Assembly: GCA_947649495.1 (NCBI GenBank)
Contig: CANSRU010000015.1
Location: forward strand, 1-58,970
Direction of reading: 5' to 3'
Source of the DNA: an uncultured Porphyromonadaceae bacterium
Lineage (GTDB): Bacteria > Bacteroidota > Bacteroidia > Bacteroidales > Muribaculaceae
DNA: 58,970 nt
Shown here in pieces: positions 1 to 58,970 of this stretch (its first letter is position 1; each line of letters begins with the position of its first letter). The position numbers and the translations under genes were made by a program. The notes under the pieces were generated by a model. It was not told the DNA's origin, did no database searches, and worked only from the letters and a program-made list of their open reading frames with translations.

Positions 1-60
1 ATACTAATATATTAATCGCAATGGTTGGATTTTTATCGCACCACTACTAATATTAATCCG

Positions 61-68
61 TAAATTTG
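61..68 (+). promoter_or_regulatory. Bacteroidetes -7 box for the first gene
   Basis: TAAATTTG matches the TAnnTTTG consensus of the Bacteroidetes primary sigma factor. It lies 29 bases before the start codon at 98, which leaves a leader of about 20 bases. Confidence 0.6.
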
Positions 69-97
69 CGACATATTAACCCTTTAACCATAAGTCT

Positions 98-2263
98 ATG
101 AGGAAATTTCTACTTCTTTTATCATTAATCACAGTGCTCTGCGTGCCTTCGATGGCCAAGGCCGACTTGCTTTACCTTAATTTCGGTACAGCCACCAACT
201 ACGATGGCGAGGCAACAAACAAGGTTTCCGTAAGCGGTACCCTGACTGGCGATAATCCGCAGACCATCACTACCGATGCCGGTACCTTTTTATGGGAAAA
301 GGCTGCTTCCCAGTCAAGTAATACTAATGTCAACACAAACCATCTTCGCTGGTATAAGGGAGATATTCTGCATATCACGCCTGCGGCCGGTGTGACAATA
401 ACAAAGGTGCGTATAAAATGTACGGCGTCTAACTATTGCAAGAATATGGGAGTGTCGACAGGCTCAATTACAATTGCAACAGCCACTCCATTTATAAATG
501 TGTGGACCGGTGAGGCAAATACTGAATTTACTATTACCGCCAGCGAGGCCCAAGTACGCTGCTCGTGGATAGAGGTTGAGTATACAAAAGTGGAAGGTGC
601 CGTAGCAACCCCCACTATCGCCATGGGCGAGAACAACACTGTGGTGCTGTCGCACGCTGATGGAGCCGACATCTACTACACGCTCGACGAAACTACTCCG
701 AGCGCATCCTCCACCAAGTATGAGGTTCCGTTCACCATCACCGGTCTGACAACTGTCAGCGCCATTGCCGTTAAGGAAGGCAAGAGCAGTGCTGTGGTGA
801 GCAAATCGGTCAATCTGAACACTGTCGGCTCAATCGCCGAGTTCATAGAACTCGCATCGGCCGATGCGGTTAAGATAAATGCTCCTGTAACCGCCGCCTA
901 CCAGAATGGTATCAACCTCTATGTAAAGGACGCCAACGGCGACTTCCTCCTTGTCTATGGCAAGATTGACGGCGTGACCGCGCAGAATGGTGATGTGTTC
1001 GCTTCTGTCACCGGAACATGGTCGCCCTACAACGGTCTGCCCGAAATGGCCGTTACAGCTATCGGCGACAAGAGTGCCGGCACTGCTGTGGAGCCTGAGC
1101 TTATAGAAAGCATCGAGGAGACACCCGGCGACCGCCTGAGCCTCTATGTGGTCTACAACAACGTGAACATCGTCAAGGACGCTTCCGATGACAAGGGCAA
1201 GACTTACACCATGACCGATGAAAACGGCGACAATCTCACGCTCTACAACAACTTCGTGGCTTCGGACAACCGCTACACTCCGGTGGAGATTCCCGAAGGC
1301 GAAGGCTTCAACGTATATGGTTTCATAAGTACCCACAAGGGCACCCCACAGCTTCAGCCTGTGGAGGTGGTCGGTGGCCAGGTAATGGAAACCGTGGCTA
1401 CTCCGGTGTTCACCCCGGCGAGCGGCTCAGCCCTTTCGGTAGGCGACCAGATCACCATAGAGTGCGAAACCGAGGGTGCCAAAATCTACTTCACCACCGG
1501 CAATGAGACTCCCACTGCCGATTCGCAGCTCTACGAAGGCCCGCTCACATTCTCGGAAGAGGTGACCATCAATGCTATCGCCGTGATGGACGGCATGCTT
1601 GACTCGGAAGTTGTCTCGGCCACCTATACTCTTTACGACCCCAACGCCCGTAGCGCGATGTACAATTTCGGTGATGCTGCCGAACTCGTATTGCCCGAGG
1701 GCGTGGCCGTACCTACAGTTCAAAGCAAGGTCAACGAAAATTCGGTGTTCAACGACAAGACTTTTATTTCCGGCGACATATCGCTGCTCTTCACCACCAC
1801 TGCTACCTCAAATAACACGTATCCCCAATGGTGGCTGGGTGCCAAGAGCCTTGAAGCTCGTGTGTACAACGGCACTACAATGACATTTGCGGCTGCCACA
1901 GGCAAAATTACATCCATCACCTTCACCAAGGGTGGTAACTCTACAAGCTGGACTTGGCCTGCTGCAAACAAATTGACCATCACTCCTGCCGCAGGCACAT
2001 TGGCCGACCAAGTGTGGACGGCTCCCGAGGGTGGCGTGCAGTCGGTATCGTTTGAATTCGGCGCATCGGCCCGCATCGGCACCATCGAGGTGGCCTATGC
2101 CGCCGACACTCTTGCCGGTATCGAAGGCATCGGTGCTGACAACAGCGACGCTCCTGTGGAATATTTCAACCTTCAGGGTATCCGCGTGAGCGCTTCCAAC
2201 CTCACCCCCGGCATCTACGTGCGCCGTCAGGGTTCCAGCGTTGTCAAGGTTCTCGTGAAATAA
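98..2263 (+). CDS. Secreted multidomain protein with two chitobiase-C-like repeats and a sorting-like C-terminus
   Basis: 721 aa with a signal peptide (about residues 1-22, ending SMAKA). After an N-terminal beta-rich domain (about 25-165), two modules of the CHB_HEX_C type appear at about 168-240 and 430-515, each with the pattern 'ATP.. . . .I.YT.D...P....Y..P'. Between them (about 245-425) is a domain resembling the OB-like modules common in Bacteroidales surface proteins. The last 30 residues (YFNLQGIRV...GIYVRR...VLVK) resemble C-terminal sorting or anchoring tails of the type IX secretion kind. No catalytic motif is visible, so a binding or adhesive role at the cell surface is an inference. 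The gene stands alone, with a -7 box upstream and a strong terminator downstream. Confidence 0.75.
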   Translation: MRKFLLLLSLITVLCVPSMAKADLLYLNFGTATNYDGEATNKVSVSGTLTGDNPQTITTDAGTFLWEKAASQSSNTNVNTNHLRWYKGDILHITPAAGVTITKVRIKCTASNYCKNMGVSTGSITIATATPFINVWTGEANTEFTITASEAQVRCSWIEVEYTKVEGAVATPTIAMGENNTVVLSHADGADIYYTLDETTPSASSTKYEVPFTITGLTTVSAIAVKEGKSSAVVSKSVNLNTVGSIAEFIELASADAVKINAPVTAAYQNGINLYVKDANGDFLLVYGKIDGVTAQNGDVFASVTGTWSPYNGLPEMAVTAIGDKSAGTAVEPELIESIEETPGDRLSLYVVYNNVNIVKDASDDKGKTYTMTDENGDNLTLYNNFVASDNRYTPVEIPEGEGFNVYGFISTHKGTPQLQPVEVVGGQVMETVATPVFTPASGSALSVGDQITIECETEGAKIYFTTGNETPTADSQLYEGPLTFSEEVTINAIAVMDGMLDSEVVSATYTLYDPNARSAMYNFGDAAELVLPEGVAVPTVQSKVNENSVFNDKTFISGDISLLFTTTATSNNTYPQWWLGAKSLEARVYNGTTMTFAAATGKITSITFTKGGNSTSWTWPAANKLTITPAAGTLADQVWTAPEGGVQSVSFEFGASARIGTIEVAYAADTLAGIEGIGADNSDAPVEYFNLQGIRVSASNLTPGIYVRRQGSSVVKVLVK

Positions 2264-2290
2264 GATAAATTTCAATATCGTGATGTAAAG

Positions 2291-2326
2291 GGCATCGCCT
2301 CCCATCGTGGGGGCGATGCTTTTTTT
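2291..2326 (+). terminator. Rho-independent terminator after the secreted protein gene
   Basis: GCATCGCC (2292-2299) pairs perfectly with GGCGATGC (2312-2319), followed by seven T residues. It ends transcription of the gene at 98-2263. Confidence 0.9.
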
Positions 2327-2373
2327 GCGCGTATGTGTGGCCGTGTGGATGGGGGAGCCCGAATGGCGGGGTG

Positions 2374-2476
2374 ATGCCGGAAAAGGGGGTAGGGACGCGA
2401 CATGTCGCGTCAGCCGGTGGATAGGGAATGCTGGATGGGCGTTTGTTTTTGCTGACGCGCCGTGGCGCGTCCCTAC
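2374..2476. repeat. 103-bp intergenic repeat, copy 1 (paired-palindrome, BIME-like)
   Basis: This is nearly identical to 2737-2839; I see two base differences. The core 2389-2476 (88 bp) has imperfect 26-bp inverted ends, matching at 23 positions and beginning GTAGGGACGCG. Each end contains an 18-bp palindrome: GACGCGACATGTCGCGTC at 2394-2411 and a near-palindrome at 2454-2471. The two differ by A-T to C-G changes that keep self-pairing. No coding sequence is apparent. Confidence 0.85.
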
Positions 2477-2682
2477 AGTTTCCACATGCCCGCCAAGGGG
2501 CGATGCCCCATGACGGGCCTAAACATGTTTAATGGTCTGCGACCATTGGGTTGACAGGATTAGTGGCGTACCCAAGGGCACGCAGATTACCTCAGCATAC
2601 CGCATACCGCGCACTTCGTACGCGGCTACATTCCGGCTTCCGCAGGCGGAAGCGCAACCGGGGTCAAATGCGCGATAGGGGA

Positions 2683-2732
2683 GAGGGCTTTCCAGCCCTC
2701 TCTAAGCGGCGGCAAGAAAGCCACCGCCCCTG
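2683..2732. repeat. 50-bp dispersed intergenic repeat, copy 1
   Basis: It starts with the hairpin GAGGGCT-TTCC-AGCCCTC and continues into a GCGG...CCGC hairpin ending CCGCCCCTG. The same element lies in opposite orientation at 21009-21058, with a few mismatches. It sits between the two 103-bp repeats. Confidence 0.75.
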
Positions 2733-2736
2733 TGGC

Positions 2737-2839
2737 ATGCCGGAAAAGGCGGTAGGGACGCGACATGTCGCGTCAGCCGGTGGATGGGGAATGCTGGATG
2801 GGCGTTTGTTTTTGCTGACGCGCCGTGGCGCGTCCCTAC
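2737..2839. repeat. 103-bp intergenic repeat, copy 2
   Basis: Second direct copy of 2374-2476; the 88-bp core is 2752-2839. The two copies bracket about 260 bp of gene-free sequence that holds the 50-bp element. Together they fill most of the gap between the secreted-protein terminator and the end of the capsid cassette; I see nothing else in 2327-2895. Confidence 0.85.
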
Positions 2840-2895
2840 AGCATGGAGGCGGGTGTGATTGGGTAGTGTCCGTATGCGAGGATGGGGTGCGTTGC

Positions 2896-3324
2896 CTATA
2901 GCCATACGGGGCGCAGGGAGGGGATGGCTGCAGGGGTGTGGAGCAGGCGGCGCAGCGATGCGGTGTCGGTTTCGGCGGCTTCGGCAAATGTGTGGCTCAG
3001 GTCGGTGTCAATGCCTGCGTATGCCTCGGCGAGGATGTGCGATGAAATGATGTGTTCCATGAGCAGGCGTGTGGCCACAGGCTCGACGCCGTCGGGTAGC
3101 TCTACGGTGAGCATGTCTGAGCCTTCATTGTCTATATTGCAGTCTGTGGCAAACGGGAGCATGGACATGCAGAGCACGGCAAAGGCGCTGCGTGCCATCA
3201 GGAGCAGGGCCGGCCGGCGGTCGGGAGTGAGCAGCGGAGGTCTGTTGCCGTCGAGGTGATGGCGCAAGGCTGTCTGGGCGTAGAGCTGTGCTGTGATGTC
3301 GTCGATGGAAATTGAGATAATCAT
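2896..3324 (-). CDS. Unknown protein, last gene of the capsid cassette
   Basis: 142 aa, not recognised. It is acidic and probably helical, starting MIISISIDDITAQLYAQ, with no signal peptide or transmembrane segment. It begins 28 bases after the preceding unknown gene on the same strand, so it is probably co-transcribed with the portal- and capsid-like genes. Its place and size would suit a small head-completion or adaptor protein, but that rests on context alone. Confidence 0.6.
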   Translation of the reverse strand: MIISISIDDITAQLYAQTALRHHLDGNRPPLLTPDRRPALLLMARSAFAVLCMSMLPFATDCNIDNEGSDMLTVELPDGVEPVATRLLMEHIISSHILAEAYAGIDTDLSHTFAEAAETDTASLRRLLHTPAAIPSLRPVWL

Positions 3325-3352
3325 GGCTGTCGGTAATAAAAGATGTGGATGG

Positions 3353-3751
3353 TCAGGATGATTTGAGTGAATGGTAAAGGCGCAGGGCGGTGGAGGGCGC
3401 CAGGAAGAAACTTGATGCGTGGCCGTCGGTCAGTATGCGCATCAAGGCCTGGCGGTCGGTGAGATAGCGGCGCCGGGAGCGCAGGCGGTCCACACGGTCT
3501 ATAAGCTCGCGCCACATGGCTCCTGACGGACGTCCGGTGCCGGGCAACCGTCCGTGGCGACGGTAGCGGCTCAGCGTGCGGATGGCGTGGATGGGCGATA
3601 CGTAGTAGCATGGGGCGGGCATGGAGGCTGCGTCGGCTGCTATGGAGGCCGTGGTGATCTGCCCGCTCGCACGACACCGCGCTTTACGGCATGCTTCCAT
3701 AAAGTGGATGTCGCGCAGGCGGGTAAGAACGTTGTAGGTGTGTCGGTTCAT
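3353..3751 (-). CDS. Unknown basic protein of the capsid cassette
   Basis: 132 aa, not recognised. It is rich in arginine (for example RSRRRYL and SRYRRHGRL) and so possibly nucleic-acid binding. It follows the portal-like gene after an 84-base gap containing a hairpin, and precedes the 142-aa gene. No HTH or enzyme motif is clear. A role in DNA binding or head assembly is only a guess from charge and neighbours. Confidence 0.6.
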   Translation of the reverse strand: MNRHTYNVLTRLRDIHFMEACRKARCRASGQITTASIAADAASMPAPCYYVSPIHAIRTLSRYRRHGRLPGTGRPSGAMWRELIDRVDRLRSRRRYLTDRQALMRILTDGHASSFFLAPSTALRLYHSLKSS

Positions 3752-3792
3752 AGTACTGTAGATATTACTTTGTTTCGTTGGTAAAATTACAA

Positions 3793-3822
3793 CGCGTCAT
3801 GGGCAATAACCCATGATGCGCG
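3793..3822 (-). terminator. Hairpin between the portal-like gene and the next gene
   Basis: TCATGGG (3797-3803) pairs with CCCATGA (3810-3816), with flanking CGCG on both sides. On the minus strand it is followed by a T-rich stretch (TTGTAATTTT). It may be a weak terminator or attenuator lowering expression of the last two cassette genes. Confidence 0.4.
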
Positions 3823-3835
3823 ATGTTAAAGAGAG

Positions 3836-5212
3836 TTAACAGGTGACTATTATCCGGTTGCGTTGCATGCGGAATGCATTGAAGCTCTCGATCAGGTCGA
3901 GTATGGCGGTGGCGGAGTTGCGCACCTGAGCGTCGTAGAGCGCGGCCGATGTGTTTGGGTTGGCCACACGTCCCTGCAGGGCGGCGTTCACGCCCGAAAT
4001 CTGGTCGAAGAGCTGCATCTGGAGGTTGAGAAGCTGATAGGCTCCGGCATTCTCGCCGTTGGCGAAAAATTGTTTCGGTTCGCGTCCACCCTTGCCCGAG
4101 AACGGTATGATGGCCTGCGGGCGTGCCCACACGCGGCTCAGTTCCTCCCATGTCATGCCGGCAGCGAGGCCATCCTCGGGAAACACAAGAGCCCCCTTGG
4201 CCGATACACCCATAATATGGTCGATGAGTGTGATTATGCGGTTTATGTGGCGCTGCTGAGGCAGCACATCCTCCACAAACGAGTGTACCTCGCCATCGGT
4301 CAGCGGGAAGAATTTCACGGCAAACGGGTGCATGCCGTGGAAGTAGGGCGAGTCGTATTCGTCGAGCACCTCACCGTTGGGGGCGAGAAAGCGGCAGTGC
4401 CAGCGCATGGTGGTGCGCTGCAGTATGTTCAAGGGCGTCTGGCGGTCGGGGACATCGTTGGCGTGGTTCAGGCGGGGGTGCTGTGAGGCGGGAAGCACGA
4501 AGAAGCTGGCGCTCTCGGGGTCGTGGCACTTTACTATGTTACGGCTTTCGAGCGTCCACACCTCTATCACCCGGCACCGTCCGCGCGGGGCGTTGAAAAA
4601 ATCCGATTCGGCATCAATGCCGTGGGCGGCTGTGGCCGACGATGCAATGTCGTCGTAGATGCGCGATATTTCGAAGGCCTTGGCCGGTGAATTCGGGGCG
4701 AAGCGCATCAGCACCTCGCGCAGGCTCATGGAGTGGAGCATGCCTATAAGCTCTATGTCCAGACCTCGCGGGTCGGTAAAGCGGTTGACAAAGAAATGGT
4801 CGGGGCTCACATTGTCCACCCACACACCGGCGCCCGCCATGCGTTTCTCGGCCACCACACGCTGTATGGCGCACCCCGATATCAGGAATTCCTCAAGCAT
4901 GCGGCAATCGAGTTCGGTGAGCGCGTTGCGGGTGGCCACCTCGGGCGGCACCGGGCACGACGATGCGGGATCGTCGTCGGCCACCATGGTGCGGAAATTG
5001 CCTATCACGCACTTCACGAGCTGCCGGAGCATATTGTTGGTGAGCGGATGTTTGCCCGATTCTATGGCGTAAGCCTTCTCGGTGTCTATGGTGCCGTCGT
5101 CCTTCACCACAAGGTCGTCCCATTGGCGTCCGTAGGTGTAACGTTTGTAGCGGTTGCGCCGCTCGCGCATGTCGGCGCCTGCATTCCAGGCTTCGAGTGC
5201 AAGATTGAGCAT
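3836..5212 (-). CDS. Phage portal-like protein
   Basis: 458 aa. The N-terminus (ALEAWNAGADMRERRNRYKRYTYGRQW) and the stretch near residue 330 (PQQRHINRIITLIDHIMGVSAKG) resemble portal proteins of P22-like and crAss-like phages, where a conserved helical region precedes an 'SAKG' strand. Portals form the dodecameric ring at one capsid vertex through which DNA passes. The protein is shorter than many of those portals (often about 700 aa) and ends soon after the 'SAALYDAQVRNSATAILDL' helix, so the C-terminal barrel is absent or reduced. It starts 7 bases after the stop of the preceding gene, suggesting translational coupling. The assignment rests on motif memory, not a search. Confidence 0.65.
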   Translation of the reverse strand: MLNLALEAWNAGADMRERRNRYKRYTYGRQWDDLVVKDDGTIDTEKAYAIESGKHPLTNNMLRQLVKCVIGNFRTMVADDDPASSCPVPPEVATRNALTELDCRMLEEFLISGCAIQRVVAEKRMAGAGVWVDNVSPDHFFVNRFTDPRGLDIELIGMLHSMSLREVLMRFAPNSPAKAFEISRIYDDIASSATAAHGIDAESDFFNAPRGRCRVIEVWTLESRNIVKCHDPESASFFVLPASQHPRLNHANDVPDRQTPLNILQRTTMRWHCRFLAPNGEVLDEYDSPYFHGMHPFAVKFFPLTDGEVHSFVEDVLPQQRHINRIITLIDHIMGVSAKGALVFPEDGLAAGMTWEELSRVWARPQAIIPFSGKGGREPKQFFANGENAGAYQLLNLQMQLFDQISGVNAALQGRVANPNTSAALYDAQVRNSATAILDLIESFNAFRMQRNRIIVTC

Positions 5213-5219
5213 AGATGTG

Positions 5220-5786
5220 TCAGTTTTTCGGGTCGTTGAATATTTCAGTTTCCATCAGTCGGGCCATGAGCCATGGTGTGAGGTTGAGAGTATCGCTGTC
5301 GGCCGGCAGCATAACGGCAAGCAGCTCCGTGAGTTCAAGAGAGCCGGGCGGCGGGGTGTAGAGCATGAGCCGCGTGCCGCTTACCACCCCCACCGGCTCG
5401 GCGGCAGCGCCCCGCGCGAATGGCGATTGCTGGGCCATGGCACGCACCGAATGCGGATCGGTTTCGATGGTGGCGGCCCGTAGCCATCCCTTCATCGTGG
5501 CCGACACCACACGCATACATCCCCCGGGGAGCTCCACCACGGCCGCTCCGTCATCGCCGCGGCTCACAGTTACCTCTCCTGCTATGTCGGTGAGCGGAAG
5601 CATGTCGGCAGGTGCTGTGGCGAGCAGCTCCGCATGGCGCACGCGCAACCGGCAGGCTATGGTGGCGTCGATGTCGAGACCGTAGGTGCAGTTCACCGTG
5701 GCGGCAGGCTGTGCCGGAGCCAGACAGCGGGCGAGTTTCCACTCGTCCACCATCCGGCTGAGGCTAAGGCTGAATGAGCCTGTCAT
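5220..5786 (-). CDS. Unknown protein between the capsid- and portal-like genes
   Basis: 188 aa, not recognised. Its start codon overlaps the stop of the capsid-like gene by four bases (ATGA), and its stop lies 7 bases before the portal-like start, so the three are translationally coupled. The sequence looks beta-rich, with no signal peptide. In phage head modules this position is often held by a head-tail connector or decoration protein; that is inference only. Confidence 0.65.
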   Translation of the reverse strand: MTGSFSLSLSRMVDEWKLARCLAPAQPAATVNCTYGLDIDATIACRLRVRHAELLATAPADMLPLTDIAGEVTVSRGDDGAAVVELPGGCMRVVSATMKGWLRAATIETDPHSVRAMAQQSPFARGAAAEPVGVVSGTRLMLYTPPPGSLELTELLAVMLPADSDTLNLTPWLMARLMETEIFNDPKN

Positions 5787-7066
5787 TGGCCTATCACTCT
5801 GAAGTGGGACTTGGGGTGACGGAGCACCAGACAGCTCGCTTCAGTGGCCACAAGGGCATCGGTGTTGCGCTGGCCCGATTTCTTTAGGTCGAGATGGTCC
5901 ACCTTGAAGGGTATGTGCGTGTACTTCGACATGTATTGCGGGTCTAACACCATACCGTCTGACTCGTGGCCGCACTGGTCGAACACCTCGCTGTGGACCA
6001 CATAGAGCGTGCCGAACTTCGAGCGCAGTTCGTTGAAGTCTATGCCCCAGCGGGTCACAGTGTCGTCGGCGGCTATCACCTTGGTATACGACAGTTTGTT
6101 GAGAGCCTCTATCAAGGCGCTTCCGGCTATGAGTATCTTGCGGGGCGAGCCGGCGGCCTCGCCGGTGAACACACGCCGCATAAGCTCTATCACATTTTCC
6201 TGACGCAGTTCGTCGACAGTGAGCGCGACCTCGTTGGCTGCCTGGTTCCAGATACCTTCGGTGAAGAGCACTTCATCGTATTTGGCCGGATCGGTGAACC
6301 GCATCTTGATTCCGAAAAGGAAGTTCTTCTCCATGCCCATGCGCATGTCCATTATGGCCACCTCCTCCTGGTCGGAGAATGTCCATCCCACCTCCTTGGC
6401 ATTGAGCTTGGCCTGCAGCGACTGTTCCACCTGCGCTTTGAATATCTGGCAGTAGTTCTGGGCTTTCACCGGCAGCGCCTCAAATTGCGGGGTCTGCACG
6501 TCGAGCTCGCTGGCGGCGCGCCCCATGCGCACCACTCTCAGTCCCTGCGTTATGGCGGCGGTTTCGGTGGCGGTGATGTTGTCGGCATCGGTGTTGACCA
6601 CCTTCACCGAATGTTCGGTGAGGTCGGGCTGCTCCACCACGTAGAACACTCGGGTGCGCACCATCCCTTTCTTGTCCTTCGGCGTGTTGATGCGCGGTAT
6701 CATCAGGGTGTCGGTTGCCGAGAATATCGCGGCGTTCTTCAGAAACAGTTTGAGAATCGGCTTGTCGTCGTAGCTCATGTCGGCGAGCAGTTCAGCCGGT
6801 TTGGCGGTTGTGGTCATGCCCGGCTTGGTGTCGACGGAGTAATAATCTACAATCATCGATGAGGCCTTGCGTGAACCCACCATTCGCGAAATCTGGTCGA
6901 CAGGAGTCGACATCGGGCGCACCTTGACTATGCGGCGGTCAATCTCGTTGAGCAGAAGCGATGGCGAGCCTTCGCGTATGGCAGCGGTGGTGAGGGGCCC
7001 GTCGGTCACGTGGCGGTTGTCGTTGTCGGTGGTTACTAACGATGTGGTGTTTGTGTTTTGTTCCAT
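5783..7066 (-). CDS. Major capsid protein-like (SU10/DUF5309-type)
   Basis: 427 aa. The order of features fits HK97-fold capsid proteins of the SU10 (former DUF5309) family: an N-terminal arm (about 1-70), a segment with VDYYSVDTKPG, a central region with DQEEVAIMDMRMGMEKNFLFG (about 235-260), a domain with RKILIAGSALIEALN, and the closing CLVLRHPKSHFRVIGQ. Such proteins build icosahedral phage heads. Neighbours support this: an acidic scaffold-like gene precedes it and a portal-like gene follows. No stop or frameshift interrupts it. An encapsulin-like shell is the alternative, but encapsulins do not travel with portals. Confidence 0.68.
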   Translation of the reverse strand: MEQNTNTTSLVTTDNDNRHVTDGPLTTAAIREGSPSLLLNEIDRRIVKVRPMSTPVDQISRMVGSRKASSMIVDYYSVDTKPGMTTTAKPAELLADMSYDDKPILKLFLKNAAIFSATDTLMIPRINTPKDKKGMVRTRVFYVVEQPDLTEHSVKVVNTDADNITATETAAITQGLRVVRMGRAASELDVQTPQFEALPVKAQNYCQIFKAQVEQSLQAKLNAKEVGWTFSDQEEVAIMDMRMGMEKNFLFGIKMRFTDPAKYDEVLFTEGIWNQAANEVALTVDELRQENVIELMRRVFTGEAAGSPRKILIAGSALIEALNKLSYTKVIAADDTVTRWGIDFNELRSKFGTLYVVHSEVFDQCGHESDGMVLDPQYMSKYTHIPFKVDHLDLKKSGQRNTDALVATEASCLVLRHPKSHFRVIGQ

Positions 7067-7104
7067 GTTGATTTGGTTGAGTAAGTTAAAGGTTTTTGTT
7101 CAGG

Positions 7105-7437
7105 TCAGTCCCATACGCCGGGTCGCATTCTTGACAGGAAAGTGTTGGCCAGGTCGTCGGGTTGCGCAGGCTGTTCTGTGGCCTGAGGGTGTGCATGCCG
7201 GCGCAGGTTTTCCCAAAGTGCGGGTTGCTGCATGTTCTCGGCTATCACCTCGTTGCGTCCGCGCAGGTAGCCCCGCTGTTCGGCTTCCGCTATCAGCGCG
7301 TCGATATCTATGCCGGGGTCTGAGGTGGGAATCGCCTCGTCGGTTCCGGCGGTAGCGTCGCATTCGGGCGTAGTGTCGCCCACGGCGGGTTCAATGGGTT
7401 CCACGGGAGTGGGGATGGGTGTGCTCTCTTCGTTCAT
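7105..7437 (-). CDS. Small acidic protein, scaffold-like, first gene of the capsid cassette
   Basis: 110 aa from the ATG at 7437. An upstream in-frame start at 7512 is ruled out because a good -7 box lies at 7468-7475. The protein is acidic and proline-rich at first (NEESTPIPTPVEPIEP), then forms a likely helix (DIDALIAEAEQRGYLRGRNEVIAENM), and ends with a short conserved-looking tail (FLSRMRPGVWD). Size, composition and position just before a capsid gene resemble phage scaffolding proteins, which are discarded after head assembly. The function is inferred from this, not recognised by family. Confidence 0.65.
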   Translation of the reverse strand: MNEESTPIPTPVEPIEPAVGDTTPECDATAGTDEAIPTSDPGIDIDALIAEAEQRGYLRGRNEVIAENMQQPALWENLRRHAHPQATEQPAQPDDLANTFLSRMRPGVWD

Positions 7438-7467
7438 AGCAGTAATGGTTATTAATGGTTGACTGTG

Positions 7468-7475
7468 CAAAGTTA
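7468..7475 (-). promoter_or_regulatory. -7 box of the capsid cassette
   Basis: TAACTTTG on the minus strand, a strong match to TAnnTTTG, 31 bases before the ATG at 7437. It is divergent from the birA promoter about 60 bases away. Confidence 0.65.
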
Positions 7476-7532
7476 TGGCCGCCAGGGGACCGAAAAGGTG
7501 AGAATTTATCACTCAGGCATCGAAAAAAAGTG

Positions 7533-7540
7533 TAAATTTG
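7533..7540 (+). promoter_or_regulatory. -7 box of birA
   Basis: TAAATTTG on the plus strand, 24 bases before the birA start at 7564. This supports the downstream ATG rather than the in-frame start at 7459. Confidence 0.6.
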
Positions 7541-7563
7541 CCCGGAACAATAGATTGGAAGAT

Positions 7564-8316
7564 ATGGATAATGTGGGTGTAATACGCTTGGAATCAACGG
7601 ATTCAACAAACTCATATATGGCGGCACATGCCGCGGGGCTCTCTCACGGCACAATGGTGACGGTCAGGGAGCAGAGCGCCGGACGCGGACAGCGTGGCAA
7701 TTCGTGGGAATCGGAGCCGGGCATGAATGTCACAATGTCGATGTTGCTGTTGCCCGACGGCCTGCAGGCTGTAAGGCAGTTTCTGATATCGGAGGCGGTG
7801 GCTGTCGGCGTGGCCGATACGTTGCGGCACTATCTCGGCGATAATGCCGGTGTGAGTGTCAAGTGGCCTAACGATATCTATGTGGGCGATAGGAAAATAT
7901 GCGGTATTTTGATAGAAAATGTGCTGACAGGTCGTGGAATAACCCGCAGTATTGCAGGTGTGGGGCTGAATGTGAACCAACGGCGGTTCTGTTCCGATGC
8001 TCCCAATCCGGTGTCGATGTTTCAGCTCACAGGCTGTGAGGCCGATGTAGATGAGGTGGCTGTCAGGCTACGTGAAAATATATTGCGGCGGTATGATGAG
8101 GGGATTGTAGCGGGTATGGCCGATGAATTGCACACCTTATATAAAAGGGGGCTGTGGCGCCGCGACGGTATGAACCGCTATGCCGATGCTGCCACCGGCC
8201 GTGTGTTTGAGGCAGAGATAAAGGATGTGGCTCTCACAGGGCATATCACGCTGCGGGAGCCAGATGGCACGGAGACCACCTACGCATTCAAGGAGGTGGC
8301 CGCCGTGATGGAATGA
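7564..8316 (+). CDS. birA: Biotin--[biotin carboxyl-carrier protein] ligase
   Basis: 250 aa. It activates biotin with ATP and attaches it to the carrier subunits of biotin-dependent carboxylases in the cytoplasm. The biotin/ATP-binding loop GRGQRG is at 40-45, KWPNDI at 100-105, the catalytic-region lysine at 111 (RKICGIL), and GVGLNVNQ follows. There is no N-terminal HTH, so this is the short, non-regulatory form usual in Bacteroidetes. The start is chosen by the promoter position. It is transcribed divergently from the capsid cassette and converges with the creatininase-family gene, leaving only 6 bases between stops. Confidence 0.93.
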   Translation: MDNVGVIRLESTDSTNSYMAAHAAGLSHGTMVTVREQSAGRGQRGNSWESEPGMNVTMSMLLLPDGLQAVRQFLISEAVAVGVADTLRHYLGDNAGVSVKWPNDIYVGDRKICGILIENVLTGRGITRSIAGVGLNVNQRRFCSDAPNPVSMFQLTGCEADVDEVAVRLRENILRRYDEGIVAGMADELHTLYKRGLWRRDGMNRYADAATGRVFEAEIKDVALTGHITLREPDGTETTYAFKEVAAVME

Positions 8317-8322
8317 GTGATA

Positions 8323-9093
8323 TTATTCAGGGATTGGGAGGTACAGCTCAGGTTCGCACAGGTCGTGAATCAGGTCGGCATAGTCTGAGGCTATGTCGGC
8401 GGCAAAGCGCGCTCCTTTCTCGGCCGTGGCTGCTGCCGGTGAGCCAATACCGGTGTCGTGGCTCACGCGGTCCCAGCGTCGGGGTAGCCATGCCATGCCA
8501 CGGTGCAGTGTGTCGGCCTTGAATCCGCCGGCCTTTCCATCGCCGGCTTCGGCAAGATTGACCAGCTCGGGGTGGTAGTGCATCATTACCGATGTCTCGA
8601 GCTCGTCGGCATGGTCGCCCGGATGGTCGAAATATTCCTTTGCCGGGCGCACTTTGAACCATTCGCTTGTGGCTATTAGCATATCGGGCATATCCACGGC
8701 AAGGTCGCGTATCATGTTCTTGAAGCAGTTGCCGCCATGGCCGTTGATGATAAGCAGCCGGTCTATCCCCTGGCTGTGGAGCGACGATGCTATGTCGGCA
8801 AGCACGGCGCGTTGGGTTTCATAGCGTGAATGCACACAGAATTTCAGCTGGCGTTGTCCGGGATTCTGCGAGCCGAGTGTCACAGGGGGCATCACCATTG
8901 CATTGATTCCATAGCGCTCGTGGGCTATAATGGCGGCGTCCACGGCTATGTCATGGCTCAGTATGGCATCGGTGAGATAGGGGAGATGCAGATTGTGGGG
9001 TTCGGTCGCTCCCCACGGAAGCAATGCTATGCGGTAGTCAATGTGGCGCGTGGTGCCGTAGTTGCTTATGCTGAGGTCAAAAAGTTTGGTCAT
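8323..9093 (-). CDS. Creatininase-family amidohydrolase
   Basis: 256 aa, the last gene of the sialic-acid operon. The family hydrolyses cyclic or linear amides with a two-metal site. Ligand motifs are present: E31-P-H33...D42 (GATEPHNLHLPYLTD), NGHGGN near residue 118, and a Glu in ADELETS. The usual 'GSxEQHGPHLP' is altered to 'GATEPHNLHLP'. Members act on creatinine, pterin or formamidopyrimidine substrates, so the substrate cannot be read from sequence. It starts 13 bases after the fusion gene's stop, so it is probably in the same transcript. A role on a sialic-acid-derived amide is an inference from context. Confidence 0.8.
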   Translation of the reverse strand: MTKLFDLSISNYGTTRHIDYRIALLPWGATEPHNLHLPYLTDAILSHDIAVDAAIIAHERYGINAMVMPPVTLGSQNPGQRQLKFCVHSRYETQRAVLADIASSLHSQGIDRLLIINGHGGNCFKNMIRDLAVDMPDMLIATSEWFKVRPAKEYFDHPGDHADELETSVMMHYHPELVNLAEAGDGKAGGFKADTLHRGMAWLPRRWDRVSHDTGIGSPAAATAEKGARFAADIASDYADLIHDLCEPELYLPIPE

Positions 9094-9106
9094 ATTCCGG
9101 TTCGTT

Positions 9107-12100
9107 TTACAGGTCGGTGACGTGAAGTGTCTGCGAAGTGCGTATGCGGGGCTTCAGTTCGCCGCCGGTCAGGTAGATGTCGCGGTTGTTTCCTGCCACC
9201 ATGGCGGCTCCGGCGCGTGCGGCGTCGGGTGTGCCGGCAGCAATGTGCCATTGCATGGTGGACGGGTCAAAAATAAAGATGTCGGGGTTGAAGCGGTACC
9301 ATTCCACCGGATGCATCAGATAGTCGGGAGCCTGGTTGCGCAGGGCTCCGAGAAACACATCCTTGTTGACCCCTCCGGCCACGGCTATGCGTCCGTCGCT
9401 GAGGGTGCAAGCCGCACCGCCACCGGTGGCCACGGCATTGCCGGAGCTGTCGGCGGGGCCGGGGATGTGCTCCCATTTGTCGCCTGCCGGCGAGTAGCGC
9501 AGGCCGTCAAGCTCAAGGGTGGGTTCCTTGCCGTCGTGCCGCGGAGCGAATCCGCCCCACAGATAAAGGCATTTCTCGCCCGATGGAGCTACGCCTGTAG
9601 CCATTACAGGCTGCACCCGGGGATTGCCGGGCATACGTTTGAGTTTTTTCCATTCCGGAGCCGGAGCCTCGGTGTCGAGCATCCACAGTGAGGTCGACGG
9701 ACGGCCATCGGCGTTGCCTCCGGCCACATATACCTTGCCGCCTATTGCCGCGGCAGCGAAATTGTCGAGCGCTACGGGCAGTTCCGGCAGGGGCGAGAGT
9801 GTCACGTTGTCACCCTCAAGGTGCATGAGTGTAACGGTAGGAAGTGATTGTGTGTCGGTGGTGCCTCCAATCAGCACTATCCCTTTGGCGACGGTGGCGG
9901 TGGCGCCGTAGGCCATCCCCTCGGGAAGCGAACCTATTCGTCGCCACTCCATGGTGGCGGTGTCGGCGGCATAGATGCCTTTGTAGTATTTTTTCCGGCT
10001 GTCAGGAGCCATGGGGTCGGTGGGGAAGTTGCACCCTCCGGCCATTATGATACGTGGGCCGTCGGTCGTGGCGTATGGAGCCGACACGCCGTGTTCAAGC
10101 CCCGGTTCCATGTCGTAATCGGAAGCATTGTCCACTTCTATCTTGAATGTCGATGCCGGGAGACCGTCGCTGTTTACAAGGTTGGCTCTTGTGAATGGTT
10201 GCCAGCCATAGCGTACGAGTCGAGGTTTGCTTATATCCATGTTGTAGATTTTTATTTTATTGTCGTCGGTTATTTCGGCCGTGGCAGTGCGGTAAAAACC
10301 GTCTGTTCCGGCTATCTCGAAAGTGCGGAGAGGAAGCCCGTCGCTGCTTCTGAGCCCATCTCCATTGGCCATGGTGAGGACTATGGCGCCGCCTTTTGCT
10401 ATGGCTGCTTCCGGTTGCGGACCGGAGGGAGTTACATGCCGGTAGCCGTATGTGTGGTTGAGGGCCTGACGCGCGAGGCGTTGGCCCACCTCGCGTTTGT
10501 GTGTGGGATGCACGTCGAGCGAGTCGCCGAGGTCGGAGGTCACAGCCATCCCCACCCCATCCATCTCCTTGGCCAGGCGCCGCTGGCTGTCGCGGAACGC
10601 AGGCCACGACGGGCGGTCTATGCTGCTTAGCTGCGCGAAATATACAGGCATCTGCTGATTGCGGAAATATCGGCGCCAACTGTCGGCAAGCATTGGGAAT
10701 AGTCGTTCATGGATGTCTGTGTTGTGGGCATTGCTCTCACCCTGATACCATATCATGCCGGCTATATCCGGGCTCCCGAGCGGGCGTACTCCCGATGCGA
10801 ATAGATAAGATGGCTCGTAGGGGTGGCGTGCCGACTTGTCTCCGCCGAGATTTTTCAATGCTCGTTCCTGCGCCCATTTCTGTATATAGTCGTTGCCGGT
10901 CCAGTCAAGAAGAATCTCGGGCATCCCCTCCTCAAGGGTGTTTACATCGATCCAAGCCTCGCACGGAGCTCCACCCACAGCGTTGCATATCACCCCCACA
11001 GGCACATTGAGGCTGTCGCGCAGTTGCCGGGCGAAGTGATAGGCCACGGCTGAGAAGTCAGGGGCATTGCTGCTGTCGATGCTCTCCCATCGCGCGGGGG
11101 CGAAGTGCTGCAGCCGGTTCATTTTGTCAAGGATGGAATCGGGCCATACCACATCGTAGGTGCGTGCTATCGGCCGCATGTTGAAAATGCGCAGCATGGT
11201 GTCGGCACATGTCTCGATTACCTTCGCTCCATCGTGGCTCATCGATAGCGGAAACTCCATGTTGCTTTGTCCCGATGCCACCCACACCTCTCCGGCTGCG
11301 ATATCGGTGAGCGTGATGGTGTCGGTATTGTCGGTGACAGAGAGTGTGTAGACCTTGCCGCTCACAAGCGGAGCTGTGGTCACAGCCCACCGGCCACGGT
11401 TGTCGGCCTTGGTGCGGTATGTGTGGCGGTCGAGTGTCAGTGTCACGGCACTGCCTGCATCGGCGCTGCCCTCTATATGCAGCGGGCGGTTGCGCTGGAG
11501 CACCATGCCGCTTTGATAGACGGGGGGCAGGCGGAGCCCTCCGTATCGGCCTGTTATACCGCTGAAGGCTGTACGAGCCAGCAGTTCCGAGCCTTCGGCA
11601 TCGGGGTGTATGCCGTCGTGAAGCAGATTCTGGCGGTCGCGCAATGGCGTGTCAAAGTCTATAAGCTCCACATTTTTCGCCTGTGCCACTCGCTTTATGG
11701 CTTCCTGGATTTCCAATCGCCACAGCCGGGTGCCCGACTTGAATCTGTAGTGGGTGGCACGCAGCGGGGTCAATAGAGCCACGATTATACGTACCTCGGG
11801 ATTGACGGCGCGTAGCGAATCGATAAGGGCTGAATAATCGCGCTCGAACTCGTCGCCATGCAGCGGCCAGTTGCGCGGATCGGTGTCGTTGACGCCGAGA
11901 TGCACCACCGCTACATCGGGCTTGAAGGCAAGTGCCTTTCGGAATTCCTCCGATGTAAGGTAGGGATTGTGGCCTTTGCGCAGAAGCGTGGCGCCAGAGC
12001 GTCCGAAGTTGCCCACCTCGTAGTCTTTGCCGAGCATATCCTGCAACCGCGATGGATAACTTTGCTTGCCCGGGTCGGGGAGTGTCAGTCCGTAGGTTAT

Positions 12101-12196
12101 GCTGTTGCCTATGCAGGCAATCTTGGTTTTAGGATATGCCGCGATGGCGCATAGCGCCACCGCCGGCACGACTATCAGCCGCAGAAATCGGTTCAT
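9107..12196 (-). CDS. Triple fusion: SGNH hydrolase, sialate O-acetylesterase, NanM-like mutarotase
   Basis: 1029 aa with a signal peptide (1-21), so periplasmic or exported. Domain 1 (about 25-215) is an SGNH/GDSL esterase: GNSIT with Ser32, GxND at 101-104, and D194/H197 in DGIHPD. Domain 2 (about 220-690) is a SASA-type sialate O-acetylesterase: GQSNM with Ser311, WYQGESN at 483-489, and DVHP...H around 561-566. Domain 3 (about 700-1029) is a Kelch-type propeller of the cyclically permuted mutarotase family (NanM-like), with repeats such as IIMAGG, IVLIGG and VYVAGG. Together it would remove O-acetyl groups and equilibrate sialic-acid anomers before uptake. Its start overlaps the stop of the epimerase gene by four bases. 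Confidence 0.88.
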   Translation of the reverse strand: MNRFLRLIVVPAVALCAIAAYPKTKIACIGNSITYGLTLPDPGKQSYPSRLQDMLGKDYEVGNFGRSGATLLRKGHNPYLTSEEFRKALAFKPDVAVVHLGVNDTDPRNWPLHGDEFERDYSALIDSLRAVNPEVRIIVALLTPLRATHYRFKSGTRLWRLEIQEAIKRVAQAKNVELIDFDTPLRDRQNLLHDGIHPDAEGSELLARTAFSGITGRYGGLRLPPVYQSGMVLQRNRPLHIEGSADAGSAVTLTLDRHTYRTKADNRGRWAVTTAPLVSGKVYTLSVTDNTDTITLTDIAAGEVWVASGQSNMEFPLSMSHDGAKVIETCADTMLRIFNMRPIARTYDVVWPDSILDKMNRLQHFAPARWESIDSSNAPDFSAVAYHFARQLRDSLNVPVGVICNAVGGAPCEAWIDVNTLEEGMPEILLDWTGNDYIQKWAQERALKNLGGDKSARHPYEPSYLFASGVRPLGSPDIAGMIWYQGESNAHNTDIHERLFPMLADSWRRYFRNQQMPVYFAQLSSIDRPSWPAFRDSQRRLAKEMDGVGMAVTSDLGDSLDVHPTHKREVGQRLARQALNHTYGYRHVTPSGPQPEAAIAKGGAIVLTMANGDGLRSSDGLPLRTFEIAGTDGFYRTATAEITDDNKIKIYNMDISKPRLVRYGWQPFTRANLVNSDGLPASTFKIEVDNASDYDMEPGLEHGVSAPYATTDGPRIIMAGGCNFPTDPMAPDSRKKYYKGIYAADTATMEWRRIGSLPEGMAYGATATVAKGIVLIGGTTDTQSLPTVTLMHLEGDNVTLSPLPELPVALDNFAAAAIGGKVYVAGGNADGRPSTSLWMLDTEAPAPEWKKLKRMPGNPRVQPVMATGVAPSGEKCLYLWGGFAPRHDGKEPTLELDGLRYSPAGDKWEHIPGPADSSGNAVATGGGAACTLSDGRIAVAGGVNKDVFLGALRNQAPDYLMHPVEWYRFNPDIFIFDPSTMQWHIAAGTPDAARAGAAMVAGNNRDIYLTGGELKPRIRTSQTLHVTDL

Positions 12197-13389
12197 TGCA
12201 TTTTTGCAGCTATCTCGTCAATAATCATTGAGCTTTTTATGAGCATGCGCGGAATGTGGAACGGACCTTTGAACAGATTGCCCTTGGCAGGTTGAGCCAC
12301 AGTGCCGTCGCGGTGCAGGTATCCGAACCATTCGCCGTAGGCGGGGTCCGGCAGGTGCTCGTACATCCACTCGTTGGCCATGCGGTGCATGCGCATGTAG
12401 CGTATGTCACCGGTGGCTTCGTAGGCATAGAGCGATGCAATCACAGCCTCGGTCTGCGGCCACCAGAATTTCATGTCCTGCGAATAATCCTGTGCCGGGA
12501 AACCTTTGCAGTCGCGGAAGTTGATTATGCCACCATACTCGTTGTCCCATCCCCACTCCCAGCTCCAGTCGAGAATCTGGAGTGCTGTCTGGGTCAGTGA
12601 CTTTTCCCATCCGCGGTATTTGGCCTCCTCAAGAAGAAACCACGCCGTCTCGATGCAGTGTCCGGGATTTATAACACGTCCGGCCATTGTGTCTATCAGC
12701 TCACCTTCGGGAGTCACCATCTCGAGAAGAGCCTTGTATTCGGGATGGATAAAATAGGTGGTTATGTCGTGGAGTGATTGTTCTATCTGTTCGTCAAGAG
12801 CCGGATGTGCTATGGCCTGACGTATGCGCGAGGCGGTGTTGATGAGTATCATCGTTATCGAGTGGCCGCGTGCGGGCTGCGTCGGCAGATACTTCGGCTC
12901 GAGAATGCCGGGAGTGTTTATGAAGCGCTGTATGTCAAGGAAGAGTTTCAGCGCCTTTTCGGCATAAGCCTTGTCGCCTGTCGCTATGGAATATTCACTC
13001 ATGGCTATGGCTGCGAAGCATTCCGAGAACACGTAGCGGCGTTTTCTGAGTGGTGTGCCGTCGGCTTTCACCTCGAAATACATTCTGCCGTCGGTGTCGA
13101 AACAATGTTTCTCAATAAAATCGAGACAGCTGCGTGCCATGTCGAGATATTCGGGGCGCTGCTCGATGTTGTTGTAGGCAAACGAGTAGACGAATGCGCA
13201 TCGTCCCTGAAACCACACCGACTTGGTGCCGTCCATCAGTCGGCCTGTGCGGTCAACGCAGGTGTACACACCGCCATTCTCGCGGTCGAGTCCATGTTCA
13301 AGCCAGAAAGGAAGTATATCCTTGGTCAGGTCATCACGGTAGCGTTTCTGCCAGTGTTGCAGATAGTCGCGGAGATTGGTGTTGTCCAT
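12193..13389 (-). CDS. nanE: AGE-type N-acylglucosamine 2-epimerase
   Basis: 398 aa from the ATG at 13389, one base after the nanA stop; an upstream in-frame ATG at 13413 would overlap nanA. The protein is an (alpha/alpha)6-barrel epimerase of the AGE/RnbA family, seen in GGVYTCVDRTG, VWFQGRCAFVYS, NPGHCIETAW and KFWWPQTEA. In Bacteroides the equivalent enzyme converts ManNAc released by the lyase to GlcNAc, which a ROK kinase (not in this window) then phosphorylates. This differs from the ManNAc-6-P route of enterobacteria. It lies between nanA and the esterase/mutarotase fusion in one operon. The symbol follows Bacteroides usage. Confidence 0.9.
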   Translation of the reverse strand: MDNTNLRDYLQHWQKRYRDDLTKDILPFWLEHGLDRENGGVYTCVDRTGRLMDGTKSVWFQGRCAFVYSFAYNNIEQRPEYLDMARSCLDFIEKHCFDTDGRMYFEVKADGTPLRKRRYVFSECFAAIAMSEYSIATGDKAYAEKALKLFLDIQRFINTPGILEPKYLPTQPARGHSITMILINTASRIRQAIAHPALDEQIEQSLHDITTYFIHPEYKALLEMVTPEGELIDTMAGRVINPGHCIETAWFLLEEAKYRGWEKSLTQTALQILDWSWEWGWDNEYGGIINFRDCKGFPAQDYSQDMKFWWPQTEAVIASLYAYEATGDIRYMRMHRMANEWMYEHLPDPAYGEWFGYLHRDGTVAQPAKGNLFKGPFHIPRMLIKSSMIIDEIAAKMQ

Positions 13390-13390
13390 G

Positions 13391-14314
13391 TCAGAATCTG
13401 TTACAGCGTTCAAAGAATCCTATTGCCTCAAGTTCAGCCTTCAGTGCGGCCTCCTCCTCGGGAGTGATGTTTTGGAATGGGGTGCGGTTGGGGCCGAGGT
13501 CAAGGCCTATCAGCTTCATTATCCTTTTGCCGCCTACTATGTTGCCGCGGAAACGGCATATCACGTTTATAACCTCCTGCGCGAAGTTCTGATGCTCGCG
13601 GGCCGCATCGAGATCACCGCGGTTCCACGCGTCGATTATGGCTGTCAGCTCGCGTCCGTTGTAGTTTGTGGTGCCGCCTATGCCGCCTTGGGCGCCACCC
13701 ATGGCCAGCGAGGGGAGTATGGTCTCGTCCTGACCGTGGAGCATGTCAAACTTCCCTCCGCCATACAGACGGCACTGGTTGTATTCGTATATGCTCTCAA
13801 ACGTATATTTGATACCTGCGAAGTTAGGCACACGTCCGTCCACAGCTTCCAGAAGTTTGACCATGGGCAGATATGCGCCGTTGAATGCCGGTATGTGATA
13901 GTAGTAGAAGGGGAGTTCCGGAGCTCCGGCTGCTATCTCCTCGATATATTTCACCAGCTCCTCCACACGGTTGATTTTCGGGAATGGAGGCGCCATGGCT
14001 CCTATGCCCCATGCTCCGGTTTCGGCCGCATGGCGCGCAAGCTCGCGGCTTGAGCGCGCGCAGCAGCTTCCCACATGGACTATCACCTTGAATCCTTCAG
14101 GAGCGGCTTTCACCCATGCTTCGGTCAATCTCTTGCGCTCGTCGTCGGTCAGCATGTAGCCTTCGCCCGACGAGCCGTTGATGAACACACCCTTGAGGCC
14201 GTTCTTATGAAGCATCGCCGCGTATGCAGGTATCGGTTCTATGTTTATATCCCCATTTGGCATAAATGGAGTGAACGGGGCATCTATAAGCCCGGTGATT
14301 TTCTCGAATGTCAT
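13391..14314 (-). CDS. nanA: N-acetylneuraminate lyase
   Basis: 307 aa, the usual length. It is a class I aldolase splitting Neu5Ac into ManNAc and pyruvate in the cytoplasm. The carboxylate-binding GSSGEG is at 48-52, Tyr139 sits in YYYHIP, and the Schiff-base lysine is K169 in GIKYT. It is called nanL in Bacteroides fragilis. It lies 39 bases after the MFS transporter gene and one base before the epimerase gene, the classic Bacteroidales NanT-lyase-epimerase set in a different order. Confidence 0.95.
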   Translation of the reverse strand: MTFEKITGLIDAPFTPFMPNGDINIEPIPAYAAMLHKNGLKGVFINGSSGEGYMLTDDERKRLTEAWVKAAPEGFKVIVHVGSCCARSSRELARHAAETGAWGIGAMAPPFPKINRVEELVKYIEEIAAGAPELPFYYYHIPAFNGAYLPMVKLLEAVDGRVPNFAGIKYTFESIYEYNQCRLYGGGKFDMLHGQDETILPSLAMGGAQGGIGGTTNYNGRELTAIIDAWNRGDLDAAREHQNFAQEVINVICRFRGNIVGGKRIMKLIGLDLGPNRTPFQNITPEEEAALKAELEAIGFFERCNRF

Positions 14315-14353
14315 GTTATTGTTGATTTGATTTATGTTATAAATTGTATTGTT

Positions 14354-15619
14354 TCATTCCATGTTTAGTGTTTTAGGTCTGAGTATGATAAGCTGGGCCA
14401 TCAATGCGAGCAGCAGTGCTCCGGCCATGCATGCGAAACCGAGCCCCATCATTCCCTTTTCGGCGAGAGAGCCGAGCACATTGGTGGCCATCGCGCCGAT
14501 AAACAGGCCTGCCATATTCATTATGCCGTAGGCCGTACCGCGGGAACGTGAGGGGACAAACTGGCACAATATAGGCATATTGTTGGCATCAAACAGGCCG
14601 TAGCCCACGCCAAACAGCAGTCCGGCGCCTATTGCAGCTGCCACATTGGTCCCGAATCCCATCAGTACAAGAGCCGGTATCATCATGCCGAGGCCTATGG
14701 CGCTGGTGTATATGCGTCCGCGCAGATTCACGCGGCTCCACTTGTCGGCCATCGGGCCGCCTATCATAACGCCTATGAACGATGTGAAGGCTATGGTTAT
14801 GGTGGCTATAGGTCCGGCCCATATCATCTCTATGCCGAGCGAGTCTGAGAACAGTGTCGGAAGCCAGTTCTTTGTTGCCCATCCGGGCACCGAGCACGAT
14901 GCGAAGAAGAACAATATGGTCCAGAACGCCACGCACCCTACGAGCATGCCTAACGATGAGCCCACAGCTCTCAGATTATTTGACAGCACCTTGCTCAATG
15001 GAATCCGGTGTTCTGCTCCGGCTTTCCCCTCAAATGAGTCTACACGCTTCTCTCTCAGGGCTACTATGAGTACGCCGGCGTATACTATACCCACAAGCCC
15101 GAACCAGTGGAATGTAGATTGCCACGACAGCTGTTCGGCCACAAACGCTCCGAATCCGCCCACTGCCTGCCCCATGTATAGGCCTGTCATGTGGATACCT
15201 ATGGCCAGACTTAGTTGTTTGCCGGTGAAATAGTCGGCTATAAGCGACAATGCGGCCGGTATATACAAGGCTTCTGAAACGCCCATTGCAGCCCGGAGCC
15301 AATAGATTTCCTGATAGTTTGTGGCATACCCCATCAGCATTGTCACTGCCGACCATACTGCCAATGAGATTACAATGAGCCATTTGCGGTTCACCCTATC
15401 GGCCACTATGCCCGACACTGGGCTCATAAAACCGTAGATCCACATGAATGCCGCCATTATCTTGCCGAACATCACCTTGCTCTCGAGGTCGGAGATGTCC
15501 ACAGCCATGGCATCGCGCATGGTCGACAGCATCTGGCGGTCCATGTAGTTCAGCAGCGCCACCACCCATAGCAGCGCCACCACTATCCAGGGATAGTATT
15601 TTCGTTGAGTAAGATTCAT
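14354..15619 (-). CDS. nanT: MFS transporter, probable sialic-acid importer
   Basis: 421 aa with about 12 transmembrane segments. The MFS loop signature is recognisable after TM2 (GIVADRVNRKWLI), and a second copy lies in the second half (GGPMADKWSRVNLRGR). It is an inner-membrane secondary transporter; neighbouring nanA and AGE genes point to sialic acid as substrate, as shown for NanT in Bacteroides. It is the first nan gene in reading order. No -7 box is visible in the 29 bases between it and the upstream mscS-like gene, so it may share that gene's promoter or use one inside it. Confidence 0.85.
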   Translation of the reverse strand: MNLTQRKYYPWIVVALLWVVALLNYMDRQMLSTMRDAMAVDISDLESKVMFGKIMAAFMWIYGFMSPVSGIVADRVNRKWLIVISLAVWSAVTMLMGYATNYQEIYWLRAAMGVSEALYIPAALSLIADYFTGKQLSLAIGIHMTGLYMGQAVGGFGAFVAEQLSWQSTFHWFGLVGIVYAGVLIVALREKRVDSFEGKAGAEHRIPLSKVLSNNLRAVGSSLGMLVGCVAFWTILFFFASCSVPGWATKNWLPTLFSDSLGIEMIWAGPIATITIAFTSFIGVMIGGPMADKWSRVNLRGRIYTSAIGLGMMIPALVLMGFGTNVAAAIGAGLLFGVGYGLFDANNMPILCQFVPSRSRGTAYGIMNMAGLFIGAMATNVLGSLAEKGMMGLGFACMAGALLLALMAQLIILRPKTLNME

Positions 15620-15648
15620 GGTATTTTGTATTTAGGTAATGTCGTTGA

Positions 15649-16827
15649 TTATTGGCTCAAGCGATGTGATATGTCGGTGCCGGCCGGGGTCTGGAATATT
15701 TTCAGGCCGAACTCATTTATCACGGCATATACATGGTCGAATATATCGCTCTGAATCCGTTCGAATGTTTTCCATTCGGTGGACTTGATGAAAAAATACA
15801 GTTGCAGCGGAAGCCCCGACGGGGTGGGCTCCATCTGTCGCACCATAAGCAGCATGCTCGCGTTCACCTGCTGATGATTCGAAAGATACTCTTCCAGATA
15901 GTGGCGCAGCAGTCTTAGATTCACCATATCCGCGTCGTCGGTCATGTTATCTGCAATCCATCCGCGCTCCCTTAGGGCCGACAGCTCGGCGTTGTTGCAG
16001 AAGCGCACTGTGTTGACATCGATGTAGATTGAGCGCTCCACACGCCGTCCGCCTGACTGGCGCATGGGCTGATAGTTGCGGAACGATTCCGAAATCAGGG
16101 AATAGGGGGGCACGGTAGTCACCGAGTTATCCCAGTTGCGCACCTTCACCGTCGTGAGCGAAACATCTATCACCTCACCGTTGGCGCCATGCTTATCCAC
16201 CACTATCCAGTCACCGCGGTGCAGCATGTTGTTGGCCGTGAGCTGTACGCTCGCCACGAGCCCGAGTATAGTGTCCTTGAACACCAGCATGAGTATTGCC
16301 GCCGAGGCTCCGAGGGCGGTAAGTATTGCCGCGGGCGATTTTCCTGCGAGAATACTCACTGTCAGTATCACACCTATGCCCACCACTATCAGGCGCACCA
16401 TCTGGAATATACCCTTTATGGCATAGACCTTCAGCCTGCGCCGTTTGGCCAGTGCCGAGAATAGATTGCCTATGAAAACATAGAATATGAACACCACAGT
16501 CCACAGTATGTAGCACTTTGTCAGTATCGACACCCAGCTCACCATATTGTCTGTGGCGTTGAAGAACTTAGGCATGAGCCACGCCACAACTATAGCCGGC
16601 ACGAGTTGCGAAAGGGCGCGTAGGAATTTGGTGTTGAGCAGGTCGTCGTCCCAGGTGGTGCGGCTGCGCATTATGAAGAGCATGCAGGTGTTCTCCACAA
16701 GCCGTGCCACAAAATAGGAGATTAATGCCACTATGGCTATTCCGGCTGCGATCACCGTGTGGATAAGCGTCCCCGAATAGGGGCCTGATATGTATCGGGA
16801 AAGAAAGGTGAGGATTGTTTCTTCCAT
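15649..16827 (-). CDS. MscS-family mechanosensitive ion channel
   Basis: 392 aa. About five transmembrane segments lie in residues 15-185, followed by the MscS beta-domain and C-terminal alpha/beta domain. The pore-lining helix is glycine/alanine rich (SPAAILTALGASAAILMLVFKDTILGLVASVQL) and runs into NMLHRGDWIVV. It releases solutes on hypo-osmotic shock. Its own -7 box lies at 16857-16864. It is followed on the same strand after only 29 bases by the sialic-acid operon. Confidence 0.9.
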   Translation of the reverse strand: MEETILTFLSRYISGPYSGTLIHTVIAAGIAIVALISYFVARLVENTCMLFIMRSRTTWDDDLLNTKFLRALSQLVPAIVVAWLMPKFFNATDNMVSWVSILTKCYILWTVVFIFYVFIGNLFSALAKRRRLKVYAIKGIFQMVRLIVVGIGVILTVSILAGKSPAAILTALGASAAILMLVFKDTILGLVASVQLTANNMLHRGDWIVVDKHGANGEVIDVSLTTVKVRNWDNSVTTVPPYSLISESFRNYQPMRQSGGRRVERSIYIDVNTVRFCNNAELSALRERGWIADNMTDDADMVNLRLLRHYLEEYLSNHQQVNASMLLMVRQMEPTPSGLPLQLYFFIKSTEWKTFERIQSDIFDHVYAVINEFGLKIFQTPAGTDISHRLSQ

Positions 16828-16856
16828 TTGTGATGCAGATTGTTGCGGTTATTTCA

Positions 16857-16864
16857 CAAAGTTA
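16857..16864 (-). promoter_or_regulatory. -7 box of the mscS gene (and possibly the nan operon)
   Basis: TAACTTTG on the minus strand, 30 bases before the mscS start. It is the only clear promoter found upstream of the block 15649-8323 on this strand. Confidence 0.6.
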
Positions 16865-16946
16865 CAAAAATATTGTTTTTTGCAATTATTCATGTTGTCT
16901 ATATGCTGGAAATTTGCTTATTTTGCCGGAAAATAGCATATAAATC

Positions 16947-18116
16947 ATGGATAATTTCACATATTGCACACCTACTAAATATATCTTTGGCCATCAGGCT
17001 GAGATGAATGCCGGCACTGAACTTAATGCGTTGGGCATCAATAGTGTTCTTCTTTGCTATGGTGGCGGTTCGGTGGTGCGTAGCGGATTGCTTGACCGTG
17101 TGGAGGGCGCTCTTTCCGAAGCCGGCATCAAATTCGTGAAGCTCGGAGGTATCGAGCCCAATCCCACCGACCCTAAAGTGCGCGAAGGCATAGCCCTTTG
17201 TCGCGAGCATGGCCTGCGCGGTCTTCTCGCCGTGGGTGGCGGTTCTGTGATAGATACAGCCAAAGCCATTGCGGCCGGAGTGCCTTACGATGGCGATTTC
17301 TGGGATTTCTGGGCCGGAAAAGCCGTTGTTACCCAAGCGCTTCCTGTGGGCGTGGTGCTCACCATTCCCGCTGCCGGGAGTGAGGGCTCGGGCAACTCCG
17401 TGATTACCCTTCTGGATGGAATGCACAAAATCAGTTTGCGCACTGATTTTGCCCTACGTCCTAAGTTTGCCCTGATGAATCCGGAGCTAACTTTCACTCT
17501 CCCTCCCGCGCAGACCGCAGCCGGAGTGGCCGACATGATGGCTCATATATTTGAACGCTATTTCTCCACCACCCCCGATGTACAGGTTACCGACCGTGTG
17601 GCCGAAGGTGTGCTGATGGCAATTATCGAGGAAGCGCCTAAGGTAATGGCTTCTCCTTGCGACTATCAGGCCCGTGCCAACATAATGTGGTGCGGTACGC
17701 TTGCCCACAACGGTATCTGTGGCACCGGCCGGCGCGAAGACTGGGTGAGCCACTTCATGGAGCATGAGATAAGTGCTGTATATGGCGTGACACATGGTGC
17801 CGGACTTGCCGTGGTGCAGCCGGCGTGGATGACATTCATGGCCCACCGCGCTCCCGCCAAAGGGGCTCAGCTCGCACGCCGCGTGTTTGGAGTTGACGAC
17901 CCCGACGATACTTCGGCTGCCCTTAAGGGTATTGAATGTCTAAAGAAATTCTACAGCTCGCTCGGACTGCCGCTCACGTTCGGCGAGCTCGGTATCGAAC
18001 ATCCCGACATTGACCTGCTCGTGCGCAAACTTCACGAAAACAAAGGTCAGGAAATAGGTGGATATTATAGGCTTACACCTGCTGAAACAGCCGAGATATA
18101 CAGGCTTGCACTCTAA
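16947..18116 (+). CDS. Iron-containing (YqhD/butanol-dehydrogenase-type) alcohol dehydrogenase
   Basis: 389 aa, full length. It is a group III alcohol dehydrogenase reducing aldehydes with NAD(P)H in the cytoplasm. The nucleotide-binding GGGS is at 97-100 and metal ligands D196 and H200 are in GVADMMAH. Two further histidines lie in HEISAVYGVTHGAGLAV. The overall pattern follows E. coli YqhD rather than FucO. It ends convergently with the GNAT gene, overlapping it by four bases. The likely role is detoxification of short aldehydes; the substrate is not determined. Confidence 0.9.
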   Translation: MDNFTYCTPTKYIFGHQAEMNAGTELNALGINSVLLCYGGGSVVRSGLLDRVEGALSEAGIKFVKLGGIEPNPTDPKVREGIALCREHGLRGLLAVGGGSVIDTAKAIAAGVPYDGDFWDFWAGKAVVTQALPVGVVLTIPAAGSEGSGNSVITLLDGMHKISLRTDFALRPKFALMNPELTFTLPPAQTAAGVADMMAHIFERYFSTTPDVQVTDRVAEGVLMAIIEEAPKVMASPCDYQARANIMWCGTLAHNGICGTGRREDWVSHFMEHEISAVYGVTHGAGLAVVQPAWMTFMAHRAPAKGAQLARRVFGVDDPDDTSAALKGIECLKKFYSSLGLPLTFGELGIEHPDIDLLVRKLHENKGQEIGGYYRLTPAETAEIYRLAL

Positions 18117-19045
18117 CGTCCGAGCCTGAAATGAGGCTTTAGCGACACTGAGCAGCCTATCGATTCCTTGAATGAGCATAACCCTGCCGATGGCACCCCT
18201 TGTTCCGACGAGGGGCCCACGTCAACGATCGTGGCTCCCATTTGCCTGCATGTCTCAAACACATCGTGGGTAAATCTGTTCATGGGCCTTAGGTGGCTGT
18301 ACCCCGGCACATCGCCCCAGTACACCACCTGAATCACCTTGTCAGTAACTCTGTTGAGTTGTGCTGCGGCCACATCGTTTCCGTCGAGCGTCATCACCAT
18401 AAATTCAGTTCCGGCCACCGCGATGGTCTCCATCACCTCCTGCAGGCTCATCCGTAGAGCGTAACCTTTGGCTTTGCGGTTTGCGGCAATCACCGCATAG
18501 GCCCGCGCCACGTCTGTCTCAATTGCCGGGTCAAGCAGCTGTGTCTCAAATCCGGCACGCATCGCCGTGCGGTAGTTTTTGCGGGCGTTGCGTGCCATTC
18601 TGAGTTCGGCCGGAGTGCTGTCGGTAAGGTCGTAATGGTAATTGAGGTCACTCCACATCAACTCCCCTTTCCGCATTAGTGCCGACACACTCTTGGCATA
18701 TAGATTCTCATTGTAAAAGGCCGGCGGCAGTGTTATTTCTATTTCCTTGCCAAGCTCAGCGCCGTATAATTCTAAAGCGTCAACCGCCGCTTCCACCGCA
18801 TCGATACCTTGGACGCCATGTTCTGAAAATCCGCCGAACGGAGCTGAGAACGGCGACAGCAACCGGCCGTCGCGCTCCCCCAGCACTATCCCCAGGTGCG
18901 GCTTTCCATCGCCTATGCTCAGGTAATGCAAATCATCGCATTTACGGCTGTTGAGAGTGCAGAATCCGGCGCTGTTGTATATATGTGCCGAATCCTTCGG
19001 AAACAACTCCCCGAAACACTCGGCATCTATCCTTTCAATCCTCAT
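18113..19045 (-). CDS. GNAT/FemAB-like acyltransferase
   Basis: 310 aa from the ATG at 19045. The longer frame starting at 19075 overlaps the -7 box at 19073-19080, so it is not used. The N-terminal half holds a degenerate acyltransferase domain. The second half contains the 'ARNARKNYRTAMRAGF' helix and the beta-strand run of FemAB-like GNAT proteins (TEFMVMTLDGNDVAAAQLN), ending VDVGPSS...SFKESIGC. The substrate is unknown; peptidoglycan or lipid modification is possible but unsupported by neighbours. Confidence 0.7.
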   Translation of the reverse strand: MRIERIDAECFGELFPKDSAHIYNSAGFCTLNSRKCDDLHYLSIGDGKPHLGIVLGERDGRLLSPFSAPFGGFSEHGVQGIDAVEAAVDALELYGAELGKEIEITLPPAFYNENLYAKSVSALMRKGELMWSDLNYHYDLTDSTPAELRMARNARKNYRTAMRAGFETQLLDPAIETDVARAYAVIAANRKAKGYALRMSLQEVMETIAVAGTEFMVMTLDGNDVAAAQLNRVTDKVIQVVYWGDVPGYSHLRPMNRFTHDVFETCRQMGATIVDVGPSSEQGVPSAGLCSFKESIGCSVSLKPHFRLGR

Positions 19046-19072
19046 TGTCTGCAGCTTGACTTGGTTATACCG

Positions 19073-19080
19073 CAAAGTTA
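19073..19080 (-). promoter_or_regulatory. -7 box deciding the start of the GNAT-like gene
   Basis: TAACTTTG on the minus strand. It overlaps the upstream ATG at 19075, which makes the ATG at 19045 the workable start. Confidence 0.6.
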
Positions 19081-19116
19081 CTGAAATTTTTCAATGAGGA
19101 CCCGTCGGTGGGCGGC

Positions 19117-19344
19117 TTATTTCTCTTTCTCTTCCTTGCGGAGCACCTCGCGCACTTTGTCAACGGCGAGGGCTATGGCGTCGAGAAGTCGCAGGGCCTC
19201 CTCAGTGCGCACTCTGTCCAGGCGCAGTTCCACCAGTTCCTTGATCACCTGTTCTATCTCTTTGATTGAATATTCTGTAAGGTTCACTTCCTCACGTTCG
19301 AGCACTCTTGTAAGCAGGCTTTTCTTATCTTCTTTCTTTGACAT
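19117..19344 (-). CDS. Small highly charged helical protein
   Basis: 75 aa, not recognised. It is almost entirely charged and probably one or two long helices (MSKKEDKKSLLTRVLEREEVNL ... AVDKVREVLRKEEKEK), perhaps a coiled coil. No signal peptide, no cysteines. It stands alone, upstream of the GNAT-like gene on the same strand. The strong heptad-like Leu/Val spacing and good start context make it more likely a real gene than chance. Confidence 0.6.
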   Translation of the reverse strand: MSKKEDKKSLLTRVLEREEVNLTEYSIKEIEQVIKELVELRLDRVRTEEALRLLDAIALAVDKVREVLRKEEKEK

Positions 19345-19444
19345 GGTTGTAAAATTTAGTGTACTATATCTCTAACAATCGTGCCGTGTGAAAGTTCCGG
19401 TGCCTAAAGTGTGAATTTGCACCGTCATCACATAGCCTTGCCAT

Positions 19445-19452
19445 TAATTTTG
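19445..19452 (+). promoter_or_regulatory. -7 box of the 164-aa unknown gene
   Basis: TAATTTTG, 35 bases before the ATG at 19487. The in-frame starts at 19466 (TTG) and 19469 would leave almost no leader, so 19487 is preferred. Confidence 0.55.
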
Positions 19453-19486
19453 CCATCGTAAATCATTGATGAACCATCACTATACT

Positions 19487-19981
19487 ATGACAAATTCAAA
19501 ATTCTCCTTCCGTCGCGCATGGCTCGACGCCATAAACCAGATTAAGAACGTCGCCATACGTGCCGAAATAACCCACGCCGTGGTCCATTACGGCCTTACC
19601 GGTGAGCGCCTTGCCACCAAGAGCGATGTAGTCGATGCCATGTTGTCGCTAATTATTGCTCAGATACCCAAAAAACGTGCTTCCCGACCGGCTACCCCTG
19701 AGCCTGATGTGCGGCCGGAGGTTGAGCCTGAAGAACGTAATGCGTCATCCGACCCCACCGATGGCGCTCACGTCGCCGATGCCCCGCCCACCACGCCTCC
19801 GGCGTCAGTCTACGCTGAGCCTGCCCAATCGCCGCGCCGGCGCATTACCTATGCCGGCCATGGTGGTCAGCCTGGCGGTGATACTGTACCACCCCGTGGC
19901 ACTGCCGCGGCGCGGCGTAAACTGATGGCTGATCTGGCCTCTTTCGACGGACAGCCCGGTTGGATGGCCGAATTTTATTAA
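19487..19981 (+). CDS. Unknown protein with a helical N-terminal domain and Pro/Arg-rich tail
   Basis: 164 aa. The first 65 residues (FSFRRAWLDAINQI ... AVVHYGLTGE ... AMLSLIIAQI) resemble the short helical DUF6291-like domain seen in Bacteroidales phage and mobile-element proteins; that match is from memory. The rest is low-complexity (PEPDVRPEVEPEE, then PPTTPPAS), with a final basic helix (AAARRKLMADLASF). No enzyme motif. It lies upstream of gluQ with 34 bases between; co-transcription is possible. Function unknown. Confidence 0.6.
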   Translation: MTNSKFSFRRAWLDAINQIKNVAIRAEITHAVVHYGLTGERLATKSDVVDAMLSLIIAQIPKKRASRPATPEPDVRPEVEPEERNASSDPTDGAHVADAPPTTPPASVYAEPAQSPRRRITYAGHGGQPGGDTVPPRGTAAARRKLMADLASFDGQPGWMAEFY

Positions 19982-20015
19982 TTTTGTGGCTGCAAGTCAC
20001 AACACAGCCACTCCT

Positions 20016-20969
20016 ATGCCTACCGATCCTACACCCCGTAACGGACGTTTCGCGCCATCTCCCACAGGCCGCATGCACCTCGGAAACATATTCACAGCCC
20101 TCATATCATGGCTGTCGGCGCGAAGCAGCGGAGGTAAATGGATATTGCGTATCGAGGATCTCGACCCGCAGCGTTCGCGCCGCGAGTATGCCCGGATTAT
20201 AGAGGACGACCTCTCATGGCTTGGCCTTGACTGGGATGAGGGTGGCCTCGACAACCGGGGGCCGGCCGGTCCTTACAGTCAGAGTTGCCGTGACGACATA
20301 TATACATCGGCACTTTCAAAACTGAATTCAACCGGTCTGACATATCCATGCACATGTACCAAGGCCGACATCATGGCCACGCAGGCTCCGCATCAGTCTG
20401 ATGGCCGTATAGTGTATTCAGGTGCGTGCCGTCCTTCCGTCATCCCTTCGCCCGAGCCATTCGGTATGCCGGTTAAGCCTGCCGCCATACGTCTATATGT
20501 TCCCGATAGCGAGATTGGATTTACCGACAGGGTTTATGGCCCACAGACAGTCAACCTTGCACGGCATTGCGGCGACTTTGTGCTCCGGCGTGCCGACGGC
20601 GCATGGGCTTATCAGCTTGCGGTGGTGGTAGACGATGCCGCGATGGGTGTTACCGAAGTGGTGCGTGGCAACGACCTTCTGCTTTCGGCCGCCCAACAGA
20701 TTTATATCTATAATCTGCTCGGCTGTCCTCCTCCTGAGTTCGCTCATCTGCCGTTGATATGCAACAAAGCCGGTCTGCGTCTCTCCAAACGCGACGAGTC
20801 GCTCTCCATGGCGCAATTGCGTAGCCGCTGCACTCCCGGCGAGATAATAGGCCGTCTCGCCTGCATGGCCGGGCTCACGCCCGATGCCGCGCCCTGTAGC
20901 CCCGGCGAACTTATCCCCCTGTTCAATTGGTCGGCCATCCCCGCCACCCCCAAAATCCAGTTGGATTGA
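20016..20969 (+). CDS. gluQ: Glutamyl-queuosine tRNA(Asp) synthetase (GluQRS)
   Basis: 317 aa from the ATG at 20016; an in-frame GTG at 19986 is less likely. It is a truncated glutamyl-tRNA synthetase paralogue lacking the anticodon-binding domain. It attaches glutamate to queuosine in position 34 of tRNA(Asp). The HIGH-like motif is in FAPSPTGRMHLGN (12-24), the zinc site in YPCTCTKADI and YSGACR, and the KMSKS-like motif in LSKRDES. Two queuosine biosynthesis genes lie about 6 kb downstream on the same strand. Confidence 0.9.
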   Translation: MPTDPTPRNGRFAPSPTGRMHLGNIFTALISWLSARSSGGKWILRIEDLDPQRSRREYARIIEDDLSWLGLDWDEGGLDNRGPAGPYSQSCRDDIYTSALSKLNSTGLTYPCTCTKADIMATQAPHQSDGRIVYSGACRPSVIPSPEPFGMPVKPAAIRLYVPDSEIGFTDRVYGPQTVNLARHCGDFVLRRADGAWAYQLAVVVDDAAMGVTEVVRGNDLLLSAAQQIYIYNLLGCPPPEFAHLPLICNKAGLRLSKRDESLSMAQLRSRCTPGEIIGRLACMAGLTPDAAPCSPGELIPLFNWSAIPATPKIQLD

Positions 20970-21008
20970 TTGGATCTGTTAGTCCAATTGGTCGAATGAG
21001 CTGTTTCT

Positions 21009-21058
21009 CAGGGGCGGTGGCATTCCTGCCGCCGCACAAAGAGGGCTGGAAAGCCCTC
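21009..21058. repeat. 50-bp dispersed intergenic repeat, copy 2 (inverted)
   Basis: Reverse complement of the element at 2683-2732 with few mismatches; the differences in the second hairpin keep GGCA/TGCC pairing. It is flanked by AT-rich stretches sharing CCAATTGGTC in opposite orientation (about 20975-20995 and 21079-21100), which look like the ends of a larger non-coding element. I see no gene in 20970-21128. Confidence 0.75.
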
Positions 21059-21130
21059 CCTCCTACCACATCGCCACCCATTAGACCAATTGGCCTAATT
21101 TGTCTAATTTGACCCATTTCTCCCGGACAT

Positions 21131-21163
21131 AAAAAAGCGCCATCTGATATTATCAGACAGCGC
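21131..21163 (-). terminator. Rho-independent terminator of tRNA-Tyr
   Basis: On the minus strand GCGC-TG-TCTGAT pairs with ATCAGA-TG-GCGC, followed by six T residues. It lies 17 bases past the 3' end of the tRNA. Confidence 0.85.
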
Positions 21164-21179
21164 CGTCATCTCTCACTGT

Positions 21180-21261
21180 GGGCGAAGATGGATTCGAACC
21201 ACCGAAGGTAAAAACCAGCAGATTTACAGTCTGCCCCATTTGGCCACTCTGGTATTCGCCC
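21180..21261 (-). tRNA. tRNA-Tyr (anticodon GTA)
   Basis: 82 nt. The acceptor stem GGGCGAA/TTCGCCC is perfect, the anticodon arm is GCAGA-CTGTAAA-TCTGC with anticodon GTA, the T-arm holds GGTTCGAATCC, and there is a long class II variable arm as expected for bacterial tRNA-Tyr. CCA is not encoded. The GUN-type anticodon is a substrate for queuosine at position 34. Confidence 0.97.
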
Positions 21262-21272
21262 TTAAAGTGATG

Positions 21273-21280
21273 CAAAGATA
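21273..21280 (-). promoter_or_regulatory. -7 box of tRNA-Tyr
   Basis: TATCTTTG on the minus strand, 12 bases before the mature 5' end of the tRNA. Confidence 0.7.
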
Positions 21281-21386
21281 CGATATTGCCACCATCCCCG
21301 CAAATATAACGCCTGAAAAATCACCGTAAGAAAGTTTTTAATGCTTTTTTGAAATATTTTATCACTTCATTGTTATATTATTTGAC

Positions 21387-21394
21387 TACCTTTG
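21387..21394 (+). promoter_or_regulatory. -7 box of the S41 peptidase-mfd unit
   Basis: TACCTTTG, 47 bases before the start at 21441. Confidence 0.5.
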
Positions 21395-21440
21395 ACATCC
21401 CAAAGGCGCAACCATAACCGTTCAAGCTATTTATCAGAAG

Positions 21441-23105
21441 ATGAAAAAATTATTCTATACCGTATTCACCCTCATGCTCGTGGCGTTTGTGGCCCAGAGT
21501 GCCACCCGCAGCAAAAAGGCCGATGTGGCTGCAAACCTTAGTGTGTTCACCTCCATTGTCAAGGAACTTCAGACCAACTATGTCGATACCATCGACATGG
21601 AAAAGTCCATGACATCGGCCATCGACGCCATGCTTCAGGGGCTTGACCCATACACAGAATATATACCGCGGAAAGACCAGGAGGACTTCCGCAGCCGCAC
21701 ATCGGGCGAATATGCCGGCATCGGTTCGTATGTGATGCAGCGTGGTGGCAATGTCTATATAAGCGGCCCATACGAAAATTCTCCGGCAGCCAAGGCCGGA
21801 TTGAGGGCCGGCGACATGATTCTGATTATAGACGGCGATACTGTGACGGGCATGACCACCGAAAAGGTTACCGAACGTCTCAAAGGGCCTAAAGGCACGA
21901 AGGTCAATGTCGTGGTGAAGCGTCCGTACGTGACCGATTCGATAGTGTCGGTGGAAATCGAGCGTGAGAAGATATCTATCCCCTCGGTACCCTACTACGG
22001 TATGCTGCGCGATGGCATAGGCTATATGCTTCTTACGCAATATACCGAAAAATCGGCCGACGAGATACGTCAGGCCATAGAGTCGCTTCAGGCGCAGAAC
22101 GCGCGGGGTCTGATTCTTGATCTCCGCGACAATGGCGGTGGTTATCTGGAGAGTGCCGTCAAGATTCTGGGATTCTTCCTGCCCAAAGGTACTGAGGTGC
22201 TCCGCACACGTGGCAAAGGGGTGCTCGATGAGAAAGTCTACAAGACATCATCCAAGCCCATAGCTCCCGATATTCCGCTGGTGGTGCTCACCGATGGAGG
22301 CACGGCGTCGGCGTCGGAAATCACCGCAGGGGCGTTGCAGGACCTTGACCGCGCGGTGATAGTGGGCTCACGCTCCTTTGGCAAAGGATTGGTGCAGACC
22401 ACCCGCACGCTGCCTTTCGACGGCTTGCTGAAAGTGACCGTGGCCAAGTATTACATACCGAGCGGACGTCTCATCCAGGCTATAGATTATTCCCATCGCA
22501 ATGCCGATGGAACAGTGTCGCGCATAGCCGACAGCCTTACGCACAAATTTTCCACCGCGGCCGGACGTGAGGTGCGCGACGGAGGTGGCATTACCCCCGA
22601 TGTGGAGGTGAAATATCCCGAGATAAGCCGCATCACCTACAATGTGGTGGCCGACAACTGGGCGTTTGACTTCGCCAACCGGTTCCGTGCCTCTCACGAT
22701 TCGATTCCTCCTATCGGTACATTTGAGATTACCGACGAGATATACAGCGATTTCAAAAAATCCATAGATCCCGCCAAGTTCAATTACGACAAGGTGTGCG
22801 AGACTATAATCGACCGTCTGAAAGAGGCTGCCAAAATCGAGGGCTACATGTCTGATTCGCTTATGGCTCAGATCGGGGTGCTCGAAGGCATGATGAAGCA
22901 TCCTCTCGACAGGGATCTCGATACACACCGCACCACTATCGCGCCATATCTTGAACGCGAGATTGCCGACCGCTACTATCATCGCCGTGGCGAGGTGCAG
23001 AGTGTGCTGCGCCACGACATCGCAGTTGATTCAGCGGTGAATCTGCTCTCGGATCCACAGCGCTATAAATCCATTCTAACCCCCAAGAGCCAGAAAAATA
23101 AATGA
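21441..23105 (+). CDS. S41-family C-terminal processing peptidase
   Basis: 554 aa with a signal peptide (1-20), so periplasmic or inner-membrane attached. A PDZ domain (about 92-170, GDMILIIDGDTV) binds substrate C-termini. The S41 catalytic domain follows, with Ser290 in GGTASASEITAG and Lys315 in SFGKGLVQ as the Ser-Lys dyad. A helical C-terminal region (about 400-554) is typical of Bacteroidales forms. The stop codon overlaps the mfd start by four bases. It probably trims or degrades periplasmic proteins. Confidence 0.93.
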   Translation: MKKLFYTVFTLMLVAFVAQSATRSKKADVAANLSVFTSIVKELQTNYVDTIDMEKSMTSAIDAMLQGLDPYTEYIPRKDQEDFRSRTSGEYAGIGSYVMQRGGNVYISGPYENSPAAKAGLRAGDMILIIDGDTVTGMTTEKVTERLKGPKGTKVNVVVKRPYVTDSIVSVEIEREKISIPSVPYYGMLRDGIGYMLLTQYTEKSADEIRQAIESLQAQNARGLILDLRDNGGGYLESAVKILGFFLPKGTEVLRTRGKGVLDEKVYKTSSKPIAPDIPLVVLTDGGTASASEITAGALQDLDRAVIVGSRSFGKGLVQTTRTLPFDGLLKVTVAKYYIPSGRLIQAIDYSHRNADGTVSRIADSLTHKFSTAAGREVRDGGGITPDVEVKYPEISRITYNVVADNWAFDFANRFRASHDSIPPIGTFEITDEIYSDFKKSIDPAKFNYDKVCETIIDRLKEAAKIEGYMSDSLMAQIGVLEGMMKHPLDRDLDTHRTTIAPYLEREIADRYYHRRGEVQSVLRHDIAVDSAVNLLSDPQRYKSILTPKSQKNK

Positions 23106-26100
23106 CACTCAGCTCACTTGCCGACGCTTTTTCCGATGGCGCCCGCGGCAAGGCGCTGACCAAGGCGCTCTCCGGCACCTCAGGTGTGGTCAGCGCCTGT
23201 AATCTCGCAGGGTCGTCTGTGGCCATGATGCTTGCCTCGATTCCGCAGGGCGCCTGCCCGGCGGTGGTGGTGGGCGATTCGCTCGATGATGCCGGGTACA
23301 TATATCACGACCTTTCGCGTCTGCTCGGTGAGCAGGCGGTGGCCATGATGCCAAGCGCCTATAAGCGCGACATAAAGTACGGGCAGGTCGATCCGCCCTC
23401 TCAGATTCTGCGCACGGAGGCTCTTTCGCGCTGGCACACCGACAGCGCCCTGCGGTTTGTGGTGACATATCCCGAGGCTCTTGCCGAGAGGGTGGCGCCG
23501 CGTCAGGCCATATCCGACCACACACTGTATCTGCGCAAGGATACCCCCACCGAACTTACGGATACGGTGAAGTGGCTGCGCGACAATGGATTCACGCAGA
23601 TGGATTATGTCTATGAGCCGGGCCAGTTCGCTCTCCGTGGTTCGATACTCGACATCTTCGGCTATAGCCATGAGTTGCCTTACCGAGTTGACTTTTTCGG
23701 CGATGAGATAGACTCGATGCGCACGTTCAATATCGAGACGCAACTCTCGGAGCAGCAGGTCGATGAGCTTGCCGTGACATCGAATGTGGCGCTTCAGGCC
23801 CACGGCCAGTCGCTGCTGGAGTTTATCAATCCGGCCACGCTGATAGCCATGCGCGATGCCGCCTACACCGTGGAGCGTATCCGTGCTGTGGCTTCGGAGA
23901 CATTCTCCGAAAGTGCGTTGATAGCCGATGAGGGCGACCGCACCGCCATGAGGCAGGTGGTGGATGCCGATGCCTTTGCCTCGCGGCTTGCCGCTTTCCG
24001 GCAGCTGCACTTCTCTGCGGCTCCGGCGGGTGCCGATGCTGCGGCCTCGATTGATTTCCGCTGTTCGCCGCAGGCCCTTTACCATAAGAATTTCGACCTC
24101 ATAGCCGATTCGTTCACGAAGTTCATGGCCGATGGATATACGATATGTATCCTGTCGGACAGTGAGAAGCAGTTCGAGCGCCTGCGTGCCATATTCGAGG
24201 ACCGTCACGACGATATAGTTTTCACTCCGGTGCTCTCCACGCTCCACGAGGGATTCGTGGACCATCTGGCCAAAAGGTGTGTGTTCACCGACCATCAGAT
24301 TTTCGACCGTTTCCATAAATACAATCTCAAGAGCGACCGTGCCCGCTCAGGCAAGCTCGCGCTTTCGCTCAAGGAGCTCAGTTCCATAGAGCCGGGCGAT
24401 TATATTGTGCATGTGGACCATGGCGTGGGCAAGTTTGCCGGGCTGCTCCGTACCAATGTTTCGGGGCGCACGCAGGAGATGATAAAGCTCACTTATGCCA
24501 ACGACGATATAATTTTCGTGTCGATACATGCCTTGCACAAGCTGTCGAAGTATCGCGGAAAGGAGGGTGTGCCACCCAAAATCAACAAACTCGGCACCGG
24601 GGCATGGAACCGTGTGAAGGAACGTACCAAGTCGAAACTCAAGGATATAGCCCGCGACCTTATAAAGCTGTATGCCGCCCGCAAGCAGGAAAAGGGATTC
24701 GGCTTTTCGCCCGATTCCTACATGCAGCACGAGCTCGAGGCATCGTTTATCTACGAGGATACTCCCGATCAGCTCACCGCCACCAAGGCTGTGAAGGCCG
24801 ACATGGAAAGCGACCGCCCGATGGACCGCCTGATATGCGGTGATGTGGGTTTCGGAAAGACGGAAGTGGCGATACGCGCGGCTTTCAAAGCAGCTGCCGA
24901 CAATAAGCAGACTGCGGTGCTCGTGCCCACAACAGTGCTCGCGTTGCAGCATTACAACACATTCTCGCGGCGTCTGAAGGATTTTCCGGTGAGGGTGGAC
25001 TATCTGTCGCGTGCGCGTACGCCAAAACAGGTTAAGCAGGTGCTCGCCGATCTTGCCGATGGCAAGATTGACATACTGATAGGTACGCACAAACTCATTG
25101 GCAAGAATGTGAAGTTCAAGGATCTTGGGCTGCTCGTTGTGGACGAGGAGCAGAAATTCGGTGTGGCTGTCAAGGAGAAGCTGAAGCAGATGAAAACAAA
25201 TGTGGACACGCTGACCATGAGCGCCACCCCCATACCGCGCACACTGCAGTTCTCGCTCATGGGTGCACGCGATCTCTCGGCCATAACCACTCCGCCGGCC
25301 AACCGCTATCCGATTGTGACCTCGGTCAATGCACTTAACGACGATATCCTTTCCGAGGCCATCAATTTCGAGATGAGCCGCAACGGTCAGGTGTTCATTA
25401 TCAACAACCGCATAGAGGGTCTGAACGAACTGGAGGCGATGGTGCGCCGACTGGTGCCCGATGCCCGTGTGGTGATAGGCCATGGGCAGATGCCTCCCGA
25501 GAGGCTTGAGAAGGCGATAGTTGATTTTGCCAACCACGATTACGACATTCTGCTTGCCACCACCATTATAGAAAGCGGTATCGACATGCCTAATGTCAAT
25601 ACCATTATAATAAATAATGCCCAGAATTTCGGCCTGAGCGAGCTTCATCAGTTGCGCGGACGTGTGGGGCGCAGTTCCCGCAAGGCTTTCTGCTATCTCA
25701 CGGTGCCGCCCCACGTACCGCTGTCGCCCACATCGCGCCGGCGCCTGCAGGCCATAGAGAGCTTCAGCGACCTCGGCAGCGGAATACACATCGCCATGCA
25801 GGACCTCGATATACGTGGCGCGGGAAATCTGCTCGGGGCCGAACAAAGCGGTTTCATAGCCGACCTCGGTTATGAAACGTATCAGAAAATATTGAAAGAG
25901 GCTGTGACCGAACTGCGCACGGAAGAGTTTGCCGACCTTGCCGACGAACAGGCTCCCGAGGATACCGACTATGTGGCCGACTGTGTGATAGAGAGCGACA
26001 TGGAGCTGCTGCTGCCGGCCGACTATGTGCCTCAGGAGAGCGAACGCATATCGCTTTATCAGGAACTTGACTCCATAGAGCGCGAACTTGATCTTCAGGC

Positions 26101-26437
26101 TTTCAAGTCGAAACTGCTGGACCGTTTCGGGAAAATTCCCGAGGTCACCGCCGAGCTGTTGCGCATTCCGCGTCTGCGCCGCATGGCCCGCAAGCTCGGC
26201 ATAGAGAAGGTGGCGCTCAAGCAGGAGACCATGTTCCTCTATTTCGTCGATGAGACAAACCGGGCTTATTACCAAAGCCCTATGTTCGGCAAGCTGTTGC
26301 AGTATCTTCAGGAGAACCCGCGCCGTTGCCGCATACGCGACAAGGGTGGCAAGCGGAGTTTCGCCATAGACCATGTGGCCACTGTGGAGGAGGCGGTTCA
26401 CATACTCCAGAGCGTGCTCGAACTGAACGGACTGTGA
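23102..26437 (+). CDS. mfd: Transcription-repair coupling factor Mfd
   Basis: 1111 aa, full length. It pushes RNA polymerase off DNA lesions and recruits UvrA. The UvrB-like N-terminal domains come first (about 1-380), then the RNA-polymerase-interacting domain (PGDYIVHVDHGVGKFAGL, about 435-455). The SF2 translocase follows: Walker A GDVGFGKTE near 580, DEEQ near 680, motif III TMSATPIPRT, the TRG-type motif around the AGNLLGAEQSG stretch, and the C-terminal D7 domain. It is translationally coupled (ATGA) to the protease gene. Confidence 0.97.
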   Translation: MTLSSLADAFSDGARGKALTKALSGTSGVVSACNLAGSSVAMMLASIPQGACPAVVVGDSLDDAGYIYHDLSRLLGEQAVAMMPSAYKRDIKYGQVDPPSQILRTEALSRWHTDSALRFVVTYPEALAERVAPRQAISDHTLYLRKDTPTELTDTVKWLRDNGFTQMDYVYEPGQFALRGSILDIFGYSHELPYRVDFFGDEIDSMRTFNIETQLSEQQVDELAVTSNVALQAHGQSLLEFINPATLIAMRDAAYTVERIRAVASETFSESALIADEGDRTAMRQVVDADAFASRLAAFRQLHFSAAPAGADAAASIDFRCSPQALYHKNFDLIADSFTKFMADGYTICILSDSEKQFERLRAIFEDRHDDIVFTPVLSTLHEGFVDHLAKRCVFTDHQIFDRFHKYNLKSDRARSGKLALSLKELSSIEPGDYIVHVDHGVGKFAGLLRTNVSGRTQEMIKLTYANDDIIFVSIHALHKLSKYRGKEGVPPKINKLGTGAWNRVKERTKSKLKDIARDLIKLYAARKQEKGFGFSPDSYMQHELEASFIYEDTPDQLTATKAVKADMESDRPMDRLICGDVGFGKTEVAIRAAFKAAADNKQTAVLVPTTVLALQHYNTFSRRLKDFPVRVDYLSRARTPKQVKQVLADLADGKIDILIGTHKLIGKNVKFKDLGLLVVDEEQKFGVAVKEKLKQMKTNVDTLTMSATPIPRTLQFSLMGARDLSAITTPPANRYPIVTSVNALNDDILSEAINFEMSRNGQVFIINNRIEGLNELEAMVRRLVPDARVVIGHGQMPPERLEKAIVDFANHDYDILLATTIIESGIDMPNVNTIIINNAQNFGLSELHQLRGRVGRSSRKAFCYLTVPPHVPLSPTSRRRLQAIESFSDLGSGIHIAMQDLDIRGAGNLLGAEQSGFIADLGYETYQKILKEAVTELRTEEFADLADEQAPEDTDYVADCVIESDMELLLPADYVPQESERISLYQELDSIERELDLQAFKSKLLDRFGKIPEVTAELLRIPRLRRMARKLGIEKVALKQETMFLYFVDETNRAYYQSPMFGKLLQYLQENPRRCRIRDKGGKRSFAIDHVATVEEAVHILQSVLELNGL

Positions 26438-26448
26438 TACATTTTGTG

Positions 26449-26456
26449 TAATTTTG
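26449..26456 (+). promoter_or_regulatory. -7 box of queF-queC
   Basis: TAATTTTG, 30 bases before the queF start at 26486. Confidence 0.6.
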
Positions 26457-26485
26457 CACCCCGAATCTTATAAAAACAATTCATC

Positions 26486-26956
26486 ATGCGACAAGATAAT
26501 GAACTCGAAGGGGTCACGCTGTTGGGGAACACCGGAGTGAAATATCCCACGCAATATTCCCCCGAAATACTTGAGACATTCAAGAACAAGCATCCCGAAA
26601 ATGAATATCTCGTGACATTTACCTGTCCGGAATTCACATCTCTTTGTCCGAAGACGGGGCAGCCCGATTTCGCGAAAATAATCATAAACTATATCCCGCG
26701 CGAGGATATGGTGGAGAGCAAGAGCCTGAAACTGTATCTGTTCAGTTTCCGTAACCATGGTGATTTTCACGAGGATTGCGTAAATATAATAATGAAAGAC
26801 CTCGTGCGGCTTATGAATCCGCGTTATCTTGAGGTGATAGGCCTTTTCACACCCCGCGGCGGCATATCGATTTATCCATTTGCCAATTATGGCGACGCCG
26901 ACCATCAGGATATGGCGCGTGCCCGTATGCTCGCGGCTTTCCGCAACGATTTTTAA
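26486..26956 (+). CDS. queF: NADPH-dependent 7-cyano-7-deazaguanine reductase
   Basis: 156 aa, the short unimodular (YkvM) type. It reduces preQ0 to preQ1, the last step before insertion into tRNA by Tgt. The catalytic Cys54 lies in [14 protein letters not shown], with Asp61 after it, and the QueF signature [20 protein letters not shown] is at 77-96. It is followed after 13 bases by queC, whose product supplies its substrate. Confidence 0.96.
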
Positions 26957-26969
26957 ACCGCTGCAGGCT

Positions 26970-27620
26970 ATGATTAACGAAAAAGATGCCGTATTGGTGC
27001 TGTCGGGCGGCATGGACTCGACGACCATGCTCTATGAGTATCGCGACTCGATAGCGCTTGCCGTGAATTTCAGTTACGGCGCCAACCACAATGCCCGGGA
27101 GGCGGTCTGCGCCCGCGAGAACTGCCGCCGTCTCGGCATAGAGCTGGTGGAGATAGACCTCGCTTTTATGAGCCGCTATTTTGAAAGTTCGCTTCTGAGC
27201 GGTGCCGATGCCATACCCGAAGGTCATTACGAGGACGGGAATATGCGCTCAACGGTGGTGCCGTTCCGCAACGGTATAATGCTCTCCATTGCCGCCGGTC
27301 TTGCCGAAAGCCGCGGTCTGAAGGCCGTGATGATAGCCAATCATGGTGGCGACCATGCCATATATCCCGATTGCCGCAGTGCGTTTATCCGGTCGATGGG
27401 GGCTGCAATTGCCGATGGAACTTACGAGCGCATAGAACTGCGCGCCCCTTACACGGGAATAACCAAAAACGACATTGCCCGCCGCGGAGCAGCCATCGGA
27501 GTTGACTACTCGCTGACCTATTCATGCTATAAGGGCGGGGAGCGCCATTGCGGCCGTTGCGGTACCTGTGTGGAGCGCCGCGAAGCTCTGCTTGCCGCCG
27601 GCCTTGTTCCCGATTGCTGA
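26970..27620 (+). CDS. queC: 7-cyano-7-deazaguanine synthase
   Basis: 216 aa from the ATG at 26970, 13 bases after the queF stop. It converts carboxy-deazaguanine to preQ0 using ATP and ammonia. The PP-loop SGGMDS is at 12-17 and the zinc site is C186, C194, C197 and C200. QueD and QueE, needed upstream, are not in this window. Confidence 0.96.
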   Translation: MINEKDAVLVLSGGMDSTTMLYEYRDSIALAVNFSYGANHNAREAVCARENCRRLGIELVEIDLAFMSRYFESSLLSGADAIPEGHYEDGNMRSTVVPFRNGIMLSIAAGLAESRGLKAVMIANHGGDHAIYPDCRSAFIRSMGAAIADGTYERIELRAPYTGITKNDIARRGAAIGVDYSLTYSCYKGGERHCGRCGTCVERREALLAAGLVPDC

Positions 27621-27650
27621 CGAATATACGCTGGTGTTTATTAAGTCCAA

Positions 27651-27689
27651 TTAGTCCGATTGGACTAATACTTCGCCGTGGTTCGGCGA
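27651..27689 (+). terminator. Two hairpins after queC
   Basis: TTAGTCC (27651-27657) pairs with GGACTAA (27662-27668), and TCGCCG (27673-27678) with CGGCGA (27684-27689). There is no T-run on the plus strand, so this is a possible 3' stability or transcription-collision element rather than a clear terminator. The first hairpin shares the AGTCCAAT motif with 20975-20995. Confidence 0.4.
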
Positions 27690-27697
27690 GATTGATA

Positions 27698-27732
27698 TAA
27701 AAAAACAAAAGGAAAGTCTCACGACTTCCCTT
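27698..27732 (-). terminator. Rho-independent terminator of the putative ncRNA
   Basis: On the minus strand AAGGGAAGTC pairs with GACTTTCCTT over ten base pairs (one G-T wobble) with a GTGA loop, followed by TTGTTTTTTT. Confidence 0.8.
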
Positions 27733-28017
27733 AAGCTTCAAATACACAATTATCTATAAAACAACTATTATTTCGCTCTATCTCTATGTTGCCCTTTGTT
27801 ATGGCACGCAACACCGTTGGGCGCCGGGGGCTATGTCCTTCTCTCTGAAGGTTAGCGCGCAAGCACCATAGTCAAGAGTGATGTTCTTGAGTGATGACTG
27901 ATGTCCGAAATGTGTGTGGTATACTCTGTATGGGAAATGGGCTTAAAAATGACGCGCAAGCCCGGTATTCCTCAACACTTACTTCGCAACATCTTTGCGT
28001 CTATTAACCTATCAAAA
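27698..28017 (-). ncRNA. Putative structured non-coding RNA, possibly 6S RNA
   Basis: No open reading frame of note exists in 27690-28116, but the minus strand has a -7 box at 28025-28032 and a strong terminator at 27698-27732. Within it, ATGTTGC and GCAACAT (plus coordinates 27986-27992 and 27786-27792) close a 207-nt unit. That unit contains internal hairpins: GGGCTT/AAGCCC (27938-27962), CAAGA/TCTTG (27873-27889) and CTATG/CATAG around CCTT...AAGG (27831-27871). The size and rod-like shape would fit 6S RNA, the RNA polymerase decoy; no signature sequence lets me claim it. It has neither the conserved core of RNase P RNA nor tmRNA ends. The exact ends are inferred. Confidence 0.5.
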
Positions 28018-28024
28018 AGCAATG

Positions 28025-28032
28025 CAAAATTA
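28025..28032 (-). promoter_or_regulatory. -7 box of the putative ncRNA
   Basis: TAATTTTG on the minus strand, with transcription expected to begin near 28017. Confidence 0.55.
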
Positions 28033-28116
28033 TGAGTTCTGATTAAAACAAGCAAGCGTTACACAAAAATTAACATAAAAAACCCTTTAAAAGTATCGAA
28101 TTCGTGCCTGATATGG

Positions 28117-29013
28117 CTACGATCGTTGAAATTTTGTGGGTGACATGCCGGTGAGGTGCTTGAAATATTTGCCAAACGACGATTGATTGGAGAAGTTGAG
28201 CTCGTAAGCTATCTGCTGTACGTTCTTGCCTGAGAAGCGGAGCAGGTTTTTAGCCTGAAGTATGACATAGTCGTCTATCCATTCGGCGGCTGAGCGTCCG
28301 GTGCTCTCCTTTATTATCAGTGAGAGGTACTTGGGCGATATGAACAGTTTGGAGGCATAGAAGGCTACTCCGCGCTCGCGCTGATGGTATTGGTTGACGA
28401 GCTGCAGGAACTCGCGTACATAGTTGGCCCGGCGCGAAAGGGTGGGGGCTGGATTGGCTTCGGCACGTTTGCTCACGAACTGCATCATCTGGTAGACGGC
28501 GGCCGCTATCAGCGAACGTGATATGGAGCGCACATACCGGGCCTCGGGATTGTCCACGGTGTTGTAGTGGATGAGGTCGAAGTAGCGGCTCATAAGCGCC
28601 ACTTCCTCGGCCGAGAGCGACAGTACCGGGGGGCGGTTGGAGGTGATGCTCACATTGGTCATTATGTTGAGCTCGAAATTTATGTCGCGTATGAAGTCGG
28701 GCGAAATCACAAACACGTAGGCATCGAGATTGTCCCAGTCGGCGTGCCGTATGTTTATCACAGAGTCGGGGCCTACCGACACAAGCATGTTGGGCTCGAG
28801 ATGGTATGGCTCGAGGTTCACATCGGCATCGAGCGAGCCTTTCAGGCATAGGAACATGGTGATTCCTCCGAGGCGCATGGTGTGGGAGGTGAAATCAGTG
28901 AAACGCTCGGTCTTGGATATGCGGGAGAACACATAGTCGGAGCCGAAACAGCTGAACTGGGTGGAATATTTCTGAATCTGTGCCGGCGATACGGCGAGTA
29001 TCTCTTTTTTCAT
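28117..29013 (-). CDS. AraC-family transcriptional regulator
   Basis: 298 aa from the ATG at 29013; the longer open frame runs upstream through the promoter and is not used. The N-terminal part (about 1-190) is a cupin-like sensing domain. The C-terminal 100 residues hold two HTH motifs (ASKLFISPKYLSLIIKESTG and VQQIAYELNFSNQSSFGKYFKHLTGMSP), the AraC signature. It has its own promoter and faces the YbhN-like gene divergently. The target genes cannot be read from the sequence. Confidence 0.92.
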   Translation of the reverse strand: MKKEILAVSPAQIQKYSTQFSCFGSDYVFSRISKTERFTDFTSHTMRLGGITMFLCLKGSLDADVNLEPYHLEPNMLVSVGPDSVINIRHADWDNLDAYVFVISPDFIRDINFELNIMTNVSITSNRPPVLSLSAEEVALMSRYFDLIHYNTVDNPEARYVRSISRSLIAAAVYQMMQFVSKRAEANPAPTLSRRANYVREFLQLVNQYHQRERGVAFYASKLFISPKYLSLIIKESTGRSAAEWIDDYVILQAKNLLRFSGKNVQQIAYELNFSNQSSFGKYFKHLTGMSPTKFQRS

Positions 29014-29040
29014 TGCTATGGTGAGAGGTTTATGTATGTA

Positions 29041-29048
29041 CAAATGTA
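29041..29048 (-). promoter_or_regulatory. -7 box of the araC-like gene inside a palindrome
   Basis: TACATTTG on the minus strand, 28 bases before the start at 29013. It overlaps the partial palindrome GTACAAATGTAC, which could be an operator. Confidence 0.5.
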
Positions 29049-29180
29049 CGAAATATAATCTAATAAAATGTCCTATTTGTGAATTTTTGCGCCTTTTTGG
29101 CAAGTTTGTTGCCGAAAAGGTGGCCGGTGTGATGCCACGGATATATGCGCATCCATGTTGCATTGCTCGTGAAATAATGC

Positions 29181-29188
29181 TACATTTG
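29181..29188 (+). promoter_or_regulatory. -7 box of the YbhN-like gene
   Basis: TACATTTG, 30 bases before the start at 29218. Confidence 0.55.
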
Positions 29189-29217
29189 CGGAATGTCACT
29201 ATATAACCCCATCTGTT

Positions 29218-30285
29218 ATGGCTATTGAAAATGATGCTGCCGCCGGCAAGCCGGCTCCGAAACCGTCGGGCGCATGGGTGGGCTATCTGCTCAAATATGG
29301 CCTTCCGCTGCTTATAAGCCTGGGATTGTGCTGGCTGTTGTTCACCGGTGTGGATTTCGGTGAGATGGTGCGCATAATCAAGCAGGACTGCAACTACTGG
29401 TGGATTGCGGCGGCCTTGTTTCTCAGCATATTCTCTCATGTGTTCAGGGCGTTGAGATGGCGCATACAGTTGAGGGCCATAGATGTCAACCCTCCGCTTT
29501 TTGTGGTGATTCTGAGTATATTCGGCACTTATGCCGTGAATCTGATACTGCCCCGTTTGGGCGAGTTGTGGCGCACAGGCTACATAGCCCAGCGCGAGAA
29601 GGCTCCGTTTGACGCCGTGTTCGGCTCCATGATGGCCGACCGTCTGGCCGATACGGTGACTGTGCTGCTGCTCACGGTGGCCACGTTTCTTTTTGCCGGT
29701 AACTCGCTGCTCACATATCTTCAGCAGGACCCCGATTCCTACAGGCGATTGCTCGCCGTGGCGGCCTCGCCCTGGCTTTGGGGCGGTGTGGCTCTTACGG
29801 TGGCTGTGGTGTGGTGGCTGTTTGTGCGTTACCGCAAGTCGGCGGCGGTGGTCAGGCTCAAGGAGTTCTGCCGCGGTCTGTGGAAAGGCTTCTCGGCCAT
29901 AGCCACGATGCCGGGCAAAGGCCGTTGGCTGCTGCTCACGGTGTGCCTGTGGGGCAGCTACTTCTTCCAGTTATATCTCGCTTTCTTCTCCTTTCCGGCC
30001 ACAGCCGAGGTGGTGGGCCGTTACGGTGTGGAGGCGGTGATGGTGTGCTTCATATTCTCGAGCATATCCATGGGGGTGCCGTCCAATGGTGGTATCGGAC
30101 CTTGGCAGTGGGCCATAATATTCGGCCTGAGCCTTTATTCGGCGGGAATACCTGAATTGACAAAAAACTATGCCACTTCGTTTGCCAATCTCGTGATGGG
30201 TTCGCAGACGTTGCTGCTCATATTGCTCGGTCTGTTCACATTCGCGTGCATCGCGATATCGAAAAGACGCAAAACCGCCGCATGA
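29218..30285 (+). CDS. YbhN/LPG-synthase-TM family membrane protein
   Basis: 355 aa with about eight transmembrane segments. It matches the flippase-like membrane domain of the lysylphosphatidylglycerol synthase family (UPF0104): the conserved LRALRWR-like element reads VFRALRWRIQLRA, with LPRLGELWRTGYIAQRE and the late GGIGPWQWA. In this family the membrane half is associated with lipid transfer; the standalone form has no proven substrate here. It is followed after 27 bases by an unknown membrane-anchored protein, probably in one transcript. Confidence 0.85.
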   Translation: MAIENDAAAGKPAPKPSGAWVGYLLKYGLPLLISLGLCWLLFTGVDFGEMVRIIKQDCNYWWIAAALFLSIFSHVFRALRWRIQLRAIDVNPPLFVVILSIFGTYAVNLILPRLGELWRTGYIAQREKAPFDAVFGSMMADRLADTVTVLLLTVATFLFAGNSLLTYLQQDPDSYRRLLAVAASPWLWGGVALTVAVVWWLFVRYRKSAAVVRLKEFCRGLWKGFSAIATMPGKGRWLLLTVCLWGSYFFQLYLAFFSFPATAEVVGRYGVEAVMVCFIFSSISMGVPSNGGIGPWQWAIIFGLSLYSAGIPELTKNYATSFANLVMGSQTLLLILLGLFTFACIAISKRRKTAA

Positions 30286-30312
30286 GGCATTTTTCCCTAA
30301 CACTATCCGCTT

Positions 30313-30840
30313 ATGATAATAGATGATGACAAGCCCGACTATTTCCTTGCGTCGGATACAGAAACAGAAGAGACCGCTCCCGTGACGGAGCAGGCGCCTG
30401 CAGCCGGTAATACGATTGATTTCGGTGCCGGCCATACGGTTAATGATTGCGCGGGGAGTGTCAAGCCCCGCCGCCGCGGCCATAAGTGGCTGTGGATTGC
30501 GGCCCTGGTATGCGTGGCCACGCTTGCGGGTGTGTTCTATCTGCGCTATTGCAGTCCTTATGTCACCGATGCGCGCATGCGTGCCTATATAATAAATGTT
30601 GACAAGCGGGGACTGCTTTTCAAGACCTACGAGGCTGAGGTGGTGTCGGAGAGCGCGTTGGCCGATACGGCGCGTGTGTATTCGCGCGAGCATCAGATGA
30701 GTGTGACCGATGCTGCTCTTGCCCGGCGTCTGCAGGCGGTCCAAGGAACCGGCCGGCCGGTAACGCTGCTATATGAACGGTATTACGGCACGCTGCCATG
30801 GCGAGGCGGGTCGAAATATGTGGTGACCGGAGTGGAATAA
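30313..30840 (+). CDS. Unknown protein with one transmembrane segment
   Basis: 175 aa. An acidic cytoplasmic N-terminus (about 1-55) leads to RRRGHKWLW and a single membrane segment (about 58-78). A small conserved-looking outer domain follows (YVTDARMRAYIINVDKRGLLFKTYEAEVV, then a stretch ending LLYERYYGTLPWRG). Related Bacteroidales proteins exist, to my recollection, without a secure function. It lies directly downstream of the YbhN-like gene and upstream of the pfkA promoter. Confidence 0.7.
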   Translation: MIIDDDKPDYFLASDTETEETAPVTEQAPAAGNTIDFGAGHTVNDCAGSVKPRRRGHKWLWIAALVCVATLAGVFYLRYCSPYVTDARMRAYIINVDKRGLLFKTYEAEVVSESALADTARVYSREHQMSVTDAALARRLQAVQGTGRPVTLLYERYYGTLPWRGGSKYVVTGVE

Positions 30841-30879
30841 ATAGTGGGTGAAAAGAATATAAAATCGGCAAATTCTGTG

Positions 30880-30887
30880 TACTTTTG
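30880..30887 (+). promoter_or_regulatory. -7 box of pfkA
   Basis: TACTTTTG, 43 bases before the pfkA start at 30930. Confidence 0.65.
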
Positions 30888-30929
30888 CACAAATAGTCTG
30901 TTATAACCAATATATAAAAACAAGATACG

Positions 30930-31910
30930 ATGTCAGGCATAAAGTGTATAGGCATACTTACATCGGGAGGCGATGCCCCCGGTATGAACGCCGCTATCCG
31001 TGCGGTGACCCGCTCGGCTATATTCAGCGGATTCAGAGTCAAGGGTATTTACCGCGGTTACCGCGGATTGATATCCGATGAGATACAGGAATTCAAAACT
31101 CAGAATGTGTCCAACATCATACAGATGGGCGGAACGATTCTGAAGACTGCCCGCTGTCCCGAATTCCAGACCCCCGAGGGTCGGCAGCTCGCCTACGACA
31201 ATCTGCGCCGCCACGAGATTGACGCGCTGGTGGTGATAGGTGGCGACGGTTCGCTTACCGGAGCGCGTATATTTGCCAACGAGTTCAATTTCCCGATAAT
31301 CGGTCTGCCCGGAACAATAGACAACGACCTTTACGGCACGGACTCCACCATAGGCTACGATACCGCGCTCAACACTATAATGGAGTGTGTGGATAAGATT
31401 CGCGACACCGCCACCTCGCACGAACGCCTCTTCTTCATTGAGGTGATGGGACGCGATGCCGGATTCCTTGCTTTGAACGGCGCGATAGCATCGGGCGCGG
31501 AGGCTGCCATCATACCTGAGATATCGACAGAGGTGGACCAGCTTGCCGAACTTATACAGAACGGCTTCCGTAAGAGCAAGAACTCGTCGATAGTGCTCGT
31601 GGCTGAAAGCCCTGTAACCGGCGGTGCCATGGGTATGGCAGAGCGTGTCAAGAACGAGTATCCGGGCTACGATGTGCGTGTGTCGATACTCGGTCACCTG
31701 CAGCGTGGCGGTTCGCCCACGGCCTACGACCGCATATTGGCTTCGCGTATGGGGGCGGCGGCTATCGACGCTCTTCTCGACGATCAGCGAAATGTGATGA
31801 TAGGCATAAACAACGACAATATAGTGTATGTGCCTTTCACCAAGGCTATAAAGAACGACAAACCCATTAACCGTACACTTCTGGACACACTGCGCCGTCT
31901 GTCCATCTAA
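30930..31910 (+). CDS. pfkA: ATP-dependent 6-phosphofructokinase
   Basis: 326 aa, the standard bacterial length. It phosphorylates fructose 6-phosphate in glycolysis. ATP-binding [13 protein letters not shown] is at 8-20, GGDGS at 104-108 (the Gly after Asp marks ATP rather than pyrophosphate use), and the catalytic Asp131 is in GTIDND. It heads a likely operon with the RNA methyltransferase gene 6 bases downstream. Confidence 0.96.
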
Positions 31911-31916
31911 CCGCGC

Positions 31917-33305
31917 ATGGATTTACCCGAAGGGTTCATAGAGGAAATAATGTCATACGGCAGCCCCTTTCTGGAGGGGCTGCCGCAGGCTTTATCGGGG
32001 GAACCCGATGTGTCGGTGCGCTATAATGGATTGAAGGGGGGCGAGGTTCCATCAGGAGCGCAGCGGGTGCCATGGTGTGGTGCCGGATGCTATCTTCAGG
32101 GTCGCCCCGCATTCACGTTTGACCCGGCATTGCATCAAGGGCTGTATTATGTACAGGATGCCTCGTCGATGTTCATTCACCATCTGCTGAGGAATCTTAC
32201 TTCGGATGGTGTTCCGGTGCGTTACCTCGATGCGTGTGCAGCACCCGGAGGTAAGACCACTGCTGCCATGGATGCACTCCCCGAGGGCTCGGTGGTGGTG
32301 GCCAACGAGTTTGTGCCGGCGCGGGCATCGGTGCTCCGCGAGAATCTGGCCAAATGGGGCTATCCGCTCGTAACTGTGACGCAGGGCGATACATCGCGTT
32401 TCACCGGACATCCGGCTTCGTTCGATATCATTGCGGCCGATGTGCCATGCTCGGGCGAGGGGATGATGCGCAAGGATGCCGAGGCTGTGTCCCAATGGTC
32501 GGCGGGACTGGTGCGCCAGTGTGCCGCCCGCCAGCGTGAGATAGTGGAGAAGCTGTGGCCCGCGTTGCGCCCCGGCGGTTACTTCATATACAGCACTTGT
32601 ACTTTCAACCGGCTTGAAAATGAGGAGATGGTGATGTGGATGCGCGACACCTTGGGTGCACAGCCCGTGGAGGTGGATGTTGACCCCGGGTGGAATATTG
32701 TTCCGGCTATAGACTGCGACGTGCCATGCTTCCGTTTCATCCCCGGGCGTATAAGGGGTGAGGGTCTGTTTATGGCTGTGCTTCGGAAAGGGGAGTGCGG
32801 TGGCGATACCACGGCGTCTGCTCAGAAAGTCAGAAAAAAGGATAGAGGCTCCACGAAGAGCCATGGTCAGGTTGTGCCCGGAGAGGTGCGGCGTTGGCTC
32901 GAGCCCGGTTTCGAGGGGCGCATAGAGGTGGCCGGAGATACGGTGAGGGCAGTTCCTGACATACGTTGGGATGGATTCCCGTTTCCGCCTGCGGTGGAAA
33001 TAGGTGTGGTCAAGGGTCGTGATGTGATTCCGACACAGGCTTTGGCGCTGAGTACGCTGATGGACAAAGATGCGTTTGCACGCGTGGAGGTTGATTATGC
33101 CACGGCGATGGCCTATCTGCGTTGTGAGGCGGTGTCGCTTGACAGTTCTGCCCCGCGCGGCGTGGTGTTGCTTGAGTTCGGCGGGCATCCTCTCGGATTC
33201 GTGAAGAATGTAGGCAACCGCGCCAATAATCTTTATCCCAAACAGTGGCGCATACTCTCGCAGTCGGTTCCGGCTGAATATGTATCTATTGACAGGCTTG
33301 TGTAA
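31917..33305 (+). CDS. RsmF/YebU-type rRNA cytosine-C5 methyltransferase
   Basis: 462 aa. It is a NOL1/NOP2/Sun-family enzyme methylating a cytosine in rRNA with S-adenosylmethionine. The SAM motif DACAAPGGKT is at 105-114, Cys178 in the ADVPCSGEGM loop and Cys228 in YSTCTF are the catalytic pair, and the C-terminal RNA-binding domain ends FVKNVGNRANNLYPKQWRIL. E. coli RsmF targets C1407 of 16S rRNA; the site here is not shown. It starts 6 bases after pfkA. Confidence 0.92.
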   Translation: MDLPEGFIEEIMSYGSPFLEGLPQALSGEPDVSVRYNGLKGGEVPSGAQRVPWCGAGCYLQGRPAFTFDPALHQGLYYVQDASSMFIHHLLRNLTSDGVPVRYLDACAAPGGKTTAAMDALPEGSVVVANEFVPARASVLRENLAKWGYPLVTVTQGDTSRFTGHPASFDIIAADVPCSGEGMMRKDAEAVSQWSAGLVRQCAARQREIVEKLWPALRPGGYFIYSTCTFNRLENEEMVMWMRDTLGAQPVEVDVDPGWNIVPAIDCDVPCFRFIPGRIRGEGLFMAVLRKGECGGDTTASAQKVRKKDRGSTKSHGQVVPGEVRRWLEPGFEGRIEVAGDTVRAVPDIRWDGFPFPPAVEIGVVKGRDVIPTQALALSTLMDKDAFARVEVDYATAMAYLRCEAVSLDSSAPRGVVLLEFGGHPLGFVKNVGNRANNLYPKQWRILSQSVPAEYVSIDRLV

Positions 33306-33343
33306 AGAGGAGCCTGATTGGTGTGTTTTTGCGTGAAAATGTG

Positions 33344-33351
33344 TATTTTTG
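33344..33351 (+). promoter_or_regulatory. -7 box just before lptE
   Basis: TATTTTTG, only 6 bases before the lptE ATG. If used, it would give an almost leaderless transcript, so read-through from pfkA-rsmF may matter more. Confidence 0.35.
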
Positions 33352-33356
33352 CAACT

Positions 33357-33881
33357 ATGAACCGGTTGATTAAATATGTAGGGCTTTGCGTGGTGGCGCT
33401 CGTGCTGTCAGTGGCCGGCGGCAGCTGTCGCATAAGCTATAAGTTTAACGGTGCGGCCCTGGACTACAATCTCTACCGCACTATCCATGTGGCCAACTTC
33501 CCGATACGTGCGGCTCTGGTGTATGCCCCGCTGCAGCAGACGTTTGAAAACGAGCTGCTCGACTATATAGCGCGCAACACGCGGCTTCAGACGGTGGACG
33601 GCCCGTCAGACCTTACTCTCGAGGGGGAGATTACCCAGTATTATCTCACACCGCAGGCTGTAACAGAGGATGCTTACGCCTCGCGCACCCGCCTCACCAT
33701 AGGCGTGCGTGTAAAGTATACCGACAATAAAGCCGAGGGCAAGGATGTGGACCAGACGTTTACCGCATATCGCGATTTCGACAGTTCGCAGATGCTCAAC
33801 GAGGTGGAGGAACAGCTCTCGCAGGAGATCTCCAAGGAACTCGTGCAGCTGATATTCAATGCAACATTAGGCAACTGGTGA
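33357..33881 (+). CDS. lptE: LptE-family lipoprotein
   Basis: 174 aa from the ATG at 33357. The signal peptide ends in the lipobox GGSC, with Cys24 as the lipidated residue, so it is an outer-membrane lipoprotein. The motif SYKFNGAALDY and the long beta/alpha body match the Bacteroidetes LptE family, the partner of LptD in placing lipopolysaccharide on the cell surface. A conserved gene and secG follow, a gene order I recall as common in Bacteroidales. Confidence 0.85.
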   Translation: MNRLIKYVGLCVVALVLSVAGGSCRISYKFNGAALDYNLYRTIHVANFPIRAALVYAPLQQTFENELLDYIARNTRLQTVDGPSDLTLEGEITQYYLTPQAVTEDAYASRTRLTIGVRVKYTDNKAEGKDVDQTFTAYRDFDSSQMLNEVEEQLSQEISKELVQLIFNATLGNW

Positions 33882-33883
33882 TT

Positions 33884-34618
33884 ATGGGCGAAAAGAGTGC
33901 TTACGGAAAATTCATGGAGCGTCTGCGCTCGGGCGACGTATCGGTTGATGCCGCTACCGCTCAGGAGCTTGGCGATGAGTATCCTTTCTTCACGCTGCCT
34001 GCTGTGCTGGCCCTGAAATCCACCGGACTTGATGTCGATACGAGAAGAAACCTGCTCGGACGTGTGGCCCTCAATGCTCCCGATGGCGACACATTGATGT
34101 ATCTGGTGGACCGCGACGGTGAGAAATTCGCTAATTTCTATCCAGTGGAAAAGCCCGATGCGACGCCTACCACGGATGTGGCCATAGATACGTTCCTTGA
34201 CACTTACGGCAAGATTGACGAGCATGAACAGAAATTGCTCGAACGATTGATATTCAATCCGGTGCCCGATTATTCGCAGGTGCTTGTGAAGGAATCGGAG
34301 GGGACGGTGCGAGAGGCTACGTCGGGTCAGGATGCCATGCTTGATGCCTTTCTGGCAAGTCAGGAGCAGGCTTCGGCCGAAGTCGGGGGCGAGGAGTTGG
34401 CCGAGGTGCAGCCCTCCGTCCGCCACGAAGCCGTCAAGGCTCAGGCCGATGCTCCGTTGAGTGAAAGTCTGGCCAGGATATATATAAAACAGCAGCGATT
34501 CGACAAGGCTTATGAAATTATACATCAATTAAGTTTGAATTATCCGAAAAAAAGTATTTACTTTGCAGACCAATTGCGTTTTTTGCGGAAATTGATGTTG
34601 ATACAGAAAGCGCGGTAA
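33884..34618 (+). CDS. Conserved Bacteroidales protein between lptE and secG
   Basis: 244 aa from the ATG at 33884; a GTG at 33878 overlapping the lptE stop is an alternative. No signal peptide. The acidic body is followed by a conserved C-terminal TPR-like helix pair: LARIYIKQQRFDKAYEIIHQLSLNYPKKSIYFADQ (described here by its ends LARIYIKQQRFDKAYE and NYPKKSIYFADQ). Function unknown; the position suggests a link to envelope biogenesis. Confidence 0.8.
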   Translation: MGEKSAYGKFMERLRSGDVSVDAATAQELGDEYPFFTLPAVLALKSTGLDVDTRRNLLGRVALNAPDGDTLMYLVDRDGEKFANFYPVEKPDATPTTDVAIDTFLDTYGKIDEHEQKLLERLIFNPVPDYSQVLVKESEGTVREATSGQDAMLDAFLASQEQASAEVGGEELAEVQPSVRHEAVKAQADAPLSESLARIYIKQQRFDKAYEIIHQLSLNYPKKSIYFADQLRFLRKLMLIQKAR

Positions 34619-34666
34619 ACCATAGAATTAACAACATTAACAAATAAAAAAACATTAACCACTGAT

Positions 34667-35023
34667 ATGTTTGTAACATTAATCGTGCTTACGCTCATTG
34701 CCGCTGTACTTCTTATAGGGGTGGTTTTGATTCAGAAATCCAAAGGTGGCGGTCTTTCATCGTCGTTTGCAGGCTCAAACCAGATAATGGGTGTGCGCCG
34801 CACCAACAATTTCATTGAAAAGGTAACATGGATTCTCGCCGGAGCTATCTGTCTGCTGGCTGTGCTTTCCACATTCTTTATGCCCGATGCCATTACCCGC
34901 ACCGGTTCGCGTGTGAGCGCTCCTGTAACCGAACAGACCGTGGGTGGTGACTACGATCAGGCTGCACCTGCTGCCGCAGCTCCCGCGCCTGCCGCTCCCG
35001 TGGCACCTGCCGCCGCTGAATAA
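34667..35023 (+). CDS. secG: Preprotein translocase subunit SecG
   Basis: 118 aa. Two transmembrane segments (about 3-22 and 53-72) flank the SecG motif IQKSKGGGLSSSFAG. It is an accessory subunit of the SecYEG channel. The C-terminal tail is alanine/proline-rich (APAAAAPAPAAP), longer than in E. coli and typical of Bacteroidetes. A strong terminator follows. Confidence 0.93.
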   Translation: MFVTLIVLTLIAAVLLIGVVLIQKSKGGGLSSSFAGSNQIMGVRRTNNFIEKVTWILAGAICLLAVLSTFFMPDAITRTGSRVSAPVTEQTVGGDYDQAAPAAAAPAPAAPVAPAAAE

Positions 35024-35049
35024 TCAAGGACGTATAATTACCAGATATG

Positions 35050-35082
35050 AGGCCGCAATCCGTAAGGATCGCGGCCTTTTTT
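35050..35082 (+). terminator. Rho-independent terminator after secG
   Basis: AGGCCGC pairs with GCGGCCT around a 14-base loop that can itself pair (ATCC/GGAT), followed by TTTTTT. Confidence 0.92.
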
Positions 35083-35105
35083 GAGGTTGGAAAGGATGGT
35101 TCCTG

Positions 35106-36092
35106 TTATTGGCGTCCTGTCCCGTGGCAGTTGAAGCACCGTTTGTTGCCGCGGCATGATGGACAGTCAATCCAACTTTTTACATCGCTACCTGTATAGT
35201 AACCGGTGTCGCGCCATTCTCCACCAGTTCCGTGGCATGATGTGCACACGCCCGAGCCACCGCATATCCGGCAGGTGGTATATGCGCTTGAGCTGCCTGA
35301 TGAACTGCTGTTGTAACTGTTGTAGCTATTGTTGTAGGTGCTGTTATAGTTGCTGTTGTAATTGTTGTTATAATTGTTGTTGTGTTGAACGGTTATGTTG
35401 CCGGTACCCCCGCACATGCCGCATCGTGTGATTTTGCTTCCTCCGCAGGTGGTGCAATTGGTCCAGACATAGTAGGCGGAATATGGTGGGTATGTCAGGT
35501 ATTGGACTATGTTGAATCCTCCGGTACCACCGCAAACAAGACATGTTCTTGTGCCGGCGCCGTTGCAGAATGTGCATTGGATTGTGGTGGATGAGTGTGT
35601 ATGGCTTGTTCCGGCGGTGGTTTTGCCCGACGATGAGCTCCGTTGTGATGATGAAGAGCCGCTGCCGGTCTGGGTATATGAGCCTATGTAGGTTCCGCCG
35701 TGCCAATCGCCATTGTAGTACACATATAGATAAACTTTATATGTATGCTTGCCTTTTTTAGGGGCGAGTTTGCTGTGTTTCAGGTAAACCTCTATGTCGC
35801 TCCAGACCGATGAGTCGTATGTGGCATTGCATTTGTAATGGGTTTTTACTGTGTTTCCGTCTGAATCCTGATGCCACTCTCCGGTATCGTCCTTGACTAT
35901 TGCCACAAGATCGAAATCCTTTCCCTTGATTCCCGATACGGTAAGTTTGCTGTGCACTGAAATGACAGGATTGCCAAGATTGTTTTTCGCGTCAAGATCC
36001 AGGCGTCCGTTTTCAATCTTCACGTTTATTCCCATGGCAAAAAGCGGGAACAGCAGAATCATTGCAGTTGAGAGAAATTTAATCTTAGGCAT
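35106..36092 (-). CDS. Secreted protein with DnaJ-like zinc-finger repeats and an Asn/Tyr-rich linker
   Basis: 328 aa from the ATG at 36092, with a signal peptide (1-19). A beta-rich domain (about 20-140) is followed by a Ser-rich linker. CxxCxGxG-type motifs as in DnaJ's central zinc domain then appear: CTFCNGAGTRTC, CLVCGGTGG, CTTCGG...CGMCGGTG, CRICGGSGVCTSCHGTGG, and CPSCRG...CFNCHGTG. The middle is interrupted by a low-complexity Asn/Tyr/Ser tract (about residues 235-270). There is no J domain. The role is unknown; a periplasmic or surface redox or metal-binding function is possible. It is transcribed divergently from the beta-galactosidase gene. Confidence 0.8.
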   Translation of the reverse strand: MPKIKFLSTAMILLFPLFAMGINVKIENGRLDLDAKNNLGNPVISVHSKLTVSGIKGKDFDLVAIVKDDTGEWHQDSDGNTVKTHYKCNATYDSSVWSDIEVYLKHSKLAPKKGKHTYKVYLYVYYNGDWHGGTYIGSYTQTGSGSSSSQRSSSSGKTTAGTSHTHSSTTIQCTFCNGAGTRTCLVCGGTGGFNIVQYLTYPPYSAYYVWTNCTTCGGSKITRCGMCGGTGNITVQHNNNYNNNYNSNYNSTYNNSYNSYNSSSSGSSSAYTTCRICGGSGVCTSCHGTGGEWRDTGYYTGSDVKSWIDCPSCRGNKRCFNCHGTGRQ

Positions 36093-36115
36093 GTCTGTGA
36101 GGATGTTATGATGCG

Positions 36116-36123
36116 CAAAATTA
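36116..36123 (-). promoter_or_regulatory. -7 box of the zinc-finger protein gene
   Basis: TAATTTTG on the minus strand, 24 bases before the ATG at 36092. It rules out the longer frame beginning at 36200. Confidence 0.6.
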
Positions 36124-36166
36124 TGTAATTTTCGTGGATTGCATTCTGTTTTCGGGACATAAAATT

Positions 36167-36216
36167 GGCAAAACTCAAACAAGTTTGGTTTTGCGCTCAA
36201 CTTATTCGTATCTTTG
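36167..36216 (+). repeat. Promoter-bearing repeat, copy 1
   Basis: 50-bp unit beginning GGCAA.ACTCAAACAAG and ending TTATTCGTATCTTTG. It contains the -7 box TATCTTTG at 36209-36216 and upstream TTTGG. It repeats at 36241-36289 with moderate divergence. Confidence 0.75.
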
Positions 36217-36240
36217 GCTACGCCTTAGATACTCACGTTC

Positions 36241-36289
36241 GGCAATGCTCAAATAAATTTGGCATCGCTCTCGCTTATTCGTATCTTTG
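36241..36289 (+). repeat. Promoter-bearing repeat, copy 2
   Basis: 49-bp unit related to copy 1, with the -7 box TATCTTTG at 36282-36289, 33 bases before the lacZ start. The two copies give lacZ two candidate start points about 73 bases apart. Confidence 0.75.
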
Positions 36290-36321
36290 TGGTACTTAGC
36301 AAATCTATAACTATCTATTGA

Positions 36322-39525
<3,204 letters not shown>

Positions 39526-39543
39526 TAGGATATGACATATACA

Positions 39544-39578
39544 GTTGGCGCGGGGGATAGTCCCGGCGCCAACTTTTT
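39544..39578 (+). terminator. Rho-independent terminator after lacZ
   Basis: GTTGGCGC pairs with GCGCCAAC, with inner GGG/CCC, followed by five T residues. It ends only 16 bases before the U32 peptidase start. Confidence 0.88.
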
Positions 39579-39593
39579 ACAAACATACAGACC

Positions 39594-40835
39594 ATGCAAA
39601 GGAAGGATTTTGAGATAATGGCCCCTGTGGGGAGTTACGAATCGCTCTATGCCGCGATAGAGGCGGGAGCCGATGCTGTGTATTTCGGAGTGGAAGGCCT
39701 GAACATGCGGGCACGTTCGTCGGTGAATTTCACGCTTGACGACCTGCGTAACATAGCCTCGATATGCGATGAACATGGAGTGAAGACATATCTTACGGTA
39801 AACACGGTGCTTTACGACAGTGATATACCGACTTGCCACGCGGTGATAGATGCTGTGAAGCAGGCCGGCATATCGGCTATAATAGCGTCGGATATAGCAG
39901 CCATCGGTTACGCGCGCAGCATAGGTGTGGAGGTGCATATCTCGACGCAGGTGAATGTGACCAACACGGAGGCGGTGCGCTTCTATTCGGCCTATGCCGA
40001 TGTCATGGTTCTGGCCCGCGAGCTGAATCTCGATCAGGTGGCGGAGATAAAGCGCCGGATAGATGAGGATGATATACGCGGTCCCAAAGGTGAGCGTGTG
40101 CGTATAGAGATGTTCTGCCACGGCGCGTTGTGCATGGCCGTGTCGGGGAAATGCTACCTGAGCCTGCACGAGATGAATTCAAGCGCCAACCGCGGGGCAT
40201 GCACGCAGATATGCCGCCGCGGATATACGGTGACCGACCGTGAGACCGGCGACGAGCTGGCGGTGGAGAACAAGTATATAATGTCGCCAAAGGACCTTAA
40301 GACCATACATTTCCTCAACAAGATGATTGATGCCGGAGTGACGGTGTTCAAAATCGAGGGCCGTGCCCGCGGTCCGGAGTATGTCAAGGTGGCTGTGAAA
40401 TGCTACAGCGAGGCTATAGAGGCGATATGCGACGGAACTTATAGTGAGGATAAGATAGCCGGCTGGGATGAGGAGCTGCGCAAGATATTCAACCGCGGTT
40501 TCTGGAACGGCTATTACTTGGGTCAGCGCCTTGGCGAGTGGTCGGCCAAATATGGGTCGAGCGCCACGCGTGTTAAACGCTACGCGGCCAAGGGTGTGCG
40601 CTATTTCTCCAATATCGGTGTGGCCGAATTCCTTATGGAGAGCGGCGAACTGAATGTGGGCGATGAGATAGTGATAACGGGACCCACCACCGGTGCGCTC
40701 ATAGTGACGGTGGATGAGATACGTGTGAATCTCAAGCCGGTGGAGCGTGCGGTGAAGGGCGACAGCTTCTCGATAAAGGTGCCCGCCAAGGTGCGTCCGT
40801 CAGACCGCCTGTATGTCTGGGAACAGATTCAGTAG
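39594..40835 (+). CDS. U32-family peptidase-like protein (tRNA/rRNA hydroxylation type)
   Basis: 413 aa. The U32 signature EMFCHGALCMAVSGKCYLS is at about residues 166-184, with further conserved cysteines in GACTQICRR. An N-terminal TIM-barrel part (MAPVGSYESLYAAIEAGADAVYFG) precedes it. Relatives (TrhP/YegQ, RlhA) hydroxylate RNA rather than cleave proteins, and TrhP acts on uridine 34 of tRNA. Which target applies cannot be told here. It follows the lacZ terminator closely and converges with the lipoprotein gene, overlapping by seven bases. Confidence 0.88.
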   Translation: MQRKDFEIMAPVGSYESLYAAIEAGADAVYFGVEGLNMRARSSVNFTLDDLRNIASICDEHGVKTYLTVNTVLYDSDIPTCHAVIDAVKQAGISAIIASDIAAIGYARSIGVEVHISTQVNVTNTEAVRFYSAYADVMVLARELNLDQVAEIKRRIDEDDIRGPKGERVRIEMFCHGALCMAVSGKCYLSLHEMNSSANRGACTQICRRGYTVTDRETGDELAVENKYIMSPKDLKTIHFLNKMIDAGVTVFKIEGRARGPEYVKVAVKCYSEAIEAICDGTYSEDKIAGWDEELRKIFNRGFWNGYYLGQRLGEWSAKYGSSATRVKRYAAKGVRYFSNIGVAEFLMESGELNVGDEIVITGPTTGALIVTVDEIRVNLKPVERAVKGDSFSIKVPAKVRPSDRLYVWEQIQ

Positions 40836-41257
40836 CGGCGGCACGAGATGGTGACCCCGACCGAAGTGGTGAGCACGAGGGTCTTAGAGCTGAGATGGTC
40901 GACGGTGAAGTGGGCTGTGTAGCCTATCTGGTCGGTCGGCGTGTCGGCAGGACATGTTATGCCCCAAGGTGCGAGATGCCATGGATTCTCGCGTGGAAAT
41001 TCCATGGACAGCGATGAGCCTTCGTAGACTATGTTGGCTGTTATTTTGAGCCCATCAAGGCCGGTGAGCTGCCCGGTGTGGCGGTAGAAGCAGTAATAGT
41101 ATTTTCCCTCGGGGTCCACTACCTTTCCGTCGGGATAGGTGATGGATGTTATCTGCCACTGGGCGTCGAGGTCGCCGTTGAGCGGAAGCTCGCGGCAGGC
41201 CGACATTGTGGTGAGTGTTAGTATGATTAGCGTGAGAGCTCTGATGATATTTTTCAT
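40829..41257 (-). CDS. Lipocalin-like lipoprotein
   Basis: 142 aa from the ATG at 41257, which overlaps the stop of the Wzi-like gene (ATGA). The signal peptide ends in the lipobox MSAC with Cys21. The body (AQWQITSITYPDGKVV ... YYCFYRHTGQLT ... SSLSMEFPRENP) has the alternation of a small beta-barrel and resembles Bacteroidales lipocalin-like (DUF4847) lipoproteins; that is from memory. It is the third gene of the fmt-wzi unit. Ligand unknown. Confidence 0.75.
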   Translation of the reverse strand: MKNIIRALTLIILTLTTMSACRELPLNGDLDAQWQITSITYPDGKVVDPEGKYYYCFYRHTGQLTGLDGLKITANIVYEGSSLSMEFPRENPWHLAPWGITCPADTPTDQIGYTAHFTVDHLSSKTLVLTTSVGVTISCRRY

Positions 41258-42738
41258 AGCCATCCTGATTTAGATATGGTGAACATTGCGCCGAAGCTCT
41301 TTCCGAGCAGACGTCCGCCATCGGCGGCCAATCCGAGCCGGGCGGCCCATCCTTTGAGCCGGTGCGGGCGGTAAGTCACTTCGAGCAGGGCGTTGAAATT
41401 ATGCAGTATGTCGGGTGTGGGGTTGTCGTAAGTGCCCCACGAGCGGGTGTAGGACATCAGGACGCGGTAGTCCACATCGGGATGCGGCGAGCCTTTCCAC
41501 CCGAAGTGGTGGCCCTTTATGCGGTTGTGGCGGAACTCAAGCGAGCCGTCGGCATTGTATATGGGGGAGATGAGCAGAGGATTGCCCATGCCCATGCCCC
41601 AGTGCTCCCACCCCGGATAGAGGTAGTGGTTGTAGTAATTGTCGCGTCCGCTCACCTGTTCGGGGATATCGGTGGTGTGGTCCCAGTAGACGGGTCCCGA
41701 CTGGTCCTTGGTGATGAGATATTCGTAGACGAATGTGGAAATCACGGGATTTTTGGGGAATGTTATTTCGGTGCCGAGGAGCATGTCGCGCCATGCGTGG
41801 TCGAAAAACATCATTGAGTGGTCGTCGAAGTAGTGCTGATAGTACATTCGTATGCCCCATTTCCAGTCTTTGGGTTTCCATGTGGCGGCGAGCGACCATT
41901 GTCCCACGTGGTTGCCGTAGCAGTTCAGCTCCTCGCCCTTCTGGTTGGGGTCGGAAGAGTCGCCACCACCCATGGGTATTATGACCTTTATTATATCTTT
42001 TACGCCGTGGGGCAGTTTGACGGTCTCTTTTTTGCCTGTGGCGCGGTTAATCATGTGGACTGTTCCGCCGAACTGCGCTCCCATCTCGAGACCACCCTCG
42101 ACTATGAGCGGAAAGCGGTTGGTGTTGCCCGCGCGCAGAAAGACGCCTTTGGAGTGGAAGAGCAGTTTGTCGACCCAACGGTGGTTGCCCGGGTCGGCGT
42201 GTTTGCGCTGCCATTTCCAGTCGGTGTACATGCCGAATGAGAAGTAGCCCTTTACGGCAAGCCATTTGTTGGTGTAGGGGATATAGTTGTAGTGTGGCAT
42301 CTCGAGGCGCAGCTGGGGAATGGGGCGGGCGTTCTGGGAGAAGAGCATGTCGCCGGAACTTAGTTCGGCATCGACTATTCCGCTTGTCCACTCGCGGCTT
42401 CCGAGCGAGAGGTTGAGGGAACGGTAGCGCACACCGGCATAGAGCTGCTGCACGATGAATGTGGATGTGAAGTTGTAGGCCACGGCGAGGTCGGCACCGA
42501 ATTCCCATGAGAAGCGGCGGTCGTACTGCATTTCGCGGAAGAAACCGGCACGCAGATAGCCGTTGTTCTTTTCCGTGGACGATAGCCCGAAACGGTTGTT
42601 TGTCAGCCAGAAGGGGGTGCGGTCGCCAGAGCTGAATGTGGCGGCGGCCTCGGCATGATAGTGGTAAAGGCTGTCGGTGCTCTCGGCGCGCATGGTGATG
42701 GCGGCGATGATTGCTATGGCAAATGTGAAAATGCGCAT
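41254..42738 (-). CDS. Capsule assembly Wzi-family outer-membrane protein
   Basis: 494 aa with a signal peptide (1-18). The opening HAEAAATFSSGDRTPFWLTNNRFG and repeated amphipathic strands ending in aromatic residues indicate an 18-strand-like outer-membrane barrel of the Wzi family, which holds capsular polysaccharide at the surface in Gram-negative bacteria. The C-terminus SFGAMFTISKSGWL is typical of a barrel. It lies 16 bases downstream of fmt on the same strand and overlaps the lipoprotein gene. No capsule synthesis genes are nearby. Confidence 0.85.
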   Translation of the reverse strand: MRIFTFAIAIIAAITMRAESTDSLYHYHAEAAATFSSGDRTPFWLTNNRFGLSSTEKNNGYLRAGFFREMQYDRRFSWEFGADLAVAYNFTSTFIVQQLYAGVRYRSLNLSLGSREWTSGIVDAELSSGDMLFSQNARPIPQLRLEMPHYNYIPYTNKWLAVKGYFSFGMYTDWKWQRKHADPGNHRWVDKLLFHSKGVFLRAGNTNRFPLIVEGGLEMGAQFGGTVHMINRATGKKETVKLPHGVKDIIKVIIPMGGGDSSDPNQKGEELNCYGNHVGQWSLAATWKPKDWKWGIRMYYQHYFDDHSMMFFDHAWRDMLLGTEITFPKNPVISTFVYEYLITKDQSGPVYWDHTTDIPEQVSGRDNYYNHYLYPGWEHWGMGMGNPLLISPIYNADGSLEFRHNRIKGHHFGWKGSPHPDVDYRVLMSYTRSWGTYDNPTPDILHNFNALLEVTYRPHRLKGWAARLGLAADGGRLLGKSFGAMFTISKSGWL

Positions 42739-42754
42739 TTTGTGTATGTGGGGA

Positions 42755-43714
42755 TTATTTTAGTGACATGTCGGTTAGGCGGCATCCGCGCAGGAATTCA
42801 GGGGTGTCCATGCGTCGTTTGCCAGGGGCCTGCAGAGATAGAATCTCGAGGCGGGTGTCGGCGCAGTCCACGAACATACGGCCATCGGGTGTGATGGTCA
42901 CGGCTCCGGGTGTCGATGCCGGAGTGGAGTCGGGACGTGTGGTGAATATTTTAAGAGTGCCTTGGGGCGCTCCGCTGTCGGATAGCTCGGACCATGCAGT
43001 GGGGTAGGGTGAAAGTCCGCGCACGAGGTTGTGTATCCTGATGGCGGGCATGTTCCAGTCTATGCGGCAGGTGTCCTTGAAAATCTTGGGTGCGGGAGAG
43101 GGGAGCTCGTCGGGAATCTGCGACTGCGGCATGGCAGAAAGGTCGCCGCTGACTATGCGTGCGATGGTGTCGGCTGTCAGGTCGGCGCCGAGTGTCATCA
43201 ACTTATCGTGGACTGAACCGGCGTTGTCGTCGGGCAGAATGTCGATGGCCTGTCGGGATATTATGTCGCCGGTGTCTATCTCGTGTTTGAGGAAGAAGGT
43301 GGTGACTCCGGTGCGAGTGTCGCCGTTGATCACGGCCCAGTTGATAGGGGCGGCTCCGCGGTAGCGCGGGAGGAGGGATGCGTGGAGATTGAATGTGCCC
43401 AGCGGTGGCATGGTCCACACCACTTCGGGCAGCATGCGGAAAGCTATGATGACGAAGAGATCGGCTCCGAAAGAGCGTAGCTGCTCGACAAATGCGGGAT
43501 CTTTTAGTTTCTCGGGCTGAAGTACCGGTATGCCTGCCTGCAGGGCGTATTGTTTCACCGCAGGGGGTGTGAGGTGCTTGCCGCGTCCGGCAGGCTTGTC
43601 GGGCGCTGTGACTACGGCCACCACATTGTAGCCGTCGGTGTGTATGCGGCGCAGGCTCTCGACGGCAAATTCCGGAGTGCCGAAAAATACAATTTTCAGG
43701 TCGTCTTTTTTCAT
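42755..43714 (-). CDS. fmt: Methionyl-tRNA formyltransferase
   Basis: 319 aa. It formylates initiator Met-tRNA using 10-formyl-tetrahydrofolate. FFGTPEFA is at 10-17, and the catalytic triad N109, H111 and D147 lies in FNLHASLLPRYRGAAP and HEIDTGDII. The C-terminal OB-like domain (about 205-319) binds the tRNA. It heads the fmt-wzi-lipoprotein unit. The usual Bacteroidetes neighbour def is not here. Confidence 0.96.
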   Translation of the reverse strand: MKKDDLKIVFFGTPEFAVESLRRIHTDGYNVVAVVTAPDKPAGRGKHLTPPAVKQYALQAGIPVLQPEKLKDPAFVEQLRSFGADLFVIIAFRMLPEVVWTMPPLGTFNLHASLLPRYRGAAPINWAVINGDTRTGVTTFFLKHEIDTGDIISRQAIDILPDDNAGSVHDKLMTLGADLTADTIARIVSGDLSAMPQSQIPDELPSPAPKIFKDTCRIDWNMPAIRIHNLVRGLSPYPTAWSELSDSGAPQGTLKIFTTRPDSTPASTPGAVTITPDGRMFVDCADTRLEILSLQAPGKRRMDTPEFLRGCRLTDMSLK

Positions 43715-43741
43715 AAAATGATTTGAAAAAGTGTAAGATGT

Positions 43742-43749
43742 GCAAAATT
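43742..43749 (-). promoter_or_regulatory. -7 box of fmt
   Basis: TAATTTTG on the minus strand, 28 bases before the fmt start at 43714. Confidence 0.6.
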
Positions 43750-43794
43750 AAGGTTTTTTCCCTAATTGAGCATGGTGGATTGTGTAAAGATGGC

Positions 43795-43802
43795 TAACTT
43801 TG
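43795..43802 (+). promoter_or_regulatory. -7 box of the GH92 gene
   Basis: TAACTTTG, 43 bases before the start at 43845; divergent from the fmt promoter. Confidence 0.6.
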
Positions 43803-43844
43803 TGTAAATATTAAAGATACTCGAAGAAACATAACCTTATATTC

Positions 43845-46172
43845 ATGATGAAACCATTTCTACCGCTATTGTTTTTAGGGGCAAGTGTGGCTGCGACATC
43901 GGCCGCCGAGCCTGTGGATTATGTCAACACGCTTGTGGGCACGCAATCGAAGTATGAGCTTTCGACCGGCAATACACTGCCCATTGTGACCATGCCGTGG
44001 GGTATGAACGGCTGGACGCCTCAAACCGGCAAGATGGGCGACGGCTGGGTGTATACCTACGATTCAGACAAGATACGTGGCTTCAAGCAGACCCACCGCC
44101 CTTCGCCATGGATAAATGATTACGGACAGTTTTCGATAATGCCGGTAACCGGTGCCCCGGTGTTTGGGGAGAATCAGCGTGCAAGCTGGTTCTCGCACAA
44201 GGCTGAGACTGCCACGCCATACTATTACAAGGTGTATCTGGCTGACCATGACGTGACCACGGAGTTCACACCGACGGAGCGTGCGGTAGCTTTCCGGTTC
44301 ACATTTCCCGAGGCTGAGCTATCGACTGTGGTGGTGGATGCTTTCGACAACGGGTCGTCGGTTACAATCGATCCGGCTAACCGTCGCATAACCGGTTACA
44401 GTACCAAAAATTCGGGGGGTGTGCCTGAAAATTTCAAGGATTATTTCGTGATAGAGTTTGACACTCCGTTCACATATACCGCCGCGGTGGCCGACAGTGT
44501 GATAGACACCAAGGCTCTTACCGCGACAACGAATCATGCCGGTGCGATAGTGGGATTCCCCACACGCAAGGGACAGGTGGTGAATGCCCGTGTGGCATCG
44601 TCGTTCATCAGCCCCGAGCAGGCTCTTCAGAATCTCAAGGAGCTTGGCGACGGAGATTTCAACCGCATCAAGGCTGAAGGCCGCAACCGCTGGAACGATG
44701 TGCTGGGACGCATAGAGGTGGGACGCGACGGTTCGGAGTTTGAACTCGACCGCCTGCGTACGTTCTACTCCAACCTTTACCATGCGTTGCTGTTCCCTCA
44801 CGCATTCTATGAGATAAACGCTCAGGGTGAGGTGGTGCACTACAGCCCCTACAATGGTGAGGTGCTGCCGGGATATATGTTTACCGATACCGGTTTCTGG
44901 GATACGTTCCGCGCCCAGCTCCCGTTGCTTAATCTGGTGTATCCGTCGGAGAGCGTGAAGATTCAGGCCGGATTGGTCAATGCGTTTAAAGAGAGTGGTT
45001 TCCTGCCTGAATGGGCAAGCCCGGGACACCGTGGATGCATGGTGGGCAACAACAGTGCTTCGGTGGTGGCCGACGCTTATCTGAACGGTATGCGCGGTTA
45101 CGATATAGAGACTCTCTGGCAGGCAGTTACCGAGGATGCGCACAAGGTTCATCCGGAGGTGAGCTCCACCGGCCGTCTGGGATATGAGTATTATGATAAG
45201 CTCGGATATGTGCCATACAATGTGGGGATACATGAAAGTGCCGCACGCACGCTTGAATATGCCTACGATGACTGGTGTATTTACGAACTCGGTAAGGCGC
45301 TTGGCAAGTCGAAGAAAGAACTTGAGCCATACGCCCGCGCTGCCATGAATTATAAAAATCTGTTTGACCCCGAGCATAAGCTGATGCGTGGAAAGAATGA
45401 GGATGGCACGTTCCAGTCGCCATTCAATCCGCTCAAGTGGGGCGATGCTTTCACTGAGGGTAATTCGTGGCACTACACATGGTCGGTGTTCCACGACCCG
45501 CAGGGGCTCATAGACCTGATGGGTGGAGACAAAGGCTTCAACGCCATGATGGATTCGGTGTTTACCTTACCGCCGGTGTTTGACGACAGTTACTACGGAT
45601 TCCCAATCCACGAGATACGTGAGATGCAGATAATGAATATGGGCAACTATGCCCACGGCAATCAGCCGATACAGCACATGATATATCTCTACAATTATTC
45701 GGGAGAGCCATGGAAGGCGCAGTATTGGGTGCGTGAGGTGATGAACCGCATGTATACGCCCAATCCCGACGGTTATTGCGGAGATGAGGACAACGGACAG
45801 ACTTCGGCATGGTATGTGTTCTCAGCGCTCGGTTTCTATCCGGTGGCTCCCGGCACGGGCGAGTATGTGCTCGGCGCGCCGCTGTTCCGCGAGGCCAGGA
45901 TTCATCTTGAGAATGGAAAGACTGTGGAGATAAAGGCTCCGGCCAACAGCGACACCAACCGCTATGTGGAGGCACTTGCGGTAGATGGCAAGCCCTACGG
46001 ACTCAATTATGTGACCCGGAAGATGCTCGACGGTGGCGCCACGCTCGATTTCACCATGGGTGCCAAGCCTAACATGGAGCGCGGTGTGGATATGGAGTCG
46101 CGTCCCTATTCGTTCTCGCGTACGCCCGATGCGCCTAAGGCCAAAGCAGCCAAAAAAGGAAAGAGAAAGTAG
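43845..46172 (+). CDS. GH92 alpha-mannosidase
   Basis: 775 aa with a signal peptide (about 1-21), so exported. It shows the GH92 order: an N-terminal beta domain starting VDYVNTLVGTQSKYELSTGNTLPIVTMPWGMNGWTPQT (described by its ends), then the (alpha/alpha)6 catalytic domain with GHRGCMVGNNSASVVAD and the near-C-terminal DEDNGQTSAWYVFSALGFYPV. GH92 enzymes are calcium-dependent exo-mannosidases (mostly alpha-1,2 or alpha-1,3) that trim N-glycans. Linkage is not readable here. The tail is lysine-rich (KAKAAKKGKRK). It stands alone with its own promoter and a hairpin after it. Confidence 0.92.
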   Translation: MMKPFLPLLFLGASVAATSAAEPVDYVNTLVGTQSKYELSTGNTLPIVTMPWGMNGWTPQTGKMGDGWVYTYDSDKIRGFKQTHRPSPWINDYGQFSIMPVTGAPVFGENQRASWFSHKAETATPYYYKVYLADHDVTTEFTPTERAVAFRFTFPEAELSTVVVDAFDNGSSVTIDPANRRITGYSTKNSGGVPENFKDYFVIEFDTPFTYTAAVADSVIDTKALTATTNHAGAIVGFPTRKGQVVNARVASSFISPEQALQNLKELGDGDFNRIKAEGRNRWNDVLGRIEVGRDGSEFELDRLRTFYSNLYHALLFPHAFYEINAQGEVVHYSPYNGEVLPGYMFTDTGFWDTFRAQLPLLNLVYPSESVKIQAGLVNAFKESGFLPEWASPGHRGCMVGNNSASVVADAYLNGMRGYDIETLWQAVTEDAHKVHPEVSSTGRLGYEYYDKLGYVPYNVGIHESAARTLEYAYDDWCIYELGKALGKSKKELEPYARAAMNYKNLFDPEHKLMRGKNEDGTFQSPFNPLKWGDAFTEGNSWHYTWSVFHDPQGLIDLMGGDKGFNAMMDSVFTLPPVFDDSYYGFPIHEIREMQIMNMGNYAHGNQPIQHMIYLYNYSGEPWKAQYWVREVMNRMYTPNPDGYCGDEDNGQTSAWYVFSALGFYPVAPGTGEYVLGAPLFREARIHLENGKTVEIKAPANSDTNRYVEALAVDGKPYGLNYVTRKMLDGGATLDFTMGAKPNMERGVDMESRPYSFSRTPDAPKAKAAKKGKRK

Positions 46173-46193
46173 ACGATATTTCATCCTTATACA

Positions 46194-46224
46194 GCATGAG
46201 CCGCCCAATACGGACGGCTCATGC
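46194..46224. terminator. Bidirectional hairpin between convergent genes
   Basis: GCATGAGCCG (46194-46203) pairs perfectly with CGGCTCATGC (46215-46224); a weak T-rich stretch follows on the plus strand. It lies between the convergent GH92 gene and the 46249-47037 gene and may serve both. Confidence 0.65.
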
Positions 46225-46248
46225 TCTGTTTATTGCTCCTGTGGTGAG

Positions 46249-47037
46249 CTATTTTTTTGATTCGGTGAGCTTGCGCAGGGTTTCGGCGGGGAAATGGATG
46301 GGAATTTCATCACCGGTGGAGGCGGCGCGGTAAATGAATGTGTAGCCGCGGCCTGTGAGGATGCAGGCGTTGATTTCGAAGAGTGTGGCCGGGTCGGTAC
46401 TCTTGGCTATCTGCTCGGCCATGGCGTGATACATGGCATCGCGTGCGAGCTGCATGTTGGAGAAGTTTATAATAGAATCGTCGACCTCGCAAACGGTGAC
46501 GAGAGCTTTGTCGGTGAGGAGTTTCTCTTTCATAACGAGACCGCGGCTTATGGATGCCGGGAGTGTGCGGCGCGAATTGCTGACGATGCTCTCCAGGGAG
46601 CGCTCGGGCGAGGCCTCGGTGTTGAGAATCTCGGTCATGCGCTCGGGCGGGATAATGCCTGAGACGACTTTACCGGTGGTTTCGCTCCGGAATACGAGTT
46701 TATAGGTCACATTCAGATCGACAAGCGACTGATAGAGTGGCCGCAGGTGGGGCTTGGTCTGGATGGTGAGGGGGAGGTTGGTCATTATGCTTGAGAGCAT
46801 GTCGGCCGGCTTTGTGCGCTGTAGAGTCCCGAAGTCGCGTATGGAATAGTGCCAGGCCATGGTGTCGGCTACCAGCTCAACGCCTGTTATGGAGATGTTG
46901 TCGCCGGCATTTATGGGGCATGAGGCCTGAAGCTCGTCGACTATTTTCTGCAATTCGGCCCGTGAGGATTGAGCGAAGGCGCTGTGGAATGAGAAAGCGG
47001 AGGCTATGATTATAGCCGTGGTGAGGAGCTGTTTCAT
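46249..47037 (-). CDS. Secreted protein of unknown function
   Basis: 262 aa from the ATG at 47037, with a signal peptide ending SAFA (about residue 22). Not recognised. The rest is alpha/beta without cysteine pairs, with the element VYVTYKL-like strand LNVTYKLVFRSETTGKVVSG. Several serine- and leucine-rich helices follow, ending ETLRKLTESKK. It converges with the GH92 gene and diverges from purD. No partner gene suggests a role. Confidence 0.7.
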   Translation of the reverse strand: MKQLLTTAIIIASAFSFHSAFAQSSRAELQKIVDELQASCPINAGDNISITGVELVADTMAWHYSIRDFGTLQRTKPADMLSSIMTNLPLTIQTKPHLRPLYQSLVDLNVTYKLVFRSETTGKVVSGIIPPERMTEILNTEASPERSLESIVSNSRRTLPASISRGLVMKEKLLTDKALVTVCEVDDSIINFSNMQLARDAMYHAMAEQIAKSTDPATLFEINACILTGRGYTFIYRAASTGDEIPIHFPAETLRKLTESKK

Positions 47038-47072
47038 CTTTGTGTGTAGGGTTATAGTGTGAGGGTCGGTTG

Positions 47073-47080
47073 CAAACTTA
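47073..47080 (-). promoter_or_regulatory. -7 box of the secreted unknown gene
   Basis: TAAGTTTG on the minus strand, 36 bases before the ATG at 47037; it fixes that start over the longer frame from 47136. Confidence 0.55.
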
Positions 47081-47093
47081 CAAATTATTTGCG

Positions 47094-47101
47094 TAACTTT
47101 G
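47094..47101 (+). promoter_or_regulatory. -7 box of purD
   Basis: TAACTTTG, 39 bases before the purD ATG at 47140. It also shows that the in-frame codon at 47059 is not the start. Confidence 0.6.
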
Positions 47102-47139
47102 AGGAAAATTTCCAAACAAACAATATCATTATCCACGCT

Positions 47140-48417
47140 ATGAACATCTTATTGCTCGGCAGCGGTGGCCGTGAGTCGGCCCTTGCCTGGAAAATGCGAC
47201 AAAGCAATCTTCTCGACAAACTCTATATAGCACCCGGAAACGGCGGCACCGGCGCGTATGGTGAGAATGTGGCCGTGAATCCGCTCGATTTCGAGGCGGT
47301 GGATGCGTTTGCCACAGCCCATGGGGTGGATATGATAGTGGTGGGCAATGAGGACCCTCTTGTGGCCGGAATCTACGATTATTTCGCCGAGCGTCGTCCA
47401 GGTATGCTTGTGGTGGGTCCGTCGAAGGCCGGAGCGCAGCTTGAGGGAAGCAAGGATTTTGCCAAGCGTTTTATGATGAGCCACGGCATCCCGACGGCCC
47501 GTTACCGCTCGTTTACAGCGGCTACAGCCGACGATGGATGCGCCTTTATCGACGAGCTTGCCGCTCCATACGTGCTTAAAGCCGATGGCCTTGCCGCAGG
47601 TAAAGGTGTGTTGATAATCGAGGATAAGGATGAGGCGAAGAAGGCTCTCCGTGAAATGCTTGGCGGAATGTTCGGCAAGTCATCGGCCACAGTGGTGGTG
47701 GAGGAGTTCCTGAGCGGTATAGAGTGCTCGGTGTTTGTGCTGACGGATGGCAACGGCGGTTACCGCGTGCTTCCAGTGGCCAAGGACTACAAGCGCATAG
47801 GTGAGGGTGACACAGGCCTTAACACCGGCGGTATGGGGGCTGTAAGTCCTGTGCCGTTTGCCGATGCCGTGTTTATGGAAAAGGTGCGCGAACGCATCAT
47901 AGAGCCGACCGTCAACGGACTGAAGGCCGATGGTATAACTTACCGCGGATTCATATTCTTGGGATTGATAAATGTAGGCGGAGAGCCTATGGTGATAGAA
48001 TACAACGTGCGCATGGGCGACCCTGAGACCGAGGCCGTGATGCTGCGCATAGACAGCGATCTGGTGGCTCTTATGAAGGCTGCGGCCGAGGGTGCTCTCG
48101 GGGATATGGAGCTAAAGCAAAGCCCGAAAACGGCTGTTACGGTGATGGCCGTTAGTGGCGGTTATCCGGGTGATTATGAGAAGGGAAAGAAGATCAGTGG
48201 TATTGAAGATGTTGCCGAAAGCATAATGTTCCACGCAGGTACAAAGCGTGACAGCGATGGCTCATGCCTTACCTCGGGAGGCCGTGTGATTGCGGTGAGC
48301 TCGCTCGGCGACAGTATAGCCGATGCGTTGCAGCGCAGCTATGGGTCACTCTCCAAGATTGCTTTCGACGGGATGTATTTCCGCCGCGACATAGGCCGCG
48401 ATCTGATGAATCTATAA
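47140..48417 (+). CDS. purD: Phosphoribosylamine--glycine ligase
   Basis: 425 aa from the ATG at 47140. It is an ATP-grasp enzyme joining phosphoribosylamine and glycine in purine synthesis. The N-terminal [15 protein letters not shown] is at 4-18. ATP-grasp motifs [20 protein letters not shown] and [11 protein letters not shown] follow, and [15 protein letters not shown] lies near the end of the catalytic part. A membrane-protein gene and pdxB follow on the same strand at short distance. Confidence 0.96.
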
Positions 48418-48435
48418 CCGCAGGGCGGGATTGAG

Positions 48436-49422
48436 GTGAATACCTACGAACGCAGGATAACGCGATTGTTGCGGAGCCGTATCGGAGCCGTAATGCTGTC
48501 GGTGGTCTCGCTGCTGGCCATGTGGGCGGCGTGGGGAACCGGGGCGGTCAAGTCCATGTCGACCGGTTACGGCCTGGCTACGCATGGCGCATGGGTGGAT
48601 TGTGGAGCCACCGGCTGGTCGCTCGGTGCCGCTATGGCGGCTACAGTTGCTGTGGCTGTGGTGATGGTGGTCCTGAACCGTACATTCAACATATTGCGTA
48701 CCACGACGATAGTGTTTGCCGGAATGTATATGGTGATGCAGGGAGCCATCCCTGACACAGGGGCGCAATTCACAGCCGGAATGGTTCTGAATTTCGCGTT
48801 GCTGGCTGTGATAGCCCTCATATATACCACTTATCATTCGCCACAAAGCACAGACCGTGTTTTTCTTGCTTTCTGCATAGTGTCGGCAGGGAGTCTGTGG
48901 CAGTATTCTTTTGTGCCGTATCTGCTTGCGCTGTTTTTCGCAATGGGGCAGATGAGGTGTATGTGCGGCCGCAGTTTTCTTGCGGCTCTGCTTGGAATAG
49001 CGACCCCTTACTGGATAGCCTGGGGACTCGGGATAGTGCCTCTGGATGGTTTTCATCTGCCTGAATTCACAAACCCATTTGCTGTCTTTGCCAATAATCC
49101 TGATGTGCCTGTGCTTGTGGCTGTGGGATTCACGCTGATGGCTGGATTTGTGCTTACTGTGCTCAATCTGGTAAAAGTGTACAGTTACAATGCCCGGTCG
49201 CGCTCTATAAATGGGGTTATTACCATAATGACATTCATAACGCAGCTGCTGTGTGTGGCCGATGTTGCAAATGTGGCCGATTATGTGCCGATGCTAAATT
49301 GCTGCACTGCTTTCCAGCTCGCTCTCTATTTCAGAATAAACACCGAACGCCGTGGCTATCTTCCGGTATTGGCGATGATTGTGGTATATGCGGCGATATA
49401 TGTATGGAATCTATTGGCTTGA
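48436..49422 (+). CDS. Polytopic membrane protein of unknown function
   Basis: 328 aa with a GTG start 18 bases after purD and about eight to nine transmembrane segments. A basic N-terminus (MNTYERRITRLLRSR) marks the cytoplasmic side. Nothing identifies a transported substrate or active site; short loops with CxC (MRCMCGRS) and conserved aromatic residues are seen. It sits between purD and pdxB and overlaps pdxB by 19 bases. Not recognised. Confidence 0.75.
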   Translation: MNTYERRITRLLRSRIGAVMLSVVSLLAMWAAWGTGAVKSMSTGYGLATHGAWVDCGATGWSLGAAMAATVAVAVVMVVLNRTFNILRTTTIVFAGMYMVMQGAIPDTGAQFTAGMVLNFALLAVIALIYTTYHSPQSTDRVFLAFCIVSAGSLWQYSFVPYLLALFFAMGQMRCMCGRSFLAALLGIATPYWIAWGLGIVPLDGFHLPEFTNPFAVFANNPDVPVLVAVGFTLMAGFVLTVLNLVKVYSYNARSRSINGVITIMTFITQLLCVADVANVADYVPMLNCCTAFQLALYFRINTERRGYLPVLAMIVVYAAIYVWNLLA

Positions 49423-50426
49423 AAATAGTTGTTGAGGCAAATATTCCGTTTGCCAAGGGGCTTCTGGACGATTATGCCGAGGTGAGGTATCTTTCACCGT
49501 CGGAGATTACAGCTGATGCGATGCGCGACGCCGATGCGCTCATAACGCGTACCCGTACACGCTGCGATGAAGTTCTGCTTGAGAATTCACGCTGCAGCAT
49601 GATAGCTTCGGCCACCATAGGCCTGGACCATGTGGATATGGATTATTGTGCCTGGCGCGGCATAGAGGTGGTCAACGCTCCCGGATGTAATGCACCTGCT
49701 GTGGCGCAATATGTTCTATCCTCCATAATATCGGCTTACGGTTCGGACCTGAATGGCTTGAGCCTTGGTATTGTAGGTGTTGGGCATGTGGGCAGCATAG
49801 TGGAGCGTTGGGCCCGTCAGCTCGGCATGAAGGTGCTTCCTGTCGATCCTCCGCGTGCTCGCCATGAGGGTGAGGGCGGATTTGTGTCGCTCGGCGATGT
49901 GGCACGCATGGCTGATATAGTGACCTTTCATACGCCATATACCAAGGTGGGTGCGGATGCCACACACCATCTGTTGAATATGGATTTTGTAAATGCGTTG
50001 GAGCGTAAGCCCATGATTATAAATTCAGCGCGTGGTGCCGTGACCGATACCGGGGCGTTGCTGCACGGACTTGACAGCGGCAAGATAAGCCGTGTTGCGA
50101 TTGATTGCTGGGAACATGAGCCGGATATAGACCGCAGGCTGCTTGGGAAGGCTTATATAGCTACTCCGCACATCGCGGGATATTCGCGCGAGGGTAAGAT
50201 AAGGGCTACGGAGATGGCATTCAGCGCGGTGGCGCGTAAATTCGGCCTGCCTGAGCCTGTGATGGCGGAAAAGGTGCCACCGGGGGCTGCGGAGAGTGTT
50301 ACGGCTGGGTTGATAGCCGGTAGCTATGACCCACTTGCCGATACGGATATGCTTCGCCGCTGTCCGGATGATTTCGAGGCATTGCGCAATCACTACAATC
50401 TGCGTGCCGAGGTGCGTCAGTCTTGA
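49404..50426 (+). CDS. pdxB: Erythronate-4-phosphate dehydrogenase
   Basis: 340 aa from the ATG at 49404, inside the end of the membrane-protein gene. It oxidises 4-phosphoerythronate in the pyridoxal 5'-phosphate pathway. The NAD-binding LGIVGVGHVGSIVERWARQLG is near residue 116, the catalytic Arg is in NSARGAVTD, and the catalytic His in TPHIAGYS, with a PdxB-type C-terminal domain. The first 15 residues (ESIGLKIVVEANIPFAKG) match the family. It converges with xerD, overlapping by ten bases. Confidence 0.93.
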   Translation: MESIGLKIVVEANIPFAKGLLDDYAEVRYLSPSEITADAMRDADALITRTRTRCDEVLLENSRCSMIASATIGLDHVDMDYCAWRGIEVVNAPGCNAPAVAQYVLSSIISAYGSDLNGLSLGIVGVGHVGSIVERWARQLGMKVLPVDPPRARHEGEGGFVSLGDVARMADIVTFHTPYTKVGADATHHLLNMDFVNALERKPMIINSARGAVTDTGALLHGLDSGKISRVAIDCWEHEPDIDRRLLGKAYIATPHIAGYSREGKIRATEMAFSAVARKFGLPEPVMAEKVPPGAAESVTAGLIAGSYDPLADTDMLRRCPDDFEALRNHYNLRAEVRQS

Positions 50427-51337
50427 TTGTGTATGGCGTTTCGCGGATGAAACGCGAGTATCTCCTGACGCAGGCGGGAGCGGTCGATGTGTATATATAT
50501 TTCGGTGGTGGATATGTTTTCGTGTCCGAGCATCTGCTGGATCGCCCGCAGGTTGGCACCGCCTTCGAGCAGGTGAGTGGCGAACGAGTGGCGGAGGGTG
50601 TGTGGTGAAATATCCCTTTTTATTCCGGCAAGAGCTGCAAGCCGCTTGATGATATAGAAAATCATTACACGGGTGAGCCTGCGTCCGCGACGGTTGAGGA
50701 AAAGTATATGGTCCTCGCCAGGTTTTATGTCGAGTTGTGCCCGCTGTGGCAGATATTCTTTTATCTCCTTTATGGCCACTTCCGATATCGGCACGAGGCG
50801 CTCCTTGTTACCTTTGCCTTTCACCACTATGTACTGTTCGTCGAGGAACACTTTCGACATCTCGAGGTTGACCAGCTCCGAAACACGCAGCCCGCAACCG
50901 TAAAGAGTCTCCATAATGGCGCGGTTGCGCTGGCCTTCGGCCGAATCAAGGTCGATGGCGGCAATCATATCGTCGATTTCTCCAACCGTGAGCACTTCGG
51001 GCAGGTGACGTCCGGTCTGTGGATTCTCGAGCAGGGTTGACGGATTGGCCGTAATATAGCCGTCGATTTTCAGGAATTTGAAGAATGTGCGTATTCCCGA
51101 GATGATGCGTGCGCGTGTGCGGGGCGCCACTCCGAGGTCGTAAAGGTCGGCGGCAAAGTTCTGGAGGATTGCAAGGTCGACATCGCGCAACGGTATCTCA
51201 AGGTCGGCAAGATATGTGATGAGTTTGCCAACGTCGGTGAGATAACATGTGCGTGTGTTTTCGGAGAGTCCGCGTTCAAGCATGAGGTGAGCGCGGAATG
51301 AATCGAGCAGACGCGGAATGTCGTCAATGCTTCTCAT
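50417..51337 (-). CDS. xerD: Tyrosine recombinase XerD-like
   Basis: 306 aa from the ATG at 51337; an ATG at 51361 overlapping the previous stop is also possible. It resolves chromosome dimers at dif together with XerC. All catalytic residues are present: R151, K175, H246, R249, H272 and the nucleophile Y281. The N-terminal SAM-like domain is at about 5-100. As a chromosomal Xer protein in a biosynthetic operon it is unlikely to be a mobile-element integrase. It is the last gene of a five-gene minus-strand unit. Confidence 0.93.
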   Translation of the reverse strand: MRSIDDIPRLLDSFRAHLMLERGLSENTRTCYLTDVGKLITYLADLEIPLRDVDLAILQNFAADLYDLGVAPRTRARIISGIRTFFKFLKIDGYITANPSTLLENPQTGRHLPEVLTVGEIDDMIAAIDLDSAEGQRNRAIMETLYGCGLRVSELVNLEMSKVFLDEQYIVVKGKGNKERLVPISEVAIKEIKEYLPQRAQLDIKPGEDHILFLNRRGRRLTRVMIFYIIKRLAALAGIKRDISPHTLRHSFATHLLEGGANLRAIQQMLGHENISTTEIYIHIDRSRLRQEILAFHPRNAIHNQD

Positions 51338-51351
51338 GTGTGCTTCCGAGG

Positions 51352-51912
51352 TCACATCCATAGGTCGAAAAGTTGGTGCGGCAGTGTCTTTTTGCCGATG
51401 AAAATAGCATTGCCGTTTCCTTTAAACAACATTCCGCATTCGGTGTGCTGCCACAGATGTTCGGTGAGCTGCTGCATGGCATTGGAGTGCATAGAGGTCA
51501 GAAATACCGTGCCACCGCTATGGAGACATTCAAGCGTCTGCCTGCAATCTGCCCCCGGTCCCGCCACCAATAGGTCAGGCTGCTGTCCGGTGGATATGCG
51601 TGCATGCGGTGTGCCACCGAGTATGGCATGTGAAGTTTCTGGGGGGACGCTCCCTGTTGTGGCTACGATGTCGGGCCTCAGGAATAGGGAGGTGCGGAAG
51701 AGCAGTCTCAACATCCGGCGGGAAGCGCGCGGCATTCCGGCACCAAGCTCACTATATATATAATATGTGCAGGGTTGATTCACCACATGTCGCACGAATG
51801 TGTAGGCAAATGGCGAATGTATGCCGAATCCCTTGCTCCTTGCCATACGGCGAGGGGCTGAGAGGATGCGGTGCACCCAGTTGCTGCTTGAGCCTGTCGG
51901 TGAGCTGTCCAT
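51352..51912 (-). CDS. Degenerate methyltransferase-like protein
   Basis: 186 aa. The opening GFGIHSPFAYTFVRHVV is the start seen in a Bacteroidetes class I SAM-methyltransferase-like family. The usual glycine-rich SAM motif I is not seen: the stretch reads DIVATTGSVPPETSHAI. A later Rossmann-like strand (VFLTSMHSN) is kept. It is shorter than the family norm. It may have lost SAM binding and kept a structural role. It lies 11 bases downstream of the YfhO gene and overlaps the alternative xerD start. Confidence 0.65.
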   Translation of the reverse strand: MDSSPTGSSSNWVHRILSAPRRMARSKGFGIHSPFAYTFVRHVVNQPCTYYIYSELGAGMPRASRRMLRLLFRTSLFLRPDIVATTGSVPPETSHAILGGTPHARISTGQQPDLLVAGPGADCRQTLECLHSGGTVFLTSMHSNAMQQLTEHLWQHTECGMLFKGNGNAIFIGKKTLPHQLFDLWM

Positions 51913-51923
51913 AGGTGTCTGCG

Positions 51924-54485
51924 TCAGGACTGCGGTTTGCGTTTTTTCGACATGGCTACCGGAACGGCTATGGCGGCTGCGAGTGCTATATATATAAGGA
52001 TGATGGCTACACGTGCCGCTGCGGTGGTGGTGCGGAGCGACTGCGGGTCGAAGCGCATGGTTACCGTGTGGGTTCCCGCGGGAATGTCTATGGCCCGGAG
52101 CAGATAGTTGACGCGCCCTATCTGTGCGGGCTGTCCGTCTATCTCAGCCTGCCATCCCCAAGGGAAATAGACCTCTGAGAATGTGGCAACACCACCATGG
52201 GCTGTCCGGGCATGATATGTCAGGCGGTTAGGTGCGTAGGATGTCAGGTAGATGGTGTCGCCGGCCGATTTCGGTGCCGATGCGCCGAGTATGTCGCGGA
52301 AACGGCTGTCGGCCACGGCCACAGAATCGGGTGCGATGATGTCAATGGCCGCCATTTCGGCATCGGCGCCATCGACATATTGCACTTTATCGACAAACCA
52401 TGCGTTGCCCATGGCCTCTTCGTTGAATATCGGTTGGCCGGAATAATCGACCACGTATCGTGCGTTCAGCATATTGACCACATTCCAGTCGCCATCGGAC
52501 GGTGTGCCGTGGAGGAATGGGGTGAGGTGCCGTTCTATCAGGTCCTGATAGCGTGTGAGTTTCGCCGCATGGTAGCCACCAATCGCCTTGTGGCGGTATG
52601 ATGGTCCGGGCTGCCAGAACTGCGGCATGTTGAGCACACGGTAGTGGGAAGTCGTGTCGGCGAGAATGGCGCGGTCGGTGTCGGTGAGCGGGAATACTTC
52701 ACCCCGCGACAAGGCTTTGGGTACGAAACTTTCGGTGTCGAGATAGCGCTTGTTGACCATGAAGAGGTCGCCGAGCACTATTATTCCGATGCCTGCCGCG
52801 GCTATGCCAAGCGACAGTTTCTGGCGGAAATACAGCATCAGTATGCCGAATCCTGCTGCAACTATGAGGAATGAGCGCATGGAGTCGGATTCGACCATGT
52901 TATGGCGCAGATGTTCTATGGCTGAATATATGCGCGGGTTATTTAGCGAAAGTTGCTGCAACATGGCTCCATCGGCACCCTGTGAGGCGAGGCTTTGCTG
53001 AATCATTGCGTCAATCTGGCGGTCGCCGTCGCTTATCACCGAGCCATAGAATCCCGGCATGACTATGCCTATGAGACAAAGGGCGAGCACTATCCCGAAG
53101 CTCCACAGCACAGGGCGTTTGTAGAGCGTCCATGCCTCGGCCGGTGTTCCGCTGAGTAGTTCCTGCAAAGCCATGGCGGCAAGCAAAGGCATGGTGAATT
53201 CAGCTATTACAAGAATGCTCTCGACGGTGCGGAACTTGCTGTACATGGGCATATAGTCAATCATCATGTCGGTGAGCCACATGCAGTTGCGGCCAAGAGC
53301 CAGTAGGAGCGACAGGATGGTGAGGGCCACAAGCGCCCATTTGAGCGGACCTCGCACAATGGCGCATCCCACAAGGAACAGTGCGACAATTAGAGCTCCC
53401 ACGTAGACTGGGCCGTTAGTGCCCTCCGGTTCGCCGAAGTATTGCGAGATATAGTCGAGATACTGCGCTTCGCCGGGAGAGAGGGTGCCATTCTGAGCCA
53501 ATTCGCGGGCCTGAGGCAGCGCGCCGAGGCTCATGCTTGTCATGCCCCCCTTTTCTGGTTTGGCAGTGGCGCCGCCTTTCACATTGGGTATAAGCAGGGT
53601 GAAAGTCTCGGATGTGCCGTAGCTATATTGTGTTATGTAGTCGCGGTCGAGGCCGTCGGACGATGATGAGGCTCCGGGCTGGGTGAGTTCGGAATGGCCT
53701 CCGCGAATGGTCTCCTTGGAGTAGGAATATGTGTTGTAGAGGCTCGGAAGGTTGGCAGTCACCGCAAGAACCGCGGCTATGGCAAGCACACCTGTGGCTA
53801 TGCCACACCGGCGCATGTTTTTGTCGCGGAGAGCCTTGATGAGGTATGCTATCACAAATCCTGCTATTACGAACAGGAAATAGTAAGTCATCTGCACGTG
53901 GTTGCTTGAAATCTGGAGCATGGCGAAGAGTGCGGCCAATGCCCCGCCGGCAAGATATCGTCCGCGGTAGCAGAGCACAATGCCTGCAATGGTGGGTGGG
54001 ACGTAGGCCAATGTGACGAATTTCCATATATGTCCGGCACCGATAATAATGATGAAGTAGCTCGAGAGTCCGTAGCCTATGGCTCCGATAAGAGCCACAT
54101 ACCACCGCATCTTCATGGCCATGAGCAAAATGAAGAATCCGAGCATCATCATCATAAGCAGATTGGCGGGATGGGGGAGGCCCAATCCCATCACTGAATC
54201 AATCCAATGAAAGAGATGGTTGGACGGATAGTCGGGGGCAATCTGGAATGTGGGCATGCCTGAGAATAGTGAGTTGGTCCAGCGCGAGGTCTCGCCGGTG
54301 GCTTCAAAATAGGCCTTTGCCTCCTGGCCATTGGCCATGCCTTGCTGGATGTCGTGCTGTCTCAGCACATTGCCCTGCACATCGTCGGGGTAAAAATAGA
54401 AGAACGCTACCGCGGCCATTATCAGCACGGATGCTATCACTCCCCACAGGGTGCGGTTCTTTAGAAGTTTGTCGGATGATTGCAT
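51924..54485 (-). CDS. YfhO-family membrane protein
   Basis: 853 aa with about 13 transmembrane segments. It has the GT-C-like architecture of YfhO: an N-terminal helix with a conserved HDIQQGMANGQEAKAYFEATGE loop, a multi-spanning domain, and a large outer domain (about 640-815) ending before a final membrane helix and basic tail (MSKKRK). YfhO proteins are linked to glycosylation of cell-wall polymers in Firmicutes; the substrate in Bacteroidales is not known. It starts one base after the NosP-family gene. Confidence 0.85.
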   Translation of the reverse strand: MQSSDKLLKNRTLWGVIASVLIMAAVAFFYFYPDDVQGNVLRQHDIQQGMANGQEAKAYFEATGETSRWTNSLFSGMPTFQIAPDYPSNHLFHWIDSVMGLGLPHPANLLMMMMLGFFILLMAMKMRWYVALIGAIGYGLSSYFIIIIGAGHIWKFVTLAYVPPTIAGIVLCYRGRYLAGGALAALFAMLQISSNHVQMTYYFLFVIAGFVIAYLIKALRDKNMRRCGIATGVLAIAAVLAVTANLPSLYNTYSYSKETIRGGHSELTQPGASSSSDGLDRDYITQYSYGTSETFTLLIPNVKGGATAKPEKGGMTSMSLGALPQARELAQNGTLSPGEAQYLDYISQYFGEPEGTNGPVYVGALIVALFLVGCAIVRGPLKWALVALTILSLLLALGRNCMWLTDMMIDYMPMYSKFRTVESILVIAEFTMPLLAAMALQELLSGTPAEAWTLYKRPVLWSFGIVLALCLIGIVMPGFYGSVISDGDRQIDAMIQQSLASQGADGAMLQQLSLNNPRIYSAIEHLRHNMVESDSMRSFLIVAAGFGILMLYFRQKLSLGIAAAGIGIIVLGDLFMVNKRYLDTESFVPKALSRGEVFPLTDTDRAILADTTSHYRVLNMPQFWQPGPSYRHKAIGGYHAAKLTRYQDLIERHLTPFLHGTPSDGDWNVVNMLNARYVVDYSGQPIFNEEAMGNAWFVDKVQYVDGADAEMAAIDIIAPDSVAVADSRFRDILGASAPKSAGDTIYLTSYAPNRLTYHARTAHGGVATFSEVYFPWGWQAEIDGQPAQIGRVNYLLRAIDIPAGTHTVTMRFDPQSLRTTTAAARVAIILIYIALAAAIAVPVAMSKKRKPQS

Positions 54486-54486
54486 T

Positions 54487-54831
54487 TCAGATTGTATTAT
54501 GTGTATATCTACTTTTTAAATGTTTCGGTGCCGGCAGCCATTCCGCCATAATGTGGCGCACTGCGGCTATAGGGTGGTAAAGCAGCATGCGGGGACCGGC
54601 GAAGCGCATCACATCGCGCATTCTGAGCCGCATTGAAGGGGAGTAGCAATGCACGGTGCATTTGCGGCACGTGGATTTACCATTGCCGAACGGACATGCT
54701 GACAAGCGCTGCATGGCGTAATCGGTCAATCGCCGGCAATCGGGGCATAGCTCCCTGTTGCCCTCCTTGTTGCGGCAATACATGTGTATCATCTGCCTTA
54801 CGGTCTGTTTCTCCCGGTCTATTCTTTGCAT
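54487..54831 (-). CDS. Nitrous-oxide-stimulated-promoter family protein
   Basis: 114 aa from the ATG at 54831, overlapping the end of the glucosaminidase gene by 13 bases. It matches a small cysteine-rich family (PF11756): EKQTVRQMIHMYC, LCPDCRRLTDYAMQRLSACPFG, and TCRKCTVHCYSP, then MRDVMRFAGPRMLLYHP. The cysteine pairs suggest an iron-sulfur or zinc centre. The family name comes from a Pseudomonas promoter and says little about function. Role unknown. Confidence 0.85.
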   Translation of the reverse strand: MQRIDREKQTVRQMIHMYCRNKEGNRELCPDCRRLTDYAMQRLSACPFGNGKSTCRKCTVHCYSPSMRLRMRDVMRFAGPRMLLYHPIAAVRHIMAEWLPAPKHLKSRYTHNTI

Positions 54832-55562
54832 GTCTGTCGTGCTGATGTCAGGAGCTTGGCGTAGAGGTCGAGTATGCGTTCGGCATATCTGGGATTGGCG
54901 GCCCATCGTCCGCTCAGGTCGTTCCATGTCGGGGCACAGCCGCGTCGCACTTTGTGAAAACGCGGGTCAATCAGTTTTTCGCCCTTGGGCAGCGGCGCGC
55001 TGACGGCATAGGCGTAGAGGTGCTGTATCTGTGCGGTTACTCCATCCTCCACCGTGGGGAAACTATGGCCTTTCATGCCGAGCTTTGTAACTCCGAGCCC
55101 ACAGTAGTTGTGTTGGTCGGGGGTTACCTTGGTACCTCCGGTGAATTTGAACCAGCCTGTTTCGAGTATAGCCTGGCAGAAAGCCATGTCGCCCCTTACG
55201 CCATACTTTTTGGATATGGAGTGGAATGCTTCGGCAATGTTACGGTCGAAGTCGGGATTGTTGGCAATGACAAAGCGGTACATGCCGTCGGCATCCACAA
55301 GGCTTGAGCCTGTTATAGTGTGGTAGCCGTCGGTGATTTCCGTAACTGTGGCAATGCTTGTTACATCGCCCGCTCCGGCGGGGGAGGGTGCAGGCGTGAG
55401 GGTGTCGGTCTCCGTATCGTCAATCCACACCACATTCCATGGCGCGGGTGAGTCGTCGGTAGCGCCTGCTGTTGCCACTGCAGTGAGCCGGGGCACAGTG
55501 GTGCTGCAACTTAGCAACGATGTGAGCAGTATGATGAAAAGTGTGCAGTGTTTGAAAGTCAT
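54819..55562 (-). CDS. GH73-type glucosaminidase lipoprotein
   Basis: 247 aa. The signal peptide ends in the lipobox LLSC with Cys19, so it is a membrane-anchored lipoprotein facing the periplasm or the outside. The glucosaminidase (FlgJ-like) domain lies at about 90-240, with the likely catalytic Glu134 in AILETGWFKF and NYCGLG nearby. It would cleave N-acetylglucosaminyl bonds in peptidoglycan. It heads the five-gene unit ending in xerD. Confidence 0.87.
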   Translation of the reverse strand: MTFKHCTLFIILLTSLLSCSTTVPRLTAVATAGATDDSPAPWNVVWIDDTETDTLTPAPSPAGAGDVTSIATVTEITDGYHTITGSSLVDADGMYRFVIANNPDFDRNIAEAFHSISKKYGVRGDMAFCQAILETGWFKFTGGTKVTPDQHNYCGLGVTKLGMKGHSFPTVEDGVTAQIQHLYAYAVSAPLPKGEKLIDPRFHKVRRGCAPTWNDLSGRWAANPRYAERILDLYAKLLTSARQTCKE

Positions 55563-55594
55563 GTTGCAAAGTTACCTATTGACCGCGGTTATTG

Positions 55595-55602
55595 CAAATG
55601 TA
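55595..55602 (-). promoter_or_regulatory. -7 box of the glucosaminidase unit
   Basis: TACATTTG on the minus strand, 33 bases before the start at 55562. A second match (TAACTTTG at 55567-55574) is too close to the start codon to be useful. Confidence 0.5.
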
Positions 55603-55695
55603 AGGGTCCATGAAAATCAGGTCGATGAAAACAAGAGAATCAACAGTTAATGAAGGTTAAATAATGGGGGGGTAAAAATTAAAGAAAATTAAATA

Positions 55696-55703
55696 TATAT
55701 TTG
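55696..55703 (+). promoter_or_regulatory. -7 box of susC
   Basis: TATATTTG in an AT-rich stretch, about 200 bases before the susC ATG. It leaves a long leader that could carry regulation; I see no clear riboswitch or sigma-factor site in 55603-55905. Confidence 0.5.
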
Positions 55704-55905
55704 CGAAATGATGTCATGAAAACTTTATTTCGCTGCAAAAACACTGATTTTCAAATTTGTAAAAATAATCGAAACCCTGTTGTAAAACAATTATAAGTGA
55801 ACAACTGTTAATAATCCCGTCGGCGGGTTGAATAAACATATTCCCGTCACAGCAAAGGAAAACAATAACCTACATAATTATTCACATTATTTCATTAAAT
55901 CATCC

Positions 55906-58900
55906 ATGAAAGAAGAACGACGTATTAGCGGCACATTTCTGAATTCCGCTAAAGCTCCCGTGGCGAAGTGCATGGCCTTGACGCTGGGGCTATCTCTACT
56001 TTCGGCATTGGCTGCACCGCCGGTTTATGCCGATCCAATCCCGCTGGCTGCCACAGCACCGGCAAGTCAAATAGATGTGACGGGTACTGTCACCGACCCC
56101 GAGGGTGAGCCACTTATCGGAGTGAATGTCCGCGTAGAGGGCACAAAGACAGTGGCTACAACAGATTTCGACGGCCATTATAAAATCAAGGCTCTTAAAG
56201 GACAGACTCTCAGTTTCGCATACGTTGGCTACCAGAAAGCTACGGCAACTGTGACATCGTCGGTGGTGGATGTCCAGATGCAAAGCCAGAATTCTCTTGA
56301 CGAGGTGGTGGTAGTGGGCTACGGCACAGTGCGCAAGGCCGATTTGGCCGGCGCTGTTTCGGTGCTTGAGGGCAAGGCGTTCCAGGCACAGCCTATCACC
56401 GAGGTGTCGCAAGCATTGCAGGGCCGCGTGTCGGGTGTCAACATCGTTTCCGACGGTCTGCCCGGCGGGTCTACAAAAATCCGCATCCGTGGCAGCAACT
56501 CAATCAATAAATCCAACGACCCGCTTTATGTTGTCGACGGTCTGGTGCGTGAATCAGGTCTTGATGGTATCAACCCTGAGGATATAGCCTCCATGCAGAT
56601 ACTCAAGGATGCCTCATCTACCGCTATCTACGGTAGCCGCGGCGCCAACGGTGTGGTGATCATCACCACCAAGAAGGGCAAGGTAGGCGAAAGCAAGGTG
56701 ACACTCGATGTGTCGGTGGGTATATCCCAGCCCACACATCTGCCCAAAGTGCTCGGAACCCGCGATTACGCTCAGGCACTCGTGGACTACAACGGTACTC
56801 CGGCAGTCAATGTGCAGCAGTATCTCGACGGAACCGACCCCGGTGTGAACTGGCCCGACGAAGTGTTTGTCAACGGTACGGTGCAGAACTACAAACTTGT
56901 GTTCACCAAAGGCACCGAAGCCATGCAGCTTTATCTTTCGGGTAACTACATGCGCCACGAAGGTATCCTTAAAAACACCGAATACGAGCGCTATTCTGCC
57001 CGCGTAAATGTCAACGCACAGATGTTCTCATGGCTTGATGTCAATGCCGATGTGAGCCTGTCGCACGGTGTAGGCAAGGGTCTGGGCGGTATTGAGCTCG
57101 GTGGCTACAACCCGATATACCTTACATTCAACTACTCGCCCACCATGCAGATGCGCGATGAGCTGGGTGCATACAACAAGGACCCCTATTGCTCCATCAA
57201 CGAAAGTCCGATGTCTTCCCTGTCGTCAGGCAATGAGCGCAAGGCCGACATTATCAACGGTCATTTCGACCTTCGTTTCAAGATACTCCCCGGCTTGACA
57301 TTCACCTCGAGCAACGGTATTGACTATTACAACTACTATGGCTATGGCTTCAACTCAAGCAAGCGCTGGCCGGGAGCCACGAGCGGCATGAGCAACAGCA
57401 ATACCAACCGTTGGTTGTTGCAGACGTCAAATAACTTCACTTATATCAACACTTTCGCCGAGAAACACAATCTTACCGCCACCGCCGTGTGGGAGGCTAC
57501 CAAGAGCTGGACCAAGGTCATGAAGATCAATGGCCAGAATCTCGTGTCGGAATCGGTGGGATGGTGGAATGTCAACGCCGCCGCAAACCGCGATGCCGAT
57601 AACAGCTACCGCGAATGGGCGTTGCTGTCAGGTGTGGCCCGCGTGATCTATAACTTCGACAACCGCTATATGCTTACCGGAACGCTGCGTGCCGACGGCT
57701 CGTCGCGCCTGAGCAACAACAAGTGGTGCTGGTTCCCCTCCATTGCTGCAGCGTGGACCATCTCTAACGAATCGTTCTTCGAATCGCTCAAACCCACTGT
57801 CAACAGTCTCAAGCTCCGCGCAAGCTACGGTGTGATAGGTAATCAGGATATAGCTCCTTATTCCACACTGTCACTCATGTCAAGCACCACCACATATTAT
57901 GGTGACAATAATGCCGTGACAGGTTACTGGTCGAACCAACCCGGTGCCCCCGACCTGAAATGGGAACGCACCAAGCAGGTGGACGTAGGTCTTGATTTCG
58001 GCTTGCTCAACGGTCGTATCGACGTTTCACTCGACTGGTATTACAAGCGTACATACGATGCTCTTCTTCAGACCACACGTCCGGGTTATCTCGGTGGCCA
58101 GCCCTATTGGGTGAATGCCGGCGAGGTGTCCAACACCGGTTTTGATTTCGGCATCACCGCAAATGTGATAGAGACTAAAGACTGGAACTGGACCACTTCT
58201 ATCCAGGGTTCTGTGATGAACAACAAAGTGGAGAAGATGACCACCGGCGAACCGCGCCTCTACTCAGGTAGCATGCAGTCGATAGTTACCGACGCCAGTG
58301 TGATAATGGAGGGTGAGCCTATCGGATCGCTCTACGGATTCCGCTGGGCAGGCATAGATGCCGAGGGCTACGATACATATTATGCAGCCGATGGCTCGGT
58401 TACCCGCAGCCCGGGTCTTCCAGACCGTGTGGTTCTCGGTCGTGCGACACCTACATTCACTCTCGGATGGAACAACACCGTGACATGGAAGAACTGGAGC
58501 CTCAACGCTTTCTTCAACGGCTCGTTCGGAGCAAAACGTCTGAATGTGCTCCGCTACGCAATGTGCTCCATGATAGGTAACTCCCGCATGTTCACCTCGC
58601 CCGATGCCATTTCGGGTATGGGAACATCGATGCCCGATCCCACTGTGGCCAACAATACATATATCGGCAACTCCACCAAGTGGCTTGAGAACGCCAACTA
58701 TTTCCGTCTGGAAAACATAACCCTTGGCTACGACCTGAAGAAGGAGACCACACGCTTTGCCGACATACATCTGTCGTTCAGCATCCAGAATCTCTTCACC
58801 ATCACCAGTTACAAGGGGCTCAATCCCGCATCCTACTCCTTCGGCGGTGAAAACACCAAAGAGTGGCAGCAGGGTGTCGATGTGGGCACAAATCCATGTC

Positions 58901-58938
58901 CCCGCACATACACATTCGGTGCACGTTTCACATTCTAA
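55906..58938 (+). CDS. SusC/RagA-family TonB-linked outer-membrane transporter
   Basis: 1010 aa from the ATG at 55906; an earlier in-frame codon at 55828 lacks a signal peptide. The signal peptide is around residues 20-42. A carboxypeptidase-D-like domain follows (VTGTVTDPEGEPLIGVNVRVEGT, then YVGYQ), then the TonB box/plug (DEVVVVGYGTVRKADLAG, SRGANGVVIITTKKGK) and a 22-strand barrel ending in an aromatic residue (YTFGARFTF). There is no STN domain, so no FecR-type signalling. With SusD it imports oligosaccharides; the glycan is not identifiable. A SusD-like gene begins 18 bases downstream. Confidence 0.95.
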   Translation: MKEERRISGTFLNSAKAPVAKCMALTLGLSLLSALAAPPVYADPIPLAATAPASQIDVTGTVTDPEGEPLIGVNVRVEGTKTVATTDFDGHYKIKALKGQTLSFAYVGYQKATATVTSSVVDVQMQSQNSLDEVVVVGYGTVRKADLAGAVSVLEGKAFQAQPITEVSQALQGRVSGVNIVSDGLPGGSTKIRIRGSNSINKSNDPLYVVDGLVRESGLDGINPEDIASMQILKDASSTAIYGSRGANGVVIITTKKGKVGESKVTLDVSVGISQPTHLPKVLGTRDYAQALVDYNGTPAVNVQQYLDGTDPGVNWPDEVFVNGTVQNYKLVFTKGTEAMQLYLSGNYMRHEGILKNTEYERYSARVNVNAQMFSWLDVNADVSLSHGVGKGLGGIELGGYNPIYLTFNYSPTMQMRDELGAYNKDPYCSINESPMSSLSSGNERKADIINGHFDLRFKILPGLTFTSSNGIDYYNYYGYGFNSSKRWPGATSGMSNSNTNRWLLQTSNNFTYINTFAEKHNLTATAVWEATKSWTKVMKINGQNLVSESVGWWNVNAAANRDADNSYREWALLSGVARVIYNFDNRYMLTGTLRADGSSRLSNNKWCWFPSIAAAWTISNESFFESLKPTVNSLKLRASYGVIGNQDIAPYSTLSLMSSTTTYYGDNNAVTGYWSNQPGAPDLKWERTKQVDVGLDFGLLNGRIDVSLDWYYKRTYDALLQTTRPGYLGGQPYWVNAGEVSNTGFDFGITANVIETKDWNWTTSIQGSVMNNKVEKMTTGEPRLYSGSMQSIVTDASVIMEGEPIGSLYGFRWAGIDAEGYDTYYAADGSVTRSPGLPDRVVLGRATPTFTLGWNNTVTWKNWSLNAFFNGSFGAKRLNVLRYAMCSMIGNSRMFTSPDAISGMGTSMPDPTVANNTYIGNSTKWLENANYFRLENITLGYDLKKETTRFADIHLSFSIQNLFTITSYKGLNPASYSFGGENTKEWQQGVDVGTNPCPRTYTFGARFTF

Positions 58939-58956
58939 CAAACACAAGACCTAAAC

Positions 58957-58970
58957 ATGAAAACCAAATA
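58957..58970 (+). CDS. Start of a probable SusD/RagB-like gene (cut by window end)
   Basis: Only ATG AAA ACC AAA TA is visible, 18 bases after the susC stop. The call as SusD rests on the invariable susC-susD order and on the Lys-rich start typical of a signal peptide. Confidence 0.55.

What the first reader, a model, noticed from the sequence alone, without database searches (positions are those of the whole stretch)
2896..7437. Compact capsid-portal cassette without terminase, tail or integrase
Six tightly packed minus-strand genes encode a scaffold-like acidic protein, a capsid-like protein, a coupled unknown, a portal-like protein and two small unknowns. There are no stops or frameshifts, coupling is by ATGA overlap, and the promoter is of host type. 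Head genes are present, but no large terminase, tail, lysis, repressor or recombinase gene lies within the flanking housekeeping genes. A decayed prophage should show breaks; this looks maintained. Options are a domesticated shell (protein or nucleic-acid compartment, gene-transfer-like particle), a satellite using a helper's terminase, or a stable remnant. The C-terminally short portal fits altered packaging.
Basis: partly seen in the sequence, partly recalled or inferred. Interest (0 to 1): 0.75.

Follow-up and report, generated by a model that had tools for sequence, protein, structure and literature searches.

The report
Likely gene transfer agent, gut Bacteroidales
A set of virus-derived genes for building a DNA-filled, short-tailed particle seems to have been kept by nearly a whole family of common gut bacteria, which suggests that these bacteria make virus-like particles that package their own DNA.

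Summary
In detail: six intact minus-strand genes at 2896-7437 encode a scaffold-like protein, SU10-type capsid, head-tail adaptor, P22-type portal and two small proteins, between host genes. The cassette is no orphan. The capsid matches 255 of 297 genomes and 29 of 30 genera of the host family (16 of the 255 weakly), is under purifying selection (median dN/dS 0.17 capsid, 0.12 portal), and is monophyletic in 6 of 9 genera tested. 'No terminase' is true only locally: the closest phages' large terminase finds a 626-aa homologue elsewhere in this genome (C14:54971-56596), beside a probable tail-nozzle gene, between secDF and methionyl-tRNA synthetase genes, with catalytic residues intact. It too is family-wide. 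In G054 all eight genes form one ~10.5-kb cluster. Portal (113 of 124 frames 416-532 aa against about 650) and scaffold are shortened. Two other families of the order carry a related set with a full-length portal. Best reading: an old, mainly vertically inherited, multi-locus gene-transfer-agent-like system of podovirus origin, undescribed in Muribaculaceae as far as I searched. Particles, DNA content and transfer are untested; I found no lysis or ejection gene in this genome.

The parts
7105..7437 (-). Scaffold-like acidic protein, 110 aa (gene 1 of the cassette); shorter than phage counterparts (246-283 aa in six phages)
   Evidence: Position before capsid in relatives and phages; family frames 72-192 aa, phage frames 246-283 aa; function inferred from position and acidity
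5783..7066 (-). Major capsid protein, 427 aa, SU10/DUF5309 type
   Evidence: Pfam SU10_MCP 3e-51, phrog_26635 9.5e-80; 36% to Bacteroides phages BF1-TP2, BKO1-TP3, BS-TP4; profile hit to PDB 9in6 major capsid 3.9e-11
5220..5786 (-). Head-tail adaptor (ring) protein, 188 aa
   Evidence: AlphaFold2 model pLDDT 93.4; top Foldseek PDB hits are phicrAss001 tail-barrel ring proteins (5.7e-4, 6.4e-4, TM 0.47-0.48) and SU10 tail (4.6e-3); follows capsid in phages too
3836..5212 (-). Portal protein, 458 aa, lacking about 170 C-terminal residues of phage homologues
   Evidence: Pfam P22_portal 8.4e-22, phrog_156 1.5e-40; alignment with phage portals; 34-36% to three Bacteroides phages
3353..3751 (-). 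132-aa protein, candidate small terminase (function inferred from position only)
   Evidence: phrog_27246 5.9e-5; homologues lie directly upstream of the large terminase in L041, L046, L047 and one gene upstream in L042, L043, L048, where the gene between is another small-terminase candidate; directly downstream of it in G045
2896..3324 (-). 142-aa helical protein of unknown role, probably virion or packaging accessory
   Evidence: Conserved after the 132-aa gene; AlphaFold2 pLDDT 91.8; best viral fold match a podovirus protein, TM 0.74, E 7.3e-3, none at E <= 0.001; no significant PDB match
7468..7475 (-). Putative host-type promoter box TAACTTTG about 30 bases before the first ATG
   Evidence: consensus recalled, function not shown

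Best explanation
The cassette is the shell locus of a domesticated short-tailed phage kept as a gene-transfer-agent-like system. Steps shown by sequence: (1) shell locus in the window (scaffold, capsid, adaptor, portal, 132-aa, 142-aa); (2) motor locus elsewhere in the same genome (large terminase with intact ATPase and nuclease residues, plus a conserved ~800-aa protein that is probably the tail nozzle); (3) both are near-core in the family, mainly vertically inherited, capsid and portal (and, on few pairs, terminase) under purifying selection; (4) none of the 12 flanking genes scanned at the two loci is an integrase, repressor or replication gene. Steps inferred: host promoters switch on both loci in a few cells; scaffold and capsid form a small head around the shortened portal; the terminase, perhaps with the 132-aa protein as small subunit, fills it with host DNA because no phage genome exists to be chosen; adaptor and nozzle close the head as a stubby tail; particles leave by lysis and deliver DNA to kin.
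For: Capsid in 255 of 297 family genomes, 29 of 30 genera (16 of the 255 weak). Terminase in 55 of 61 family genomes by any match and 51 of 61 by the domesticated type (read off); capsid and terminase co-occur (Fisher p 0.004, 61 genomes; p 0.005, 37 genomes >=90% complete). Catalytic columns unchanged in 29 of 29 domesticated-side terminases. All eight genes in one cluster in G054; seven found together in G165 (no scaffold detected) and in IMG/VR contig L144 (cut before the 142-aa gene). dN/dS medians 0.17 capsid, 0.12 portal. Trees share more splits with rpoB than label shuffles: capsid 4 of 22, terminase 5 of 22, portal 4 of 17, p <= 6e-4 each. Six of nine genera with >=2 members monophyletic for capsid, a seventh (g1) with one intruder. 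Adaptor fold. Motor locus flanked by secDF and methionyl-tRNA synthetase genes. Phage ejection-protein marker absent here; in 37 family genomes searched it occurs only in the five with prophage-type portal or terminase. GTAs are described as multi-locus, structural-plus-packaging gene sets (PMC11841831, passages).
Against: No particle, packaged DNA or transfer has been shown. No lysis gene (Phage_lysozyme absent here; other lysins not searched), receptor-binding or ejection gene was found in this genome; of 37 family genomes eight have Phage_lysozyme, and only G024 and G025 beside the cassette. Some near-complete genomes lack parts: G038 no terminase, G044 and G051 no portal, G019 terminase only, G058 none of the three. 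Some listed copies hold an in-frame stop or are split (portal G012, G055; capsid G046, G200, G312; terminase G024). Genera g4 and g14 are not monophyletic for capsid; distance correlation with rpoB is weak for capsid (r 0.21, p 0.046; family only p 0.06) and, family only, for portal (r 0.29, p 0.06), so some horizontal movement or lost signal is likely. In 33 of 63 named loci with room the adaptor is not beside the capsid. The f22 genome G081 keeps an ejection-type protein. The nozzle assignment rests on position and weak profile hits (this genome's own gene: phrog_32516, unknown function, only 0.004). The small terminase is positional only.
Confidence: 0.7

Rival explanations
1. A domesticated phage-like weapon or lysis device (PBSX-like): particles form and may fill with host DNA, but their selected function is to kill relatives or release cell contents, not to move genes.
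For: Same gene set would be seen. PBSX packages ~13-kb random host DNA without transferring it (PMC7667829, passages).
Against: No killing or immunity gene was recognised beside either locus, though not every neighbour was scanned; PBSX-type killers have long contractile tails (recalled), here only adaptor and a nozzle-like gene are kept.
Confidence: 0.12
2. A phage satellite (capsid-forming island) that relies on a helper phage for tails and spread.
For: Partial phage module; true prophages of the same lineage exist in the family (G001, G026, G035).
Against: No integrase among 12 flanking genes scanned; attachment repeats were not searched for. Near-core presence with genus-level monophyly; own terminase and adaptor; scattered over two or three loci; helper marker absent in this genome.
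Confidence: 0.05
3. A nucleic-acid-free or cargo-specific protein compartment (encapsulin-like use of the capsid).
For: Capsid cassette without adjacent terminase; in several genomes capsid and portal lie apart (G055, G056).
Against: Portal and an active-site-intact terminase are co-conserved with it, and an adaptor fold, which a sealed shell does not need.
Confidence: 0.05
4. Independent prophage remnants in slow decay, re-acquired repeatedly.
For: Some broken, split or missing members (G012, G055, G019, G058); some gene-tree conflict.
Against: dN/dS medians 0.12-0.17, as a rule one copy per genome in 29 of 30 genera, tree congruence, intact terminase active sites.
Confidence: 0.08

Closest known systems
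Faecalibacterium FpGTA I and II (PMC12946183, outline, section 9 and passages)
   Same: Gut bacterium; podovirus-like head genes (scaffold, capsid, portal, TerL, candidate TerS) in host genomes, in two separate operons; particles and ~9-kb packaged DNA shown there
   Different: Different phylum; no sequence comparison was made here; in our system TerL is split from the shell in most genomes looked at, no lysis/tail-fibre operon found, portal shortened against its phage relatives; no particle data
RcGTA and other GTAs of Alphaproteobacteria (PMC11841831, passages)
   Same: Vertically kept, multi-locus, structural plus packaging genes, no replication genes
   Different: Siphovirus-like ancestry there (recalled); here SU10/crAss-like podovirus ancestry; transfer shown there, not here
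Bacteroides phages BKO1-TP3, BF1-TP2, BS-TP4 (PQ571269, PQ571263, PQ571277)
   Same: Homologous capsid (36%) and portal (34-36%) in all three; TerL, adaptor and 132-aa homologue in the two examined, nozzle-like protein in BKO1-TP3
   Different: 64-68 kb complete phages; the two examined have integrase, repressor, ejection-like and giant proteins, full-length portal and scaffold
IMG/VR contig UViG_2681813420 (L041)
   Same: Closest phage-like capsid found in viral contigs (48%), with TerL, 132-aa homologue, scaffold, adaptor
   Different: Also carries a lysozyme-like gene and long genes that look like tail or fibre genes (by eye); no portal found in the 27.5-kb record
phicrAss001 and SU10 tail ring/adaptor proteins (PDB 7qoj, 7z47)
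   Same: Fold of the 188-aa protein
   Different: Virion parts of phages; sequence identity about 10%, TM 0.45-0.48

Membership tests
Gene transfer agent (GTA) | Phage-derived head, packaging and tail-connector genes encoded in the host chromosome | tested here: met
   Capsid, portal, adaptor in window; TerL and nozzle-like gene on C14
Gene transfer agent (GTA) | Terminase kept with its active-site residues | tested here: met
   29 of 29 domesticated-side sequences keep the ATPase and nuclease columns; activity itself not assayed
Gene transfer agent (GTA) | No integration, repression or replication genes with the cluster | tested here: met
   None among 12 flanking genes (six per locus) scanned by Pfam: biotin ligase, creatininase, sialic-acid-type genes, secDF, phosphotransferase, methionyl-tRNA synthetase, asparaginase, sigma-54 activator, one without match. 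Small or further neighbours were not scanned
Gene transfer agent (GTA) | Vertical inheritance under purifying selection | tested here: met
   with some gene-tree conflict
Gene transfer agent (GTA) | Particles package random host DNA too small to carry the whole gene set | not testable with these tools
   Needs particle purification and sequencing
Gene transfer agent (GTA) | Transfer of packaged DNA to recipient cells | not testable with these tools
   Needs a transfer assay
Gene transfer agent (GTA) | Release (lysis) function | tested here: inconclusive
   Phage_lysozyme PF00959 absent from this genome; 10 of 61 genomes searched have it, two of them beside the cassette; other lysin families not searched
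Temperate prophage | Integrase, repressor and ejection genes with the head genes | tested here: not met
Capsid-forming satellite (PICI-like) | Mobile island with integrase and att sites, patchy distribution | tested here: not met
   Near-core distribution, no integrase among flanking genes scanned; att repeats not searched for
Encapsulin | Shell without portal or terminase | tested here: not met
   Portal and TerL co-conserved

The most novel reading that the evidence does not exclude
A gene transfer agent older than the family Muribaculaceae, present also in two further families of the order, which in Muribaculaceae was miniaturised (short portal and scaffold, hence probably a small head) and in most genomes split into a shell locus and a motor locus, and which may be a main route of gene exchange in the dominant bacteria of the rodent gut.
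Probability: 0.5. Interest if true: 0.9.

Novelty: new variant of a known kind. Interest (0 to 1): 0.8.

Why it matters
GTAs are known from few lineages (recalled), and I found none described for Muribaculaceae (no paper in the library holds both terms; a GTA review has no word beginning with Bacteroid). A near-core GTA in an abundant gut family would make gene flow in the gut directly testable: the isolate P. intestinale DSM 100749 carries the six-gene cassette and a full-length terminase. It would also offer a possible source for mouse-gut virus-particle DNA whose transducing agent is unknown (46 contigs with generalised-transduction or GTA-like pattern, PMC7667829, passages). And it shows that 'orphan' capsid cassettes should be checked against the whole genome with phage-derived profiles: Pfam's Terminase_6N missed this terminase.

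Tried and rejected
Pfam Terminase_6N (PF03237) found no terminase in this genome and only 6 of 101 genomes matched; a three-sequence phage alignment did find it. PDB sequence searches with profiles of the nozzle-like and 132-aa proteins gave nothing; those of the adaptor and 142-aa proteins only chance-level matches. Foldseek PDB for the 142-aa model: no significant match. BLASTP of the 142-aa protein with a similarly placed L041 protein: no alignment, idea dropped. Ejection-protein and phage-lysozyme searches for the missing parts: absent here. Portal search in the 27.5-kb L041 record: none. A simple motif regex on terminases was misleading and was replaced by alignment columns. My first co-occurrence table (61 genomes) wrongly counted G026, whose two terminase hits are prophage-type; corrected. 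DUF5309 as a literature term: one irrelevant paper.

Rows dropped: for the terminase columns I left out duplicates (L229, L230, L232, L145), the partial L146 and frames of 550 aa or less. In the tree set of 28 genomes the capsid frame of G005, the terminase frame of G006 and rpoB of G042 were not picked up or found, and portals of only 21 were used. In the genus tree G005 and G104 have no capsid row. Two of the 80 named loci had no capsid frame called and 15 had too little flank for the neighbour count. dN/dS pairs are not independent and include some genomes reached by two routes; portal and scaffold frame counts also include such duplicates. Genus labels, weak hits and the 61-genome table were read by eye; searches covered 37 family genomes and 24 others.

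Full report
OBSERVATION. The window is contig C15 of a 2.45-Mb genome. Its genus (g1) includes Paramuribaculum intestinale DSM 100749: the stretch L176 of genome G006 is contained in that strain's contig L076. Six intact minus-strand genes lie at 2896-7437 exactly as described. Family searches identify an SU10-type capsid and a P22-type portal; the 132-aa protein weakly matches phrog_27246; the other three match nothing at useful level. Flanking genes are a biotin ligase, a creatininase and genes of sialic-acid type (GDSL/SASA/NANM fusion, GlcNAc 2-epimerase, DHDPS family).

IT IS FAMILY-WIDE. The portal matches 54 of 61 family genomes searched and 3 of 40 genomes of other families of the order. 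The capsid matches 255 of 297 genomes and 29 of 30 genera of the family. By eye, 16 of the 255 are weak (E 1e-20 to 1e-4, 15 of them in genus g70); 239 have E <= 1e-60. A profile scan of genome contigs found 394 pattern stretches, of which 337 encode relatives; the best 80 were kept. Among 63 of those 80 loci with room on both sides, 49 have the portal nearby (34 downstream, 15 upstream), 33 a scaffold and 30 the adaptor; so order drifts, and capsid and portal can lie on different contigs, as in G056 and G055. The biotin ligase is directly beside the cassette in the window and L022 (scaffold side, same genus) and in L028 (portal side, another genus), and about 7 kb away in L059 (third genus).

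THE TERMINASE IS ELSEWHERE. The nearest phages are three Bacteroides phages (capsid 36%, portal 34-36%) and IMG/VR contig L041 (capsid 48%). Pfam Terminase_6N finds no terminase here. The aligned terminases of two of the phages and L041 (A1) hit this genome once, G000:C14:54971-56596, E 5e-178, and 58 of 101 genomes in all, 55 of them in the family. The gene (L044:11782-13662, 626 aa) also matches phrog_2 terminase large subunit, 9.8e-21. ATPase and nuclease columns (R153, Q154, G156, S158, T159, E255, D460, E521, D621, D622 of L041) are identical in 29 of 29 domesticated-side and 14 of 14 phage sequences. Directly before it lies a long gene (935-aa longest frame). In 10 of 15 family terminase loci looked at (L029, L044, L051-L063) a member of this family is directly adjacent. 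Phage members match phrog_32516 (4e-228, 5e-124, 8e-147), one follows the adaptor in L151, and they weakly match virion or tail families; this genome's gene matches phrog_32516 only at 0.004. I call it a probable tail nozzle; that is inference. The pair is flanked by secDF, a phosphotransferase-family gene and a gene without match on one side and methionyl-tRNA synthetase, asparaginase and a sigma-54 activator on the other.

ONE SYSTEM, OFTEN SPLIT. In G054 all eight genes lie in one ~10.5-kb cluster. In G165 (same genus) seven were found together, without a detected scaffold, and in IMG/VR contig L144 seven, the contig ending before the 142-aa gene. In G045 the 132- and 142-aa genes sit with nozzle and terminase while scaffold-capsid-adaptor-portal lie elsewhere. 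Capsid and domesticated-type terminase: both in 47, capsid only 5, terminase only 4, neither 5 of 61 family genomes (Fisher p 0.004); 31, 2, 1, 3 of 37 genomes at least 90% complete (p 0.005).

PARTS. The adaptor model (pLDDT 93.4) has as its five best PDB matches phicrAss001 and SU10 virion proteins (E 5.7e-4 to 7e-3, TM 0.41-0.48; two at E <= 0.001). The 142-aa model (pLDDT 91.8) has only a sub-threshold match to a podovirus protein (TM 0.74). The portal ends about 170 residues before its phage homologues; 113 of 124 frames on the domesticated side are 416-532 aa, 8 shorter (locus-cut or split) and 3 longer, against 644-714 aa in 14 of 15 phage or other-family frames. Scaffold frames are 72-192 aa against 246-283 aa in six phages. 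Both changes fit a smaller head; that is inference.

INHERITANCE AND SELECTION. For 20-25 shared genomes, capsid, terminase and portal trees share 4 of 22, 5 of 22 and 4 of 17 splits with rpoB, against 0.2-0.3 in label shuffles (p <= 6e-4); quartet agreement is 0.56-0.66. Distance correlation with rpoB is clear for terminase (r 0.48, p 1e-4), weaker for portal (0.43, p 0.003; family only 0.29, p 0.06) and capsid (0.21, p 0.046; family only p 0.06). In the capsid tree genera g3, g6, g13, g17, g22, g23 are monophyletic, g1 has one intruder, g4 and g14 are not monophyletic. So inheritance is mainly vertical with some exchange or loss of signal. Median dN/dS is 0.17 for capsid (205 pairs), 0.12 for portal (161), 0.145 for terminase (3 pairs) at dS below 1.5.

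BEYOND THE FAMILY. Genomes of two other families of the order (G081, G087) carry capsid (about 1e-179), full-length portal and terminase at separate places, on three contigs in G081 and 15-45 kb apart in G087; in the family of G087, which is one genus here, capsid is in 8 of 8 genomes. Their capsids group together inside the tree near g17, g23 and g25, with L041 among them. The system is thus probably older than the family, with portal shortening later or within it.

WHAT IS MISSING. In this genome I found no ejection protein and no Phage_lysozyme. G024 and G025 have a Phage_lysozyme gene downstream of the cassette on its strand. Tail fibres and other lysins were not searched for.

MECHANISM AND KNOWN SYSTEMS. 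The anatomy works like a gene transfer agent: shell, connector and packaging motor without a genome of their own. [quoted passage not shown] FpGTA of Faecalibacterium is the nearest analogue (PMC12946183; outline, section 9 and passages read); no word beginning with Muribacul occurs in its main text. As packaging and transfer are untested, I claim 'GTA-like', not proven membership. Novelty searches: Muribaculaceae with gene transfer agent gave no paper; other searches are (listings only, except the papers named here). No preprints are held and most subscription papers are missing.

Noticed in passing
window 2388-2477 and 2750-2840: A ~90-bp inverted-repeat-ended element, two copies downstream of the cassette; 52 matches in this genome (4 at >=98%, many in arrays on contig C30), none in 20 other genomes searched.
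   Followed up: partly
L144, L145, L146, L147: IMG/VR lists short contigs of the domesticated cluster as viruses; 4 of 14 viral-contig hits are of this kind, so virus databases may misfile such loci. L147 holds the capsid-portal pair twice in inverted orientation, possibly an assembly artefact.
   Followed up: partly
G026:C75, G035:C3, G001:C1 (L045, L047, L048): True prophages of the same phage lineage in the family, with full-length portal and terminase and very long proteins; they occur in genomes that also carry the domesticated capsid.
   Followed up: partly
L050 (G081) 8088-13997: In another family the terminase lies next to an ejection-like protein and an 864-aa protein, so that branch may keep more virion genes.
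   Followed up: partly
window 8323-14314: Apparent sialic-acid-type gene group beside the cassette: creatininase family, a 1029-aa GDSL/SASA/NANM (Kelch) fusion, GlcNAc 2-epimerase and DHDPS family.
   Followed up: partly
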